Shown here: one piece after another, positions 1-51,021 of the stretch | How positions within the stretch are numbered: the first letter of the stretch is position 1 | Layout: every line of letters begins with the position of its first letter | NCBI GenBank assembly: GCA_016794595.1 | Contig: JAEUJN010000069.1 | Location: 1-51,021 of the forward strand | Reading direction: 5' to 3' | Source of the DNA: Kineosporiaceae bacterium | Lineage (GTDB): Bacteria > Actinomycetota > Actinomycetes > Actinomycetales > Kineosporiaceae | Length of the DNA: 51,021 bases | Notes under the pieces: generated by a model | What the model was told of the DNA's origin: nothing | The model's database searches: none | The model's input: only the letters and a program-made list of their open reading frames with translations | Position numbers and translations under genes: made by a program

Positions 1-290
1 ACCCCAGCGAGTGGTGGGGTGTGGCGCCCCGCGGCGCCCCCCCCCGGGGGGCCGAGAGCACCCCCACAGATATTTTTGCGGGACGCGCCCGCGGGGCGCC
101 CCGCGCCCCCCCCCCCCGGCCCCCCCCCCCCCCACTCGATCTGATCTTGATCGGCACGGCGGCCGATGGCCGCCGAGCGCCGCCCTCCCGGTTCCCGCGC
201 GGGCCCTACCGCCCAGGTCGGGCGGGCCGGGGGCGACTAGCGTCGAAGTGGCGCGGCAGGACCGGGCGGCGGGCCCGGCCGAGCCGCCGG
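1..290. other. C/G homopolymer-rich noncoding stretch
   Basis: No convincing gene lies here. The stretch has two very long C runs, 12 C at 106-117 and 14 C at 120-133. It also has a perfect 14-bp palindrome (GCGGGGCGCCCCGC, 91-104), a C9G6-like block near 40-55 and an isolated AT-rich pocket near 68-77. Open frames across it are compositional artefacts of extreme GC. It may be the end of an upstream unit or a region prone to slippage or sequencing error. Confidence 0.5.
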
Positions 291-305
291 ATGAGAAGGC
301 ACATC

Positions 306-1202
306 ATGTGTCCCCGTCGCGATCGATCGAACCCGACCTCACCAGCCCGGCGGGTGCTGCGCCTTGCCCTGGCGAGCTGCCTGCTGGCACTGGCCGCGTG
401 CGGCCCGGCGCCGTCCGGCTCGACGTCGACCCCGGCGGCCTCGCCGACCTCCGGGCTGACCGGCACGGCCACCGCGACGCCGCCAGCTGCGAGCCCCACC
501 TCACCGGCCGTGACGACGCCGGGCCTTCCGCCCGAGAAGCTCACGGCCGCAGATGATCTGGCCGACTTCTCCGCCACCGCGCGCCGGCTCGACACCGAGC
601 TGCGAGCCGCGGCCCGCTCGGTGAACACCGGCGTGGGCCTCGTCTCGATCCGGATCACCCCGGCCACCCGGGACGCCGTCCGGGCGATCGAGGTCGCCGA
701 GCTGACCGGCACGATCCCGGCCGGCCTGGACGACGACCTGCTGCGGGCCGTCCTGCTGGTCACCAACGATCTGATCACCCGTCGCGCCGCGCTCACCCGG
801 GTGGTCGAGTACGCCGGCGAGTCCCCCCTGGACCGCCAGAGCGCCAACGGCCGGGACCTGATCGCCTGCCTGGGGAACGGCGCCGAACCGGCCGCCAGGT
901 TCGCGGCCGATCTCGCCGCGGCCGAGGCCGTGGCGGCCCGGACGGCGCCGGTGGCGGACCTGCCGGCAGATTCTCGCCAGGCCGCGGAGGTGGCCATCAG
1001 GATCGCGGGGATCCGCGGCCTGAACCTGGGGTGCGGATCGTGCGGCGCACCCGTGACCCGGCCGGTGCAGTTGCCCGGTATCACCTGGAAACCCTTGACC
1101 CTGGCCCCGGGCAGTGAGTGGGACGGCACGATCGGCACCACCCCCTTCCGGGCGACCTACCGGACGGGCGAGGGCTGGCGGGCCTGGCTCAACGCCTGCT
1201 GA
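306..1202 (+). CDS. Putative lipoprotein of unknown function
   Basis: This encodes a 298-residue exported protein. The N-terminus has Arg residues, a hydrophobic stretch (LRLALASCLLALAAC) and a lipobox, LAAC, so the mature protein should begin at a lipid-modified Cys near residue 30. A Thr/Ser/Pro/Ala-rich linker of about 40 residues follows, then a helical domain and a C-terminal segment with several Trp residues. I do not recognise the family. I chose ATG 306 over the in-frame ATG 291 because GAGAAGG at 293-299 is placed to serve 306. The downstream gene is convergent, only 39 bp away. A cell-envelope role is all that can be inferred. Confidence 0.7.
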   Translation: MCPRRDRSNPTSPARRVLRLALASCLLALAACGPAPSGSTSTPAASPTSGLTGTATATPPAASPTSPAVTTPGLPPEKLTAADDLADFSATARRLDTELRAAARSVNTGVGLVSIRITPATRDAVRAIEVAELTGTIPAGLDDDLLRAVLLVTNDLITRRAALTRVVEYAGESPLDRQSANGRDLIACLGNGAEPAARFAADLAAAEAVAARTAPVADLPADSRQAAEVAIRIAGIRGLNLGCGSCGAPVTRPVQLPGITWKPLTLAPGSEWDGTIGTTPFRATYRTGEGWRAWLNAC

Positions 1203-1241
1203 CCCGACCAGCGGTCAGCGCCCCGTTCAGCGCGCCACCGA

Positions 1242-2030
1242 TCAGCACCGCCGATCAGCGCGCCCCCGTTCGGCACCGCCGGACACCACCGCTCGATCGG
1301 CACGCCCGCGACGCCTGCGCCGGGCCGCCCCGGCGGCCACGCCGGCCGCCATCCCGGCCATCACCGTGGCCGCGAACGGGAGCCGCCAGAACGAGCCACC
1401 CGGGTCATAGGGGCCGGGCAGGACGCCGGTCGGGGTGATGGCCAGCACCGGGAATCCCCGGGCCAGCTCATCGACCCGGTCGTCGTCGGCCCGGGCCACA
1501 TCTCCCAGCGTGGCGACCCCGATCGCCCCGAGCGCACCGGCCACGGCCCGGAAGGCCCGCCGCAGTTCCACCGGGTCGGTGACCTCCTCGGCGTACCCGG
1601 CCAGCACCGCCCCGGGCAGGGCGACCTCGACCCGAGGCTCGGCCAGCGCGTTACGGAACCAGTGACAGGTTCGGCCGTACCCGGCCACCACGACGATGCG
1701 ACCGTCGACGAGCGCGTACCCCAGCGGGGCCTGGCGGATCAGCCCGGTACTGCGCCCCCGAGTGCGCAGCACCAGGATCGACCCGGTTGCCGGGGTCACG
1801 AGCAGGGGGCCGAGGCCCCGCTCGATCAGCGGCACGGTGAGCCAGGTGTTGGCCACCCGGAACCCGCTGCGCAGCGGACCGAGCAGGCCGGTCATCCAGC
1901 GCGGGTAGGGCAGGTCGGCGTAGGGGTCGCCGGCTCGCCCCGCAGGCAGCGCACCCGAATCGGGGTCACCCACCCCCTCATCGTCATCCGGCGCCACGGC
2001 GCGCCGCCCGGGACGTCCTACCCGGATCAC
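1242..2030 (-). CDS. Deazaflavin-dependent nitroreductase-family protein
   Basis: This 262-residue protein resembles the actinobacterial split beta-barrel family (DUF385, deazaflavin F420-dependent nitroreductases and quinone reductases). The core runs from about residue 50 to 220 and contains the strands LLVTPATGSILVLRTRGRSTG and GYALVDGRIVVVAGYGRTCHWFRNALAEP, the usual cofactor-binding layout (GR.SG..R..PL.Y, then W..NL..P). A hydrophobic Ala/Gly segment (about 218-235) and an Arg-rich tail extend the C-terminus. The GTG start at 2030 overlaps the stop of the upstream PAS-SpoIIE gene by four bases (GTGA), which indicates translational coupling. An internal ATG at 1898 would remove 44 low-complexity residues. 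F420 use is inferred from the family; the substrate is unknown. Confidence 0.75.
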   Translation of the reverse strand: MIRVGRPGRRAVAPDDDEGVGDPDSGALPAGRAGDPYADLPYPRWMTGLLGPLRSGFRVANTWLTVPLIERGLGPLLVTPATGSILVLRTRGRSTGLIRQAPLGYALVDGRIVVVAGYGRTCHWFRNALAEPRVEVALPGAVLAGYAEEVTDPVELRRAFRAVAGALGAIGVATLGDVARADDDRVDELARGFPVLAITPTGVLPGPYDPGGSFWRLPFAATVMAGMAAGVAAGAARRRRRGRADRAVVSGGAERGRADRRC

Positions 2031-3637
2031 GTGCCGCGGGGGGAGGGCCAGGCCTGTGGCTCGAACCCCAGGACGATCACCGCGACGTCGTCCTCGCAGT
2101 GCTCGGCATCGCCGAGCACCAGCAGGTGGTCGGCCAGCGCCTCGGCGTCCGCTGCCAGCTCCGGCGGCAGGGAGTTCAGGGCCTCGACCAGCGACAGCAA
2201 GGCCAGGGAGAGGTCCTGCCCGCGGCGCTCGATGAGCCCGTCGCTGTACCCGATCGCCGTGGTGCCGGGCTCGAGTCCCAGCACCTGCTGGGTGTAGGTG
2301 AATCCCGGGACGGCACCGATCGGCGGGCCGCCGACGGCCGGGATCGGACAGGCCACCCGGGGCAGGTCGCCCTCACCCGGGGGTAAGGCGATCAACGGCA
2401 GGTGACCGGCGCTGGAGTGGGTGAGCAGGCCGGTGCGTGGGTCCAACTGGCCGTGCACCAGGGTGGCCAGCTCGATGTCGAGTCCCAGGTCGCCGTCCTG
2501 CATGACGTCGTTCAGCCGGCGGAGCACGCCTGCCGGGCTGGCACCGCTGGTCGCGAGCATGCGCACCAGGGCGCGCAGCCGGGTCATGGTCGCCGCCGCC
2601 TCGATCCCGTGACCGGCGACATCGCCGACCACGATCCCGATCCGCCCGCCGGGCAACGCGAAGACGTCCGACCAGTCGCCGCCGACCCTCTCCCCGGGAC
2701 CGCAGGCTCGGTACCGGGTCGCCACGACGACCGGGCCCACGCGCTGCGGCACGTAGGGCAACAAGCTGTTCTGCAGGACGGCGGCGATGCGCGCCGCCCG
2801 GTCATCGCTGCCCCGGACCTCGGCCTGGGCCAGGCGCCGCTCGGTCACATCCACCCAGTGGACGACGAGATGGCGCCGGGCACCGACGTGGTCGCCGATC
2901 GAGGCTGCGCTGACCGAGACCCAGCAGGGAGCGCCGTCCGGGCGAACGAGGCGCACCTCGACCGGGCCGGCGCACGAGAGGTCGATCCCTGGTGCCACTC
3001 GGTCGAGGCCGAGTCCCACCAGGTCGACCACCTCGATCCCCGCCAGCCGGGCCAGCGCCCGGTTGGCCATCACGATCACCGGCCGGTGGTGGAGCCGGTC
3101 ATCGACCAGGGCCATGCCGATCGGGGCGGCGTCGAACACGACCCGGAACCGCTCGGCGCCGGCGTGGAGGTCGCGCTCCAGGGCCACCAGCTGGGTCACG
3201 TCCTGCAGCGTGCCCAGGGTTTGCCGCCTCCCGGCGGGATCCACCTCGACCCGGGCCCGCACCTCCAGTACCTTCGCCGCGCCGGGCGAACCCACCCGCA
3301 CCCGCACGACCACGCCCCCAGCCCCGACCCCATGACCGGCCCCAGCCCCGGACACCCCTTCGGCGGCCTCCAGGCGGGCCAGTTCACCGCGCAGAACAGG
3401 GGCGTCGTCCGGGTGGAGCCGGCTCAGCAGGGTCTCGGTGCCGGCGGTGGCCGGCTCGGGCTCCACGCCGAGCAGCAGGAACATCTGGTCCGACCAGTCG
3501 ACCTGTCCGGTCGCCAGGTCCTGGTGCCAACTGCCCATCCGGGCGGTCCGCTGGGAGGTCGCCAGGTGCCGATCGAGCCGCGGCAGTTCCTGGATCGTCC
3601 CGGTCCCGCCCAACGCCAGGGGGTTCTGGAGTGCCAT
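2027..3637 (-). CDS. PAS-PAS-SpoIIE PP2C-type serine phosphatase
   Basis: This is a 536-residue cytoplasmic signalling phosphatase. A first PAS-like fold covers roughly residues 25-150 (MGSWHQDLATGQVDWSDQ...). A second PAS lies at about 160-270 (FRVVFDAAPIGMALVDD...). A SpoIIE/RsbU-type PP2C domain covers about 300-525. The metal-binding Asp motifs are visible as VGGDWSDVF and VVGDVAGHG, with GYSDGLIE and EDDVAVIVL near the end. Such proteins usually dephosphorylate an anti-sigma-factor antagonist in response to a ligand or redox signal sensed by PAS. No RsbW/RsbV partner is present in this window. Start ATG 3637 has a strong GGAGG six bases upstream. It is divergent from the GGDEF gene and coupled to the nitroreductase-family gene. 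Confidence 0.88.
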   Translation of the reverse strand: MALQNPLALGGTGTIQELPRLDRHLATSQRTARMGSWHQDLATGQVDWSDQMFLLLGVEPEPATAGTETLLSRLHPDDAPVLRGELARLEAAEGVSGAGAGHGVGAGGVVVRVRVGSPGAAKVLEVRARVEVDPAGRRQTLGTLQDVTQLVALERDLHAGAERFRVVFDAAPIGMALVDDRLHHRPVIVMANRALARLAGIEVVDLVGLGLDRVAPGIDLSCAGPVEVRLVRPDGAPCWVSVSAASIGDHVGARRHLVVHWVDVTERRLAQAEVRGSDDRAARIAAVLQNSLLPYVPQRVGPVVVATRYRACGPGERVGGDWSDVFALPGGRIGIVVGDVAGHGIEAAATMTRLRALVRMLATSGASPAGVLRRLNDVMQDGDLGLDIELATLVHGQLDPRTGLLTHSSAGHLPLIALPPGEGDLPRVACPIPAVGGPPIGAVPGFTYTQQVLGLEPGTTAIGYSDGLIERRGQDLSLALLSLVEALNSLPPELAADAEALADHLLVLGDAEHCEDDVAVIVLGFEPQAWPSPRGT

Positions 3638-3643
3638 GCGCAG

Positions 3644-3648
3644 CCTCC
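3644..3648 (-). promoter_or_regulatory. Ribosome binding site deciding the PAS-SpoIIE start
   Basis: GGAGG on the minus strand lies six bases before ATG 3637. The frame stays open far upstream (to 5212), so this site fixes the real start. The upstream part of the frame is antisense to the GGDEF gene. Confidence 0.75.
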
Positions 3649-3814
3649 GATGGCGGCCCCCCGGAACCACCGAGTGTCGGACATCACATCGTCGATGTAT
3701 GTGCGGAATGTAGCAGCTCATCCACCTTGCGTAATCAATGCTGCGGACTGCCCGAGCCGCGGCAGGTCGGCCGCGGGGCTTCACCGCCGGCAGCGGGCAG
3801 CCGACACCATCACC

Positions 3815-5428
3815 ATGACCGCGCGCACGTTCACCGGGGACGGCGCCGGCTCCCCGGCCGGTCCGGCGTCCGAGGTGGTCAGTGACCACGACGCCGCCCT
3901 GGTGGCTGCCTACGAGCTGCTCGAGATCACCCAGAGCACCGCCGGAGCGCCTGACCTGACCGCCCAGCTCGCCGAGGCCCGTGAACGCGGCTGGCACCAC
4001 GTGGAGTTCATCCTGCACGACTGCCGGCTGCTGGCCGCCATCGAGAGCGGGGAGGCCGTCGGCGAGGTCGTGACCAGCATGGCTGCCGCCGCCGAGGCCT
4101 CCGGGGACGGCGCGCTGGTGGCCACGGTCCACGCCGTCCGCGGCCTCTACCGGGCGCACGAGGGCATCGGCACGGAAGACCCTGACCGGGACCTGGCCCG
4201 AGCGGTGGCCATGCTGGCCGACGGCGCCGGCACCCCGTTGACCCGCCCCGGTGCCCACATCGCGTGCGGATTGGCCTACCGCCGGCTGGGCCTGTGGCAA
4301 CTCGAGGCCCTGATGTACCGGCGCGCCGAGGACGACCTCGCCCGGCCGGTCCGCGCCGAACTGGGCCGCGTCGTCCAGCTGAACCGCGCGGTGGTGACGG
4401 TCAATCACATCGAGGCGCTGACCGCCCTGGCGTGTGAGCACCTCGAGTTCGGCGATCGCGATCGTGCCCGGCGGGAACTGACGCGGACCCCCATCCCCAC
4501 CCGGCAGGCCGGGCTGCCCCCGGCCTGGATCGCCGAGTGGGTCGTGCTCGACGGCCTGCTGGCCGCCGTCCTGGGCGAACCCGAGCCACCGACCCACGCC
4601 GCCGTGGCCGCCGCCCTGGACACCATGCCCCACTCCTGGCAACGGGGGTGCCACCTGCTCGCCCGGTCCATCCGGGCACTGGACACCGACCATCGTGGTG
4701 AGGCGGCGATGATCGCCGCCGAGGCGACGAAGCTGCTCACCGTCGACGATCTGCACAGCCTGCGCACCCTGGCCCTGTCGATCGCTGCCGGCGCCTCGGG
4801 AATGCCCCCCATGGCCGAGGCCTACATCGCACTGCTGGTCGAGGAGCGCAGCATGGCTCGCGACCGGGAGCTCAACTCGGCGCTCGGCCGGCTGCGGGCC
4901 GAGGAGCTGGCGCTGGAGAACGAGCGACTCAGCGCGCAGGTCTATGTCGACAGCCTGACCGGCCTCGGCAACCGACTGGCGCTGGAGCGCCACCGCGAGG
5001 AACTGCGCGCCAACCGCACCCTGGAATCGGTGGCCGTGTTGTTGCTGGATCTCAACCGGTTCAAGCCGGTCAACGACACCTACGGCCACCGGGCGGGCGA
5101 TCAGGTCCTGCGCCGGATCGGTGACCTCCTGCGGCGCAGCTGCCGCCCGACCGATCTGGCAGTGCGTCTCGGGGGGGACGAGTTCGTGGTGGTGCTCAAC
5201 GGGTGCGACCACGACCTGGCCCGCGCCCGGGCCGAGCTGATCAGCACATCGGTGGATCAGACCGACTGGTCGGACCTGATCCCGGGTAGTCGGGTGGGGG
5301 TCAGCATCGGCACCGTGGCCGGGTCACCGTCGGACATCGACGCCTTGCTCGACCAGGCCGACAAGGACATGTACGCCCGCAAGACCGCGCTGCACCGGTC
5401 GAGGTCGCTCGACCAGCCGACACGGTGA
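3815..5428 (+). CDS. Diguanylate cyclase with N-terminal helical repeat region
   Basis: This 537-residue protein should make cyclic di-GMP from two GTP. The C-terminal GGDEF domain (about 375-530) starts with DSLTGLGNRLALERH, has LLLDLNRFKPVNDTYGH, and carries the intact catalytic signature GGDEF at 453-457. An RxxD motif (R444-D447) lies five residues before GGDEF, the position of the allosteric inhibitory site, so product feedback is expected. Residues 1-350 are helical and TPR-like, without membrane segments, followed by a short coiled coil (MARDRELNSALGRLRAEELALENERL). ATG 3815 has no strong ribosome site. The 177-bp gap to the divergent PAS-SpoIIE gene is the AT-richest stretch nearby and should hold both promoters. 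Confidence 0.88.
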   Translation: MTARTFTGDGAGSPAGPASEVVSDHDAALVAAYELLEITQSTAGAPDLTAQLAEARERGWHHVEFILHDCRLLAAIESGEAVGEVVTSMAAAAEASGDGALVATVHAVRGLYRAHEGIGTEDPDRDLARAVAMLADGAGTPLTRPGAHIACGLAYRRLGLWQLEALMYRRAEDDLARPVRAELGRVVQLNRAVVTVNHIEALTALACEHLEFGDRDRARRELTRTPIPTRQAGLPPAWIAEWVVLDGLLAAVLGEPEPPTHAAVAAALDTMPHSWQRGCHLLARSIRALDTDHRGEAAMIAAEATKLLTVDDLHSLRTLALSIAAGASGMPPMAEAYIALLVEERSMARDRELNSALGRLRAEELALENERLSAQVYVDSLTGLGNRLALERHREELRANRTLESVAVLLLDLNRFKPVNDTYGHRAGDQVLRRIGDLLRRSCRPTDLAVRLGGDEFVVVLNGCDHDLARARAELISTSVDQTDWSDLIPGSRVGVSIGTVAGSPSDIDALLDQADKDMYARKTALHRSRSLDQPTR

Positions 5429-5444
5429 GGGTCACACAGACCCG

Positions 5445-5462
5445 TATACCCCCTGGGGTATA
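5445..5462. promoter_or_regulatory. Perfect CsoR/CstR-like operator
   Basis: An 18-bp perfect inverted repeat, TATACCCC-CT-GGGGTATA, lies 43 bp before the small Cys-rich gene. ATACCCC..GGGGTAT G-tract palindromes are the operator type of the CsoR/CstR/RcnR repressor family. CstR members sense persulfide and control rhodanese and CoA-disulfide-reductase genes, exactly the gene type downstream here. The right half overlaps TATATT (5459-5464), a plausible -10 element, so bound repressor would block the promoter. No CsoR-family gene lies in the window. Confidence 0.75.
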
Positions 5463-5505
5463 TTGGATGGGACACTGACACCACCGACACCGAGGAGAAC
5501 GCCCC

Positions 5506-5622
5506 ATGTGCAGCCCCGCCGTCTGTCCCCGATGCCGCAAGATCACCTGGTCCGGGTGCGGCATGCACGTCGACCAGGTCATGGCCTCAGTCCCCGCGGA
5601 CAAGCGCTGCTCCTGCCGCTGA
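5506..5622 (+). CDS. Small cysteine-rich protein, sulfur-stress operon
   Basis: This 38-residue protein begins MCSPAVCPRCRKITWSGCG and ends DKRCSCR. It has six Cys: an N-terminal C-x4-C-x2-C group, a central WSGCGMHVDQVM and a C-terminal CSC. AGGAG at 5493-5497, eight bases before the ATG, supports expression. Its stop TGA shares one base with the start ATG of the CoA-disulfide reductase (TGATG), so the two genes are translationally coupled. Similar tiny proteins with the W.GCG.HVD.VM core occur in actinobacteria (my recollection of the pattern). A role in carrying persulfide sulfur or binding metal is inferred only from its cysteines and its partner. Confidence 0.85.
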   Translation: MCSPAVCPRCRKITWSGCGMHVDQVMASVPADKRCSCR

Positions 5623-7298
5623 TGAAGATCGTCGTCGTGGGTGGTGTCGCGGGCGGCATGAGCTTTGCCGCCCGCGCACGCCGCCTGAGCGAGTCCGCCG
5701 AGATCGTCGTCCTCGAGCGGGATCCCTATGTGTCCTATGCCAATTGCGGCCTGCCCTACCACCTGGCCGATGAGATCACCGACCGGTCGGCACTGTTGCT
5801 GCACACCCCCGCGTCACTGGCGGCAGCGCTGGCGCTGGACGTCCGCACCGGCCACGAGGTGCTCGAGGTGGACGCCGCCGCGCGCCGGGTGACGGTTCGC
5901 GAACGGGCCACCGGACGCACCTACACCGAGGACTTCGACGCCCTGGTGCTCTCCACCGGGGCCGCCGCTGTCGTGCCTCCCATCCCCGGGATCGACCACC
6001 CGGCGGTCAGGGTGTTGCGCACGGTCCCCGATGTCGACGCCCTGCGGGCCGTGGTCGACAGCGGAGCCCGACGTGCGGTCGTGGTCGGGGCCGGCTTCAT
6101 CGGCCTGGAGGTGGCCGAGGCCCTGCGGCACCGCGGGCTCGAGGTCACCCTGGTCGAACTGGCCGAGCAGGTGCTGCCCCCACTCGACCCGGAGCTGGCC
6201 GTCACCGTCCAGCGCGAACTGACACGCCATGGGGTCGACGTGCGCACGGCCACCTCGCTGGCGGGCGTGAAGGAGGGCTCCGGGGACGGCGCCTCACCGC
6301 TGACCGCCGAGCTGTCCGACGGCGCCCTGCTGCCGTGCGACCTGGTGCTGCTGGCCGTGGGCGTGCGCCCCGAGTCGTCACTGGCGCGCGCCGCGGGCCT
6401 GGACGTGAACGAGCGCGGTGCGGTGCGGGTGGACGAGCACCTGCTCACCTCGGCGCCCGGGGTCTACGCCGTCGGCGATGCCATCGAGGTGGTCGATGCG
6501 GTCACCGGCGCCCCGGCAGTGGTCCCGCTGGCCGGGCCGGCCAACCGCCAGGGACGAGCCGCGGCCAACCACCTGTTCGGCCGCCCGGGCGGGCGGATGC
6601 CCGTCCTGGGCACCGCCATCGTGCGTGCGTTCGGCGTGGTGGCCGCCACCACCGGCCGTCCGGAGAAGGCCCTGCGGGCCGCGGGGATCGCCTGTCACGC
6701 CATCCATCTGCACCCCGGTCACCACGCCGGCTACTACCCCGGCGCCCAGGCGATCCACCTGAAGCTGGTCTTCTCCCCCGACGGGGCGATCCTCGGGGCC
6801 CAGGCCACGGGGGGTGAGGGGGTGGACAAGCGCATCGACGTCATCGCCACCGCGATCCGCGCCGGGCTGACGGTACGCGACCTCGCCGAGCTCGAGCTGG
6901 CGTACGCCCCACCGTTCGGGTCGGCCAAGGACCCGGTGAACATGGCCGGTTTCGTGGCGAGCAACATCCTGGACGGCGACCTGGCCGTCTGGCACGCCGC
7001 GGATCTGGACTCGACCCCGGACGCGGTCCTGCTCGACGTCCGATCGCCGCGTGAGCACGCCCGGGGACACCTTCCGGGAGCGCTCAACATCGCGCACACC
7101 GAGCTTCGCGCCAGGCTGGACGAGGTCCCCCGGGGACGCCCGGTCCTGGTCCACTGCGCCTCGGGGTTCCGGTCCTACCTTGCCCTGAGAGTGTTGCGGC
7201 AGAACGGGTTCGACGATGTGCGTTCGCTGTCCGGGGGGATGACCACGTTGCGGGACGCCGTGCCGGGCCTGGTGGTGGAGAAGACAGAGACCCGCTGA
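5622..7298 (+). CDS. CoA-disulfide reductase-rhodanese fusion
   Basis: This 558-residue cytoplasmic flavoprotein fuses two domains. Residues 1-450 form a pyridine nucleotide-disulfide oxidoreductase with an FAD motif (VVVGGVAGGMSFAARARR), the single active-site cysteine Cys42 in SYANCGLPYHLA, and a second dinucleotide fold (VVVGAGFIGLEVAEAL). Residues 460-558 are a rhodanese domain with active Cys512 in HCASGFRS. CoADR-RHD proteins reduce CoA disulfides, CoA persulfides and polysulfides with NAD(P)H, the rhodanese handling the persulfide sulfur (established for the family). Start ATG 5622 overlaps the stop of the 38-residue gene by one base. The CsoR/CstR-like operator before that gene is the likely regulator of both. 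Confidence 0.92.
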   Translation: MKIVVVGGVAGGMSFAARARRLSESAEIVVLERDPYVSYANCGLPYHLADEITDRSALLLHTPASLAAALALDVRTGHEVLEVDAAARRVTVRERATGRTYTEDFDALVLSTGAAAVVPPIPGIDHPAVRVLRTVPDVDALRAVVDSGARRAVVVGAGFIGLEVAEALRHRGLEVTLVELAEQVLPPLDPELAVTVQRELTRHGVDVRTATSLAGVKEGSGDGASPLTAELSDGALLPCDLVLLAVGVRPESSLARAAGLDVNERGAVRVDEHLLTSAPGVYAVGDAIEVVDAVTGAPAVVPLAGPANRQGRAAANHLFGRPGGRMPVLGTAIVRAFGVVAATTGRPEKALRAAGIACHAIHLHPGHHAGYYPGAQAIHLKLVFSPDGAILGAQATGGEGVDKRIDVIATAIRAGLTVRDLAELELAYAPPFGSAKDPVNMAGFVASNILDGDLAVWHAADLDSTPDAVLLDVRSPREHARGHLPGALNIAHTELRARLDEVPRGRPVLVHCASGFRSYLALRVLRQNGFDDVRSLSGGMTTLRDAVPGLVVEKTETR

Positions 7299-7326
7299 TC
7301 GGGGGTCCGACCGTCGATCCACGAGT

Positions 7327-7358
7327 GGCGGCCGTCGCGGGGACCCGCGGTGGCCGCC
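7327..7358. terminator. Bidirectional terminator hairpin
   Basis: Outer arms GGCGGCC (7327-7333) and GGCCGCC (7352-7358) enclose inner arms CGCGG (7336-7340) and CCGCG (7345-7349). There is no T tract. It sits in the 64-bp gap between convergent genes, where it could end both transcripts. Confidence 0.55.
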
Positions 7359-7362
7359 GCTG

Positions 7363-8670
7363 TCAGTTGTCGGCCTTGCCCTCGGCGCTGCCCACGCCGT
7401 CCGCGTACTCCCAGTGCCAGGGCTCGTACGCGCCGCTGCCACCCGGACCGGCCCACTCGGGGTTGACCCAGCCGAAGTCCGTGGCGTGGGCGCGCAGCCA
7501 GGTGAAGGTCGACGTCTTGGCGACCCCGGCCCCGCCGCACAGGTCGACAGCCAGGCCCTTGCCGTGCTCGCTGGTGCCGGGCGTGGCCGCATACCCCGGG
7601 CGCAGGGACTTGATCCGATACTGCTCGGACAGGGTCCGGTACCCGTCGACGATGCAGATGTCCCGACCGAAGGCCTGCCGGTAGGCGACGTTCAGCTTGG
7701 CGAAGGAGACCGCGGCGTCGGCACGCAGCTTCTCCTGCCGGTTCCACAACGTGCACAGGGCCGACGCCGGCAGCCGGCCGTTGTCGGCGTTCAGCGCGGC
7801 AGAGGAGACCACGCCGTCGCAGCCGGGCAGGACGGCGCGTTCGGTGCCCCCACGCGCCGCGCGGGTGACCAGCACTCGCCCCGGGGCCGCCAGGGCCGAG
7901 GGCACCGAGGCCAGCCGGCTGTCGTCGACGACCAGCCGGACGACCTCCACCCCGTTCACCGGACCGGGTCCGACCTGGGGGAAGGGAGCAGCCACGGCGG
8001 CCGCAGGCGCCGCCGCCAGGGAGGCGCCGACGTTCGGGCCCAGCCTGGCCGAACCTGCCTCCAGCGGGGCGCTGAGCACCCCGGTCAACGGGGCGGCGAT
8101 GGTCGCCAGACCGAGGGCGCCGGCGATCCCGATCTGCGGGACGCTCATCGACCCCGAACCCGATCGCGGGCGGCGGGCACGCGATTCGAGCCGGCGCAGC
8201 TCCGATCGGCGCAGGTACGGGGACGCCTTGACCCCAGCGGGCGCAGCCGGCAGGTCCCGGACGACGCCCGCGGCCGCGGCCTCCTCGAGCAGCAGCGCCA
8301 GCTCGGCGGTGAAGTCGATCGACCCGGTGACCGGGGCATCGCCATCCCACCAGGGGGCCGGGCCCTGCGCCGGCACCCGTTCCAGCGCGTCGGCCACGGT
8401 GGGCGCGGGGTTCGCGAACGGGCTCGGCGGGGTGTCCACCAGGACCTGGAGGCCGTGCGGCCTGGTGTCCAGCACGCCGTCACGGAGCTGGACGCCGTCC
8501 CGGATGTCGATCGTGCGCAGCCCGGGCGGACGGGTGTCGACGACACCGGGCGGCAAACTGGTCAGCTGGTGAGGTACGAAGAGCGAGTCCGCGGGCTCTG
8601 GAGATCGATGACCCCGCCGGGTCAGCGGCGGAGCGTCGAGACAGTGCGACGGCACGGGATGGGCCTCCAC
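7363..8670 (-). CDS. VanY-like D-alanyl-D-alanine carboxypeptidase (M15)
   Basis: This 435-residue protein ends in an M15B peptidase domain (about 300-430) that should trim D-Ala from peptidoglycan stem peptides. Zinc ligands and catalytic residues are visible: DGYRTLSEQ, then SEHGKGLAVD (His369, Asp376) and EPWHWEY (Glu416, His419). A single hydrophobic segment at about 175-205 (IGIAGALGLATIAAPLTG...) follows a roughly 170-residue Pro- and charge-rich N-terminal part. This suggests a signal-anchor with the catalytic domain outside. The start is uncertain: GTG 8670 is the first in-frame start but has no ribosome site, and downstream starts are possible. It is convergent with the CoADR gene. 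Confidence 0.8.
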   Translation of the reverse strand: MEAHPVPSHCLDAPPLTRRGHRSPEPADSLFVPHQLTSLPPGVVDTRPPGLRTIDIRDGVQLRDGVLDTRPHGLQVLVDTPPSPFANPAPTVADALERVPAQGPAPWWDGDAPVTGSIDFTAELALLLEEAAAAGVVRDLPAAPAGVKASPYLRRSELRRLESRARRPRSGSGSMSVPQIGIAGALGLATIAAPLTGVLSAPLEAGSARLGPNVGASLAAAPAAAVAAPFPQVGPGPVNGVEVVRLVVDDSRLASVPSALAAPGRVLVTRAARGGTERAVLPGCDGVVSSAALNADNGRLPASALCTLWNRQEKLRADAAVSFAKLNVAYRQAFGRDICIVDGYRTLSEQYRIKSLRPGYAATPGTSEHGKGLAVDLCGGAGVAKTSTFTWLRAHATDFGWVNPEWAGPGGSGAYEPWHWEYADGVGSAEGKADN

Positions 8671-8745
8671 GTCTGTGCACTCACGGACATCGGTCTGTGC
8701 ATTGCGCCCCCTGCGAACCAGACCTGACCTCTGGCTCCGTGGTCA

Positions 8746-8774
8746 TATAACTGGTTGGTCACGGGCCACAGCAA
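8746..8774 (-). promoter_or_regulatory. Candidate promoter of the carboxypeptidase gene
   Basis: On the minus strand TTGCTG (8769-8774) is followed after 17-19 bases by the AT-rich string GTTATATG (8744-8751), the most -10-like sequence in this gap. It would give a leader of about 70 bases. Neither element is a full consensus match. Confidence 0.3.
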
Positions 8775-8852
8775 GTTCCGGGGCGTGTCTTGGGCGCGTC
8801 ATGTCATTGCCTTAACGAGATCTACACCACAGGTACACGAGTGGCATTGGAT

Positions 8853-8899
8853 TGATCACAGAGAGTGATCACAGAATGACTACTCTGGGTGATCGCAAA
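8853..8899. repeat. Repeated TGATCACAGA motif in intergenic gap
   Basis: TGATCACAGA occurs at 8853-8862 and 8866-8875, 13 bases apart. A third degenerate copy, TGATCGCAAA, lies at 8890-8899. The copies sit in the 297-bp gap between the carboxypeptidase start and the end of the CNNM gene. Phased copies could be binding sites for a regulator of the carboxypeptidase gene. No other gene is visible in this gap. Confidence 0.4.
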
Positions 8900-8967
8900 G
8901 GCGCTCAGCGCCAGAGCGCCGGGCCTTGGGACACCACGCCAGCTGCACGATCGTCGTCCGGACCCGA

Positions 8968-10065
8968 TCACTCACCGTGCTGGGCGCGAGCGGCGCCCCA
9001 CAGGGCGCCGGAACGCTGAGTGGCGTCGCGGACCTCGCCCACGAGCTCCTCCAGCACGTCCTCGAGGAACACCACACCCACCGTGGTCCCCCGGCGGTCG
9101 ACCCGCGCCAGATGGGCGCCCGAGCGCTGCAGGACGGTCAGGACATCCTCGATGTCCTCCTCGTCCGCCACCGAGGCCAGGGGCCGGACGCGCTCGGACG
9201 GCAGGGGCAGCATGCAGGTCACGTCATCGACGTCCAGCAGGTCCTTCAGGTGCAGGTAGCCCACGACCTCCGGAGCGCCACCGGCACCGGTGGTGGTAGC
9301 GGGATCGATCACCGGGAAGCGACTGAACCCCGTGTCGTCGATCAGCCGTTCGACGGCGTGCGGGGTGTCACCGATCCCCACCGTGACCAACCGCTCCCAG
9401 GGCACCATGACGTCGACCGCGTGGCGTTGCGCCAGGGTCAAGGCCCCACCCAGCAGGTCGTGACCCGACTCGATCAGCCCCTCCTTGCGCGACTCGGTCA
9501 CGATCGCGTGCACCTCCTCGGCGGTGAACGCGCTGGCCAGCTCCTCCTTGGGCTCGACCCGCATCGCCCGCAGCAGCACATTGGTCATCGCGCGCAACGC
9601 CCGGATCAGCAGCGAGGACACCCGCGCCGACCACACCAGCGGTGGCGCCAGGGTGAGGGCCGCCCGTTCGGGCCCGGCCAGCGCGAGGTTCTTGGGGATC
9701 ATCTCCCCCACCACCACGTGCAGGTACACCACGATCGACAGCGCCACGGTGAAGGCTGCGGGGTGCACCAGCTGGTGCGGGATTCCCACCGCCTCGAACG
9801 GGCCCTGGAACAGGCGCGCCACCGCGGGCTCGGCCACAGCGCCCAACCCGAGCGAGCACACCGTGATGCCCAGCTGGGCGGCAGCCAGCATCAGGGAGAC
9901 GTTCTCCATCGCCCACAGCGCCGTCCGGGCACCGCGACGTCCCTCCTCGGCGAGCGGCTCGACCTGGCTGCGCCGAGCGGAGATGACCGCGAACTCGGCA
10001 CCCACGAAGAAGGCGTTCAGCAGCAACAGGCCCGCGGTCACCAGCAACCCGGTCGTCGTGCTCAC
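8968..10065 (-). CDS. CNNM/CBS-domain membrane protein, second copy
   Basis: This 365-residue protein has the DUF21/CNNM architecture. Three to four membrane helices in residues 1-140 (TTGLLVTAGLLLLNAFFVGAEFA, ...VVVGEMIPKNLALA) precede a tandem CBS pair at about 200-345 (VDVMVPWERLVTV..., GAHLARVDRRGTTVGVVFLEDVLEELVGEV). The family is linked to Mg2+/Co2+ transport or efflux. The C-terminal CorC/HlyC domain usual in longer relatives is missing, as in its mycobacterial counterpart. GTG 10065 overlaps the stop of the upstream paralogue by four bases, so the two are coupled. It is third in the guaB1-CNNM-CNNM order. Confidence 0.88.
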   Translation of the reverse strand: MSTTTGLLVTAGLLLLNAFFVGAEFAVISARRSQVEPLAEEGRRGARTALWAMENVSLMLAAAQLGITVCSLGLGAVAEPAVARLFQGPFEAVGIPHQLVHPAAFTVALSIVVYLHVVVGEMIPKNLALAGPERAALTLAPPLVWSARVSSLLIRALRAMTNVLLRAMRVEPKEELASAFTAEEVHAIVTESRKEGLIESGHDLLGGALTLAQRHAVDVMVPWERLVTVGIGDTPHAVERLIDDTGFSRFPVIDPATTTGAGGAPEVVGYLHLKDLLDVDDVTCMLPLPSERVRPLASVADEEDIEDVLTVLQRSGAHLARVDRRGTTVGVVFLEDVLEELVGEVRDATQRSGALWGAARAQHGE

Positions 10066-11402
10066 GAGGCGCTCCGGGAGGTGCCGGCGGGCAGCTCGTC
10101 GGCCGCCAGCGGGACGGCCACCACCCGGACCCGGTCGACCCGACGGCGGTCCATCCGTTCGACCGCCAGCTCGGCCCCGGGCAGCCGGACGATGTCCCCG
10201 GGCTGCGGGAGCCGGCCGAGGCGAGCCATCAGGAACCCGGCGATCGTCTCGTAGGCGGGATCCTCGGGGATGTCGAGGCCGATCGACTCGACCACCTCGT
10301 CCGGCCGCATCAGCCCGGGGAGCAGGTAACTGCCGTCCCGGCGGCGCACCACCTTGGTACCCGACCGATCGTGCTCGTCGGAGACCTCACCGACGATCTC
10401 CTCGATCACGTCCTCCAGGGTCACGATGCCCGCAGTCCCGCCGTACTCGTCCTCCACCACGGCCATCTGCATCCCCTGCTGGCGCAGGGTCAGCAGCAGC
10501 GGGTCCAGGCGCAGGCTCTCCGGGACCCGCAACACCTCACGGACCATCTGCGAGACCCGCACCGAGTCCCGGCCGTCCCGAGGGACGGCGACGGCCCACT
10601 TGACGTGCACCACGCCGACGATGTCGTCGATCCCCTCACCCTCGACCGGGAACCGCGACAGCCCGGTCCGCCGGGCCAGCGCGATCACGTCCGTCGCGCT
10701 CTCGTCGAGGTTGACCGTCACCACCCGCACCCGGGGGGTCATCACGTCGTCCGCGCGGTGCACGCTGAAGTCCAGCGACCGGGTGAGCAGGGTGGCGGTC
10801 TGCTCGTCCAGGGTGCCGGCCTCCGCGCTGCGGCGGACCAGGGCGGCCAGTTCCTCGGGGGTGCGCCCCGGCGACAACTCCTCGGCCGGTTCCACGCCGA
10901 TCGAGCGAAGGAATCGGTTGGCACTTCCGTTGAGCACCGTGATCACGGGCAGCATCGCCCGGGTGAACGCCCGCTGCGGGTTGGCCACCACCTTGGCCGT
11001 GGCCAGGGGGGCCGAGATCCCCAGGTTCTGGGGCAGCAGTTCACCGACCACCATCGAGAAGACCGTGGCCAGGAACAGTCCCAGGCCCACCGCCACCGCG
11101 GGGGCCAGGTTCGACGGCAGGCCGGCCGAGGACAGCGGGGGCTCGAGCAGCCTCGCCAGCGACGGTTCGACCAGGTAGCCGACGATCAAGGTGGTGATGG
11201 TGATGCCCACCTGGGCACCGGACAGCTGAGTGGACAGCGAACGGATCGCGGTCAGCACTCCCGCGGCCCGGGTGTCCCCGGCCGCGACCGCCCGCTCCAC
11301 CGTCGGCCGATCCAGGCTGACCAGGGAGAACTCGGCGGCGACGAACAACGCGGTGCCGATGGTCAGCAGCACGCCCACGCCGAGGAAGATCCAGGCAGTC
11401 AC
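10062..11402 (-). CDS. CNNM/CBS-domain membrane protein, first copy
   Basis: This 446-residue protein is a paralogue of the next gene but longer. It has an N-terminal CNNM membrane domain (ILGVGVLLTIGTALFVAAEFSLVSLDR-like start, LSGAQVGITITTLIVGYLVEP, VVGELLPQNLGIS), a CBS pair (DDVMTPRVRVVTVN..., GMQMAVVEDEYGGTAGIVTLEDVIEEIVGEV) and a C-terminal CorC_HlyC domain (YLLPGLMRPDEVVESIGLDI...). A transport role for divalent cations is inferred from the family. The GTG start at 11402 has no Shine-Dalgarno sequence, but TAGGCT lies seven bases upstream (11410-11415), fitting a leaderless transcript. The guaB1 stop is 37 bp upstream. The frame continues upstream into guaB1, but family alignment favours this start. 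Confidence 0.88.
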   Translation of the reverse strand: MTAWIFLGVGVLLTIGTALFVAAEFSLVSLDRPTVERAVAAGDTRAAGVLTAIRSLSTQLSGAQVGITITTLIVGYLVEPSLARLLEPPLSSAGLPSNLAPAVAVGLGLFLATVFSMVVGELLPQNLGISAPLATAKVVANPQRAFTRAMLPVITVLNGSANRFLRSIGVEPAEELSPGRTPEELAALVRRSAEAGTLDEQTATLLTRSLDFSVHRADDVMTPRVRVVTVNLDESATDVIALARRTGLSRFPVEGEGIDDIVGVVHVKWAVAVPRDGRDSVRVSQMVREVLRVPESLRLDPLLLTLRQQGMQMAVVEDEYGGTAGIVTLEDVIEEIVGEVSDEHDRSGTKVVRRRDGSYLLPGLMRPDEVVESIGLDIPEDPAYETIAGFLMARLGRLPQPGDIVRLPGAELAVERMDRRRVDRVRVVAVPLAADELPAGTSRSAS

Positions 11403-11439
11403 CCGCTCGAGCCTACCGGCCGAAGGCCTCGTAGCCGGT

Positions 11440-16916
<5,477 letters not shown>

Positions 16917-16930
16917 GCCACCACGACACC

Positions 16931-16972
16931 GGGTGCTGTTCTCCCCCCGTCCTCGGGGGGAAAACGGCACCC
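16931..16972 (+). terminator. kgd terminator hairpin
   Basis: A long stem of about 17 pairs runs from GGGTGC (16931-16936) to GCACCC (16967-16972), with CCCCCC/GGGGGG inside and a GTCCT-type loop. It begins 14 bases after the kgd stop and has no T tract. Confidence 0.75.
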
Positions 16973-17025
16973 GTTGCCGTGCGCGTCGAATCCGCCCGGC
17001 GCACCCGACGGGCGAGAATGACCGG

Positions 17026-17202
17026 GTGTACTTCACCGACCGGGGCATCGAGGAGTTGGCGGCACGCCGCGGCGAGGAGCAGGTCAGCCTCGCCTGGTTG
17101 GCCGTCCGGCTGCGCGAGTTCGTCGACGATCACCCGGAGTTCGAGACCCCGGTGGACCGCCTGGCGACCTGGCTGGCCCGGCTGGAGGACGACGAGGACT
17201 GA
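17026..17202 (+). CDS. Small conserved acidic protein (DUF6104-like)
   Basis: This 58-residue protein begins VYFTDRGIEELAARRGEEQ and ends in an Asp/Glu cluster after ETPVDRLATWLARLE. I recognise the pattern as a short conserved actinobacterial family, usually placed next to kgd/sucA-type or metabolic genes (from memory). GTG 17026 gives the conserved Y-F-T-D start; an upstream ATG at 17018 is out of frame. No ribosome site is seen, so it may be leaderless. No function is known. The high charge and helical content suggest a soluble protein that binds a partner. Confidence 0.7.
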   Translation: MYFTDRGIEELAARRGEEQVSLAWLAVRLREFVDDHPEFETPVDRLATWLARLEDDED

Positions 17203-17244
17203 TCACCGAACCGGATCGCGGGGGGCGCAGGAGTGGAGTCAGGG

Positions 17245-17922
17245 ATGACAACGGACACGGCAGAGGCGACCCCCGGTCGGGGTCTCGGCCTGGGCGTGCA
17301 GGCGCCGGGCGAGCCCGCAGGCCTGCGCGAGCTGCGGGTCTGCGTCGTCGGGGACGCGTTGGTGGCCGGGATCGGCGATCCGCGGGCACTGGGGTGGGTG
17401 GGCCGGGTGGGTGCCCGGACGCCACGCACCGAGGCGCTGGTGTCGATGTTCCCGCTGGGGGTCCCCCGCGAGACCACCGCCGATCTGGTGGCCCGGTGGC
17501 GCGAGGAGTGCACCCGGCGATTCGACGGCCTCGATTCCGAGGACTGCCGGCTGGTGATCGGCCTCGGACGCGAGGACGTCTACCAGCTGGTCTCGTTGCC
17601 GCGGTCGCGGCTCAACCTGGCGAACATGCTGGACGAGTGCGCCGCCCGGCCCCTGCCGGTGATCGTGGTCGGCCCCCCGCCCGGCCCCGACGACCGGCTC
17701 AACGCCCGGATCGGTGAGCTCTCGGGTGCCTTCGCCGATGTCTGCCTGCGCCGGCGGGTTCCCTACATCGACACCTTCACCCCGCTGGTGGCCCACGAGG
17801 ACTGGCTGACCGATCTGGCCGCCGGCGATGGCCGCCATCCCGGGCAGGCCGGCTACGGCCTGATCGCCTGGCTCGTGCTTCACGGGGGCTGGCAGCGGTT
17901 CCTGGGCCTGCCCGAGGACTGA
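17245..17922 (+). CDS. SGNH/GDSL-fold protein lacking the catalytic serine
   Basis: This 225-residue protein has the SGNH hydrolase layout. Block I is LRVCVVGDALVAGIGDPRALGWVGR, block II has ETTADLV, block III has VIGLGREDV and block V has DGRHPGQAGYGLIAWLV. The block V Asp and His are present. However, the GDSL position reads GDAL: the codon is GCG (Ala) where the nucleophilic Ser is expected. It is therefore probably not a normal serine esterase. ATG 17245 has GGAG six bases upstream; an in-frame GTG at 17233 is less well served. It lies 42 bp after the small DUF6104-like gene and could share its transcript. Confidence 0.8.
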   Translation: MTTDTAEATPGRGLGLGVQAPGEPAGLRELRVCVVGDALVAGIGDPRALGWVGRVGARTPRTEALVSMFPLGVPRETTADLVARWREECTRRFDGLDSEDCRLVIGLGREDVYQLVSLPRSRLNLANMLDECAARPLPVIVVGPPPGPDDRLNARIGELSGAFADVCLRRRVPYIDTFTPLVAHEDWLTDLAAGDGRHPGQAGYGLIAWLVLHGGWQRFLGLPED

Positions 17923-17938
17923 GCTCCCCGGCCCCCGG

Positions 17939-18910
17939 TCACGGGTTGGTCAGGACCACCTTGCCGACCACGGATCCCTCGGCCAGCTTGGCGAAACCGT
18001 CCCGGGCCTGCGCCAGGGGCACCACGGTGTCGATCACCGGGCGCACGCCGGTCGTTCGGCAGAACTGCAGCAGGCGTTCGAGCTCCTCGCGGGTGCCCAT
18101 GGTCGAACCGATCACCCTCAACTGGAGGAAGAAGATGCGGTTCAGCTCGGTCGTGGTCGGGTTCGGGCCCGACGTCGCACCCGAGATCACCACGGCCCCA
18201 CCCTGTTTGAGCGAGCGCAGGGAGTGGGTCCAGGTGGCCGCTCCGACCGTCTCCATCACCGCGTCGACCCGCTCGGGCAGCCGGGCGCCGTCCTCGAAGA
18301 CCGCATCGGCGCCCAGTTCGAGCGCGCGCTCCCGCTTGGCGCCGTCCCGGCTGGTGACCCACACCCGGTACCCCGCGGCGCGGCCGAGCACGGTCAGGGC
18401 GGTCGAGACGCCGCCGCCGGCACCCTGCACGAGCACCGTGGCCCCCGGGGTCAACCCGGCCTGGGTGAACAGCATCCGGTAGGCGGTCAGCCAGGCCGTG
18501 GGCAGGCAGGCGGCCTGCTCGAAGCTCAGCTCGGCGGGCTTGGGGACCAGATTCCGCCGCGGCACCACCACCGATTCGGCGAAGGTGCCCTGAAACCGTT
18601 CGGAGAGAATCGATCGGCGCGGATCCATGGTCTCATCGCCCCGGTAGTCCGGGTCGCCTATGATCGAGTGGACGACGACCTCGTTGCCCTCCTCGTCGAC
18701 CCCGGCGGCATCGCAGCCGAGGATCATCGGCAACGCCTTCTCGGGCAGGCCCACCCCGCGCAGGCTCCACAGATCGTGATGGTTCAGGCTGGCTGCCCGG
18801 ACCTGCACCCGGGCCCACCCCTCGGGTACCTCGGGATCGGGCCGGTCGGCGACCTCGAGCGCGGAGAGCGGGTCATCGGGCGCGATGCGAGCGGCGTAGG
18901 CGGCGAGCAT
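17939..18910 (-). CDS. Zinc-type alcohol dehydrogenase-like/quinone oxidoreductase (MDR)
   Basis: This 323-residue protein belongs to the medium-chain dehydrogenase/reductase superfamily. Residues 1-140 form the GroES-like domain (VRAASLNHHDLWSLRG, MILGCDAAGVDEEGNEV). Residues 145-270 form the Rossmann domain with the NADPH motif VLVQGAGGGVSTALTVLGRAAGYRV. The four-Cys structural zinc loop is absent, so it is of the quinone-oxidoreductase or enoyl-reductase kind; the substrate is unknown. ATG 18910 has no ribosome site, but TACGGT lies six bases upstream (18917-18922), a leaderless arrangement. It is divergent from sodX with 61 bp between starts. Confidence 0.85.
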   Translation of the reverse strand: MLAAYAARIAPDDPLSALEVADRPDPEVPEGWARVQVRAASLNHHDLWSLRGVGLPEKALPMILGCDAAGVDEEGNEVVVHSIIGDPDYRGDETMDPRRSILSERFQGTFAESVVVPRRNLVPKPAELSFEQAACLPTAWLTAYRMLFTQAGLTPGATVLVQGAGGGVSTALTVLGRAAGYRVWVTSRDGAKRERALELGADAVFEDGARLPERVDAVMETVGAATWTHSLRSLKQGGAVVISGATSGPNPTTTELNRIFFLQLRVIGSTMGTREELERLLQFCRTTGVRPVIDTVVPLAQARDGFAKLAEGSVVGKVVLTNP

Positions 18911-18971
18911 GGGGCCACCGTATCCGCGGCGATGCGAGGGTTCAGCCGGCGATCGGCGCAGAATCTGACCT

Positions 18972-19289
18972 GTGTGGTCCTTGGTGCGGGTGAGCGGTCG
19001 TTCGATGCTGCCCACCCTCGCCGAGGGGGATGTCCTGGTGATCCGGCCCGGCCGCCGGGGAGCGCGGGCGGGCCGCCTGGTGGTGGTCGACCTGGGCGGC
19101 GGACGACCGCTCGCCGTCAAACGCCTCACCGGCCGGCAGGGCGGCGGGTGGTGGGTGGAGCGGGACAATCCCGCGGAAGGGGTCGATTCCTGGCTGGTCG
19201 GGGCCCTGGACGACGCCGCGCTGCGGGGCGTCGTCCTGGCTCGGCTCTGGCCGCGGCCGCGACGGTTCGCGCCCCGGCTCGCGACCTGA
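18972..19289 (+). CDS. sodX: Nickel superoxide dismutase maturation protease
   Basis: This 105-residue protein is a minimal S26 (signal peptidase I-type) protease. The nucleophile Ser11 is in SGRSMLPTLAEGD and the general base Lys50 is in PLAVKRL; the C-terminal W.ERDNP.EG.DSW block is also present. It has no membrane anchor. Small S26 proteins of this type remove the N-terminal propeptide of NiSOD so that His1 and the CDLPC hook can bind Ni (known for SodX). SodN lies 2.3 kb downstream, which supports the call. GTG 18972 gives the VRVSGRSM start; it has no ribosome site, and CAGAAT stands seven bases upstream. Confidence 0.82.
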   Translation: MWSLVRVSGRSMLPTLAEGDVLVIRPGRRGARAGRLVVVDLGGGRPLAVKRLTGRQGGGWWVERDNPAEGVDSWLVGALDDAALRGVVLARLWPRPRRFAPRLAT

Positions 19290-19334
19290 GCCCGCGCCCC
19301 GAGGGGGCGAGCACCGGGTCCGCCGATCGGCGCC

Positions 19335-20762
19335 TCAGCGGGTGTGCGCCAGCAGGTCCCCGCAGAGCAGGTCGACCAGGTCGACGCTGCGCCCGGTCAA
19401 CAGCACGGCGAAGGTGCCACCCGACGCGGCGCCGGTGGCCCGCGCCGAGGAGTGCTGCGCGGCGAGCTCCCAGTCGACACACACCCCTCGCAACGATTCC
19501 GGCAGGGACCCCTGCGCCGACTGGGCGCCCACGGGCCACGGTCCGGCCACACCCGCCCGATCGCCCGAGGCGGTCCCGCCGGTCGACCCGCTCGACCCTG
19601 ACCCTCCTGGTGTGGGCGCCAGGTGGTCGGCGTCCTGCGGGTCGAGCGATGCCGGGCCCGAGCCGAGCTCGACCGGAGCGGGAGCGGGCGCCGAACCGCC
19701 GGTCTCGGACGAGCCGTCGCCGGCGCCGGAGGTCCCGGGCGCGCCGGCCCCCACAGCTCCCGGCCCGGGTCCCTGTGGCTCGTGGGCACCGGCACCTGCG
19801 CCGGTGGTCCCAGGTCCTCCCGGAGTTCTCTTGGGCCGCCGGGTCGGTGCCGCCCGGTGACTCGACGGCGCCGAGGTGACGCTGGTGCCGGGCTTGGGGG
19901 GGTCCGGTTCGGCCGAGGAACCGGCGGTGGCGGTGGGGTCACCGGTGAGCAGTTCCCGGGTGGCCTCGGCGGCCGTGCGGGTGTCCGGTTCTGCCGGCTG
20001 CCCGGCCGGTGCCGCGGTCTCGCCGGAGGAGGAGGTGGCCGTGAGCGAGGGGGACGGCACCGTGCCCACCGGCCGCTGCCCACCTCCGCCCCGGGCGGCC
20101 GGCTCACGACCCGCGGTCTCCCCCGGGGCCGGCACCGCCCCACCCGGGTCGGCCTGGCCGGGCTGGCGGACGGTCACCACCGCGGGACGGGTGGTCCACC
20201 CCGGGGTGCCGGGCAGCTCGGTGGCCTGGGTGAGGTTGAGCGCGAAGACCGCCATGGCCGCGCAGGCAGCGGTCACCAGCACCGACCCGATCACCGGGTG
20301 CGCCGAGACCTCCGGGGCAACCCTGCGTGCGGGCACCGAGGCAGACCGAGGCCGGCCGATCAGCGGGCGTGGCCACCGGGCCGGCCCGACAACCCTGCGG
20401 GCCTCCCGACCCCGGCCGGCCCCGTTCTGCAGGGCCCGCCGTCCGTCTGCGCGGCGTCCGGTCGCCACGGCGGCCGTGACGACCCGCCGCCGGCGAGCCG
20501 CCTGGTAGGCCTCCACCGCGGCCCCCTCGCCGCGCAGCTCGAGTGCGGACGGCGGAGCGCACGCGTCGGCGAGCAGGCTGACCAGGGCGTCGTGTCCGGC
20601 CCCGAAGGGTGCCCTGCCGTCCAGGAGGCGCTCACCGGCGCGGGAGTCCAGGCCGTCGATCCCCGGCTCGTGCGCGCCGCGCAGCAGGACCACGCCCGCC
20701 GATGACATCCAGTTCGGACCGGCGCCCACGGGGCGGCGCGGACCGGGGAAGCTGATGCTCAC
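19335..20762 (-). CDS. Single-pass membrane protein, putative anti-sigma factor
   Basis: This 475-residue protein is translationally coupled to the ECF sigma gene by a GTGA overlap (GTG 20762). Residues 1-150 are cytoplasmic and partly helical, with DALVSLLADACAPPSALELRGEGAAVEAYQAARRRR, a pattern seen in membrane-bound sigma regulators. One membrane helix is at about 157-177 (VIGSVLVTAACAAMAVFALNL). Residues 180-400 are a long Pro/Thr/Gly/Ser-rich outer region with very low complexity. The C-terminal 75 residues include two Cys (GVCVDWE, LCGDLLA). An anti-sigma role is inferred from coupling, topology and the N-terminal pattern. It lacks the HxxxCxxC zinc motif. Confidence 0.6.
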   Translation of the reverse strand: MSISFPGPRRPVGAGPNWMSSAGVVLLRGAHEPGIDGLDSRAGERLLDGRAPFGAGHDALVSLLADACAPPSALELRGEGAAVEAYQAARRRRVVTAAVATGRRADGRRALQNGAGRGREARRVVGPARWPRPLIGRPRSASVPARRVAPEVSAHPVIGSVLVTAACAAMAVFALNLTQATELPGTPGWTTRPAVVTVRQPGQADPGGAVPAPGETAGREPAARGGGGQRPVGTVPSPSLTATSSSGETAAPAGQPAEPDTRTAAEATRELLTGDPTATAGSSAEPDPPKPGTSVTSAPSSHRAAPTRRPKRTPGGPGTTGAGAGAHEPQGPGPGAVGAGAPGTSGAGDGSSETGGSAPAPAPVELGSGPASLDPQDADHLAPTPGGSGSSGSTGGTASGDRAGVAGPWPVGAQSAQGSLPESLRGVCVDWELAAQHSSARATGAASGGTFAVLLTGRSVDLVDLLCGDLLAHTR

Positions 20763-21391
20763 CTCGACACCTCGATTCCCTGACCGGCCTCGAGATCCAC
20801 TCGGGCCCGGGAGTTGCTGCGCTCGGCCGCGGAGTCCACGGGGATGCGCAGCGTGTGCACCATCGCCGACGGGCTCGCCTCGCGGGGCCGATCGGTGCCC
20901 TCGGACCGGCGGGCGAGTGCCCGCAGGCCACGCAGTGCTGCCCGGCGGACGGCACCCCGGCGGACCCCCAGGACGGTGGCGGCGCCGCCCTCGTCCAGTC
21001 CCATGACCGACTGCAGGGCAACCGCCTCGGCCTCCTCGCGCGGCAGGCCGGCGATCACCTGCAAGGCGCGGGCCGTGCGGGGCGGGGTGGGGCCGTCGGC
21101 CGCGATCACCGGCGGGTGCTGTGGGACCGCGGCTCGGTGCTGCAGCGCATGGCCACGGCCGATCACCGCCACCCAACCGCGGAAGTCCTCCAGCGTGCCG
21201 TCGAAGTCCGGCAACTGGCGGCCGACGTCCGCCCAGGTCAGCTCGGCGATCGACTCGGCCGCATCGCCCACCAGAACGGTCAGGTAGCGCAGCAGCCCCG
21301 GCTGGGCCGCCCGGTACAGGGCGAGGAACGCCCGGTCGTCACCGAACCGCGCGCGGCTCAGCACGTCCGAGTCGTTCGGGTCGGCGCGCAC
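20759..21391 (-). CDS. ECF-type RNA polymerase sigma factor
   Basis: This 210-residue protein has sigma region 2 at about 12-75 (DRAFLALYRAAQPGLLRYLTVLVGDAAESIAELTWADV). Region 4 is at about 105-165 (VIAGLPREEAEAVALQSVMGLDEGGAATVLGVRRGAVRRAALRGLRAL), with a recognisable helix-turn-helix. A tail of about 40 residues follows. GTG 21391 is preceded by GGAGG with only three bases between, which is tight. It is transcribed with the membrane protein downstream, its likely anti-sigma factor, and is divergent from sodN. Target promoters cannot be read from the sequence. Confidence 0.82.
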   Translation of the reverse strand: MRADPNDSDVLSRARFGDDRAFLALYRAAQPGLLRYLTVLVGDAAESIAELTWADVGRQLPDFDGTLEDFRGWVAVIGRGHALQHRAAVPQHPPVIAADGPTPPRTARALQVIAGLPREEAEAVALQSVMGLDEGGAATVLGVRRGAVRRAALRGLRALARRSEGTDRPREASPSAMVHTLRIPVDSAAERSNSRARVDLEAGQGIEVSR

Positions 21392-21449
21392 GGTCCTCCG
21401 TCGGTCAGGACGCCTTCGACAGCGTCTGTTCGGAGTGCAGTGTTACACG

Positions 21450-21473
21450 ATGAGTATCTGCTTGGTTACTCAT
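21450..21473. promoter_or_regulatory. Inverted repeat between sigma gene and sodN
   Basis: ATGAGTA (21450-21456) and TACTCAT (21467-21473) form a perfect inverted repeat with a 10-base gap. It is overlapped by a second pair, ATCTGC (21456-21461) and GCAGAT (21475-21480). It lies 59 bases before the sigma start and 156 before sodN, in an island of lower GC. It may be an operator for either gene. It does not match the Nur box as I remember it. Confidence 0.45.
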
Positions 21474-21560
21474 TGCAGATGTTTGGTCGGTTCCGTGTCG
21501 TCCGCCGCCGTCACAGGCCACCCCGGGCCGGTCAGGTCGGCGATCCGGCCACCGCGAGGG

Positions 21561-21566
21561 TAGGTT
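21561..21566 (+). promoter_or_regulatory. Candidate sodN -10 element
   Basis: TAGGTT lies 62 bases before the sodN ATG, in GAGGGTAGGTTCGGG. It is a TANNNT match without a clear -35. Confidence 0.3.
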
Positions 21567-21628
21567 CGGGCACACACCCGGACATCAATCCGCACCGGAC
21601 AACCACCACCGCGAAGGGAAGTGACGAG

Positions 21629-22036
21629 ATGCTCACGCGTCTCCTGCAGGCGCTGGTCCGCGCCGAGGTCAGCGCGCACTGCGACCTGCCGTGCGGCGTG
21701 TACGACCCCGCCCAGGCCCGGATCGAGGCCGAGTCGATCAAGGCCACGATCGCCAAGTACAACGCATCGGACGACGAGGTCTTCCGGACGCGCGCCCTGG
21801 TCATCAAGGAGGAGCGCAGCGAACTGGTCAAGCACCACCTGTGGGTGCTCTGGACCGACTACTTCAAGGCACCGCACTTCGAGAAGTACCCGCAGCTGCA
21901 CGGCCTGTTCAACGAGGCCACCAAGCTCGCCGGCGCCGGGGGCACCAAGGCGTCCCTGGACGAGGCGGTCGCCGACCAGCTGCTGGCGAAGATCGACGAG
22001 ATCGCGAAGATCTTCTGGGAGACCAAGCAGGCCTGA
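21629..22036 (+). CDS. sodN: Nickel-containing superoxide dismutase precursor
   Basis: This 135-residue protein is NiSOD, which converts superoxide to O2 and H2O2. After a 16-residue propeptide the mature chain begins HCDLPCGVYDPAQARIEAES, the complete nickel hook: His17 supplies the N-terminal amine and imidazole, and Cys18 and Cys22 are thiolate ligands. Four-helix-bundle sequence follows (VIKEERSELVKHHLWVLWTDYFK, EIAKIFWETKQA), with the family's usual C-terminus. Cleavage before His17 needs SodX, encoded at 18972. GAAGGGAAG about seven bases before ATG 21629 is the ribosome site. A strong hairpin ends the gene. Ni-dependent regulation is usual in actinobacteria, but no Nur gene is in view. 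Confidence 0.96.
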   Translation: MLTRLLQALVRAEVSAHCDLPCGVYDPAQARIEAESIKATIAKYNASDDEVFRTRALVIKEERSELVKHHLWVLWTDYFKAPHFEKYPQLHGLFNEATKLAGAGGTKASLDEAVADQLLAKIDEIAKIFWETKQA

Positions 22037-22114
22037 CCGGCGCACAACCCCTCCGGTCGGACGTCCGGCCCGGCCTTCCGGTCGGCCGCCGAGAGCCGAC
22101 CGCGAACCGCAGTC

Positions 22115-22142
22115 GTGCCCGGCGCCCAGTGGCGCCGGGCAC
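22115..22142. terminator. Perfect 12-bp stem terminator after sodN
   Basis: GTGCCCGGCGCC (22115-22126) and GGCGCCGGGCAC (22131-22142) pair perfectly around a CAGT loop. The hairpin lies between the convergent sodN and EamA-type transporter genes. There is no T tract, which is typical of high-GC actinobacteria. Confidence 0.8.
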
Positions 22143-22150
22143 CACTGCGT

Positions 22151-23035
22151 TCAGCCCACGGGCACCGGTCGGGGGTCGGGGTGCTCGCGGTGATAGGCGC
22201 TCCCGAGCGCACAGAGGACCACACCGACGAGCATCAGCAGCAGTCCCGCGCCCACCGCAAGGGCGCCGATCGTGCCGCCCTGGAGGGGCTCACCGAACAC
22301 CAGGCGACCACAGGCGAAGGCCGTCACGGGTTCGGCGGCGGCCAGACCGGGGAGCACGTGACGCAACGGTGCACTCTGGAAGGCCCGGGCCACCACCAGG
22401 TTGCCCAGCAGCGAGGCCACCGCGAATCCGGTGCCATTGAGCAGCAGGACCGGGTGGTCGACCGGGGAGAGCGAGGCCGCCGCCGCGCGCAGGAACACGG
22501 CATCCAGGGCGAAGCACACCCCCGCGGCACCTCCCATCAGGAAGGCCGTGCGCCGGCCCCGCTGGCGCCGGCTCGACTGAGCCAGTGCACCCAGGCCGAC
22601 CAGCAGGGCGATCGCCAGCACGGCCACCGCCTTGGGAACCGAGCGGAACTCGCCCGAGGCGGCCGGCTTGCCGATTCCCACCAGCAGGGCGACCCCGACC
22701 ACCACGAGCACGGCGCCGGCCAGCTCGACCCGCAGCAGCCAGCGACGCTCCAGGACGGCCTCGATCACGATCGCGAACACCAGCGTGGTGGCGATCACCG
22801 ACTGCACCAGGATCACCCCGCCCTGGGTCAGCGCCCGGGCGTGGAAGAACAGCGCGATCAAGGCCAGCGCACCGCCCGCGACCCACCGCGGGGTGATCAG
22901 CAACCGCAGGAAGAGCCTCAGGGGCCCGGCGTCCGCATGCCGGTCGGAGGCCGCCGCGTGCCGCTGGAGGTTGTTGCCGGCCGCGAACAGGACTGCGGCG
23001 ATCAACGCTCCGAGAACGGGCACGCTGCGAGACAC
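22151..23035 (-). CDS. DMT-superfamily (EamA-like) membrane transporter
   Basis: This 294-residue protein has about nine or ten hydrophobic helices in two related halves, the drug/metabolite transporter fold. The first is VPVLGALIAAVLFAAGNNLQRHA; others include VILVQSVIATTLVFAIVIEAVL, VELAGAVLVVVGVALLVGIG and IGALAVGAGLLLMLVGVVL. The substrate is unknown. GTG 23035 begins just before the first helix, which is why I prefer it to longer in-frame starts; it has no ribosome site, and CAGACT lies seven bases upstream. Its stop lies just after the sodN terminator. Confidence 0.78.
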   Translation of the reverse strand: MSRSVPVLGALIAAVLFAAGNNLQRHAAASDRHADAGPLRLFLRLLITPRWVAGGALALIALFFHARALTQGGVILVQSVIATTLVFAIVIEAVLERRWLLRVELAGAVLVVVGVALLVGIGKPAASGEFRSVPKAVAVLAIALLVGLGALAQSSRRQRGRRTAFLMGGAAGVCFALDAVFLRAAAASLSPVDHPVLLLNGTGFAVASLLGNLVVARAFQSAPLRHVLPGLAAAEPVTAFACGRLVFGEPLQGGTIGALAVGAGLLLMLVGVVLCALGSAYHREHPDPRPVPVG

Positions 23036-23196
23036 GAGGGCGAGTCTGCCGCACCCACCCCGGCTCCGGACACCGTGCGGCGAGGCCCCGCGGCCACCCT
23101 GCCGCCGACGTGCGCCGTGATCGACCCCGGGACGATCCCGAGCGCACCGGGGGAACCCCCAGCCCACCTGAGGAATCCTGAGCGATCCGGCGCGTG

Positions 23197-23219
23197 CGGT
23201 GAATCACGCCGGTTCACCG
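23197..23219. promoter_or_regulatory. CGGTGAA/TTCACCG inverted repeat
   Basis: Perfect 7-bp arms at 23197-23203 and 23213-23219, nine bases apart, lie upstream of the -10-like TAGGAT of the 38-residue membrane protein. A direct repeat TTCATGG follows at 23223-23229 and 23252-23258. It is a candidate operator in the 219-bp divergent gap. Confidence 0.4.
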
Positions 23220-23242
23220 GAGTTCATGGGATTGTTGGGTGG

Positions 23243-23248
23243 TAGGAT
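23243..23248 (+). promoter_or_regulatory. Leaderless -10 element for the 38-residue protein
   Basis: TAGGAT lies six bases before ATG 23255, so transcription would start at or next to the start codon. The same bases could act as a weak ribosome site (AGGA). Confidence 0.4.
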
Positions 23249-23254
23249 GAATTC

Positions 23255-23371
23255 ATGGAACTCATCGTGATCGGAACCCTGTTCGCCGTCGCCGCCCTCG
23301 CCCCCCTGCTGGGCGCCGACACCCGCCGTCCCGAGACCGAGCGCATCCGCGGTTCCCTGATCCTTCGCTGA
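23255..23371 (+). CDS. Tiny membrane protein A (38 residues)
   Basis: A hydrophobic N-terminus (MELIVIGTLFAVAALAPLLG, one membrane helix) is followed by a short charged tail: GADTRRPETERIRGSLILR. The LAPLLGADTR junction is nearly identical to LAPVLGADSR in the 42-residue protein at 24501, so the two are probably related. It is convergent with the GlxA-type regulator, whose stop is 15 bp away. Its function is unknown. It is likely single-pass with the charged tail in the cytoplasm. Automated annotation often misses genes of this size. Confidence 0.7.
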   Translation: MELIVIGTLFAVAALAPLLGADTRRPETERIRGSLILR

Positions 23372-23386
23372 CCGCGAAGGGCCACC

Positions 23387-24406
23387 TCAGCCGGTGGCGC
23401 GGACCGGACCGAAGGCCCGCCGGTAGGACGTCGGCGCGGTGGAGCGCACCCGACGGAAGTGGTGGCGCAGCATCGCCGCCGACCCGAAGCCCGCACGTTC
23501 GGCGATCTGCTCGACCGTGAGCTCCCCGCGCTCGAGCAACTGCTCGGCCAAGGCCACCCGCTGACCCAGCACCCATGCGTGCGGGGTGGTGCCGGTCTCG
23601 TCGCGGAAGCGCCGGGCGAAGGTCCGCTCGCTCATCGCCGCCCGCGCCGCCAGCACGGTCACCGACAGCTCCTCGGCCAGGTGCCCGGCCGCCCAGTCCA
23701 TCACCGGGGCCAGGCTGCGACCGGACGCCGCCCGCACGGGAGTCTCGACGTACTGCGCCTGTCCCCCGTCCCGCTGCGGCGGCACCACCATGCGCCGGGC
23801 GATCCCGGTCGCGGCCGCCGCTCCGTGACTGGCGCGGACCAGCTGCAGGCACAAGTCGATCCCCGACGCCGTGCCCGCGCTGGTGTGCACCCCGCCGTCC
23901 TGCACGAACAACACGTCCGGCACCACCCGCGCAGCGGGGAACTCCGTGGCCAACCGGGCGGCGTAGCGCCAGTGCGTCGTCGCGCGCCGGCCGTCCAGCA
24001 ACCCGGCGCGGCCCAGGATGAACGCCCCGCTGCAGAGGCTGGCCACCATCGCCCCGCGCTCGACCGCCCCACGCAGGTGGCCGACGAGGTCAGGACCCGG
24101 GTGGTAGCCGACTCCCATCGCGGGCACCACGATCAGATCCGCCGACTCCAGCACATCCAGCCGGTGCGGGGCGATCATCTGGAACCCGGTCTCGGCCGCC
24201 ACCTCCCCCGGCCGCGGGGAACACACCCGGAAGTCGAAGACCGGCAGGCCGTCGTCCGAGCGGTCGAAGCCGAACACCTCGCAGGCCACGGCGAACTCGA
24301 ACGGGGACACCCCGTCGTCGACGATCACCGCCACCCGGTCGAGGCGAGGGGGGCCATCGGCTGCCGGGGCGCCGTCCGGGTCGGGATCGACGGTCGGGTG
24401 AGGCAT
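23387..24406 (-). CDS. GlxA-type transcriptional regulator (DJ-1/PfpI plus AraC)
   Basis: This 339-residue regulator has an N-terminal amidotransferase/DJ-1-like sensor domain (about 10-185), with DGVSPFEFAVACEVFG and the nucleophile elbow VASLCSGAFILGRAGLLDG containing a Cys. An AraC/XylS DNA-binding domain follows (about 225-330), with two helix-turn-helices: LSVTVLAARAAMSERTFARRF and LTVEQIAERAGFGSAAMLRHHFRR. The ligand is unknown. It lies between two tiny related membrane-protein genes. The 94-bp gap to the second one holds a 14-bp inverted repeat and a third half-site, likely its own operator. ATG 24406 has only a weak ribosome site. Confidence 0.88.
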   Translation of the reverse strand: MPHPTVDPDPDGAPAADGPPRLDRVAVIVDDGVSPFEFAVACEVFGFDRSDDGLPVFDFRVCSPRPGEVAAETGFQMIAPHRLDVLESADLIVVPAMGVGYHPGPDLVGHLRGAVERGAMVASLCSGAFILGRAGLLDGRRATTHWRYAARLATEFPAARVVPDVLFVQDGGVHTSAGTASGIDLCLQLVRASHGAAAATGIARRMVVPPQRDGGQAQYVETPVRAASGRSLAPVMDWAAGHLAEELSVTVLAARAAMSERTFARRFRDETGTTPHAWVLGQRVALAEQLLERGELTVEQIAERAGFGSAAMLRHHFRRVRSTAPTSYRRAFGPVRATG

Positions 24407-24427
24407 GAGAACGAGTGTCCTCCCGCG

Positions 24428-24502
24428 ATGGCAGAAAGTCTACGAGTAGTGACTTTCATGCCACTGGTGGCAGGATGACGATGAGAGAAGACTTTCTGCC
24501 AT
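24428..24502. promoter_or_regulatory. Three-site operator between regulator and tiny protein B
   Basis: ATGGCAGAAAGTCT (24428-24441) and AGACTTTCTGCCAT (24489-24502) are perfect 14-bp inverted copies. A third, one-base-longer copy, TGACTTTCATGCCA, lies at 24450-24463, followed by the palindrome TGCCAC-TG-GTGGCA (24458-24471). The outer sites are about 61 bp apart centre to centre, which could allow looping. The last site includes the ATG of the downstream small gene. The likely binder is the adjacent GlxA-type regulator. Confidence 0.65.
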
Positions 24503-24629
24503 GATGCTGATGATGCTCCTCCTCGTCCTGTTCGTCGTTCTCCCCCTGCTGGCTCCGGTACTCGGCGCCGACTCACGCGACCTGCGCGATCACCCCTGGG
24601 AACGGGATCTGCCCACCCCCCGGATGTGA
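24501..24629 (+). CDS. Tiny membrane protein B (42 residues)
   Basis: The protein starts MMLMMLLLVLFVVLPLLAPV, a single strongly hydrophobic helix, followed by LGADSRDLRDHPWERDLPTP and two final residues, RM. It shares the LAP(L/V)LGAD(T/S)R junction with the 38-residue protein at 23255. Four in-frame ATGs (24501, 24504, 24510, 24513) make the exact start unsure; GAGAGAAG at 24484-24490 fits best with the first two. The first ATG is part of the right arm of the 14-bp repeat, so a bound regulator would sit on the start. It is divergent from the regulator. Its role is unknown. Confidence 0.7.
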   Translation: MMLMMLLLVLFVVLPLLAPVLGADSRDLRDHPWERDLPTPRM

Positions 24630-24633
24630 GGCC

Positions 24634-25038
24634 TCAGAACCGATCGCGCGGCACGATCGCCCGGCGGACCTCGCCCGTGGCGAGCAGGCGACCGCTGTCG
24701 TCCGTGGCCGACACCGAGAAGTCCAGCACCCGCTCGCGGTGCTCGGTCAGCACGGCCTCGACGTGCACCCTCTGGCCCACTGCCGAGGCGGCCAGGTGGT
24801 CCAGGGCCACCCGCGTGCCGACGCTGGTCCGGGGCGAACCGGGACCGGCCGAACCGGGCCCGGCCACCGTTCCCACCACGGGCTCGGCGTCCCCGATCAC
24901 CTCGGACGCGACCACGCAGGTGGCCGCCTCGCACCAGGCGAGCAACCGCGGGGTGGCCAGCACCTCGACGTCCCCGCTGCCCAGGGCACGGGCGGTGTCC
25001 TGCTCGGTCACCGTGAAGCTCAGCCGTGCCTGCGCCAT
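24634..25038 (-). CDS. Hotdog-fold thioesterase, FlK-like
   Basis: This 134-residue protein matches the fluoroacetyl-CoA thioesterase-like family. It shows the N-terminal FTVTEQDTARALGSGDVEVLATPRLLAWCEAAT, the active-region TSVGTRVALDHLAASAVGQRVHVEAVLTE, and the ending DDSGRLLATGEVRRAIV. The fold hydrolyses small acyl-CoA thioesters. The many non-FlK members have unknown substrates, so true fluoroacetyl-CoA activity should not be assumed. The insert EPVVGTVAGPGSAGPGSP is low complexity. ATG 25038 has TAGCCT six bases upstream (25045-25050), a leaderless pattern. It faces the tiny protein B gene, with stops five bases apart. Confidence 0.8.
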   Translation of the reverse strand: MAQARLSFTVTEQDTARALGSGDVEVLATPRLLAWCEAATCVVASEVIGDAEPVVGTVAGPGSAGPGSPRTSVGTRVALDHLAASAVGQRVHVEAVLTEHRERVLDFSVSATDDSGRLLATGEVRRAIVPRDRF

Positions 25039-25096
25039 CAGCCCAGGCTAGCCGGGGTCGGTCACCGGTTCCCGGCCCGCCCCGCGCCGCCCAGGG

Positions 25097-26200
25097 TCAG
25101 GCCACCAGCCCCTGCCGGCGCAGCTCCACCTGGAGGTCGTGCGGGTTGCTGGAGGCCGAGATGGCGTCGTTCAGGGTGACCACCCCGTCGCGGACCAGCG
25201 CGATCAGGTGCTGGTCGAAGGTCTGCATGCCGTAGAACGACCCGTCGGCGACCAGCGCCTCGATGGTCGCGGTCTTGTCCGAGTCGATGATCGCCTCGGT
25301 GATCCGCCCGGTGTTGATGCAGATCTCCGCCGCCACACACCGCCCCTCGCCGTCGGCCCGCGGCACCAGTCGCTGGCAGACCACCCCCCGGAGCACCGAG
25401 GCCAGGGTCAGGCGAACCTGCCGCTGGTCGTGCGGGGGAAAGAAGTCGATGATCCGGGTGACGGTCTCGCGAGCGTCGGTGGTGTGCAGGGTGGACATCA
25501 CCAGGTGGCCCGTCTCCGCAGCAGCCAGGGCGGCCTTGACCGTCTCCTGGTCACGCATCTCCCCCACCAGGATGACGTCCGGGTCCTGGCGCATCGCCGC
25601 GCGCATCGCCCGGCCGAAATCGAAGGTGTCCACCGAGATCTCGCGCTGGTTGATCATCGCGAGCTTGTCCTCGTGGAGCACCTCGATCGGGTCCTCGATG
25701 GTGACCACGTGCACCTCGCGCTGACGGTTGACCAGATCGACCATGCTCGACAGCGTGGTGGTCTTGCCCGACCCCGTCGGCCCGGTGACCAGCACCAGCC
25801 CGCGCGGCTCCAGGGCCAACGCGCCGACGACGTCCGGGATCCCCAACTCCTCCAACGGGATGGCGCCAACGGCCACCCGCCGGAACACCAGTCCCACCGA
25901 GCCGCGCGAGCGGAAGGCGTTCACCCGGAAGCGCCCGATGCCGGCCACCGCGTAGGCGAAGTCGGCCTCGTTGCTGGCATCGAACTGCTCGCGCTGGTCG
26001 GGCCTGATGATCTCGTCCAGCATCGCCCAGGTGTCCGCCGGGGTGAGCACCGGGGCATCGAGGCGGCGCAGCCGGCCGTCGATCCGTACCCTCGGCGGGG
26101 AACCCACCTTGCAGTGCAGGTCAGAGCCCAGAACCTCGGTCAGCGCCCGCAGGTAGGGGCCGACGCGCACCGGCTCCGTCGGGACGGCGTTGTCGCTCAC
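25097..26200 (-). CDS. pilT: PilT-like type IV pilus retraction ATPase
   Basis: This 367-residue secretion-superfamily ATPase has an N-terminal PAS-like region (YLRALTEVLGSDLHCKVGSPPRVRIDGRLRRLDAPV). The Walker A motif is GPTGSGKTTT (Lys146) and the Walker B is DPDVILVGEMRD. An Asp-box (VVTIEDPIEV), a His-box (LVMSTLHTTDARETVTRIIDFFP) and the PilT-type C-terminal arm are also visible. PilT powers depolymerisation of type IV pili. No pilin, PilB, PilC or PilQ gene is in the window, so its partners must be elsewhere. GTG 26200 gives the short lead MSDNAVPTEPVRV; the frame is open to 26326, but the domain starts here. Confidence 0.87.
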   Translation of the reverse strand: MSDNAVPTEPVRVGPYLRALTEVLGSDLHCKVGSPPRVRIDGRLRRLDAPVLTPADTWAMLDEIIRPDQREQFDASNEADFAYAVAGIGRFRVNAFRSRGSVGLVFRRVAVGAIPLEELGIPDVVGALALEPRGLVLVTGPTGSGKTTTLSSMVDLVNRQREVHVVTIEDPIEVLHEDKLAMINQREISVDTFDFGRAMRAAMRQDPDVILVGEMRDQETVKAALAAAETGHLVMSTLHTTDARETVTRIIDFFPPHDQRQVRLTLASVLRGVVCQRLVPRADGEGRCVAAEICINTGRITEAIIDSDKTATIEALVADGSFYGMQTFDQHLIALVRDGVVTLNDAISASSNPHDLQVELRRQGLVA

Positions 26201-26388
26201 GTCCGACCATCGTCGCGAACCGGGGGCGCCTTGAGCGGTACCGGGGAAGCGTGAGCCGGCGGTGCCGAGTCGGCGGCCCGGCGGGCTGTGCGACGATGAC
26301 CCGGGCCGCTCACACGTCGGCCGCATCCCGTCAGGCCCGGCCTCCCGGCCGGCCCCACCGCCCGCTCACGCTTCCGAGGAGAACCGCC

Positions 26389-26463
26389 ATGAGCCGTCGC
26401 GCCCGTCGCCGTCGCGCCCGCAAGGGCAACGCTGCCAACCACGGACGCCGTCCCAACAGCTGA
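26389..26463 (+). CDS. 50S ribosomal protein bL37
   Basis: A 24-residue, very basic protein, MSRRARRRRARKGNAANHGR followed by RPNS. This matches the actinobacterial ribosomal protein bL37 (COX24/AURKAIP1-like motif, ending NHG+RPN). It has an excellent ribosome site, GAGGAG at 26376-26381, seven bases before the ATG. It stands alone between the divergent pilT and the convergent rsrA, and two strong hairpins follow. Genes this small are often left unannotated. Confidence 0.88.
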   Translation: MSRRARRRRARKGNAANHGRRPNS

Positions 26464-26468
26464 TCGGC

Positions 26469-26517
26469 GCCCCCAGCCCCGCTGGGGGGCGGGCACCCCG
26501 GGCCCGGCGGGCCCGGG
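26469..26517. terminator. Tandem terminator hairpins between bL37 and rsrA
   Basis: The first stem is GCCCCCAGC (26469-26477) with GCTGGGGGGC (26481-26490), loop CCC. The second is CCCGGGCCC (26497-26505) with GGGCCCGGG (26509-26517), loop GGC. The convergent genes bL37 and rsrA end on either side, so these could serve both. Confidence 0.75.
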
Positions 26518-26521
26518 ACGG

Positions 26522-26788
26522 TCAGCCCTCCAGCTGGAGGCGCACCTCGGTGATCCGCACCAGGATCCGTGAGCGCAAGGTCTCGGGCGCCGCCTCGCAC
26601 ACGCAACTGCGCCGGATCAGCGCCTTGAGCAGCTGGTCGATGTCGTACTGGGTCAGGCAGGGGTGGCACTCGTCCAGGTGCTGGCGGATCTTGGCCACGT
26701 CGTGTGCCGTCATCTCGCCGTCGAGGTACTCGTAGACCCGCGCCAGCACCTCGCGGCAGTCGGTCTCGTGCGGGTTGCCGCAGCTCAC
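26522..26788 (-). CDS. rsrA: RsrA, redox-sensing zinc anti-sigma factor
   Basis: This 88-residue ZAS-family anti-sigma factor has the zinc motif HxxxCxxC (His37, Cys41, Cys44 in HLDECHPC) and further Cys at 3 and 11, the same numbering as Streptomyces RsrA. In that protein reduced, zinc-bound RsrA holds SigR. Thiol oxidation forms a disulfide between Cys11 and Cys44 (or Cys41), ejects zinc and frees SigR (established). Two extra Cys (SCVC, about 61-63) are also as in RsrA. GTG 26788 overlaps the sigR stop by four bases (GTGA), which keeps the pair in balance. Confidence 0.95.
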
Positions 26789-27438
26789 GAGGCACCGCCT
26801 CCCTTCACCCCGTCGGCCGGCTTGCCGGCACCGACCAGGCCACGCTCCCGGGCGTAATCGCCGAGCAGATCCCGCAACTGCCGCCGTCCGCGGTGCAACC
26901 GGGACATGACCGTCCCGATCGGGGTGCCCATGATCTCGGCGATCTCCTTGTAGGCGAACCCCTCCACATCGGCCAGGTACACGGCGATCCGGAACTCCTC
27001 GCCGATCCGCTGGAGGGCCTCCTTGACGTCGCTGTCGGGCAGCCGGTCCAAGGCCTCGGCCTCCGCAGAGCGCAACCCGGACGACGTGTGCGACTCCGCG
27101 CGAGCCAACTGCCAGTCCTCGATCTCCTCGGTGGCCGACTGCTGGGGCTCACGCTGCTTCTTGCGGTAGGTGTTGATGTAGGCGTTGGTCAGGATGCGGT
27201 ACAGCCAGGCCTTCAGATTGGTCCCCGGCTCGTACTGGTGGAACGAGCCGAAGGCCTTGGCGAAGGTCTCCTGCACCAGGTCCTCGGCGTCCGCGGGGTT
27301 GCGGGCCATGCGCAGGGCGGCCGAGTACAACTGGTCGATGTACTGCAACGCATCGCGTTCGAACCGCGCGGCACGCTCGTCCGCCGTCTCGCCTCGGGGG
27401 GCGCGGGCGGTGTCGGGTTGATCGGCGTCCTGGCTCAT
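26785..27438 (-). CDS. sigR: SigR, disulfide-stress ECF sigma factor
   Basis: This 217-residue sigma factor from ATG 27438 has region 2 at about 25-95 ([61 protein letters not shown]). Region 4 is at about 140-195 ([45 protein letters not shown]). Both closely match SigR/SigH, which controls thioredoxin, mycothiol and protein-quality genes. It is coupled to rsrA. Two starts look usable. ATG 27438 has TAGGCT eight bases upstream (27447-27452) and may be leaderless. GTG 27555 would add 39 residues and has GGAGGA ten bases before it. A SigR-type promoter lies further upstream. Confidence 0.95.
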
Positions 27439-27555
27439 CGGCGCCGAGCCTATCCGTCCGGGAGCACCCTCACCGAGCCGGATGCCGGAGCCGCCTCGCC
27501 CGATGCCCAGCTGGGCACCGCTCTCGCCGGTATCACCGCACAAGGCCACCAGCAC
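27439..27555 (-). other. Possible N-terminal extension of a long SigR isoform
   Basis: The sigR frame stays open without stops to GTG 27555 and encodes 39 Gly-rich residues beginning [23 protein letters not shown] (centre near 27568) sits about ten bases before that GTG. S. coelicolor makes a longer, unstable SigR-prime from an upstream start on the SigR-driven transcript, and the layout here is the same. Whether it is translated is not shown by sequence. Confidence 0.5.
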
Positions 27556-27643
27556 CTCGGAACACTCCTCCCGCTGACCGCCGCCGTCCCCACCGCTGAC
27601 CGACCGTCATCCCGACCGACGCACGTCCGGATCTGGTGCAGGC

Positions 27644-27669
27644 AACGACATCGGGCGGTCCCGCATTCC
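27644..27669 (-). promoter_or_regulatory. SigR-dependent promoter driving sigR-rsrA
   Basis: On the minus strand GGAAT (27665-27669) is followed by exactly 18 bases and then GTT (27644-27646). This is a perfect match to the SigR consensus GGAAT-N18/19-GTT. It lies about 90 bp before the long-isoform GTG 27555 and points at sigR, so the sigma factor should amplify its own operon. Confidence 0.75.
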
Positions 27670-27801
27670 GTCCGGGCGGAGGGGCGCCGTCGCGGCCTGC
27701 CCGGGCCGCACGAGTCCCAGTCCGCGGCTCACCCGTACGCGGACTGCACCGATCGGGACGAACCCTCCGAACGGCCAACAGACGCCGGCCCCCGGCTTGC
27801 C

Positions 27802-27807
27802 TAACCT
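27802..27807 (+). promoter_or_regulatory. Candidate -10 of the secreted-protein gene
   Basis: TAACCT in GCTTGCCTAACCTCGG lies 76 bases before ATG 27884. The 328-bp gap 27556-27883 otherwise holds only the SigR promoter on the other strand, and I see no gene in it. Confidence 0.3.
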
Positions 27808-27883
27808 CGGTGCTCGTGCCGCCCGCGCGGTGGTCCTCGGGGATCATCGACGGGCACGTCCCCACCCCGAGGAGCGCTCCCCG

Positions 27884-28642
27884 ATGTCGCCCGCCCGTCT
27901 CCGCTCGTCAGCTGTTGTCGTGTCCGTGGTGGCGGTATCCCTGATCGCCGGCCAGCCCGCAGCGGCCGGGGCGGCCTCCTCGCCCCGCTCCATCCCCCAC
28001 GCCGCAGCCCTGCCCGCAGGCCGGGCCACCGCTGCGCTGGCGACCCGCTCGCCTTTCCCCGGCAAGAGCGCCACGCAGATCAAGCGGATCTCCACCACCG
28101 CTGCGGCCAAGGCCCGCACGGTGCACGTCAAGGGCTCGGTGCGCGATCCGGAGCTGGGACCGATCACGGTCGACATCGTGATCGCCGCCAACGGCGCGCG
28201 CGGCACCCTCACCCTCACCAAGTCCGCGGCCTCTGCCCGGCTGATCCGAGTGGGCAACACCCTGTTCCTGCAGCCCGACGCCCGCTTCGGCGGCCGGGAC
28301 TGGGCGCCGGACGGCGAGCTGGCCGGCAAGTGGATCAGGATCACCCGGGACGATGCGGAGTACTGGGAGATGGCGTCCCTGACCGTGATCTCCGGGTGGG
28401 CCCGGCTGATCGGCGACCTGCGGGTGACCCAGCGGGCGGACGGCGGCGTGCGCGGCGGTACCCCGACGGTGCGGATCCACCTGCCCGGGTCGCGGGGCGG
28501 GAGTATCTATGTCGCCTCCACCGGTCCCGCCTTCCCCCGGCTGATCGTCACCCACGACAAGACCGTGCGCTTTGCGCTCTACGACTGGAATGCGGCGGTG
28601 GCCCCGATCTCCCGGCCGGCGGCCGACCTGATCATCGGCTGA
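27884..28642 (+). CDS. Secreted protein of unknown function
   Basis: This 252-residue protein has a signal peptide (MSPARLRSSAVVVSVVAVSLIAG) cleaved probably after an AxA near residues 30-34. There is no lipobox Cys. The mature part looks like a beta-rich fold similar in style to LppX/LprG-type proteins: ISTTAAAKARTVHVKGSV, TVDIVIAANGARGTLTLTKS, and ARLIRVGNTLFLQPDARF. This likeness is a weak impression, not a firm family call. GAGGAG (27869-27874) lies nine bases before ATG 27884, which fixes the start. It is convergent with the hydrolase gene downstream. Confidence 0.75.
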   Translation: MSPARLRSSAVVVSVVAVSLIAGQPAAAGAASSPRSIPHAAALPAGRATAALATRSPFPGKSATQIKRISTTAAAKARTVHVKGSVRDPELGPITVDIVIAANGARGTLTLTKSAASARLIRVGNTLFLQPDARFGGRDWAPDGELAGKWIRITRDDAEYWEMASLTVISGWARLIGDLRVTQRADGGVRGGTPTVRIHLPGSRGGSIYVASTGPAFPRLIVTHDKTVRFALYDWNAAVAPISRPAADLIIG

Positions 28643-28686
28643 TCCGAGCACCGGCCGGCCGGCTGAGCAGCCGCCCGCGGTCGAGG

Positions 28687-29481
28687 TCAGGACCGCACGA
28701 GGGTCGCCAGCCACCGCGCGGCGGCGCGAGCCACGGCGTCCGGGTCGGCCTTCAACGAGTGGTCACCGTCGACGGCGTCCACCTGGACCCCCGGGACCGC
28801 CGCCAGCACCTCCTGCGGAGTGCCGAAGGCGTCCCGCCGGCCCTGGACGACGAGCACCCCCGCACCCACCCGGTCGCGGGCCTCGGTCAGCTCCGCCGCC
28901 CGGCTGCGCTCAGGGCGTCCCGGAGGGTGCAGCGGGAAGGCCAGCGCCAGCACGCCGTCAGCGCCGAGTTCGGACGCCGTGCGGCAGGCCACCCGGGCCC
29001 CGGCACTGCGGCCGCCGAGCACCAACGGCATCCCGGGGCGTCCGTGGCCCGCGTGGCGTCCGCGACCCCGCCGCTCCGGTTCGTCGAGGACCGCGCCGAG
29101 GCAGGCCGTCCAGGCGACATCCAGCCGGGGGGGCGCCGCAGCCACCCGACGACCGGCCACCCGCCAGGGCTGTTCGACCAGGAGGACCCGCCAGCCCGCC
29201 TCCACGGCGGCCCCACTGACGGCGACCAGGTCCACGGCCTCGATCCCACCGCCGGCACCGTGGCCCAGGGCCAGCGTGCCGACCGGCCGGCCCGGCGGCG
29301 CGACCACGCTCACCCGGGCCGGTCCGGTCGGGGTCTCGACCATGGCCACCACCGGTGGTCGCTCGCCGAGGGGCCGGGCATCCGTGGGCCGGGCATCCAT
29401 GGGCCGGGCATCCGTGGGCCCGTCAGCTGGCCGGGGACCAGGTGTCCTAGAAGAGGGCATCGCCGCCGCCGATGAGCTCAC
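28687..29481 (-). CDS. Alpha/beta-hydrolase family protein (TEX30/KANL3-like)
   Basis: This protein of up to 264 residues has the alpha/beta-hydrolase core: TLALGHGAGGGIEAVD (oxyanion region), the nucleophile elbow LVLGGRSAGARVA, the acid Asp in VVQGRRDAFGTP and the His in VDGDHSLK. The substrate is unknown. The N-terminus is doubtful. GTG 29481 and ATG 29460 both lie inside the 3' end of the upstream SRAP gene. ATG 29343 would start right at the domain and would leave a 15-bp tandem repeat (29371-29415) outside the protein. Overlap with the SRAP gene suggests one transcript. Confidence 0.75.
   Translation of the reverse strand: MSSSAAAMPSSRTPGPRPADGPTDARPMDARPTDARPLGERPPVVAMVETPTGPARVSVVAPPGRPVGTLALGHGAGGGIEAVDLVAVSGAAVEAGWRVLLVEQPWRVAGRRVAAAPPRLDVAWTACLGAVLDEPERRGRGRHAGHGRPGMPLVLGGRSAGARVACRTASELGADGVLALAFPLHPPGRPERSRAAELTEARDRVGAGVLVVQGRRDAFGTPQEVLAAVPGVQVDAVDGDHSLKADPDAVARAAARWLATLVRS
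29371..29415. repeat. Three 15-bp tandem repeats
   Basis: GGGCCGGGCATCC(G/A)T occurs three times head to tail (29371-29385, 29386-29400, 29401-29415), the middle copy differing at one base. If translated with the hydrolase it encodes repeated DARP(T/M/L) units. It lies at the very start of that gene and could vary in copy number. Confidence 0.8.
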
Positions 29482-30409
29482 CGGTGGCCGGGTCGATCAC
29501 CCCGTGCAGGCTCCCGGCCGGGGCGGGCTCGAGCAGTTGCGGCCCGTTGTTGGCCACCGAGTTCACCCGGGTGGTCACCGCCGTCGCGGCGAACCTGCCC
29601 GCGGGCGGCGGGGCCAGCAGGGCGCGCACGGAATCGGCGTCCTGCACCTGCGGATCCAGCCAGGCCCGCCAGCGATCGGGTGGCAGCACCAGGGGCATCC
29701 GGTCGTGGATCGCGCGCAGCGGCGCCTCGGCGTCCGTGGTGACGATGGCGAACGTGGTCAGCCAGGCGTTCGGGTCGTCGGCGTGAACCGCCGGGTCGCG
29801 CCAGAACTCGTAGATCCCGGCGAACGCGATCGGCCCCCCGTGCTCGGGGTGCAGGAAGAACGGCTGCTTGCGCGGCTTGCCGCGGGCGTCGCGCTCGGTC
29901 GGGCTGGCCTGCCACTCGTACCAGCCATCGGCCGGCACCAGACAGCGACGGGCCAGCGCCGCTCGCCGGTGGGTGCGCTCGAGCAGGGTGTCCGAGCGGG
30001 CATTGATCATGCGGTTGCCCACCGAGCGATCCTTGGCCCACGAGGGCACCAGCCCCCAGGTGAGCAGCCGCAGCCAGCGCACCGGTTCGACCGGCCCCCC
30101 CACCTGGTCGGCGACCTCCTCGGCGGCCTCCAGCGCGGCGTCCGCCGTCGGTTCGCCGTCGGCGTCCTGGGCACTCGGGGGGTCCTCGATCCCCGCCGCC
30201 TCGGCCGGTGACTCCGAGGAGGAAGAGGAGGAGGAACCGCCGTAGGGGCGGCGTTCGAGCACGACCGGGGCGGTCTTGGTCGGGGCGACGTTGAAGTCGG
30301 GTTCGGTCGCCGTCGGGTCCTGGCCCGGACCGGGACCGGTCAGGAACTCGATCTCGAAGTCCTCGACCAGGTCCTCGGGACGGCGGGAGGTGGCATAGCG
30401 TCCGCACAC
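29447..30409 (-). CDS. SRAP-domain protein (HMCES/YedK-like)
   Basis: This 320-residue SOS-response-associated peptidase family member binds abasic sites in single-stranded DNA by a covalent link to Cys2 (known for YedK/HMCES). GTG 30409 gives the required MCGRYATSRRPEDLV start, so Cys2 is exposed after Met removal. Other conserved residues are visible: NARSDTL (Asn), PADGWYEW (Glu) and AIHDRMPLVLP (His). About 55 residues of Ser/Glu/Ala-rich sequence (from GGSSSSSSSESPAEAAG to ADQVGGP) are inserted near residues 55-110. The family is usually shorter, about 220-250 residues. No ribosome site is seen. Confidence 0.9.
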   Translation of the reverse strand: MCGRYATSRRPEDLVEDFEIEFLTGPGPGQDPTATEPDFNVAPTKTAPVVLERRPYGGSSSSSSSESPAEAAGIEDPPSAQDADGEPTADAALEAAEEVADQVGGPVEPVRWLRLLTWGLVPSWAKDRSVGNRMINARSDTLLERTHRRAALARRCLVPADGWYEWQASPTERDARGKPRKQPFFLHPEHGGPIAFAGIYEFWRDPAVHADDPNAWLTTFAIVTTDAEAPLRAIHDRMPLVLPPDRWRAWLDPQVQDADSVRALLAPPPAGRFAATAVTTRVNSVANNGPQLLEPAPAGSLHGVIDPATGELIGGGDALF

Positions 30410-30529
30410 ACCGAGCAGCCTGCCAGATCCGCCGGATCCGCCCAGGCGATGCGTACGCCGAGACTGACCACTCGGGGGCCCGGCGACCGAGCTGGCGCCC
30501 CCCGGCAGGTCAGGGTGTACTCGGGACTC

Positions 30530-31111
30530 ATGAGCCTCGTCCGTCGCCTCGCCCGTCCCCTGCTCGCCGCGACCTTCGTCAGCGCGGGCATCGACGCCTT
30601 CCTGCACCCGATGAACCGGGCCGACCGGGCCCGATCCCTGACCGAGCGGATCTCCACCCCCCAGGGGCCGGCGGCCGATCCCGAGCTGCTGGTGCGGGCC
30701 AACGGGGCCCTGCAGGCCGGTGCCGGCATGCTGCTGGCCCTGGGCAGGGCGCCCCGGTTCGCCGCGCTGGCCCTGGTCGCCTCGGCGGTGCCGTCGACCT
30801 ACCTCGACCATCCCTTCTGGGAGCAGACCGACCCCGAGCGCCGCCGCGACGAACGTGCCCTGTTCCTGCGCAACCTCGGCCTGATCGGTGGGGTGATGCT
30901 GGCGGCCGTGGACACCGAGGGACGCCCCGGGCTGGCCTGGCGCGGGCGCCACCTGACCGCGCACGCGACCGACGCCGTCCGCGACACCCTGCGGGAGACC
31001 GTGCAGGAGGCGGCGCAGGCCGTGAAGGCGGTCCCGGCCGGGGCGGACGCCGTCCGCTCGCGTGGCCGTCGGGCGGTGGGCGCCCTGCCCGGGGTGGCCT
31101 GGGACAACTAG
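30530..31111 (+). CDS. DoxX-family membrane protein
   Basis: This 193-residue protein has the DoxX pattern: MSLVRRLARPLLAATFVSAGIDAFLHP, GALQAGAGMLLALGRAPRFAALALVASAVPSTYLDHPFW and FLRNLGLIGGVMLAAVDTEG give about four membrane helices. A cytoplasmic helical tail of about 50 residues follows (TDAVRDTLRETVQEAAQAVKAV). DoxX proteins are linked to thiosulfate:quinone oxidoreductases and, in mycobacteria, to a membrane oxidoreductase complex with superoxide dismutase SodA. Neither partner type is adjacent here. ATG 30530 has a weak GGGA upstream. Its stop codon TAG is the beginning of the TAGGCT box before aroA. Confidence 0.82.
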   Translation: MSLVRRLARPLLAATFVSAGIDAFLHPMNRADRARSLTERISTPQGPAADPELLVRANGALQAGAGMLLALGRAPRFAALALVASAVPSTYLDHPFWEQTDPERRRDERALFLRNLGLIGGVMLAAVDTEGRPGLAWRGRHLTAHATDAVRDTLRETVQEAAQAVKAVPAGADAVRSRGRRAVGALPGVAWDN

Positions 31112-31114
31112 GCT
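31109..31114 (+). promoter_or_regulatory. Leaderless -10 element of aroA
   Basis: TAGGCT ends six bases before ATG 31121, and the doxX stop TAG is its first three bases. No Shine-Dalgarno sequence precedes aroA. Transcription from here would give a leaderless aroA-rsgA message. Confidence 0.5.
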
Positions 31115-31120
31115 CTGGCC

Positions 31121-32476
31121 ATGACCATGCCGACCTGGGCTGCGCCCCACGCCACCGGGCCGGTACACGCCACCGTGCACCTGCCGGGGTCGAAGTCCCT
31201 GACCAATCGCTACCTGGTGCTGGCTGCGCTGGCCGAGGGACCCTCCCGGCTGCGGGCGCCGCTGCGCTCGCGCGACACCCTGCTCATGACCCAGGCGCTG
31301 GGCGCGCTGGGGGTGCTGATCGAACAGGTCCCGCCGACCACCGGGGGGGACGTGCCGGACCTGGTGATCACCCCGGCAGCCCTGCAGGGACCGGCCCGGA
31401 TCGACTGCGGCCTGGCCGGCACCGTCATGCGCTTCCTGCCCCCGATCGCCGCTCTGGCCAAGGGGGTCGTCGAGCTGGACGGCGACCCGCGCGCCCGCGA
31501 GCGACCGATGGCCGCGGTGGTCCAGGCACTGCGCGACCTGGGGGTGCTCGTCGAGGCGGCCGACGGCGATCGTCTGCCCCTGCGGGTGCACGGGGACGGC
31601 GCCGTGCGCGGTGGTCCGATCGAGATCGACGCCTCGGCCTCGAGCCAGTTCGTCTCCGCCCTGCTGCTGGCCGCCCCCCGGTTCACCGAGGGCCTGACCC
31701 TGCGGCACATCGGGCCGCCGATCCCCAGCCAGCCGCACGTCAGCATGACCGTCGAGGTGCTGCGGGACGCCGGGGTGGTGGTCGACGACAGCCGCGCCCG
31801 GGCCGCCGACGGGCAGGACGCCGTGTGGCAGGTGGAGCCCGGACCGGTCGGGCAGCTCGACGTCCAGGTGGAACCGGACCTGTCGAATGCGGCGCCCTTC
31901 ATTGCCGCGGCCGCGATCACCGAAGGCCGGGTGCACATTCCCCACTGGCCGCAGTACACCACCCAGGCGGGCGACGCGATGCGTGACCTGCTGGACGCCA
32001 TGGGCGCGGAGGTCAGCCTGGACCGCACCGGACTCACCGTCCGCGGGAGCGGCGAGCTCTACGGCATCGACGTCGACCTGCACGATGCCAGCGAGATCGC
32101 CACCGTGGTCGCCGCGCTCGCAGCCCTGGCCGAAACCCCTTCCCAGCTCAGGGGTCTGGCGCACACCCGTGGTCACGAGACCGACCGGCTGGCCGCCCTG
32201 ACCACCGAGATCAACCGGCTGGGCGGCAAGGTCACCGAGACCGAGGACGGCTTGGTGATCGTGCCCGCCCCGCTGCACGGAGGGGTCTTCTCGACCTATG
32301 CCGACCACCGGATGGCCACGGCCGGGGCGGTGCTCGGCCTGCGGGTACCCGGGGTGCTGGTCGAGGACGTCGAGACCACTGGCAAGACGCTGCCCGGCTT
32401 CACCCGGCTGTGGACGGACATGCTCACCGACGGGCCCGACGACACACGCGCCGACACTGCCCCGACGGCCGGCTGA
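31121..32476 (+). CDS. aroA: 3-phosphoshikimate 1-carboxyvinyltransferase (EPSP synthase)
   Basis: This 451-residue cytoplasmic enzyme joins shikimate-3-phosphate and PEP in the shikimate pathway. Motifs seen are [20 protein letters not shown] (substrate-binding Lys and Ser), [18 protein letters not shown] (the GNAGT-equivalent loop), [30 protein letters not shown], and near the end [20 protein letters not shown]. The G-L-A-G-T-V-M-R-F variant is usual in actinobacteria. A second in-frame ATG lies six bases on. It is followed after five bases by rsgA, an aroA-rsgA pairing I recall as common in actinobacteria. Confidence 0.95.
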
Positions 32477-32481
32477 GGCCG

Positions 32482-33537
32482 ATGCCCCCGCACCGGCGCA
32501 GGCAGCAACTGGACGAGAGCGACGTCCGGATCCGGCCGAACCGGCGGGGGACCCGCCCACGCAGCAAGGACCGGCCCGATCACGCCGACGCCATCCCGGC
32601 GTGGGTGGTGACCATCGACCGCGGCCGCTACACCTGCCTGCTGGCCGAGGGGGGAGCCGAGCGGCCGGTGACCGCAATGAAGGCCCGCGAGCTGGGCAGG
32701 GCCTCGATCGTGGTGGGTGACCGGGTGGCCCTGGTCGGGGATGTCAGCGGGGAGGTCGGCAGCCTGGCCCGGGTCGTGCGGGTCGAACCGCGGCGTTCTG
32801 CCCTGCGCCGCAGCGCCGATGACACCGACCCGATCGAGCGGGTCGTGGTCGCCAATGCCGACCAGCTGGCCGTGGTGACCGCGCTGGCCGACCCCGAACC
32901 CCGGCCCCGGATGGTCGATCGGTGCCTGGTCGCGGCCTACGACGCCGGCCTGGACCCACTGCTCGTGCTGACCAAGGCCGACCTGGCGCCGGCCGAGGAC
33001 TTCCTGGCCGCGTATGCCCCGTTGGACGTGCCCTACGTGATCACCTCACGCCATGCCGACCGCTCCCGGGGACTGCTCGGCCTGGACGCCGTCCGCGCCG
33101 CGCTCCACGAGAAGGTGACCGTGTTCATCGGTCATTCAGGGGTCGGAAAGTCCACGTTGGTCAACGCTTTGGTCCCGGGCGCCGACCGGGCGGTGGGACG
33201 GGTGAACGTGGTCACCGGCCGCGGGCGGCACACCTCGACCTCGGCCCTGGCCCTGGCGTTACCGGACGGCGGGTGGGTGGTGGACACCCCGGGAGTGCGC
33301 TCGTTCGGGCTCGCCCACGTCGACCCGGCCAGGATCCTGCGCGCCTTCCCCGATCTCGAGGTCGGCACGCGCGAGTGCCCCCGCGGCTGCACGCATGACG
33401 AGATCGACTGCGCCCTGGACGTTTTCGTGGCCTCCGGTGCGGCCGGGCCGGCCGGGGTGGCCCGGCTGGAGTCCCTGCGCCGGCTGTTGCGCTCGCGTGC
33501 GGGGGGCGAGGAGGTCCCCGGGCCGGCATCCGCGTGA
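32482..33537 (+). CDS. rsgA: RsgA, ribosome small-subunit-dependent GTPase
   Basis: This 351-residue late 30S-assembly GTPase has a basic N-terminus (MPPHRRRQQLDESDVRIRPN...) and an OB-fold at about 40-120. The circularly permuted GTPase shows G4 TKAD, then G1 GHSGVGKSTL, then G3 DTPGVRSFGL. The C-terminal zinc knuckle is CPRGCTHDEIDC. ATG 32482 lies five bases after the aroA stop. Upstream in-frame starts lie within aroA and are less likely. The pair should be co-transcribed and ends at the nested hairpin from 33592. Confidence 0.94.
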   Translation: MPPHRRRQQLDESDVRIRPNRRGTRPRSKDRPDHADAIPAWVVTIDRGRYTCLLAEGGAERPVTAMKARELGRASIVVGDRVALVGDVSGEVGSLARVVRVEPRRSALRRSADDTDPIERVVVANADQLAVVTALADPEPRPRMVDRCLVAAYDAGLDPLLVLTKADLAPAEDFLAAYAPLDVPYVITSRHADRSRGLLGLDAVRAALHEKVTVFIGHSGVGKSTLVNALVPGADRAVGRVNVVTGRGRHTSTSALALALPDGGWVVDTPGVRSFGLAHVDPARILRAFPDLEVGTRECPRGCTHDEIDCALDVFVASGAAGPAGVARLESLRRLLRSRAGGEEVPGPASA

Positions 33538-33591
33538 CACGCCGAGGATCACGCCACGCGACGATGCAGGTTCCGTGGCTGCCAGAGTGTT

Positions 33592-33638
33592 CCGAGGGGC
33601 CACGTCCCCCGGACGAATCGGGACACACCCCCCCTCGG
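33592..33638 (+). terminator. Nested hairpin after rsgA
   Basis: CCGAGGGG (33592-33599) pairs with CCCCTCGG (33631-33638). Inside it GTCCC (33604-33608) pairs with GGGAC (33620-33624). It lies 55 bases past the rsgA stop. In the rest of the 250-bp gap I see only the features listed next and no gene. Confidence 0.5.
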
Positions 33639-33678
33639 CCAGGGACGAACGGCCCCCAGGGGTGGTAGAGGTCACGCA

Positions 33679-33684
33679 TACGGT
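33679..33684 (+). promoter_or_regulatory. Candidate -10 of the por operon
   Basis: TACGGT lies 103 bases before the first por gene. A small perfect hairpin, CACGCT-CCC-AGCGTG (33725-33739), would be in the leader. No good -35 is seen. Confidence 0.3.
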
Positions 33685-33787
33685 CCAGAGAGACGTCACC
33701 GCGAGCCCCCCAGAGTCCGGCACTCACGCTCCCAGCGTGCGGGACTGAACGTGTCCACCGTTCCCGGCTGGAAGGACTGCCGATCCC

Positions 33788-34378
33788 ATGTTCCAGGTGC
33801 GCTTCCACGGCCGAGGTGGTCAAGGTGTGGTCACCGCGGCCGAGTTGCTCTCTCTGGCGGCTTTCGACGAGGGGCGCTTCGCCCAGGCCTTCCCGAGCTT
33901 CGGCTCCGAGCGCACGGGGGCACCGGTGGTCAGTTTCTGCCGGATCGACGACCGCGAGATCCGGGTGCGCGAGCCGGTGATGACCCCGGACGCACTGATC
34001 ATCCAGGACCCCACCCTGCTCTACCAGGTCGACCTGTTCAACGGCCTGGCGCCCGAGGGGTACGTGCTGATCAACTCACCCCGGGCGCTGGACGACCTGG
34101 GGCTGACCGACTTCGTCCAGCAGCACGACCGCCGGCGACTGCTCACCGTCCCTGCCGGCGAGTTCGCCCGTCAGACCGTGGGACGTCCCCTGCCCAACGC
34201 CGCGCTGCTCGGCGGGTTCGCCGCCCTGACCGGCCTGATCTCCTTCCGCGCCATGGCCGGCGCGATCCGCCATGCCTTCTCCGGGGACATCGGCGAACGC
34301 AACGTCGAGGCAGCCCATCTGGCCTTCGACCACGTCCAGAACGAGCTGAGGGAGCTGGCCCATGTTTCGGCAGGTTGA
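33788..34378 (+). CDS. 2-oxoacid:ferredoxin oxidoreductase, gamma subunit
   Basis: This 196-residue protein is the PorG/KorC-type gamma subunit of a thiamine-diphosphate 2-oxoacid:ferredoxin oxidoreductase. It begins MFQVRFHGRGGQGVVTAAEL, the family's signature, followed by FPSFGSERTGAPVVSFCRIDD and the closing RPLPNAALLGGFAALTGLI. It probably helps bind CoA and holds the alpha/beta subunits together. AAGGA lies about 11 bases before ATG 33788. It is the first gene of a four-gene operon and overlaps the alpha gene by 17 bases. The substrate (pyruvate, 2-oxoglutarate or branched-chain oxoacid) cannot be fixed from sequence. Confidence 0.9.
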   Translation: MFQVRFHGRGGQGVVTAAELLSLAAFDEGRFAQAFPSFGSERTGAPVVSFCRIDDREIRVREPVMTPDALIIQDPTLLYQVDLFNGLAPEGYVLINSPRALDDLGLTDFVQQHDRRRLLTVPAGEFARQTVGRPLPNAALLGGFAALTGLISFRAMAGAIRHAFSGDIGERNVEAAHLAFDHVQNELRELAHVSAG

Positions 34379-35615
34379 GGGTTCGCGCGCCGTTGCCGAG
34401 ACCGTGGCCGCATGCCGGCCGGACGTGATCTGCGCCTACCCCATCTCGCCGCAGACCCACATCGTCGAGGCGTTGTCCCAGCTGGTGAAAGCCGGCCGGC
34501 TGAGCCCGTGCGAGTACGTCAACGTGGAGAGCGAGTTCGCCGCGATGTCGGTGGCGATCGGCGCCTCCGCGGCCGGGGCCCGCACCTACACGGCGACCGC
34601 GAGCCAGGGTCTGCTGTTCATGGTCGAGGCGGTCTACAACGCCTCCGGACTGGGGCTGCCGATCGTGATGACCGTGGCCAACCGGGCCATCGGCGCACCG
34701 ATCAACATCTGGAACGACCACAGCGACTCGATGTCCCAGCGCGACTCCGGCTGGATCCAGCTCTACGCCCGCACCAATCAGGAGGCAGCCGACCTGCACG
34801 TCCAGGCCTTCCGCCTGGCCGAGGAACTGTCCCTGCCGGTGATGGTGTGCATGGACGGGTTCATCCTCACCCACGCCGTGGAGCGGGTGGACATCCCCGA
34901 GCAGGCCGACGTCGACGCCTTCCTGCCCCCGTTCGAGCCGCGCCAGGTCCTCGACCCGGCCGAGCCGGTCTCGATCGGGGCGATGGTCGGGCCGGAGGCC
35001 TTCACCGAGGTCCGTTACCTCGCCCACGCCAAGCAGATGCAGGCGCTGGAACTCATCCCCCAGATTGCCGACGAGTTCCGTGACCAGTTCGGCCGCGACA
35101 GCGGGGGCCTGGTCTCGTCCTACCGCACGGAGGACGCACGGACGATCATCATCGCTCTGGGCTCGGTCCTGGGCACCATCCAGGACGTCATCGACGCCCG
35201 CCGGGACATGCGCCGCAAGATCGGCGCCGTGGGGATCGGCTCGTTCCGGCCGTTCCCGCTGGAGGCGCTGCGCGAGGCGGTCGGTCACGCCAAACGGGTT
35301 GTGGTGCTGGAGAAGTCGCTCTCGGTCGGGATCGGCGGGCCGGTCTCGGCCAATGTCCGCACCGCCCTGGCCGGGCTGGACATCACCACCTACACCGTGA
35401 TCGCCGGACTGGGTGGGCGACCGATCACCCAGGCCTCGCTGCACGAGGTGTGCGAGCTCGCTCGCGATGACGAACTCGAACCGCTGACCTTCCTCGACAT
35501 CAACTGGGACGTGGTCAACCGCGAACTCGGACGGCGCCAGGCGCGGCGCCGCTCGGGCCCGGAGGCGGAGAACATCCTGCGCGACATCGGCACCGTGGCA
35601 TCCGGGCCCGTCTGA
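34362..35615 (+). CDS. porA: 2-oxoacid:ferredoxin oxidoreductase, alpha subunit
   Basis: This 417-residue protein carries the pyrimidine-binding domain (residues 1-230) and the transketolase C-terminal-like domain (about 240-370). Its typical segments are EGSRAVAETVAACRPDVICAYPISPQTHIVE, ESEFAAMSVAIGASAAGARTYTATASQGLLFM and NIWNDHSDSMSQRDSGWIQLYARTNQEAADL. The sequence looks like PorA of archaeal-type four-subunit pyruvate synthases. ATG 34362 lies inside the end of the gamma gene. The downstream beta gene has GAGGAG about seven bases before its own start. Confidence 0.9.
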   Translation: MFRQVEGSRAVAETVAACRPDVICAYPISPQTHIVEALSQLVKAGRLSPCEYVNVESEFAAMSVAIGASAAGARTYTATASQGLLFMVEAVYNASGLGLPIVMTVANRAIGAPINIWNDHSDSMSQRDSGWIQLYARTNQEAADLHVQAFRLAEELSLPVMVCMDGFILTHAVERVDIPEQADVDAFLPPFEPRQVLDPAEPVSIGAMVGPEAFTEVRYLAHAKQMQALELIPQIADEFRDQFGRDSGGLVSSYRTEDARTIIIALGSVLGTIQDVIDARRDMRRKIGAVGIGSFRPFPLEALREAVGHAKRVVVLEKSLSVGIGGPVSANVRTALAGLDITTYTVIAGLGGRPITQASLHEVCELARDDELEPLTFLDINWDVVNRELGRRQARRRSGPEAENILRDIGTVASGPV

Positions 35616-35661
35616 TCCGGCGCGACAGGCCACCAGGCGGACCCGAGGCGAGGAGACAGAC

Positions 35662-36717
35662 ATGACCGTGCCGCAGACCCGGCACCAGGTGAAGTTCTAC
35701 CAAGTGGGCAGTTTCGCCGTCGGCAACCGGCTGGTGGAGGCCGAGCATCGGTCCGTCCAGTCGACCACCGATCGGGCCAACGCGCTCACCTCCGGGCACC
35801 GGGCCTGCCAGGGCTGCGGCGAGGCCCTGGGTGCCCGGTACGCCATGGACGCCGCCATGCACGCCACCCAGGGGCAGATGGTCGCGGTCAACGCCACCGG
35901 GTGCCTGGAGGTGTTCTCCACGCCCTACCCCGAGACGTCCTGGCAGGTGCCGTGGCTGCACTCGTTGTTCGGCAACGCGCCCGCGGTGGCCACCGGGGTG
36001 GCCGCCGCGCTCGCGGCGCGAGCGGCCAAGGACCAGGCCCGGGGAATCGGTGACGGCACCCCGAGCGTGCGGGTGGTCGCCCAGGGCGGGGACGGCGGCA
36101 CCGTCGACATCGGCTTCGGGTGCCTGTCGGGGATGTTCGAGCGCAACGACGACGTGCTCTACATCTGTTACGACAACGAGGCCTACATGAACACCGGGGT
36201 GCAGCGCAGCGGCGCCACCCCGCCGGCGGCACGCACCATGACCACCCAGGCCGTGGGCAGCGAGCCGGGCGCGCCGTTCGGCCAGGGCAAGAACGTCCCG
36301 CGGATCGCGATGGCGCACGAGATCCCTTACGTGGCAACGGCAACCGTCTCCGACCTGCGTGACCTGGAGTACAAGGTCACCAAGGCGATGGGGATGCACG
36401 GCGCGCGCTACATCCACGTCCTGGTGCCCTGTCCCCTGGGGTGGGGCAGCCCGGCGGGACTGACCGTCCAGGTCGCCCGGGCGGCCACCCAGAGCGGGCT
36501 GTTCCCGGTGTTCGAGGCCGAGCGCGGCGAGGTGACCGGGGTGACCAGGATCCGGCGCCTCACCCCGGTGGAGGACTACCTGCGCATGCAGAAGCGCTAC
36601 GCCCACCTGTTCTCCCCCACGGTGCGCGAGGACGTGATCGAGCGCATCCAGGCCCAGGCCGACCGCACGATCGCCCGGTACGGACTGCTCGACACCGACG
36701 ACTCGACGGAGGCCTGA
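35662..36717 (+). CDS. porB: 2-oxoacid:ferredoxin oxidoreductase, beta subunit
   Basis: This 351-residue protein binds the thiamine-diphosphate pyrophosphate and a proximal [4Fe-4S] cluster. Candidate cluster ligands are Cys49 and Cys52 (ACQGCGE) and Cys81 (NATGCLEV), with a further Cys in the C-terminal part (VLVPCPLGW). The TPP motif GGDGGTVDIGFG begins near 142 and ends with CYDNEAYMNTG. It follows PorB in layout; an N-terminal extension of about 40 residues (MTVPQTRHQVKFYQVGSF...) is longer than usual. GAGGAG precedes ATG 35662. The next gene begins three bases after its stop. Confidence 0.92.
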   Translation: MTVPQTRHQVKFYQVGSFAVGNRLVEAEHRSVQSTTDRANALTSGHRACQGCGEALGARYAMDAAMHATQGQMVAVNATGCLEVFSTPYPETSWQVPWLHSLFGNAPAVATGVAAALAARAAKDQARGIGDGTPSVRVVAQGGDGGTVDIGFGCLSGMFERNDDVLYICYDNEAYMNTGVQRSGATPPAARTMTTQAVGSEPGAPFGQGKNVPRIAMAHEIPYVATATVSDLRDLEYKVTKAMGMHGARYIHVLVPCPLGWGSPAGLTVQVARAATQSGLFPVFEAERGEVTGVTRIRRLTPVEDYLRMQKRYAHLFSPTVREDVIERIQAQADRTIARYGLLDTDDSTEA

Positions 36718-36720
36718 CCC

Positions 36721-38385
36721 ATGGAGAAGCCCTTCGCGATCACCCTGGACATCGGTTCCAGCCTGGCCAACCGCACCGGTTCGTGGCGGACCGAGCGTCC
36801 GGTCTACGTCGACCACCTGCCGCCGTGCAACGATGCCTGCCCCGCCGGGGAGAACATCCAGAAGTGGTTGTACGCCGCCGAGTCCGGCGATGTCGAGGAC
36901 AATCCCGACGACGCCAAAGGTGGCAACGGCTACCAGGCGGCCTGGCGCCAGATCATGCAGGACAACCCGCTGCCCGCGGTGATGGGCCGGGTCTGCTACC
37001 ACCCGTGCGAGAGCTCGTGCAATCGAGCCGCCGTGGACGAGGCGGTCGGCATCAACGGGGTCGAGCGCTTCCTGGGTGACCTGGCCATCGAGCGCGGCTG
37101 GACGATCGAGGCGCCGGCCACCACGACCGGAAAACGCGTGCTCGTGGTCGGCGCGGGTCCCTCCGGGCTGAGCGCCGCCTATCACCTGCGCCGGATGGGC
37201 CACGAGGTCGAGATCCGCGAGGCCGGGCCGATGGCCGGCGGCATGATGCGCTTCGGCATCCCGAAGTACCGCCTGCCCCGCGAGGTCCTGGACGCCGAGG
37301 TGGCCCGGATCGTGGCCACGGGCGTCACCCTGACCCTGAACCACAAGGTGGAGGACCTGCAGGCGGAGAAGGCCGCCGGGGCGTTCGACGCGGTGTTCCT
37401 GGCGGTGGGCGCCCACATCGGCAAGCGGGCCTACATCCCGGCCGGGGAGAGCGCCCACATCCTGGATGCGGTCAGCCTGCTGCGCTCGATGGAGGGTGAG
37501 GACAAGCCCTACCTCGGACGACGGGTGGTGGTCTACGGCGGAGGCAACACGGCGATGGACGCCGCCCGCACGGCCAAGCGACTCGGGGCCACCGAGGCGA
37601 TCGTGGTCTACCGGCGCACCCGCGACCGCATGCCGGCGCACGACGTCGAGGTCGAGGAGGCGCTGGAGGAGGGCGTCATGATGCGGTGGCTCTCCACGGT
37701 CAAGCGCGCGGAGGAGGGCAAGCTGATCGTCGAGAAGATGGAGCTCGACACCGACGGATTCCCCCAGCCGACCGGTGAGACCGAGGAGCTCGAGGCGGAC
37801 AGCCTGGTGCTGGCCCTCGGCCAGGACGTCGACCTCTCGCTGCTCGAGGGGGTCAGCGGACTCGAGGTCGCCGACGGTGTCGTCCAGGTGGGGTCGAACC
37901 TGATGACCGGCGCGGACGGCGTCTTCGCCGGGGGTGACATGGTGCCCTCCGAGCGCACGGTGACCGTGGCGGTCGGGCACGGCAAGAAGGCTGCCCGGCA
38001 CATCGACGCCTACCTGCGCGGGACGACCTACGACCCGGGGCCGCGGCGTCCGCTCGCCGTGCTCGAGCGGCTGAACACCTGGTACTACTCCGATGCACCC
38101 AAGACGGTGCGGCCGACCCTGGATGCCGTGCGCCGTCGGTCGACCTTCGAGGAGGTCGTGGGCGGCCTGGATTCCGGCAGCGCCCTGTTCGAGGCCCGCC
38201 GGTGCATGTCCTGCGGCAACTGCTTCGGCTGCGACAACTGTTACGGCGTCTGCCCGGACAACGCCGTGATCAAGGTGGCCGAGAACGCCACGTATCGGAT
38301 CGATCTGGACTACTGCAAGGGCTGCAGCCTGTGCGTGCACGAGTGCCCGTGCGGCGCGATCGAGATGACTCCCGAACAGACCTGA
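36721..38385 (+). CDS. GltD-like NAD(P) flavoprotein fused to PorD-type ferredoxin
   Basis: This 554-residue protein has three parts. Residues 30-110 form a GltD-type iron-sulfur domain (Cys36, Cys40, Cys92, Cys96, Cys100). Residues 135-440 form two dinucleotide folds (VLVVGAGPSGLSAAYHL for FAD; VVVYGGGNTAMDAARTA for NAD(P)H). Residues 490-550 form a two-cluster ferredoxin (Cys495, 498, 501, 504, 507, 511, then Cys532, 535, 538, 542), like the delta subunit of archaeal-type PORs. It would pass electrons between the oxidoreductase and NAD(P)H (inference). It closes the por operon, three bases after porB. The first C-terminal site has six Cys, two more than one cluster needs. Confidence 0.88.
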   Translation: MEKPFAITLDIGSSLANRTGSWRTERPVYVDHLPPCNDACPAGENIQKWLYAAESGDVEDNPDDAKGGNGYQAAWRQIMQDNPLPAVMGRVCYHPCESSCNRAAVDEAVGINGVERFLGDLAIERGWTIEAPATTTGKRVLVVGAGPSGLSAAYHLRRMGHEVEIREAGPMAGGMMRFGIPKYRLPREVLDAEVARIVATGVTLTLNHKVEDLQAEKAAGAFDAVFLAVGAHIGKRAYIPAGESAHILDAVSLLRSMEGEDKPYLGRRVVVYGGGNTAMDAARTAKRLGATEAIVVYRRTRDRMPAHDVEVEEALEEGVMMRWLSTVKRAEEGKLIVEKMELDTDGFPQPTGETEELEADSLVLALGQDVDLSLLEGVSGLEVADGVVQVGSNLMTGADGVFAGGDMVPSERTVTVAVGHGKKAARHIDAYLRGTTYDPGPRRPLAVLERLNTWYYSDAPKTVRPTLDAVRRRSTFEEVVGGLDSGSALFEARRCMSCGNCFGCDNCYGVCPDNAVIKVAENATYRIDLDYCKGCSLCVHECPCGAIEMTPEQT

Positions 38386-38409
38386 ACGGCGCGTTGCGTG
38401 ACGGATCAG

Positions 38410-38421
38410 GGTTCTAGAACC
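38410..38421. promoter_or_regulatory. Perfect 12-bp palindrome GGTTCTAGAACC
   Basis: The palindrome lies 24 bases past the por operon stop and 79 bases before the Ser-rich gene. Its symmetric AT-rich centre in GC-rich DNA suggests a protein-binding site, perhaps in the promoter of the Ser-rich gene. Confidence 0.4.
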
Positions 38422-38459
38422 ATGGTCTGATGGTCGCTACACCCGCTCGGGCGGGACAA

Positions 38460-38491
38460 CTGAGGTGTCGGCAGCCAGACCCTCACCTCAG
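38460..38491 (+). promoter_or_regulatory. Hairpin that takes in part of a ribosome site
   Basis: CTGAGGTG (38460-38467) pairs perfectly with CACCTCAG (38484-38491). The last two bases of the right arm are the first two of the AGGAG ribosome site (38490-38494) of the Ser-rich gene, so folding would hinder initiation. It could also be a terminator for the por operon. Confidence 0.4.
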
Positions 38492-38500
38492 GAGTTCCCG

Positions 38501-39058
38501 ATGAAGCGCACCGTCCTGCTGTCCGTGGCCGCCGTGGTGGCCGCCGTCCCCGCGATCCTGGGGGTGGCGGGCAACTCCACCTTCAGCCAGTCCGTCCCCG
38601 CGCTGGTCCCCGCCGGGGCGTCGGTGATCCCCGCCGCGGTCGACGACTCCTCCTCCGACTCCTCCTCGGGCTCCCCCTCAGGCTCCTCCTCGGGCTCCCC
38701 CTCAGACTCCCCCACCGACGGCCCCACCTCGGCGCCCACCCCCGAGGACAACCCGACCTCGCAGGATTCGAGGGGCTCGGCGTCCACCACCGGGGTGTCG
38801 TCCTCGGGCGACGACAAGGGACGGCGCGGGGCGACCGGCGGCGGCCACGGCGCCGACGACGGGGTGTCCAGCACCGCGACCAGCCGCAGCTCCTCCACCC
38901 GGGCGACGACCTCATCCAGTCGCTCGGGTTCCAGCTCCACGCACGCCACCTCGGACGACTCGACCGACGACTCCGGCAAGGGCTCGGGCAACTCCGGCAA
39001 GGGCTCGGGCAACTCCGGCAAGGGCTCGGACGACTCCGGCAAGAGCTCGGACGACTGA
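38501..39058 (+). CDS. Secreted Ser/Gly/Asp-rich low-complexity protein
   Basis: This 185-residue protein has a signal peptide (MKRTVLLSVAAVVAAVPAILG...) cleaved around 25-30. The mature part is almost wholly Ser, Asp, Gly, Thr and Pro, with SSSDSSSGSPSGSSSG-type runs and a C-terminal set of GKGSGNS/GKGSDDS repeats from four 21-bp units. No cell-wall anchor motif is present. AGGAG lies six bases before ATG 38501. It precedes the histidine kinase by 20 bp in the same direction, so it may belong to that operon. The function is unknown; an extracellular or periplasmic disordered protein is likely. Confidence 0.72.
   Translation: MKRTVLLSVAAVVAAVPAILGVAGNSTFSQSVPALVPAGASVIPAAVDDSSSDSSSGSPSGSSSGSPSDSPTDGPTSAPTPEDNPTSQDSRGSASTTGVSSSGDDKGRRGATGGGHGADDGVSSTATSRSSSTRATTSSSRSGSSSTHATSDDSTDDSGKGSGNSGKGSGNSGKGSDDSGKSSDD
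38970..39053 (+). repeat. Four 21-bp in-frame tandem repeats
   Basis: Unit ACTCCGGCAAGGGCTCGG followed by GCA or ACG occurs at 38970, 38991, 39012 and 39033. The last two copies differ by one to four bases. The units encode a 7-residue SGKGS(G/D)(N/D) repeat at the end of the Ser-rich protein. Confidence 0.9.
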
Positions 39059-39078
39059 CCAGGGCGAGGAGCCAGAGC

Positions 39079-40497
39079 ATGAGCATCCCGATCGCGGACG
39101 ACCCGGCCACCTCGGCGACCACGCCGGCGCCGGCGCCTGCCTGGACCACGCTGGCCGCAGCGGACGGGGTGTCCCGCGCCGGCGCCGGTCCGGTGAGCGG
39201 ACGCCGCGTCGTCCTGCAGATGTTCGCTGCCGCGATCGCGGTCATGCTGGTGGTCAGCGCCCTGGGGATCGTGGTGGTCCGGCGGATCTCCGAGCGGGAG
39301 GCGATGAACGACGCCTCTCAGCTGACCGACCTGCTGGCCCGCGCGGTGGTCGAGCCGGCACTGGAGGACACCCTGCTCGTCGGGGACCCCGGAGCGGTTC
39401 GACGCCTGGACCAGGTGGTCCGCTCCCGGGTGCTCAGCGGGATGTTCGTCCGGGTCAAGGTGTGGTCGCCCGAGGGGGTCGTGCTCTACGCCGACACCCC
39501 CGAGCTGATCGGCGAGAAGTACTCCCTGGGGGCCGACCAGCGGGCCGTGCTCACCGAGCCGGCCACCGTGGCCGAGGTCAGCGAGCTGGGCCGGCCGGAG
39601 AACCGGCTCGAGCAGGGCCAGGGCCGGCTGGTCGAGGTCTACCGCCCGATCTGGATGCCGTCCGGCCAGCCCGTGCTGTTCGAGACCTACACCGACTACG
39701 ACGCGGTGAACGCGCGGACCCGCGACCTGTGGCGGGGGTTCGGCGGGATCGTGGTCTCCAGCCTGCTGCTGTTCTGTGTTCTGCTCACCCCCGTGCTGTG
39801 GACCTTGCTCGAACGACTTCGCCGGGCTCGCGAGGGGCGCGAGGAACTCCTCCAGCACGCCATCGACGCCTCGCACGACGAGCGCCGGCGGATCGCCGCC
39901 GATCTGCACGACGGTGTGGTCCAGGAACTCGTCGCCGCCTCTCTGTTGGTCTCGGGGGCCGCGGAACGGACGGCCGCCCGGGGCGATGATCCCGAGCAGG
40001 TGGCCCACCTGCGCTCGGCGGCCACCGCCGTCCGCTCCAGCGTGGGCGCACTGCGGACCCTGCTGGTCGACATCTACCCCCCCAACCTCGCCTCGGCCGG
40101 CCTGGTGGTCGCGCTGGAGGACCTCGGCTCGGGACTGCGCGGCCGGGGGATGGAGGTTCTGGTCGACGCCGACCCGGACGCGGCGGCAGCCCTGGACGAG
40201 ACCCGGCAGCGCCTGGTCTACCGGTTCACCCAGGAGTGCCTGCGCAACATCGTCAAGCACGCCGGCGCCGACCGGGTGGAGGTCCTCCTGCAGCGCGGCG
40301 CCAGCGGCGAGTCGATCCTGCTCGAGGTCGCCGACGACGGCGCGGGAATGGACCCGGGGGTGCTCCGTGGGGCCGGGCCCGAAGGCCACTTCGGGGTCCG
40401 CCTGCTGGCGGACCTCGCTCGCGAACACGGCGCTGCCCTGCACGTGGCCACGGCCGTCGGCCAGGGCACCCGGTGGAGATTGGAGATCCTCCCGTGA
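39079..40497 (+). CDS. NarL-type sensor histidine kinase
   Basis: This 472-residue kinase has a membrane helix at about 45-67 (VLQMFAAAIAVMLVVSALGIVVV), an external sensor domain of about 150 residues and a second helix at about 215-240 (GGIVVSSLLLFCVLLTPVLWTLL). A HisKA_3 segment follows with phospho-acceptor His277 in ERRRIAADLHDGVVQEL. The HATPase domain is at about 365-470 (FTQECLRNIVKHAGADRV, VADDGAGMDP, GHFGVRLLADLAREHGA). The signal is unknown. GAGGAG (39066-39071) precedes ATG 39079. It overlaps the response regulator start by four bases, a coupled two-component pair. Confidence 0.92.
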   Translation: MSIPIADDPATSATTPAPAPAWTTLAAADGVSRAGAGPVSGRRVVLQMFAAAIAVMLVVSALGIVVVRRISEREAMNDASQLTDLLARAVVEPALEDTLLVGDPGAVRRLDQVVRSRVLSGMFVRVKVWSPEGVVLYADTPELIGEKYSLGADQRAVLTEPATVAEVSELGRPENRLEQGQGRLVEVYRPIWMPSGQPVLFETYTDYDAVNARTRDLWRGFGGIVVSSLLLFCVLLTPVLWTLLERLRRAREGREELLQHAIDASHDERRRIAADLHDGVVQELVAASLLVSGAAERTAARGDDPEQVAHLRSAATAVRSSVGALRTLLVDIYPPNLASAGLVVALEDLGSGLRGRGMEVLVDADPDAAAALDETRQRLVYRFTQECLRNIVKHAGADRVEVLLQRGASGESILLEVADDGAGMDPGVLRGAGPEGHFGVRLLADLAREHGAALHVATAVGQGTRWRLEILP

Positions 40498-41171
40498 TCA
40501 ACGACAGCCAGCAGGCCGCCCCGACCAGCACCCCGGCCACCCCGGCCACCCCGGTCCGGGTGATGCTGGTCGACGACCATGCCCTGGTGCGCGCCGGGCT
40601 GGCAGCCCTGCTGGACGGCAGCGGCGCGGTCCGGGTGATCGGCCAGGCGGCCGACGGCGCGGCCGCCGTCGACTCGGTCACCGAGTTGGCACCCGACGTG
40701 GTCCTGATGGACCTGTCGATGCCGGGGATGGACGGCATCGCCGCCACCCGGGCCGTGCTCGACGTCCGCCCGGGGACGGCCGTGGTCATCCTGACCTCCT
40801 TCGCCGAACAGCCCCGGGTGCGCGGCGCGATCGAGGCCGGGGCGATCGGGTTCCTGCTCAAGGACTCCGACCCCGGTGACCTGGTGGCCGGCGTGCTGGC
40901 CGCCGCCCGAGGTGAGGCGCCACTCGACCCCCGGGTCACCAAGGCCCTGCTGCCCGGCACCGGCGCCACCAGCGGCGACCGGCTGAGCCCGCGCGAGCGC
41001 GAGGTGCTCTCCCTGGTCGGGCAGGGGATGGCGAACAAGCAGATCGCCCGGGCCCTGGGCATCGCCGAGCGCACGGTGAAGGTGCACCTCAACAGCGTCT
41101 TCCGTCAGATCGGGGTGAGCGACCGGACCTCGGCCGCACTGTGGGCCCGCGAACACCTCGGGGCTTGGTGA
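40494..41171 (+). CDS. NarL/LuxR-type response regulator
   Basis: This 225-residue regulator starts at GTG 40494, in the GTGA overlap with the kinase. After a 20-residue Thr/Pro/Ala lead, the receiver domain (about 22-140) shows VMLVDDHALVRAGL, the phospho-acceptor Asp73 in VVLMDLSMPGMDG, and the conserved Lys in GFLLKDSDP. The LuxR helix-turn-helix (about 165-220) is LSPREREVLSLVGQGMANKQIARALGIAERTVKVHLNSVFRQIG. It is the cognate partner of the kinase. Its targets may include the genes that follow, but no shared site was recognised. Confidence 0.93.
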   Translation: MINDSQQAAPTSTPATPATPVRVMLVDDHALVRAGLAALLDGSGAVRVIGQAADGAAAVDSVTELAPDVVLMDLSMPGMDGIAATRAVLDVRPGTAVVILTSFAEQPRVRGAIEAGAIGFLLKDSDPGDLVAGVLAAARGEAPLDPRVTKALLPGTGATSGDRLSPREREVLSLVGQGMANKQIARALGIAERTVKVHLNSVFRQIGVSDRTSAALWAREHLGAW

Positions 41172-41290
41172 CGCTGATCCACCTTCCGGGGCCGGCCGCC
41201 GGACCGCTGACGACGTGGGCGTCGGAGCAGGGCGGGACGCGGCTCTGGTAGCTTGCGTCGGCCGCCTCGTTGATCACCGGAGGCCAGTCC

Positions 41291-41965
41291 ATGCCGACGA
41301 CCCCCGTGGGTGTCCTGCGTCCCCGGACGCCGGCGCACGACGTCCGCGCGACCGAGGCCAGCCTGCCGGCCCTCCGGTCGGCGATCTTCTCCACCGGTGC
41401 GATCGCCCTGACCGTGCTCGGTCACGTTGCCGCCGGCGGGGGCCTGCCCCCGGTGGCCGTGCTCCTGGCCGCCGTTGCCGTGACCTACCCACTGCACCGG
41501 TACCTGCTGTCCCGGTGCGAGTGCAGCTGCCCAACGATCATGATCTCGCTCGCTCTCGCCCAGGTGATGGTCCACGAGGTGTTCACCCTCACTGCCTCGG
41601 AGGCGGCGGCGGTCCGGTCGGACACGGTGGCGATGCCCCATGCGCCGGGGCACGTGATGTCCCACGCGACCACGGCCGCTGCCCCCTCGGGGTGGTCGAT
41701 GCTGGCTGGACACCTGCTGGCCACGGTGCTCCTCGGGGTCCTGCTGCGCGGCGGTGAGCGTGCCCTGTGGTCCCTCGGCCGCCGGATGGGCCTTCGGCTG
41801 CTGAGCCACCTGACCTGCGCCGACCTGGCCCGTGTCGTGACCCTCGGCGGCCCGCCGATGCCCCGACGGACCTCGGCACCGATCCCCACGCGGTCGCTAC
41901 GGCGCCTCCAACGCTCCTGGACCGCCGGACGGATCCGGCGCGGGCCACCCCTGCCCGCCTGCTGA
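41291..41965 (+). CDS. Membrane protein with His/Met-rich loop
   Basis: This 224-residue protein has about four membrane helices (LRSAIFSTGAIALTVLGHVAAG, LPPVAVLLAAVAVTYPLHRYLL, CPTIMISLALAQVMVHEVF and WSMLAGHLLATVLLGVLLRGG). Between helices 3 and 4 is a loop with several His and Met (VAMPHAPGHVMSHATTAA), a composition that can bind copper. A Cys pair, CECSC, precedes the third helix. I do not recognise the family. GGAGG lies seven bases before ATG 41291. TAGCTT at 41249-41254 may be its -10. A PepSY membrane protein follows, which suggests a metal-related role (inference). Confidence 0.65.
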   Translation: MPTTPVGVLRPRTPAHDVRATEASLPALRSAIFSTGAIALTVLGHVAAGGGLPPVAVLLAAVAVTYPLHRYLLSRCECSCPTIMISLALAQVMVHEVFTLTASEAAAVRSDTVAMPHAPGHVMSHATTAAAPSGWSMLAGHLLATVLLGVLLRGGERALWSLGRRMGLRLLSHLTCADLARVVTLGGPPMPRRTSAPIPTRSLRRLQRSWTAGRIRRGPPLPAC

Positions 41966-42085
41966 TCCCCATCGCGCACCCCCGATCAGGGGTGTGCGCG
42001 CCCTCACCATCCCGCCGGACGCCGCGAGTCGACGTCCGGATTACTCGCGCGCCGTGACGCGCCCACGACCACCGGGAGTACCTGC

Positions 42086-43714
42086 ATGACAACCACCTCT
42101 GCCACCCCACCCCCCGAGGCGCCGTCGGCGGCCGCCGACGAGCCCAGCGTGCTCGAGGGGAGTCCGGACACCCGGGTGGGCACCAGCTCCTCGGGCTCCA
42201 CGGGCTGGTTCCGCGCCCTGTGGCGCTGGCACTTCTACGCCTCGTTCCTGGTCATCCCCGTGATGTTCCTGCTCTCGGTCACCGGGCTGACCATCCTGTA
42301 CAAGTGGCAGCTCGACCCGCTGTTCCACCCGGGGGTGCTCACGGTGGACGTGCCCTCCCAGGGCGCGGCCAGACCGCTGTCCGATCAGGAGGCTGCGGTC
42401 AGGGCGGCCCACCCGAACGCCACCATCACCGCCGTCCAGCAGGGCGCGGACAATCGGGCGACCTTCTTCACGGTCTCGCTCGGCGAGCAGGCCGGTGAGC
42501 GCAACGTGTACGTCGACCAGTACACCGGCGCGATCACCGGAGAGGTCGATCCGGCCGACCTTCCGTCGAACCTGGCCACCGAGATCCACGGTCAGATCGT
42601 CTTCGGTGACCTGTCCTCGGCCTCCCTCGGCACTGATCCGCTGGTTGCCAGCGGCCTCACCCGAACCCCGTGGTCGCAGGACGAGCTGACCCTGGGCAAG
42701 CTGGGTGACGGCATCATCGAGCTCGGGGCCTGCTGGGCGATCATCATGGCGATCACCGGCTACTACCTGTTCCTGCGTGGCCGGGCGGCCCGGCTGAGGC
42801 GGCTGGCCAAGGCCGCCACCACGGGCGCTGGGGCCCGGATCGCCCGGGTGCGCAACGACCACGCCCGCTTCGGTGCGATGCTCGGGGTGGGTTTCCTGCT
42901 GCTGGTCGCCTCCGGCCTGCCCTGGACCGGCGTGTGGGGCAACGTGGTCCAGAACCTGGCCACCGGCCGGGGTTCGAGCCTGTGGGGTGAGGATCCCGGT
43001 GCCACCTCGACCCTCGGCTCGGCATTGGTCGAGGCGGGATCGAATGCCAACCCGGCACCGTGGGCCGAGGGCGCTGCCCCACTGCCCCGGTCCGGAGAGG
43101 TCACCGGGGGGGTGCACGCCGGACACTCGCACGGCACCGACGCCTCCGGCTCGGCAGGCTCGGTGAACATCGACCAGGTGGTGACAGCGGCGCTGTCCGA
43201 CGGCATGCCCCAGCCCTACTACGTGCTCTACCCGGGCGATGAGACGGGCGTGTTCTCGGTGCTGGCCGACCAGTGGCACGACAAGGCCGCACCCGCGTTC
43301 ACCGACACGTCCAAGGAGCGCACGGTGCACGTCGACCAGTACAGCGGCCAGATCATCGGCCGCTACTCCTACGAGGACTACAGCGCGGCAGCCAGAGCGG
43401 TCAGCCAGGGGATCGCGCTGCACGAGGGACGCCGGCTCGGCACGTTCAACCTGGTCACCACGACCGCGTTCTGCCTGGGGGTGATCTTCCTGTGCATCAG
43501 CGGTCCGGTCATGTGGTGGAAGCGCCGTCCGGCGGGCAGCGGCATCGGGGCCCCTCGGGGAGCGCTGCCGATCCGCCGGACCTGGTGGCTGCCGGTGATC
43601 CTGGTGATCCTCGGGGTGGTCTTCCCGTTGTTCGGGCTGTCGCTCCTGGTCGTCCTCGGGGTCGATCTCGGCATGCGGCGGCTGTCGGCCCGGCGAGGGC
43701 AGGTCGCCACCTGA
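42086..43714 (+). CDS. PepSY-domain membrane protein
   Basis: This 542-residue protein has the PepSY-associated architecture. Helices lie at about 50-72 (WHFYASFLVIPVMFLLSVTGLTILY), 210-230 (CWAIIMAITGYYLFL), 260-285, 455-475 (TTAFCLGVIFLCISGPVMWW) and 490-535. Two large external PepSY-like domains lie between them, each with the V(D/Y)(V)DQY(T/S)G motif: VYVDQYTGAITGEVDP and VHVDQYSGQIIGRYSY. Members are often linked to siderophore or copper handling and ferric reduction. A His-rich stretch (VHAGHSHGTDA) lies in the second loop. GGGAG precedes ATG 42086. It forms a unit with the His/Met membrane protein upstream. Confidence 0.85.
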   Translation: MTTTSATPPPEAPSAAADEPSVLEGSPDTRVGTSSSGSTGWFRALWRWHFYASFLVIPVMFLLSVTGLTILYKWQLDPLFHPGVLTVDVPSQGAARPLSDQEAAVRAAHPNATITAVQQGADNRATFFTVSLGEQAGERNVYVDQYTGAITGEVDPADLPSNLATEIHGQIVFGDLSSASLGTDPLVASGLTRTPWSQDELTLGKLGDGIIELGACWAIIMAITGYYLFLRGRAARLRRLAKAATTGAGARIARVRNDHARFGAMLGVGFLLLVASGLPWTGVWGNVVQNLATGRGSSLWGEDPGATSTLGSALVEAGSNANPAPWAEGAAPLPRSGEVTGGVHAGHSHGTDASGSAGSVNIDQVVTAALSDGMPQPYYVLYPGDETGVFSVLADQWHDKAAPAFTDTSKERTVHVDQYSGQIIGRYSYEDYSAAARAVSQGIALHEGRRLGTFNLVTTTAFCLGVIFLCISGPVMWWKRRPAGSGIGAPRGALPIRRTWWLPVILVILGVVFPLFGLSLLVVLGVDLGMRRLSARRGQVAT

Positions 43715-43737
43715 CGGCCTGATCGGACGGTCATTCG

Positions 43738-43807
43738 CGCGATCACGGCCGAGCCGCGATCGCGAGGTGGCGGGGTCGAGTCCGTCTCGGCGGCCGGCCC
43801 CGCCACC
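43738..43807. terminator. Two hairpins between convergent genes
   Basis: CGCGATC (43738-43744) pairs with GATCGCG (43758-43764). GGTGGCGGGG (43766-43775) pairs with CCCCGCCACC (43798-43807), a perfect 10-bp stem with a 22-base loop. They lie between the PepSY gene stop and the DUF2231 gene stop, 103 bp apart. Confidence 0.6.
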
Positions 43808-43817
43808 GCGGGGACGT

Positions 43818-44273
43818 CTACCTGGTGTTGGCGATGATGTCCTTCCAGACCATCTCGGCGCCGCTGTGGCCGACCAGCATGGTGAGGCCGATGGTGCCGA
43901 TGGCGCCGACGATCGCCAGCCCTGCGACCACTCGGGCCCAGGTCGTCCGGCTGCGGGTGTACCAGATCACCCCGGCCCCGATCACGAGGGCGAACGACAG
44001 CGGCACCAGCTTCTCGCCCCACTCGGCGTGGTCCTCGAGGCCGGCGGGGCGGCTGAGCTGTTCGACCCGGCGCTCCAGGCTCTCGCCGGACTGGACAGCG
44101 ACGAACGCCGCGATCGCCACGCCGAGGTTGAACACGGCGAGCAGCGGGGCGAACCGGCGCCAGTCGGCCTTGACCGCGACCGCGACCGTGAGCACGCAGG
44201 CCAACGGCAGCAGGACCACCACGGCATGAACCACCAGGGGGTGCAGTGGCAGTCCCATCACGGTGTCGAACAC
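43818..44273 (-). CDS. DUF2231-family membrane protein
   Basis: This 151-residue protein starts with VFDTVMGLPLHPLVVHAVVVLLPLACVL, the conserved G-L-P-x-H-P-x-x-V-H motif of DUF2231, and has about four helices (LLAVFNLGVAIAAFVAVQSGESL, LVPLSFALVIGAGVIWYT, VVAGLAIVGAIGTIGLTMLVGHSGAEMVW). The conserved His pair and the last-helix H-S-G-A suggest metal or haem binding (inference). The start is GTG 44273, with AGGAG six bases upstream. It has the best sigma-70-like promoter in the window. The adjacent convergent PepSY gene hints at a shared membrane redox or metal theme. Confidence 0.83.
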   Translation of the reverse strand: MFDTVMGLPLHPLVVHAVVVLLPLACVLTVAVAVKADWRRFAPLLAVFNLGVAIAAFVAVQSGESLERRVEQLSRPAGLEDHAEWGEKLVPLSFALVIGAGVIWYTRSRTTWARVVAGLAIVGAIGTIGLTMLVGHSGAEMVWKDIIANTR

Positions 44274-44310
44274 CGAACGCTCCTCTCGGCCGGGCAGCTC
44301 GCCTTGGTGC

Positions 44311-44339
44311 ACCTTACGTGGACTGACGCATCAGGTAAA
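44311..44339 (-). promoter_or_regulatory. Housekeeping-type promoter of the DUF2231 gene
   Basis: On the minus strand TTTACC (44334-44339) is followed by exactly 17 bases and TAAGGT (44311-44316), close to TTGACA-N17-TANNNT. The predicted start is about 44304, giving a leader of about 30 bases that contains the AGGAG site. Confidence 0.65.
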
Positions 44340-44377
44340 CGCCGGCCCCCGCGTTCACCGTCGCGACGACCTGGTGT

Positions 44378-44389
44378 GACGGTACCGTC
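44378..44389. promoter_or_regulatory. Perfect palindrome GACGGTACCGTC before hisN
   Basis: A 12-bp palindrome lies 60 bases before hisN. Its right half contains TACCGT, a possible -10 hexamer, so a bound protein would cover the promoter. Confidence 0.35.
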
Positions 44390-44449
44390 GAGCCGGCATC
44401 GGCCGGGGTGGCCGGACAGCCGGGACCGGGACGCGGTGAGAGGAGTGAC

Positions 44450-45277
44450 GTGGGCGGCTACGACGACGATCTGCGCTTGGCACTGGTGATCGCCGACATG
44501 GTCGACTCCCACACGATGTCCCGGTTCCAGGCGGTCGATCTGGCCGTGGAGACCAAACCGGACCTCACCCCGGTCAGCGATGCCGACCGCGCCGCCGAGG
44601 AGATCATCCGAGGACAGCTCAAGCGCAGCCGGCCGCGCGACGCCGTGGTCGGCGAGGAGTTCGCACCCACCGGACACAGCGCCCGGCGGTGGGTGGTCGA
44701 CCCGATCGACGGGACGAAGAACTTCGTCCGGGGCGTGCCGGTGTGGGCCACCCTGATCGGGCTGATGATCGAGAACGAGGTGGTGCTGGGCGTCGTCTCG
44801 GCCCCGGCCCTCGGGCGCAAGTGGTGGGCGGCCGGCGGCACCGGGGCCTGGACCGGACGCAGCCTGGCCTCGGCCCGCCGGATCAGGGTCTCGGGCGTGC
44901 ACGAGGTGGAGGACGCCTCGCTGTCGTACTCCTCCTACGAGGCCTGGGAGGACCTCGGCCGGGGTGAGCCCTTCCGCTCACTGACCCGCCGGGTGTGGCG
45001 CAGCCGAGCCTTTGGCGACTTCTGGTCCTACATGCTCGTCGCCGAGGGGGCGGTGGACATCGCCACCGAGCCGCAGCTGGCGCTCTACGACATGGCAGCG
45101 CTGGTGCCGGTGGTCACCGAGGCCGGTGGGCGGTTCTCGTCCCTGGACGGCGTCGACGGGTGCTCGGGTGGCAACGCACTGGCCACGAACGGCCTGTTGC
45201 ACGAGGACGTGCTCACCGCCCTGCGCCCCCACCCTGCACCGGCGGACACCAGTCGCGGGGCCAGCAGCAGCGCATAG
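44450..45277 (+). CDS. hisN: Inositol monophosphatase family, HisN-type histidinol-phosphatase
   Basis: This 275-residue Mg2+-dependent phosphatase shows the IMPase metal motifs: VVGEEF (Glu69-Glu70), WVVDPIDGTKNFVRG (Asp84, Asp87) and the later LALYDMAALVPVVTEAGGRF. It matches actinobacterial HisN, which removes phosphate from L-histidinol phosphate, better than general inositol monophosphatases. GTG 44450 is preceded by GAGAGGAG with a short spacer. The last 15 or so residues (RPHPAPADTSRGASSSA) look like read-through and overlap the end of the convergent membrane-protein gene. Confidence 0.85.
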   Translation: MGGYDDDLRLALVIADMVDSHTMSRFQAVDLAVETKPDLTPVSDADRAAEEIIRGQLKRSRPRDAVVGEEFAPTGHSARRWVVDPIDGTKNFVRGVPVWATLIGLMIENEVVLGVVSAPALGRKWWAAGGTGAWTGRSLASARRIRVSGVHEVEDASLSYSSYEAWEDLGRGEPFRSLTRRVWRSRAFGDFWSYMLVAEGAVDIATEPQLALYDMAALVPVVTEAGGRFSSLDGVDGCSGGNALATNGLLHEDVLTALRPHPAPADTSRGASSSA

Positions 45278-45963
45278 AGGTCGAACCAGCCGTACCCCCC
45301 GGCCGCCCCGGACGGCGGGTTGCCCTGACCGATCACGTGGAACACGGGGTCCCACTCCGCCCAGGTCCAGGTTCCCAGCGCCGTCCCGGCCAGCTCCAAC
45401 AGCCCGACCACCACGAAGGCGCCCACGTAGAGCAGCCGGCTGCGCCCCCAGCGCAGGAACCCGAGCAGGCAGGCGAACCAGAAGGCCCCCAGCACGTCGT
45501 GCCGTCCGCCGAACACGCCCGCCAGCCCAGCCACGGCCCAGGTTCCACCGACCACCACGGTCAGCGCCACCGCGGCACGGGAGTGCGCACGCAGCAGGGC
45601 CGAGCGGCCCAGGCTCAGCGCGGCGAGGTAGACCAGTCCGTGCCCGGGCGGGACGAACGGCGGCACGGTGCCGATCCGGTAGGTGTAGGCCTCGAGCAGC
45701 GGCGAGAAGGTGTACTCCACAAGGGTCGCCAGGGTCACCACGACCCCGGTCTGCACCCGCACCAGGACGCTCTCGCCCCGCAGCACCAGGACCAGCACTG
45801 CCCAGGTGGCCACGCCCAGGAGCACCTGGCGCACGGGCTCGGCGCTTCCTGCGGGAATCACGCGCGCGGCCGCCAGGGCCGAGGCGGGGACGGCGTCCAC
45901 GAGCAGAACCGCACCGATCCAGGCCATGACGATCACGGCCAGGGCCGGGTCTCGTCGGGGCAC
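45085..45963 (-). CDS. Integral membrane protein of unknown function
   Basis: This protein of about 292 residues has six to seven hydrophobic helices, including LAVIVMAWIGAVLLVDAVPASA, VRQVLLGVATWAVLVLVLRG, AAVALTVVVGGTWAVAGLAGVFGG and LLYVGAFVVVGLLELAGTALG. It ends its natural-looking part at WAEWDPVFHVIGQGNPPSGAAGGYGWFDLYALLLAPRL. The last 50 or so residues are non-membrane and are encoded opposite the end of hisN (193-bp overlap), so a missed frameshift or a real overlap is possible. The start (GTG 45963 or ATG 45927) lacks a ribosome site. I do not recognise the family. Confidence 0.6.
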   Translation of the reverse strand: MPRRDPALAVIVMAWIGAVLLVDAVPASALAAARVIPAGSAEPVRQVLLGVATWAVLVLVLRGESVLVRVQTGVVVTLATLVEYTFSPLLEAYTYRIGTVPPFVPPGHGLVYLAALSLGRSALLRAHSRAAVALTVVVGGTWAVAGLAGVFGGRHDVLGAFWFACLLGFLRWGRSRLLYVGAFVVVGLLELAGTALGTWTWAEWDPVFHVIGQGNPPSGAAGGYGWFDLYALLLAPRLVSAGAGWGRRAVSTSSCNRPFVASALPPEHPSTPSRDENRPPASVTTGTSAAMS

Positions 45964-45989
45964 GGGCCGCAGCGGCCTGCCGCGTGGGG

Positions 45990-46307
45990 TCAGGAGGCGC
46001 GCGAGGCCGAGGACTGGATGGGGTCGAGCCGGTTGCGCGAGGCCTCGGGCAACGTCATCTCGACGCAGGCGGCGCAGGCCGCGGCCGGCCGGGCCGAGAA
46101 TCGGCGCTCCCAGAAGACGGTCCAGCCACCGATGAACTCCCCGCACAGCGTGCGGCGCGTTCCCGGCTGCCACGCGTGCTCCGTTCCGTAGGGAACCCAC
46201 TGGTTCGGAGCGGCCGCAGTGCGGTCGCGCACCTTGTGGGTCGACACGACGAACAATCCGTTGCGGTCCGGGCCCGAGGGCCGCGCCGGCAGAGTCAGGG
46301 GCGTCAT
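45990..46307 (-). CDS. Small conserved Cys-containing protein
   Basis: This 105-residue protein from ATG 46307 reads MTPLTLPARPSGPDRNGLFV at the start. Its conserved-looking core is NQWVPYGTEHAWQPGTRRTLCGEFIGGWTVFWERRFSARPAAACAACVE. One LCGE and a final CAAC could bind a metal together with the His. GGAGG lies nine bases before the ATG. I do not know a function. The stop is 26 bp before the membrane protein start, so the two may be an operon. Confidence 0.65.
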   Translation of the reverse strand: MTPLTLPARPSGPDRNGLFVVSTHKVRDRTAAAPNQWVPYGTEHAWQPGTRRTLCGEFIGGWTVFWERRFSARPAAACAACVEMTLPEASRNRLDPIQSSASRAS

Positions 46308-46485
46308 CTTTGCCGTCCTCCACTCCCGTGCCCCCGCGCGCCTCGCCGTCGAGACCCGCACCACCGGTGGCACTCAGTGCCATATCTACGACACTGAATG
46401 CAAGAGCGCAAGGGCCAACCGCCCGGTCAGTATCTCCAGCTGGGGGGCCAATCCGATGAACGGCATCCCGTCCGTCGCCGAACGG

Positions 46486-47190
46486 TCACAGTGAGCGCGA
46501 TATGCGTTGCATCACGTCGCCGAGCGGGTCCCCGGCACGGAAGACCGCCACCACGACGTTCTCCCCCTCGGCCGGCGAGCCGGCCCCCGAGGCCGGGGCC
46601 AGGCGAGCCAGCACCCAGTCGAAGGCGCGTTCGAGATCCTCCAGGGGGTCCGGTCCCCCGGCACCGGTGAGCCAGGCCCGCAGCACGTGGTTGTGTGCGG
46701 CCACGATCGCGGCGGCCGCCACCTCGGCCGCCAGGGCGGCATTCGGGTCCTCCTCCCCGAGCCGGCCACGCAGGTAGGCACTGAACAACCGGGTGTACCG
46801 CGACACCCAGGCGATCTCGCGGTCGCGCAGGGCCTGCACGCTGCGGGTGAGCCGGTACCGCTCACGGGCGCCCTCGGCGTCGTCCACGTAGCTGCGCAGC
46901 ACCAATCGGGCGCCACTGCACACCGCGCGCAACGGCGACACGTCTCCGAGGGCCTCGAGGTGGGCCTGCACCACCTGGGCCACCCTCTCGTGATCGGGGA
47001 AGACCACGTCGTCCTTGGCCCGGAAGTGCCGGAAGAAGGTGCGCCGGGCGACACCCGCCCGCTCGGCGATCGCCTCGACGGTCGTGTTCTCGTAGCCCTG
47101 CGTGGTGAACAGCTCGCGGCCGGCGGCAGCGATCCGGTCGCGCACCTGAGTGACCGGTTCGGGTTCACTCCGGGCGGCAGGGCTGGCCAT
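46486..47190 (-). CDS. TetR-family transcriptional regulator
   Basis: This 234-residue protein has a TetR DNA-binding domain at about 18-65 (RDRIAAAGRELFTTQGYENTTVEAIAERAGVARRTFFRHFRAKDDVVF). It is followed by an all-helical ligand domain with SPLRAVCSGARLVLRSYVDD and ALAAEVAAAAIVAAHNHVLRAWL. It resembles the MftR/AcrR-like group with an RRTFFRHF recognition helix. The ligand is unknown. ATG 47190 has TACCGT seven bases upstream (47198-47203) and no Shine-Dalgarno sequence, a leaderless pattern. It is divergent from the DUF2218 gene, its most likely target. I see no gene in the gap from 46308 to 46485. Confidence 0.88.
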   Translation of the reverse strand: MASPAARSEPEPVTQVRDRIAAAGRELFTTQGYENTTVEAIAERAGVARRTFFRHFRAKDDVVFPDHERVAQVVQAHLEALGDVSPLRAVCSGARLVLRSYVDDAEGARERYRLTRSVQALRDREIAWVSRYTRLFSAYLRGRLGEEDPNAALAAEVAAAAIVAAHNHVLRAWLTGAGGPDPLEDLERAFDWVLARLAPASGAGSPAEGENVVVAVFRAGDPLGDVMQRISRSL

Positions 47191-47263
47191 GAGCAGGACG
47201 GTAACCTGGTCGGCCTCCACCCGGCATGCGTCCGGTCGTGAGACAGACCACCTGGAGGCCCTC

Positions 47264-47599
47264 GTGTTCGGACGACGCCGGGCGAAGTCGACCGCGCCGC
47301 TGCGCAGCATCGCCCGCGTGGCGACCGACAGCCCCGAACGCTACGCCAAGCAGCTCGCCGCTCACCTCGGACGGCGAGTGGCGGTGACCGAACTCGCCGA
47401 CGGCAGCCGCCGGCTCACCTTCGAGGACGGCACCGCCCTCCTCGACGGCACCGGCACCCACCTGGTCATGACCGTGGACGCCGCGACCCCGGCCGCCATG
47501 GCGCAGGTGCAGGACGTCCTCGCCCGTCACCTGGTCCGGTTCGGGCAGCGCCAGGAGCTGACGGTGGAGTTCTCGGTCCCCCAGCCCGTCGAGGGCTGA
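47264..47599 (+). CDS. DUF2218-family protein
   Basis: This 111-residue protein matches DUF2218: RSIARVATDSPERYAKQLAAHLGRRVAVTELADGSRRLTFEDGTALL, then THLVMTVDAATPAAMAQVQDVLARHLVRFGQRQELTVEF. Members often sit beside iron or siderophore genes; no such gene is adjacent here. GTG 47264 is preceded by GGAGG with five bases between. It is divergent from the TetR gene with 73 bp between starts, suggesting regulation by it. Confidence 0.83.
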   Translation: MFGRRRAKSTAPLRSIARVATDSPERYAKQLAAHLGRRVAVTELADGSRRLTFEDGTALLDGTGTHLVMTVDAATPAAMAQVQDVLARHLVRFGQRQELTVEFSVPQPVEG

Positions 47600-47841
47600 A
47601 ACTCTCGCCAAACGTTCGGTGCCGCCCCTACCCGAGGCGCCCGAGGCAACGGGACGATCGGCCCAGGGGTCGCTCGGGAGCCCCACTTAGGCTGACCGTG
47701 CCCGGCGCATGGGAGGGACATGCACTGAGCTGACTCGGGGCCTGTCGCTGGTGTTGACGACCCCCAGTCCGTGCCCCTGCGACATCACCCGAGCCGGTCC
47801 CGCTCACCTCGTCCAGACCTCGACCGCTTCGGATGGGCCTC
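47600..47841 (+). other. Leader/promoter region of nifJ-like gene
   Basis: No convincing gene is seen in these 242 bases. TAGGCT at 47688-47693 is a possible -10, which would give a leader of about 140 bases. A TTGACG at 47754-47759 lacks a matching -10. A frame beginning ATG 47709 runs into the nifJ-like gene out of phase and does not look coding. Confidence 0.4.
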
Positions 47842-50800
47842 ATGACCGTTCAGGACCCCAAGTACCCTGGCCTTCCCACCGTCATCAACGGCAACGGCGC
47901 TGTGGCACACGTGATGTCACACGTCTGCGGTGGCGTCATCGGTTACCCGATCACCCCATCGACCGAGATCTCGGAGCTGTTCGAGGCGGCGCGCGCTCAG
48001 GGTGGGGTGAACGTCTGGGGCAAGCACCCCTTCTTCTTCGAACCCGAGGGTGAGCACTCGGCGCAGAGTGGTGCCCTGGGCGCGGCCCTGACCGGAGGCC
48101 AGTTCATCTCCAACGCCTCGTCCAGCCAGGGCATCCTCTACGCCCTGGAGTCGCACTACGTCACGGTCGGCAAGAAGATCGGTGGCTTCGTCCTGCAGGT
48201 CGCGGCCCGCGTGGTCTCCAAGCACTCGCTGAACGTCATGGCCGGTCACGACGACGTCTATGCCCTGTTGTCCTCGGGGTACACGATCCTGTTCGGCTCC
48301 AACCCCCAGGAGGCGGCCGACCTGGCGGCCATCGCCTATCGGAGTTCGGCCCTGTCCCTGATCCCCGTGGCCAACGCCATGGACGGCTTCGCGACCAGTC
48401 ACATGATGTCCGAGGCACTCATGCCGGAGCCGGAGCTGCTGCGCGAGTACCTGGGCGATCCGGCCGGCCGGATCAAGGCCCCCACCGTGGCCCAGGAACT
48501 GCTGTTCGGCGCCAAGGGACGCGTCTTCCAGCTGACCAGTTACCTCGACCGCCACGCCGGGGACTTCGACCCCGATCGGCTGACCACCCTGCGCGCCTGG
48601 CTGGAGGCGAACGCCGAGGCGATCGAGCCCGACGAGGCCGGCGAGCTGATCGCGGCGACCACCGTCTGGGTCCCCGAGGACCTGCACGGCCAGTGGCGCC
48701 GGCAGTGGGTCAACGCCCTCGAGAAGGGAACGCGTCAACTCGTCCCGGCCCTGGTCGACCCGCACAACCCGGGGTTGACCGGTCCGGTGCAGAACCAGCC
48801 CGACTTCCAGGCGGGATCCGTCGACCACCGCACCCACTTCGCCAGCGCCGTCCCGGCACTGGTGCGCCAGGCGATGGCGGAGTACACCGAGCTCACCGGG
48901 CGTCACTACTCGCCCGTGCACACCTACGAGTGCGAGGACGCCGACTACGTCGTGGTCGGCCTGGGGTCCGTGGGCGACGACGTCCGCGCCGTCCTGCCCC
49001 ACCTGCGCTCGCTCGGCCTGAAGGTGGGCCTGGCGTCCGTGAAGCTGCTGCAGCCCTTCCCCGAGGCCGAGCTGGTCGAGGCGCTCCGGGGCAAGAAGGC
49101 CGTCACGGTGCTGGAGCGCTCCGACCAGACCGCGCTGACGGCGCTGGTGACCCAGGCCCTGTTCCGGGCTCGCGAGAACGCACACGCGGGCACGGTGCGC
49201 CACGCGGGGATCCCGGCCATCGAGGAGCTCCCGGTGCTGACCACCGCGATCTTCGGCCTCGGCGGCCACGACCTGCAGCCTCGCCACCTGGTCGCGGCCT
49301 GCACCAACATGGCCACCGGTTCACCGGCGCCCCTGGTGTACCTGGGCTCGCAGTTCTTCGACCCCGCGGCCCGGGGCCGGCTCTCGGAGGTGCAGGAGCG
49401 CCTGCGCGCCGCCTACCCCGAGACCGAACTGATGGCCCTGCAGACCGACCCGAACCCCAACCTGCTGCCCCCCTCGGGCCTGCGGATCCGGTTCCACTCG
49501 GTGGGCGGGTACGGCACGATCGCCACCGGCAAGCTGCTCACGGACATCCTGGCCGGCGTGCTGGGCATGCACTCCAAGTCGGCGCCGAAGTACGGCTCCG
49601 AGAAGAGCGGCGCCCCGACGAACTACTACATCACCCTCAGCCCCGAGCCGATCCTGATCACCAACGCCGAGCTGGAGGAGGTGGAGGTCGTCATCTCGCC
49701 CGACCACCGGGCGTTCATCCACACCAACCCGCTGAAGGGGCTGGCACCGGGCGGCACGTTCATCCTGCAGTCCAACCTGTCCGACGAGGAGGTCTGGCGG
49801 GAACTGCCGGCCCACGCCCGGCGCACGATCCGGGAACGCAACATCCGCCTGCTCGTCGTGGACGCGTTCAGCGTGGCCAAGAAGCACGCTCCCACAGCCG
49901 ATCTCGAGACCCGCATGATGGGGATCGCCTTCATCGGCGCCGTGGCGGCCCACGTCGACCGGGTCGCCGCCGGCGCCTCGGAGGAGGTCATCCTCGACAA
50001 GGTGCACGCCCAGATCACCAAGAAGTTCGGGCGCAAGGGTGAGGCCGTGGTCGAGGGCAACATGGCCGTCATCCGGGACGGCATCGAGGCCACCCGGACC
50101 ATCGACCACGACTCCCCCGAGATCCGCGCCCTGGACGAGGTCTCCCTGCCGCGCACGCTGCTCGTCGGCCCCTCGGTCTCTGCCGGGATGTGCTCCAGCA
50201 CCACGGCTGTCGCCACCAGCGGGTTGTTCGATCCCGCCTACTACGAGGACGTCGCGGCCCGGCCGTTCCGCGAGGGCACCATCGCCGAGGCCCCGGTCCT
50301 GCCGGGCATCGGGTTGTTCATGCCGGCCGGCACGGCCGCCCGCAAGGACAAGGGGCTGTTCCGCCGCACGGTGCCGACCATCGACACCAGCATCTGCACC
50401 GGGTGCATGGAGTGCGCGCTGGTCTGCCCCGACTCCGCCATCCCCAACACCGTGCACGAGATCCACGACCTCCTGCTGACCGCGATCGCCACCCTCGATG
50501 CCACCGAGACACAGCGCACGCAGCTGCGCGCGCAGGTCTACGGCCTCGCCGAGCAGGTGCGTGCGGCTCTGCGCACCGACACCGCGAACCGCCCCTTCCA
50601 CGAGGTGGTCGCCGACGTGGCCGCGACATCGGATGCCATCGCCGCGGGTGGCCCCACCATGGTGCGCAACCTCGACAAGCTGGTCGACGTCCTGGCCACC
50701 TTCCCGGTCGCCCGCACCCGGCCGTTCTTCGACTCGGTGGAGAAGGCGTCCCCGGGGACGGGTGGGCTGTTCGCCGCGACGGTCGACCCCTGGAAGTGCA

Positions 50801-51021
50801 CCGGGTGCCTCGAGTGCATCGACGTCTGCGGGCCCGGCGCCCTGTCCCCCCTCGAGCAGGACAACGACGTGCTCGGCCGACTGCAGGAACGGTTCACCTT
50901 CCTGAGCAAGCTGCCGAACTCGCCGACCCGGTTCTTCGAGGGGTCATCGACGGTGGACGGCGACGTCAAGCGGCTGCTCCTGGACCGGTCGAACTACTAC
51001 GCGACCACCAGCGGTCACGGT
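47842..51021 (+). CDS. nifJ: NifJ-like pyruvate:ferredoxin oxidoreductase, cut at window end
   Basis: The first 1060 residues of a single-chain 2-oxoacid:ferredoxin oxidoreductase are present, open to the window edge. Domain I starts TVINGNGAVAHVMSHVCGGVIGYPITPSTEI with EPEGEHSAQSGALGAALTGG. Domain II has YEC-DADYVVVGLGSVGDD. The gamma-like domain (about 545-740) has RIRFHSVGGYGTIATGKLL and KYGSEKSGAPTNYYITL. Two [4Fe-4S] motifs follow: Cys852 (CTGCMECALVCP) and Cys986 (CTGCLECIDVCG). The TPP domain is just starting at the edge. The 134 residues between the two Cys motifs are more than double the spacing usual in NifJ. ATG 47842 gives MTVQDPKYPGL; ATG 47833 is the alternative. Neither has a good ribosome site. 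Confidence 0.9.
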   Translation, partial: MTVQDPKYPGLPTVINGNGAVAHVMSHVCGGVIGYPITPSTEISELFEAARAQGGVNVWGKHPFFFEPEGEHSAQSGALGAALTGGQFISNASSSQGILYALESHYVTVGKKIGGFVLQVAARVVSKHSLNVMAGHDDVYALLSSGYTILFGSNPQEAADLAAIAYRSSALSLIPVANAMDGFATSHMMSEALMPEPELLREYLGDPAGRIKAPTVAQELLFGAKGRVFQLTSYLDRHAGDFDPDRLTTLRAWLEANAEAIEPDEAGELIAATTVWVPEDLHGQWRRQWVNALEKGTRQLVPALVDPHNPGLTGPVQNQPDFQAGSVDHRTHFASAVPALVRQAMAEYTELTGRHYSPVHTYECEDADYVVVGLGSVGDDVRAVLPHLRSLGLKVGLASVKLLQPFPEAELVEALRGKKAVTVLERSDQTALTALVTQALFRARENAHAGTVRHAGIPAIEELPVLTTAIFGLGGHDLQPRHLVAACTNMATGSPAPLVYLGSQFFDPAARGRLSEVQERLRAAYPETELMALQTDPNPNLLPPSGLRIRFHSVGGYGTIATGKLLTDILAGVLGMHSKSAPKYGSEKSGAPTNYYITLSPEPILITNAELEEVEVVISPDHRAFIHTNPLKGLAPGGTFILQSNLSDEEVWRELPAHARRTIRERNIRLLVVDAFSVAKKHAPTADLETRMMGIAFIGAVAAHVDRVAAGASEEVILDKVHAQITKKFGRKGEAVVEGNMAVIRDGIEATRTIDHDSPEIRALDEVSLPRTLLVGPSVSAGMCSSTTAVATSGLFDPAYYEDVAARPFREGTIAEAPVLPGIGLFMPAGTAARKDKGLFRRTVPTIDTSICTGCMECALVCPDSAIPNTVHEIHDLLLTAIATLDATETQRTQLRAQVYGLAEQVRAALRTDTANRPFHEVVADVAATSDAIAAGGPTMVRNLDKLVDVLATFPVARTRPFFDSVEKASPGTGGLFAATVDPWKCTGCLECIDVCGPGALSPLEQDNDVLGRLQERFTFLSKLPNSPTRFFEGSSTVDGDVKRLLLDRSNYYATTSGHG

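Follow-up and report, generated by a model that had tools for sequence, protein, structure and literature searches.

A six-cysteine microprotein gene between a CstR-type operator and a CoADR-rhodanese gene in a Kineosporiaceae bacterium: a probable, overlooked part of reactive-sulfur defence

In a 51,021-nucleotide stretch of a Kineosporiaceae bacterium (contig JAEUJN010000069.1 of assembly GCA_016794595.1, called the window here at its full length), a short open reading frame rich in cysteine codons is found between an operator-like palindrome and the gene of a flavoenzyme-rhodanese fusion. The following features have been placed in the window:

5445..5462, no strand assigned: CstR-type (8-2-8) operator TATACCCC-CT-GGGGTATA, read from the sequence and conserved in many relatives
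5492..5497, + strand: GAGGAG, which probably serves the small gene as ribosome-binding site, read from the sequence
5506..5622, + strand: gene of the 38-residue six-cysteine microprotein, an open reading frame with relatives in the phylum, outside Pfam and NCBIfam
5622..7298, + strand: gene of an enzyme of 558 residues like CoADR/CoA-persulfide reductase, with a rhodanese domain; open reading frame with profile and PDB matches
5745..5747, + strand: codon of Cys42 of the flavoenzyme domain (NCGLPY motif)
7155..7157, + strand: codon of Cys512 of the rhodanese loop (CASGFRS motif)

The operon of operator, microprotein and CoADR-rhodanese gene, as described in an earlier note on this DNA, is confirmed. 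The small frame opens with the ATG at 5506, 43 bp after the operator, and its 38 codons give MCSPAVCPRCRKITWSGCGMHVDQVMASVPADKRCSCR; the final base of its TGA (5620-5622) is also the first base of the ATG that opens the 5622-7298 gene, so that stop and start overlap by one base. The same note had called the operator a perfect 18-bp palindrome. The site is real and both of its 8-base arms are perfectly complementary, but the central CT is asymmetric and the site is hence of the 8-2-8 type. Upstream, a frame with a GGDEF motif in its final part (2402-5428, + strand) ends 16 bp 5' of the operator, and a VanY-type carboxypeptidase gene (PF02557; 7363-8670, - strand) lies convergent to the operon. 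The explanation which we consider rather probable is that of a CstR-repressed, persulfide-released operon, whose metal-stabilised microprotein would most likely handle sulfane sulfur for rhodanese domains; its computed basis is formed by the layout of the genes, the operator and its regulon, the type of regulator, and conservation and co-occurrence.

The 558-residue product was found to join a CoADR-like part (TIGR03385, Pyr_redox_2) to a C-terminal rhodanese domain (PF00581, residues 463-541). Its score for TIGR03385 was 426 bits against a cut-off of 578.8, and it is therefore taken as a homologue of CoADR and not as NCBI's equivalog. The best PDB match was 3nta (FAD-dependent pyridine nucleotide-disulphide oxidoreductase, 2e-162), and after 3nta and its variants came 8a56 and 3icr 'Coenzyme A-Disulfide Reductase', all of these over nearly the full length; 8a56, a 'Coenzyme A-persulfide reductase', matched residues 2-544 (2.5e-152). 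Both catalytic-type cysteines, Cys42 of the flavoenzyme and Cys512 of the rhodanese, are kept in their expected motifs, and the fusion proposed from the sequence stands on these profile matches and cysteines.

The regulator had been predicted to be encoded elsewhere, and such a gene is present. In the genome to which the window belongs (G000; 123 contigs, 99.44% complete), two genes, on contigs C116 and C74, score above the cut-off of Pfam for the CsoR family. The C74 protein has Cys31 and Cys60 (numbered in its 83-residue form, 29 apart) and a serine at the copper-histidine position, and judged by these residues it is the expected CstR-type regulator. The gene caller placed the start 48 bp after a weak 8-2-8 site (three mismatches); this start is uncertain because the longest open reading frame begins upstream of the site. 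A scan of the genome with the 8-2-8 pattern, allowing up to three mismatches, gave ten sites, against none for the reversed pattern used as control, in keeping with the CsoR/CstR operator type assigned earlier. The ten sites stand at the following genes:

window operon (small gene and CoADR-rhodanese gene)
flavoprotein with a weak likeness to SQR (NCBIfam score 51.6 bits, the cut-off being 525)
cytochrome bd subunit I
SLAC1/TehA-type exporter; across the site, a helicase-like gene
class-V aminotransferase resembling SufS (112.9 bits, the cut-off being 475.1)
hemerythrin and rhodanese-TauE, flanking the site
thioredoxin; across the site, a biotin-carboxylase-like gene
small unknown gene, then a molybdopterin oxidoreductase
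CstR gene itself (C74)
C60:42230-42914, rhodanese gene (lipobox-like start) followed by the gene of a small-protein paralogue (L006, L014, L017)

The weakest of these sites are those of C74 and C88, with three mismatches each. Most of the ten adjoin sulfur or sulfide-resistance genes, which upholds the reactive-sulfur theme of the earlier note, and among the target types of CstR regulons, rhodanese, sulfite exporter and CoAPR are present near sites and SQR weakly so. The C60 paralogue is 59% identical to the window protein, carries a C-terminal tail and begins about 110 bp past the rhodanese gene, while a zinc-type alcohol dehydrogenase gene diverges from the same site. Both small genes of this genome thus follow an 8-2-8 site and neighbour a rhodanese domain, and the place of the small-protein operon in a sulfur regulon is well supported. 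Further small-protein matches in the genome were seen at E 0.07 and 0.6.

The same genome also encodes a copper-type regulator, which brings in the reading of the locus as a copper operon under CsoR/RicR. The C116 protein is a RicR-like CsoR with the Cys-His-Cys set (137.2 bits, below the cut-off of 175), its operator is similar, and its gene is followed by those of CopZ-like and ATPase-like proteins (the latter two read by eye). At the two recognised copper loci, however, the site has one extra central base in comparison to 8-2-8: at C116:41007, before csoR-copZ, and at C76:48960, between a P-type ATPase and a multicopper oxidase. The longer pattern gave 11 matches in the genome against 12 for its control, so that only four matches (with one or two mismatches) merit attention, and at two of these (C56, C28) no copper gene was recognised alongside. 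Neither was a copper gene recognised when the neighbours of the ten 8-2-8 sites were inspected. The longer spacing fits that of Streptomyces CsoR: the copper CsoR of Streptomyces lividans, according to the part of PMC3902906 drawn on here, has the consensus ATATACCCCTNAGGGGTATAT with an N5 spacer and controls copper genes. It has the superfamily and the type 2 G-tract operator in common with the window system, whereas in the window four bases separate ATACCC from GGGTAT. In Streptomyces coelicolor, the two-cysteine CsoR-like repressor ScCsoR has the site ATACCn6GGTAT and controls a rhodanese and a sulfite transporter, as given in the excerpted text of PMC7533328, and its half-sites and spacing equal those of the window site. 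By comparison with these two sources in the parts cited, a type 2 G-tract operator of sulfur-type spacing precedes the window operon, and the features of a copper CsoR/RicR regulon, an N5 spacer and copper genes, were not found there. As far as the sites themselves can indicate, sulfur targets and the two recognised copper loci appear to be distinguished in this genome by operator spacing.

The small gene was followed across the phylum. Matches to its product were found in 54 of 396 genomes at E<=0.01 (own genome included) and in 48 at E<=1e-5, and with this many carriers the frame is taken to be a real gene. A contig scan confirmed at least 582 relatives, and 79 named loci were kept among the matches listed; by title, 76 are actinobacterial and three are not (Myxococcales, Polyangiaceae and Rubrivirga MAGs). 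Genes at these loci were called with a home-made caller and neighbours were clustered by Louvain grouping. An 8-2-8 site within 300 bp upstream of the small gene was present at 46/79 loci and the control pattern at 0/79. The mismatches of the best site were 0-3 in these 46 and 5-8 in the other 33, with none at 4; other genes had such a site in 72/408 cases nearer by and in 9/201 cases more than 2.5 kb off. At nearer-relative loci the site was upstream in 18/29 and the control in none, these 29 being a subset of 41 small-protein matches which overlaps the 396-genome set in G062, G085 and G225. Conservation of the operator in relatives, proposed earlier as a check, therefore holds for 46/79 and 18/29 loci, and in the remainder the site is absent upstream. 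A chance operator is rejected on the ten genome sites against none, the 46/79 upstream sites against 0/79 and the bimodal mismatches.

The commonest neighbour clusters at the 79 loci, each identified from one representative, were CstR (28 loci), rhodanese (20), CoADR (19), thioredoxin (12), DUF302 (10) and TauE (10). All 28 regulators of the CstR cluster have a residue other than histidine at the copper position, and the CsoR-family matches which tblastn found in 36/79 loci were nearer to the CstR than to the CsoR of the own genome in 36/36 cases. A point on the side of copper is that the longer copper-type pattern was matched upstream of 7/79 small genes; this pattern is loose and its control was as high as the count. 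With the spacing, the neighbour genes and the CstR-like regulators taken together, copper regulation is set aside as very improbable, being largely refuted by the sequences. Among the 33 loci whose small gene has no upstream 8-2-8 site, CstR or CoADR is encoded within the locus in 20. At least one of operator, CstR and CoADR was present at 66/79 loci, and the 13/79 where all three are absent from the stretch examined are counted against the sulfur-defence explanation. The 21 CoADR neighbours (from 19 loci) include 20 of at least 533 residues and 19 with an NCxLPY-type motif; the rhodanese Cys-loop, searched with our own motif, was found in 15/21, which is also counted against it.

Several loci deserve separate mention. 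At L071 a four-part CoADR-rhodanese-TusA-DsrE protein (6005-8530) is encoded near the small gene, CstR and thioredoxin. At L074 the small gene adjoins those of CstR and CoADR. In L029, L043, L051 and L052 a different palindrome (TTGTCCGTACAAT-like, with a varying centre) lies upstream of the small gene and perhaps serves a second regulator; in the set of 79 named loci, only L085 gave a near match to it. In L039, L042 and L049 an operator-like site (2-4 mismatches) starts 15 bp upstream and overlaps the start codon, suggesting leaderless or start-overlapping control.

Co-occurrence of the small protein with CoADR-RHD, another check put forward earlier, was scored in 58 genomes (the own and 57 relatives); in the larger genomes the best 24 or best 115 first-look candidates were scored, so that a miss is possible. 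CstR was called at 69.9 bits or more, CsoR scoring 55.8 or less, and some CstR matches are partial. Full-length CoADR-RHD was present in 21 genomes, the small protein in 34 and CstR in 34, and all of the 21 CoADR-RHD genomes carry the three genes together, which bears the proposal out. Small protein and CstR were found together in 29 genomes, the small protein only in five, CstR only in five and neither in 19; the five small-protein genomes without CstR and the five of the reverse kind are counted against the explanation. In the own family, all three genes were found in 8/13 genomes and none of the three in five, and within one genus of the family the split was one of six. In 13/21 genomes the genes are no more than 1.1 kb apart, and they occur in three arrangements: small gene then CoADR, CoADR then small gene, and divergent. 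In the set of 396 genomes, the core site at no more than one mismatch was found in 30/48 genomes with the small protein and in 94/348 others (Fisher 3e-6, shared ancestry ignored; the six genomes with a small-protein E between 1e-5 and 0.01 are counted as without it), and the reversed pattern in 27/396. That only 30/48 of the small-protein genomes have the core site is counted against the explanation too. As the small gene has the operator type of the reactive-sulfur defence genes of its genome and tends to travel with them in relatives, the six-cysteine microprotein is probably an overlooked part of reactive-sulfur defence.

The family extends to plasmids and to another phylum. A plasmid search with the relative in L120 as query listed 40 matches of 84 records, of which 38 have no gene in PLSDB's (incomplete) table and two are entered as 'hypothetical protein'. 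Neighbourhoods were read in seven records. A Cnuibacter plasmid carries a CsoR-family regulator, a rhodanese, an ArsR/SmtB regulator, a cation diffusion facilitator and DUF305; a Clavibacter plasmid a regulator, a rhodanese and an FAD-dependent oxidoreductase, divergent; two R. qingshengii plasmids TauE with cytochrome oxidase and partly DUF302; an R. fascians plasmid TauE and DUF302; a Microbacterium plasmid a CsoR-family regulator alone, a CopY/MecI-family regulator being more distant; and a Paenarthrobacter plasmid nothing telling near the small gene. The metal-type genes in some of these neighbourhoods are counted against the sulfur explanation. In Myxococcota the family was found in 28/140 genomes. 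The CstR operator was absent in 10/10 Myxococcota loci checked, also a point against it, and an OsmC-like gene adjoins the small gene in 3/11 distinct Myxococcota-group loci (L101/L176 as one, L180, L124), two of the three being confirmed by Pfam. Since these members are without the operator and some stand beside an OsmC-like gene, the family is wider than its link to CstR, and the theme common to CstR-linked and Myxococcota members may be thiol redox.

The window protein has its cysteines at positions 2, 7, 10, 18, 35 and 37, in the pattern MC-x4-C-x2-C-x-K-x-T-W-x-GCG-x-H ... C-x-C. Relatives were compared in four alignments (A1, 26 sequences; A2, the window and 76/79 loci, with L060, L091 and L130 out; A3, 38; A4, 21). 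Cys2, Cys7, Cys10, Cys18, Cys35, Lys12 and His21 were present in 79/79 loci, where the small genes had been located by a Cys/His motif fixing C2, C7, C10, G17-G19 and H21 beforehand; this motif was found in every locus given and none was dropped. In the wider set (n=26) Lys12 varied, and Cys2, Cys7, Cys10, Cys18, Cys35 and His21 were invariant. Non-ligand residues are also conserved: T14, G17 and G19 in 79/79 and W15 in 77/79, all within residues 14-23, which belonged to the scan pattern behind the loci, and, outside this pattern, V29 in 75/79 and P30 in 72/79. No family of Pfam or NCBIfam was over its cut-off for the small protein or for any of 26 members. The only Pfam family touched, that of YyzF-like proteins (PF14116), was reached by one of the 26 at E 0.053 and membership is rejected. 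A profile search against the PDB gave no relative, its single match (E 0.063) being taken as chance. The idea that the frame is a leader peptide only is rejected, given its conserved protein sequence and the many other gene orders in which it is found.

Exchange of cysteine and histidine is typical of metal sites. Position 37 is Cys in 67/79 loci and replaced by Gly-His in 12/79 (CxC to CxGH), and this swap points at least partly to metal binding. In the AlphaFold2 model (pLDDT 79.7, pTM 0.41) two strands (3-6 and 13-16) are followed by a helix (19-27) which begins beside the CxxH; a member with a tail, as many members have at the C-terminus, was modelled with the same core and a short helix of low confidence at the tail end. 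Foldseek and VIA-align found no solved relative of the predicted fold among zinc ribbons, treble clefs or other structures (best PDB match E 6.7, none at Z>=2). The invariant CxxC and CxxH together with the CxC/CxGH swap suggest a metal-stabilised fold plus a further cysteine set. The metal would likely sit at C7-x2-C10 and C18-x2-H21, at the helix start, and the putative second set would comprise Cys2, Cys35 and Cys37/His38.

These features could also be those of a binder of zinc or another metal, or a metallothionein-like buffer, which carries no sulfur and takes up the metal that thiolates lose under persulfide stress. On the side of this reading are seven conserved residues that could act as ligands (C2, C7, C10, C18, H21, C35, C37) within 38 positions, the exchange at position 37, the modelled strands and the helix starting beside CxxH, and one plasmid on which a cation diffusion facilitator and an ArsR/SmtB regulator are encoded close to the small gene. 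We consider it unlikely, as the conserved non-ligands (W15, T14, G17, G19, V29, P30) argue for a defined fold and not for a flexible metallothionein, and the commonest neighbours of the small gene are sulfur genes and not metal genes. A zinc-ribbon-like adapter or effector, tuning the rhodanese domain, CoADR-RHD or CstR and holding no sulfur itself, would agree with the one-base coupling of the genes in the window and their close linkage elsewhere in three arrangements, with the two unlinked rhodanese contexts of the own genome, and with the C-terminal tail of many members and its predicted end helix. This proposal is held to be quite unlikely, for a single four-ligand metal site would leave the invariant C2 and C35 unexplained. 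As a working hypothesis, a role as persulfide partner, in line with the sulfur carrier or rhodanese partner put forward in the earlier note, is placed first, before those of metal buffer and adapter.

In the preferred explanation, the C74 CstR-type repressor would bind the 8-2-8 site and silence the operon until persulfide or polysulfide modifies the CstR cysteines, which would derepress it along with the rest of the sulfur regulon. By analogy with its studied relatives, CoADR-RHD would reduce CoA persulfide to CoA and might act on CoA disulfide in the same way. The small protein would be produced in step with the enzyme as a metal-stabilised (zinc-like) microprotein, and would most likely take, hold or hand on sulfane sulfur for rhodanese domains, the sulfur being handled via Cys2, Cys35 and Cys37, outside the C7-C10-C18-H21 site. 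Repression and release, metal binding, residue roles and sulfur transfer are the steps which we infer in this scheme.

A related system is described in Enterococcus faecalis, where CstR controls the CoADR-rhodanese enzyme (coaP/CoAPR), according to the portion of PMC9405070 used here. The likeness lies in the CstR-type control of a CoADR-rhodanese and in the match of 8a56 to the window protein; the companions of CoAPR, as that portion gives them, are the rhodaneses RhdA and RhdB, whereas in the window operon the companion is the six-cysteine microprotein. In the main text of PMC9405070 there is no mention of 'small protein' or 'cysteine-rich'. The ScCsoR circuit of S. coelicolor includes a persulfide dioxygenase, and CoADR-RHD or a small protein is not mentioned in the excerpts of PMC7533328. 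A literature search of open-licence PMC articles gave no description of the small protein. The window system is a variant of the CstR/CoAPR defence against persulfide already known, and includes a conserved component which, by this search, is apparently undescribed.

Our study thus adds to a control of CoADR-rhodanese by CstR which is already known a small component which appears undescribed. Such a gene is easily missed in annotation, the plasmid matches listed being mostly without a gene entry in PLSDB's table. The unnamed, conserved microprotein, with its common operator and its co-inheritance with sulfur enzymes, is a concrete candidate for in vitro work. Cys2 becomes N-terminal if the initiator methionine is removed. 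A tentative further possibility is that the family represents a new kind of persulfide-handling microprotein in Actinomycetota, Myxococcota and plasmids, in which a domain of some 37 residues, stabilised by zinc and bearing an N-terminal cysteine, may relay the sulfane sulfur of rhodaneses, including CoADR-RHD.
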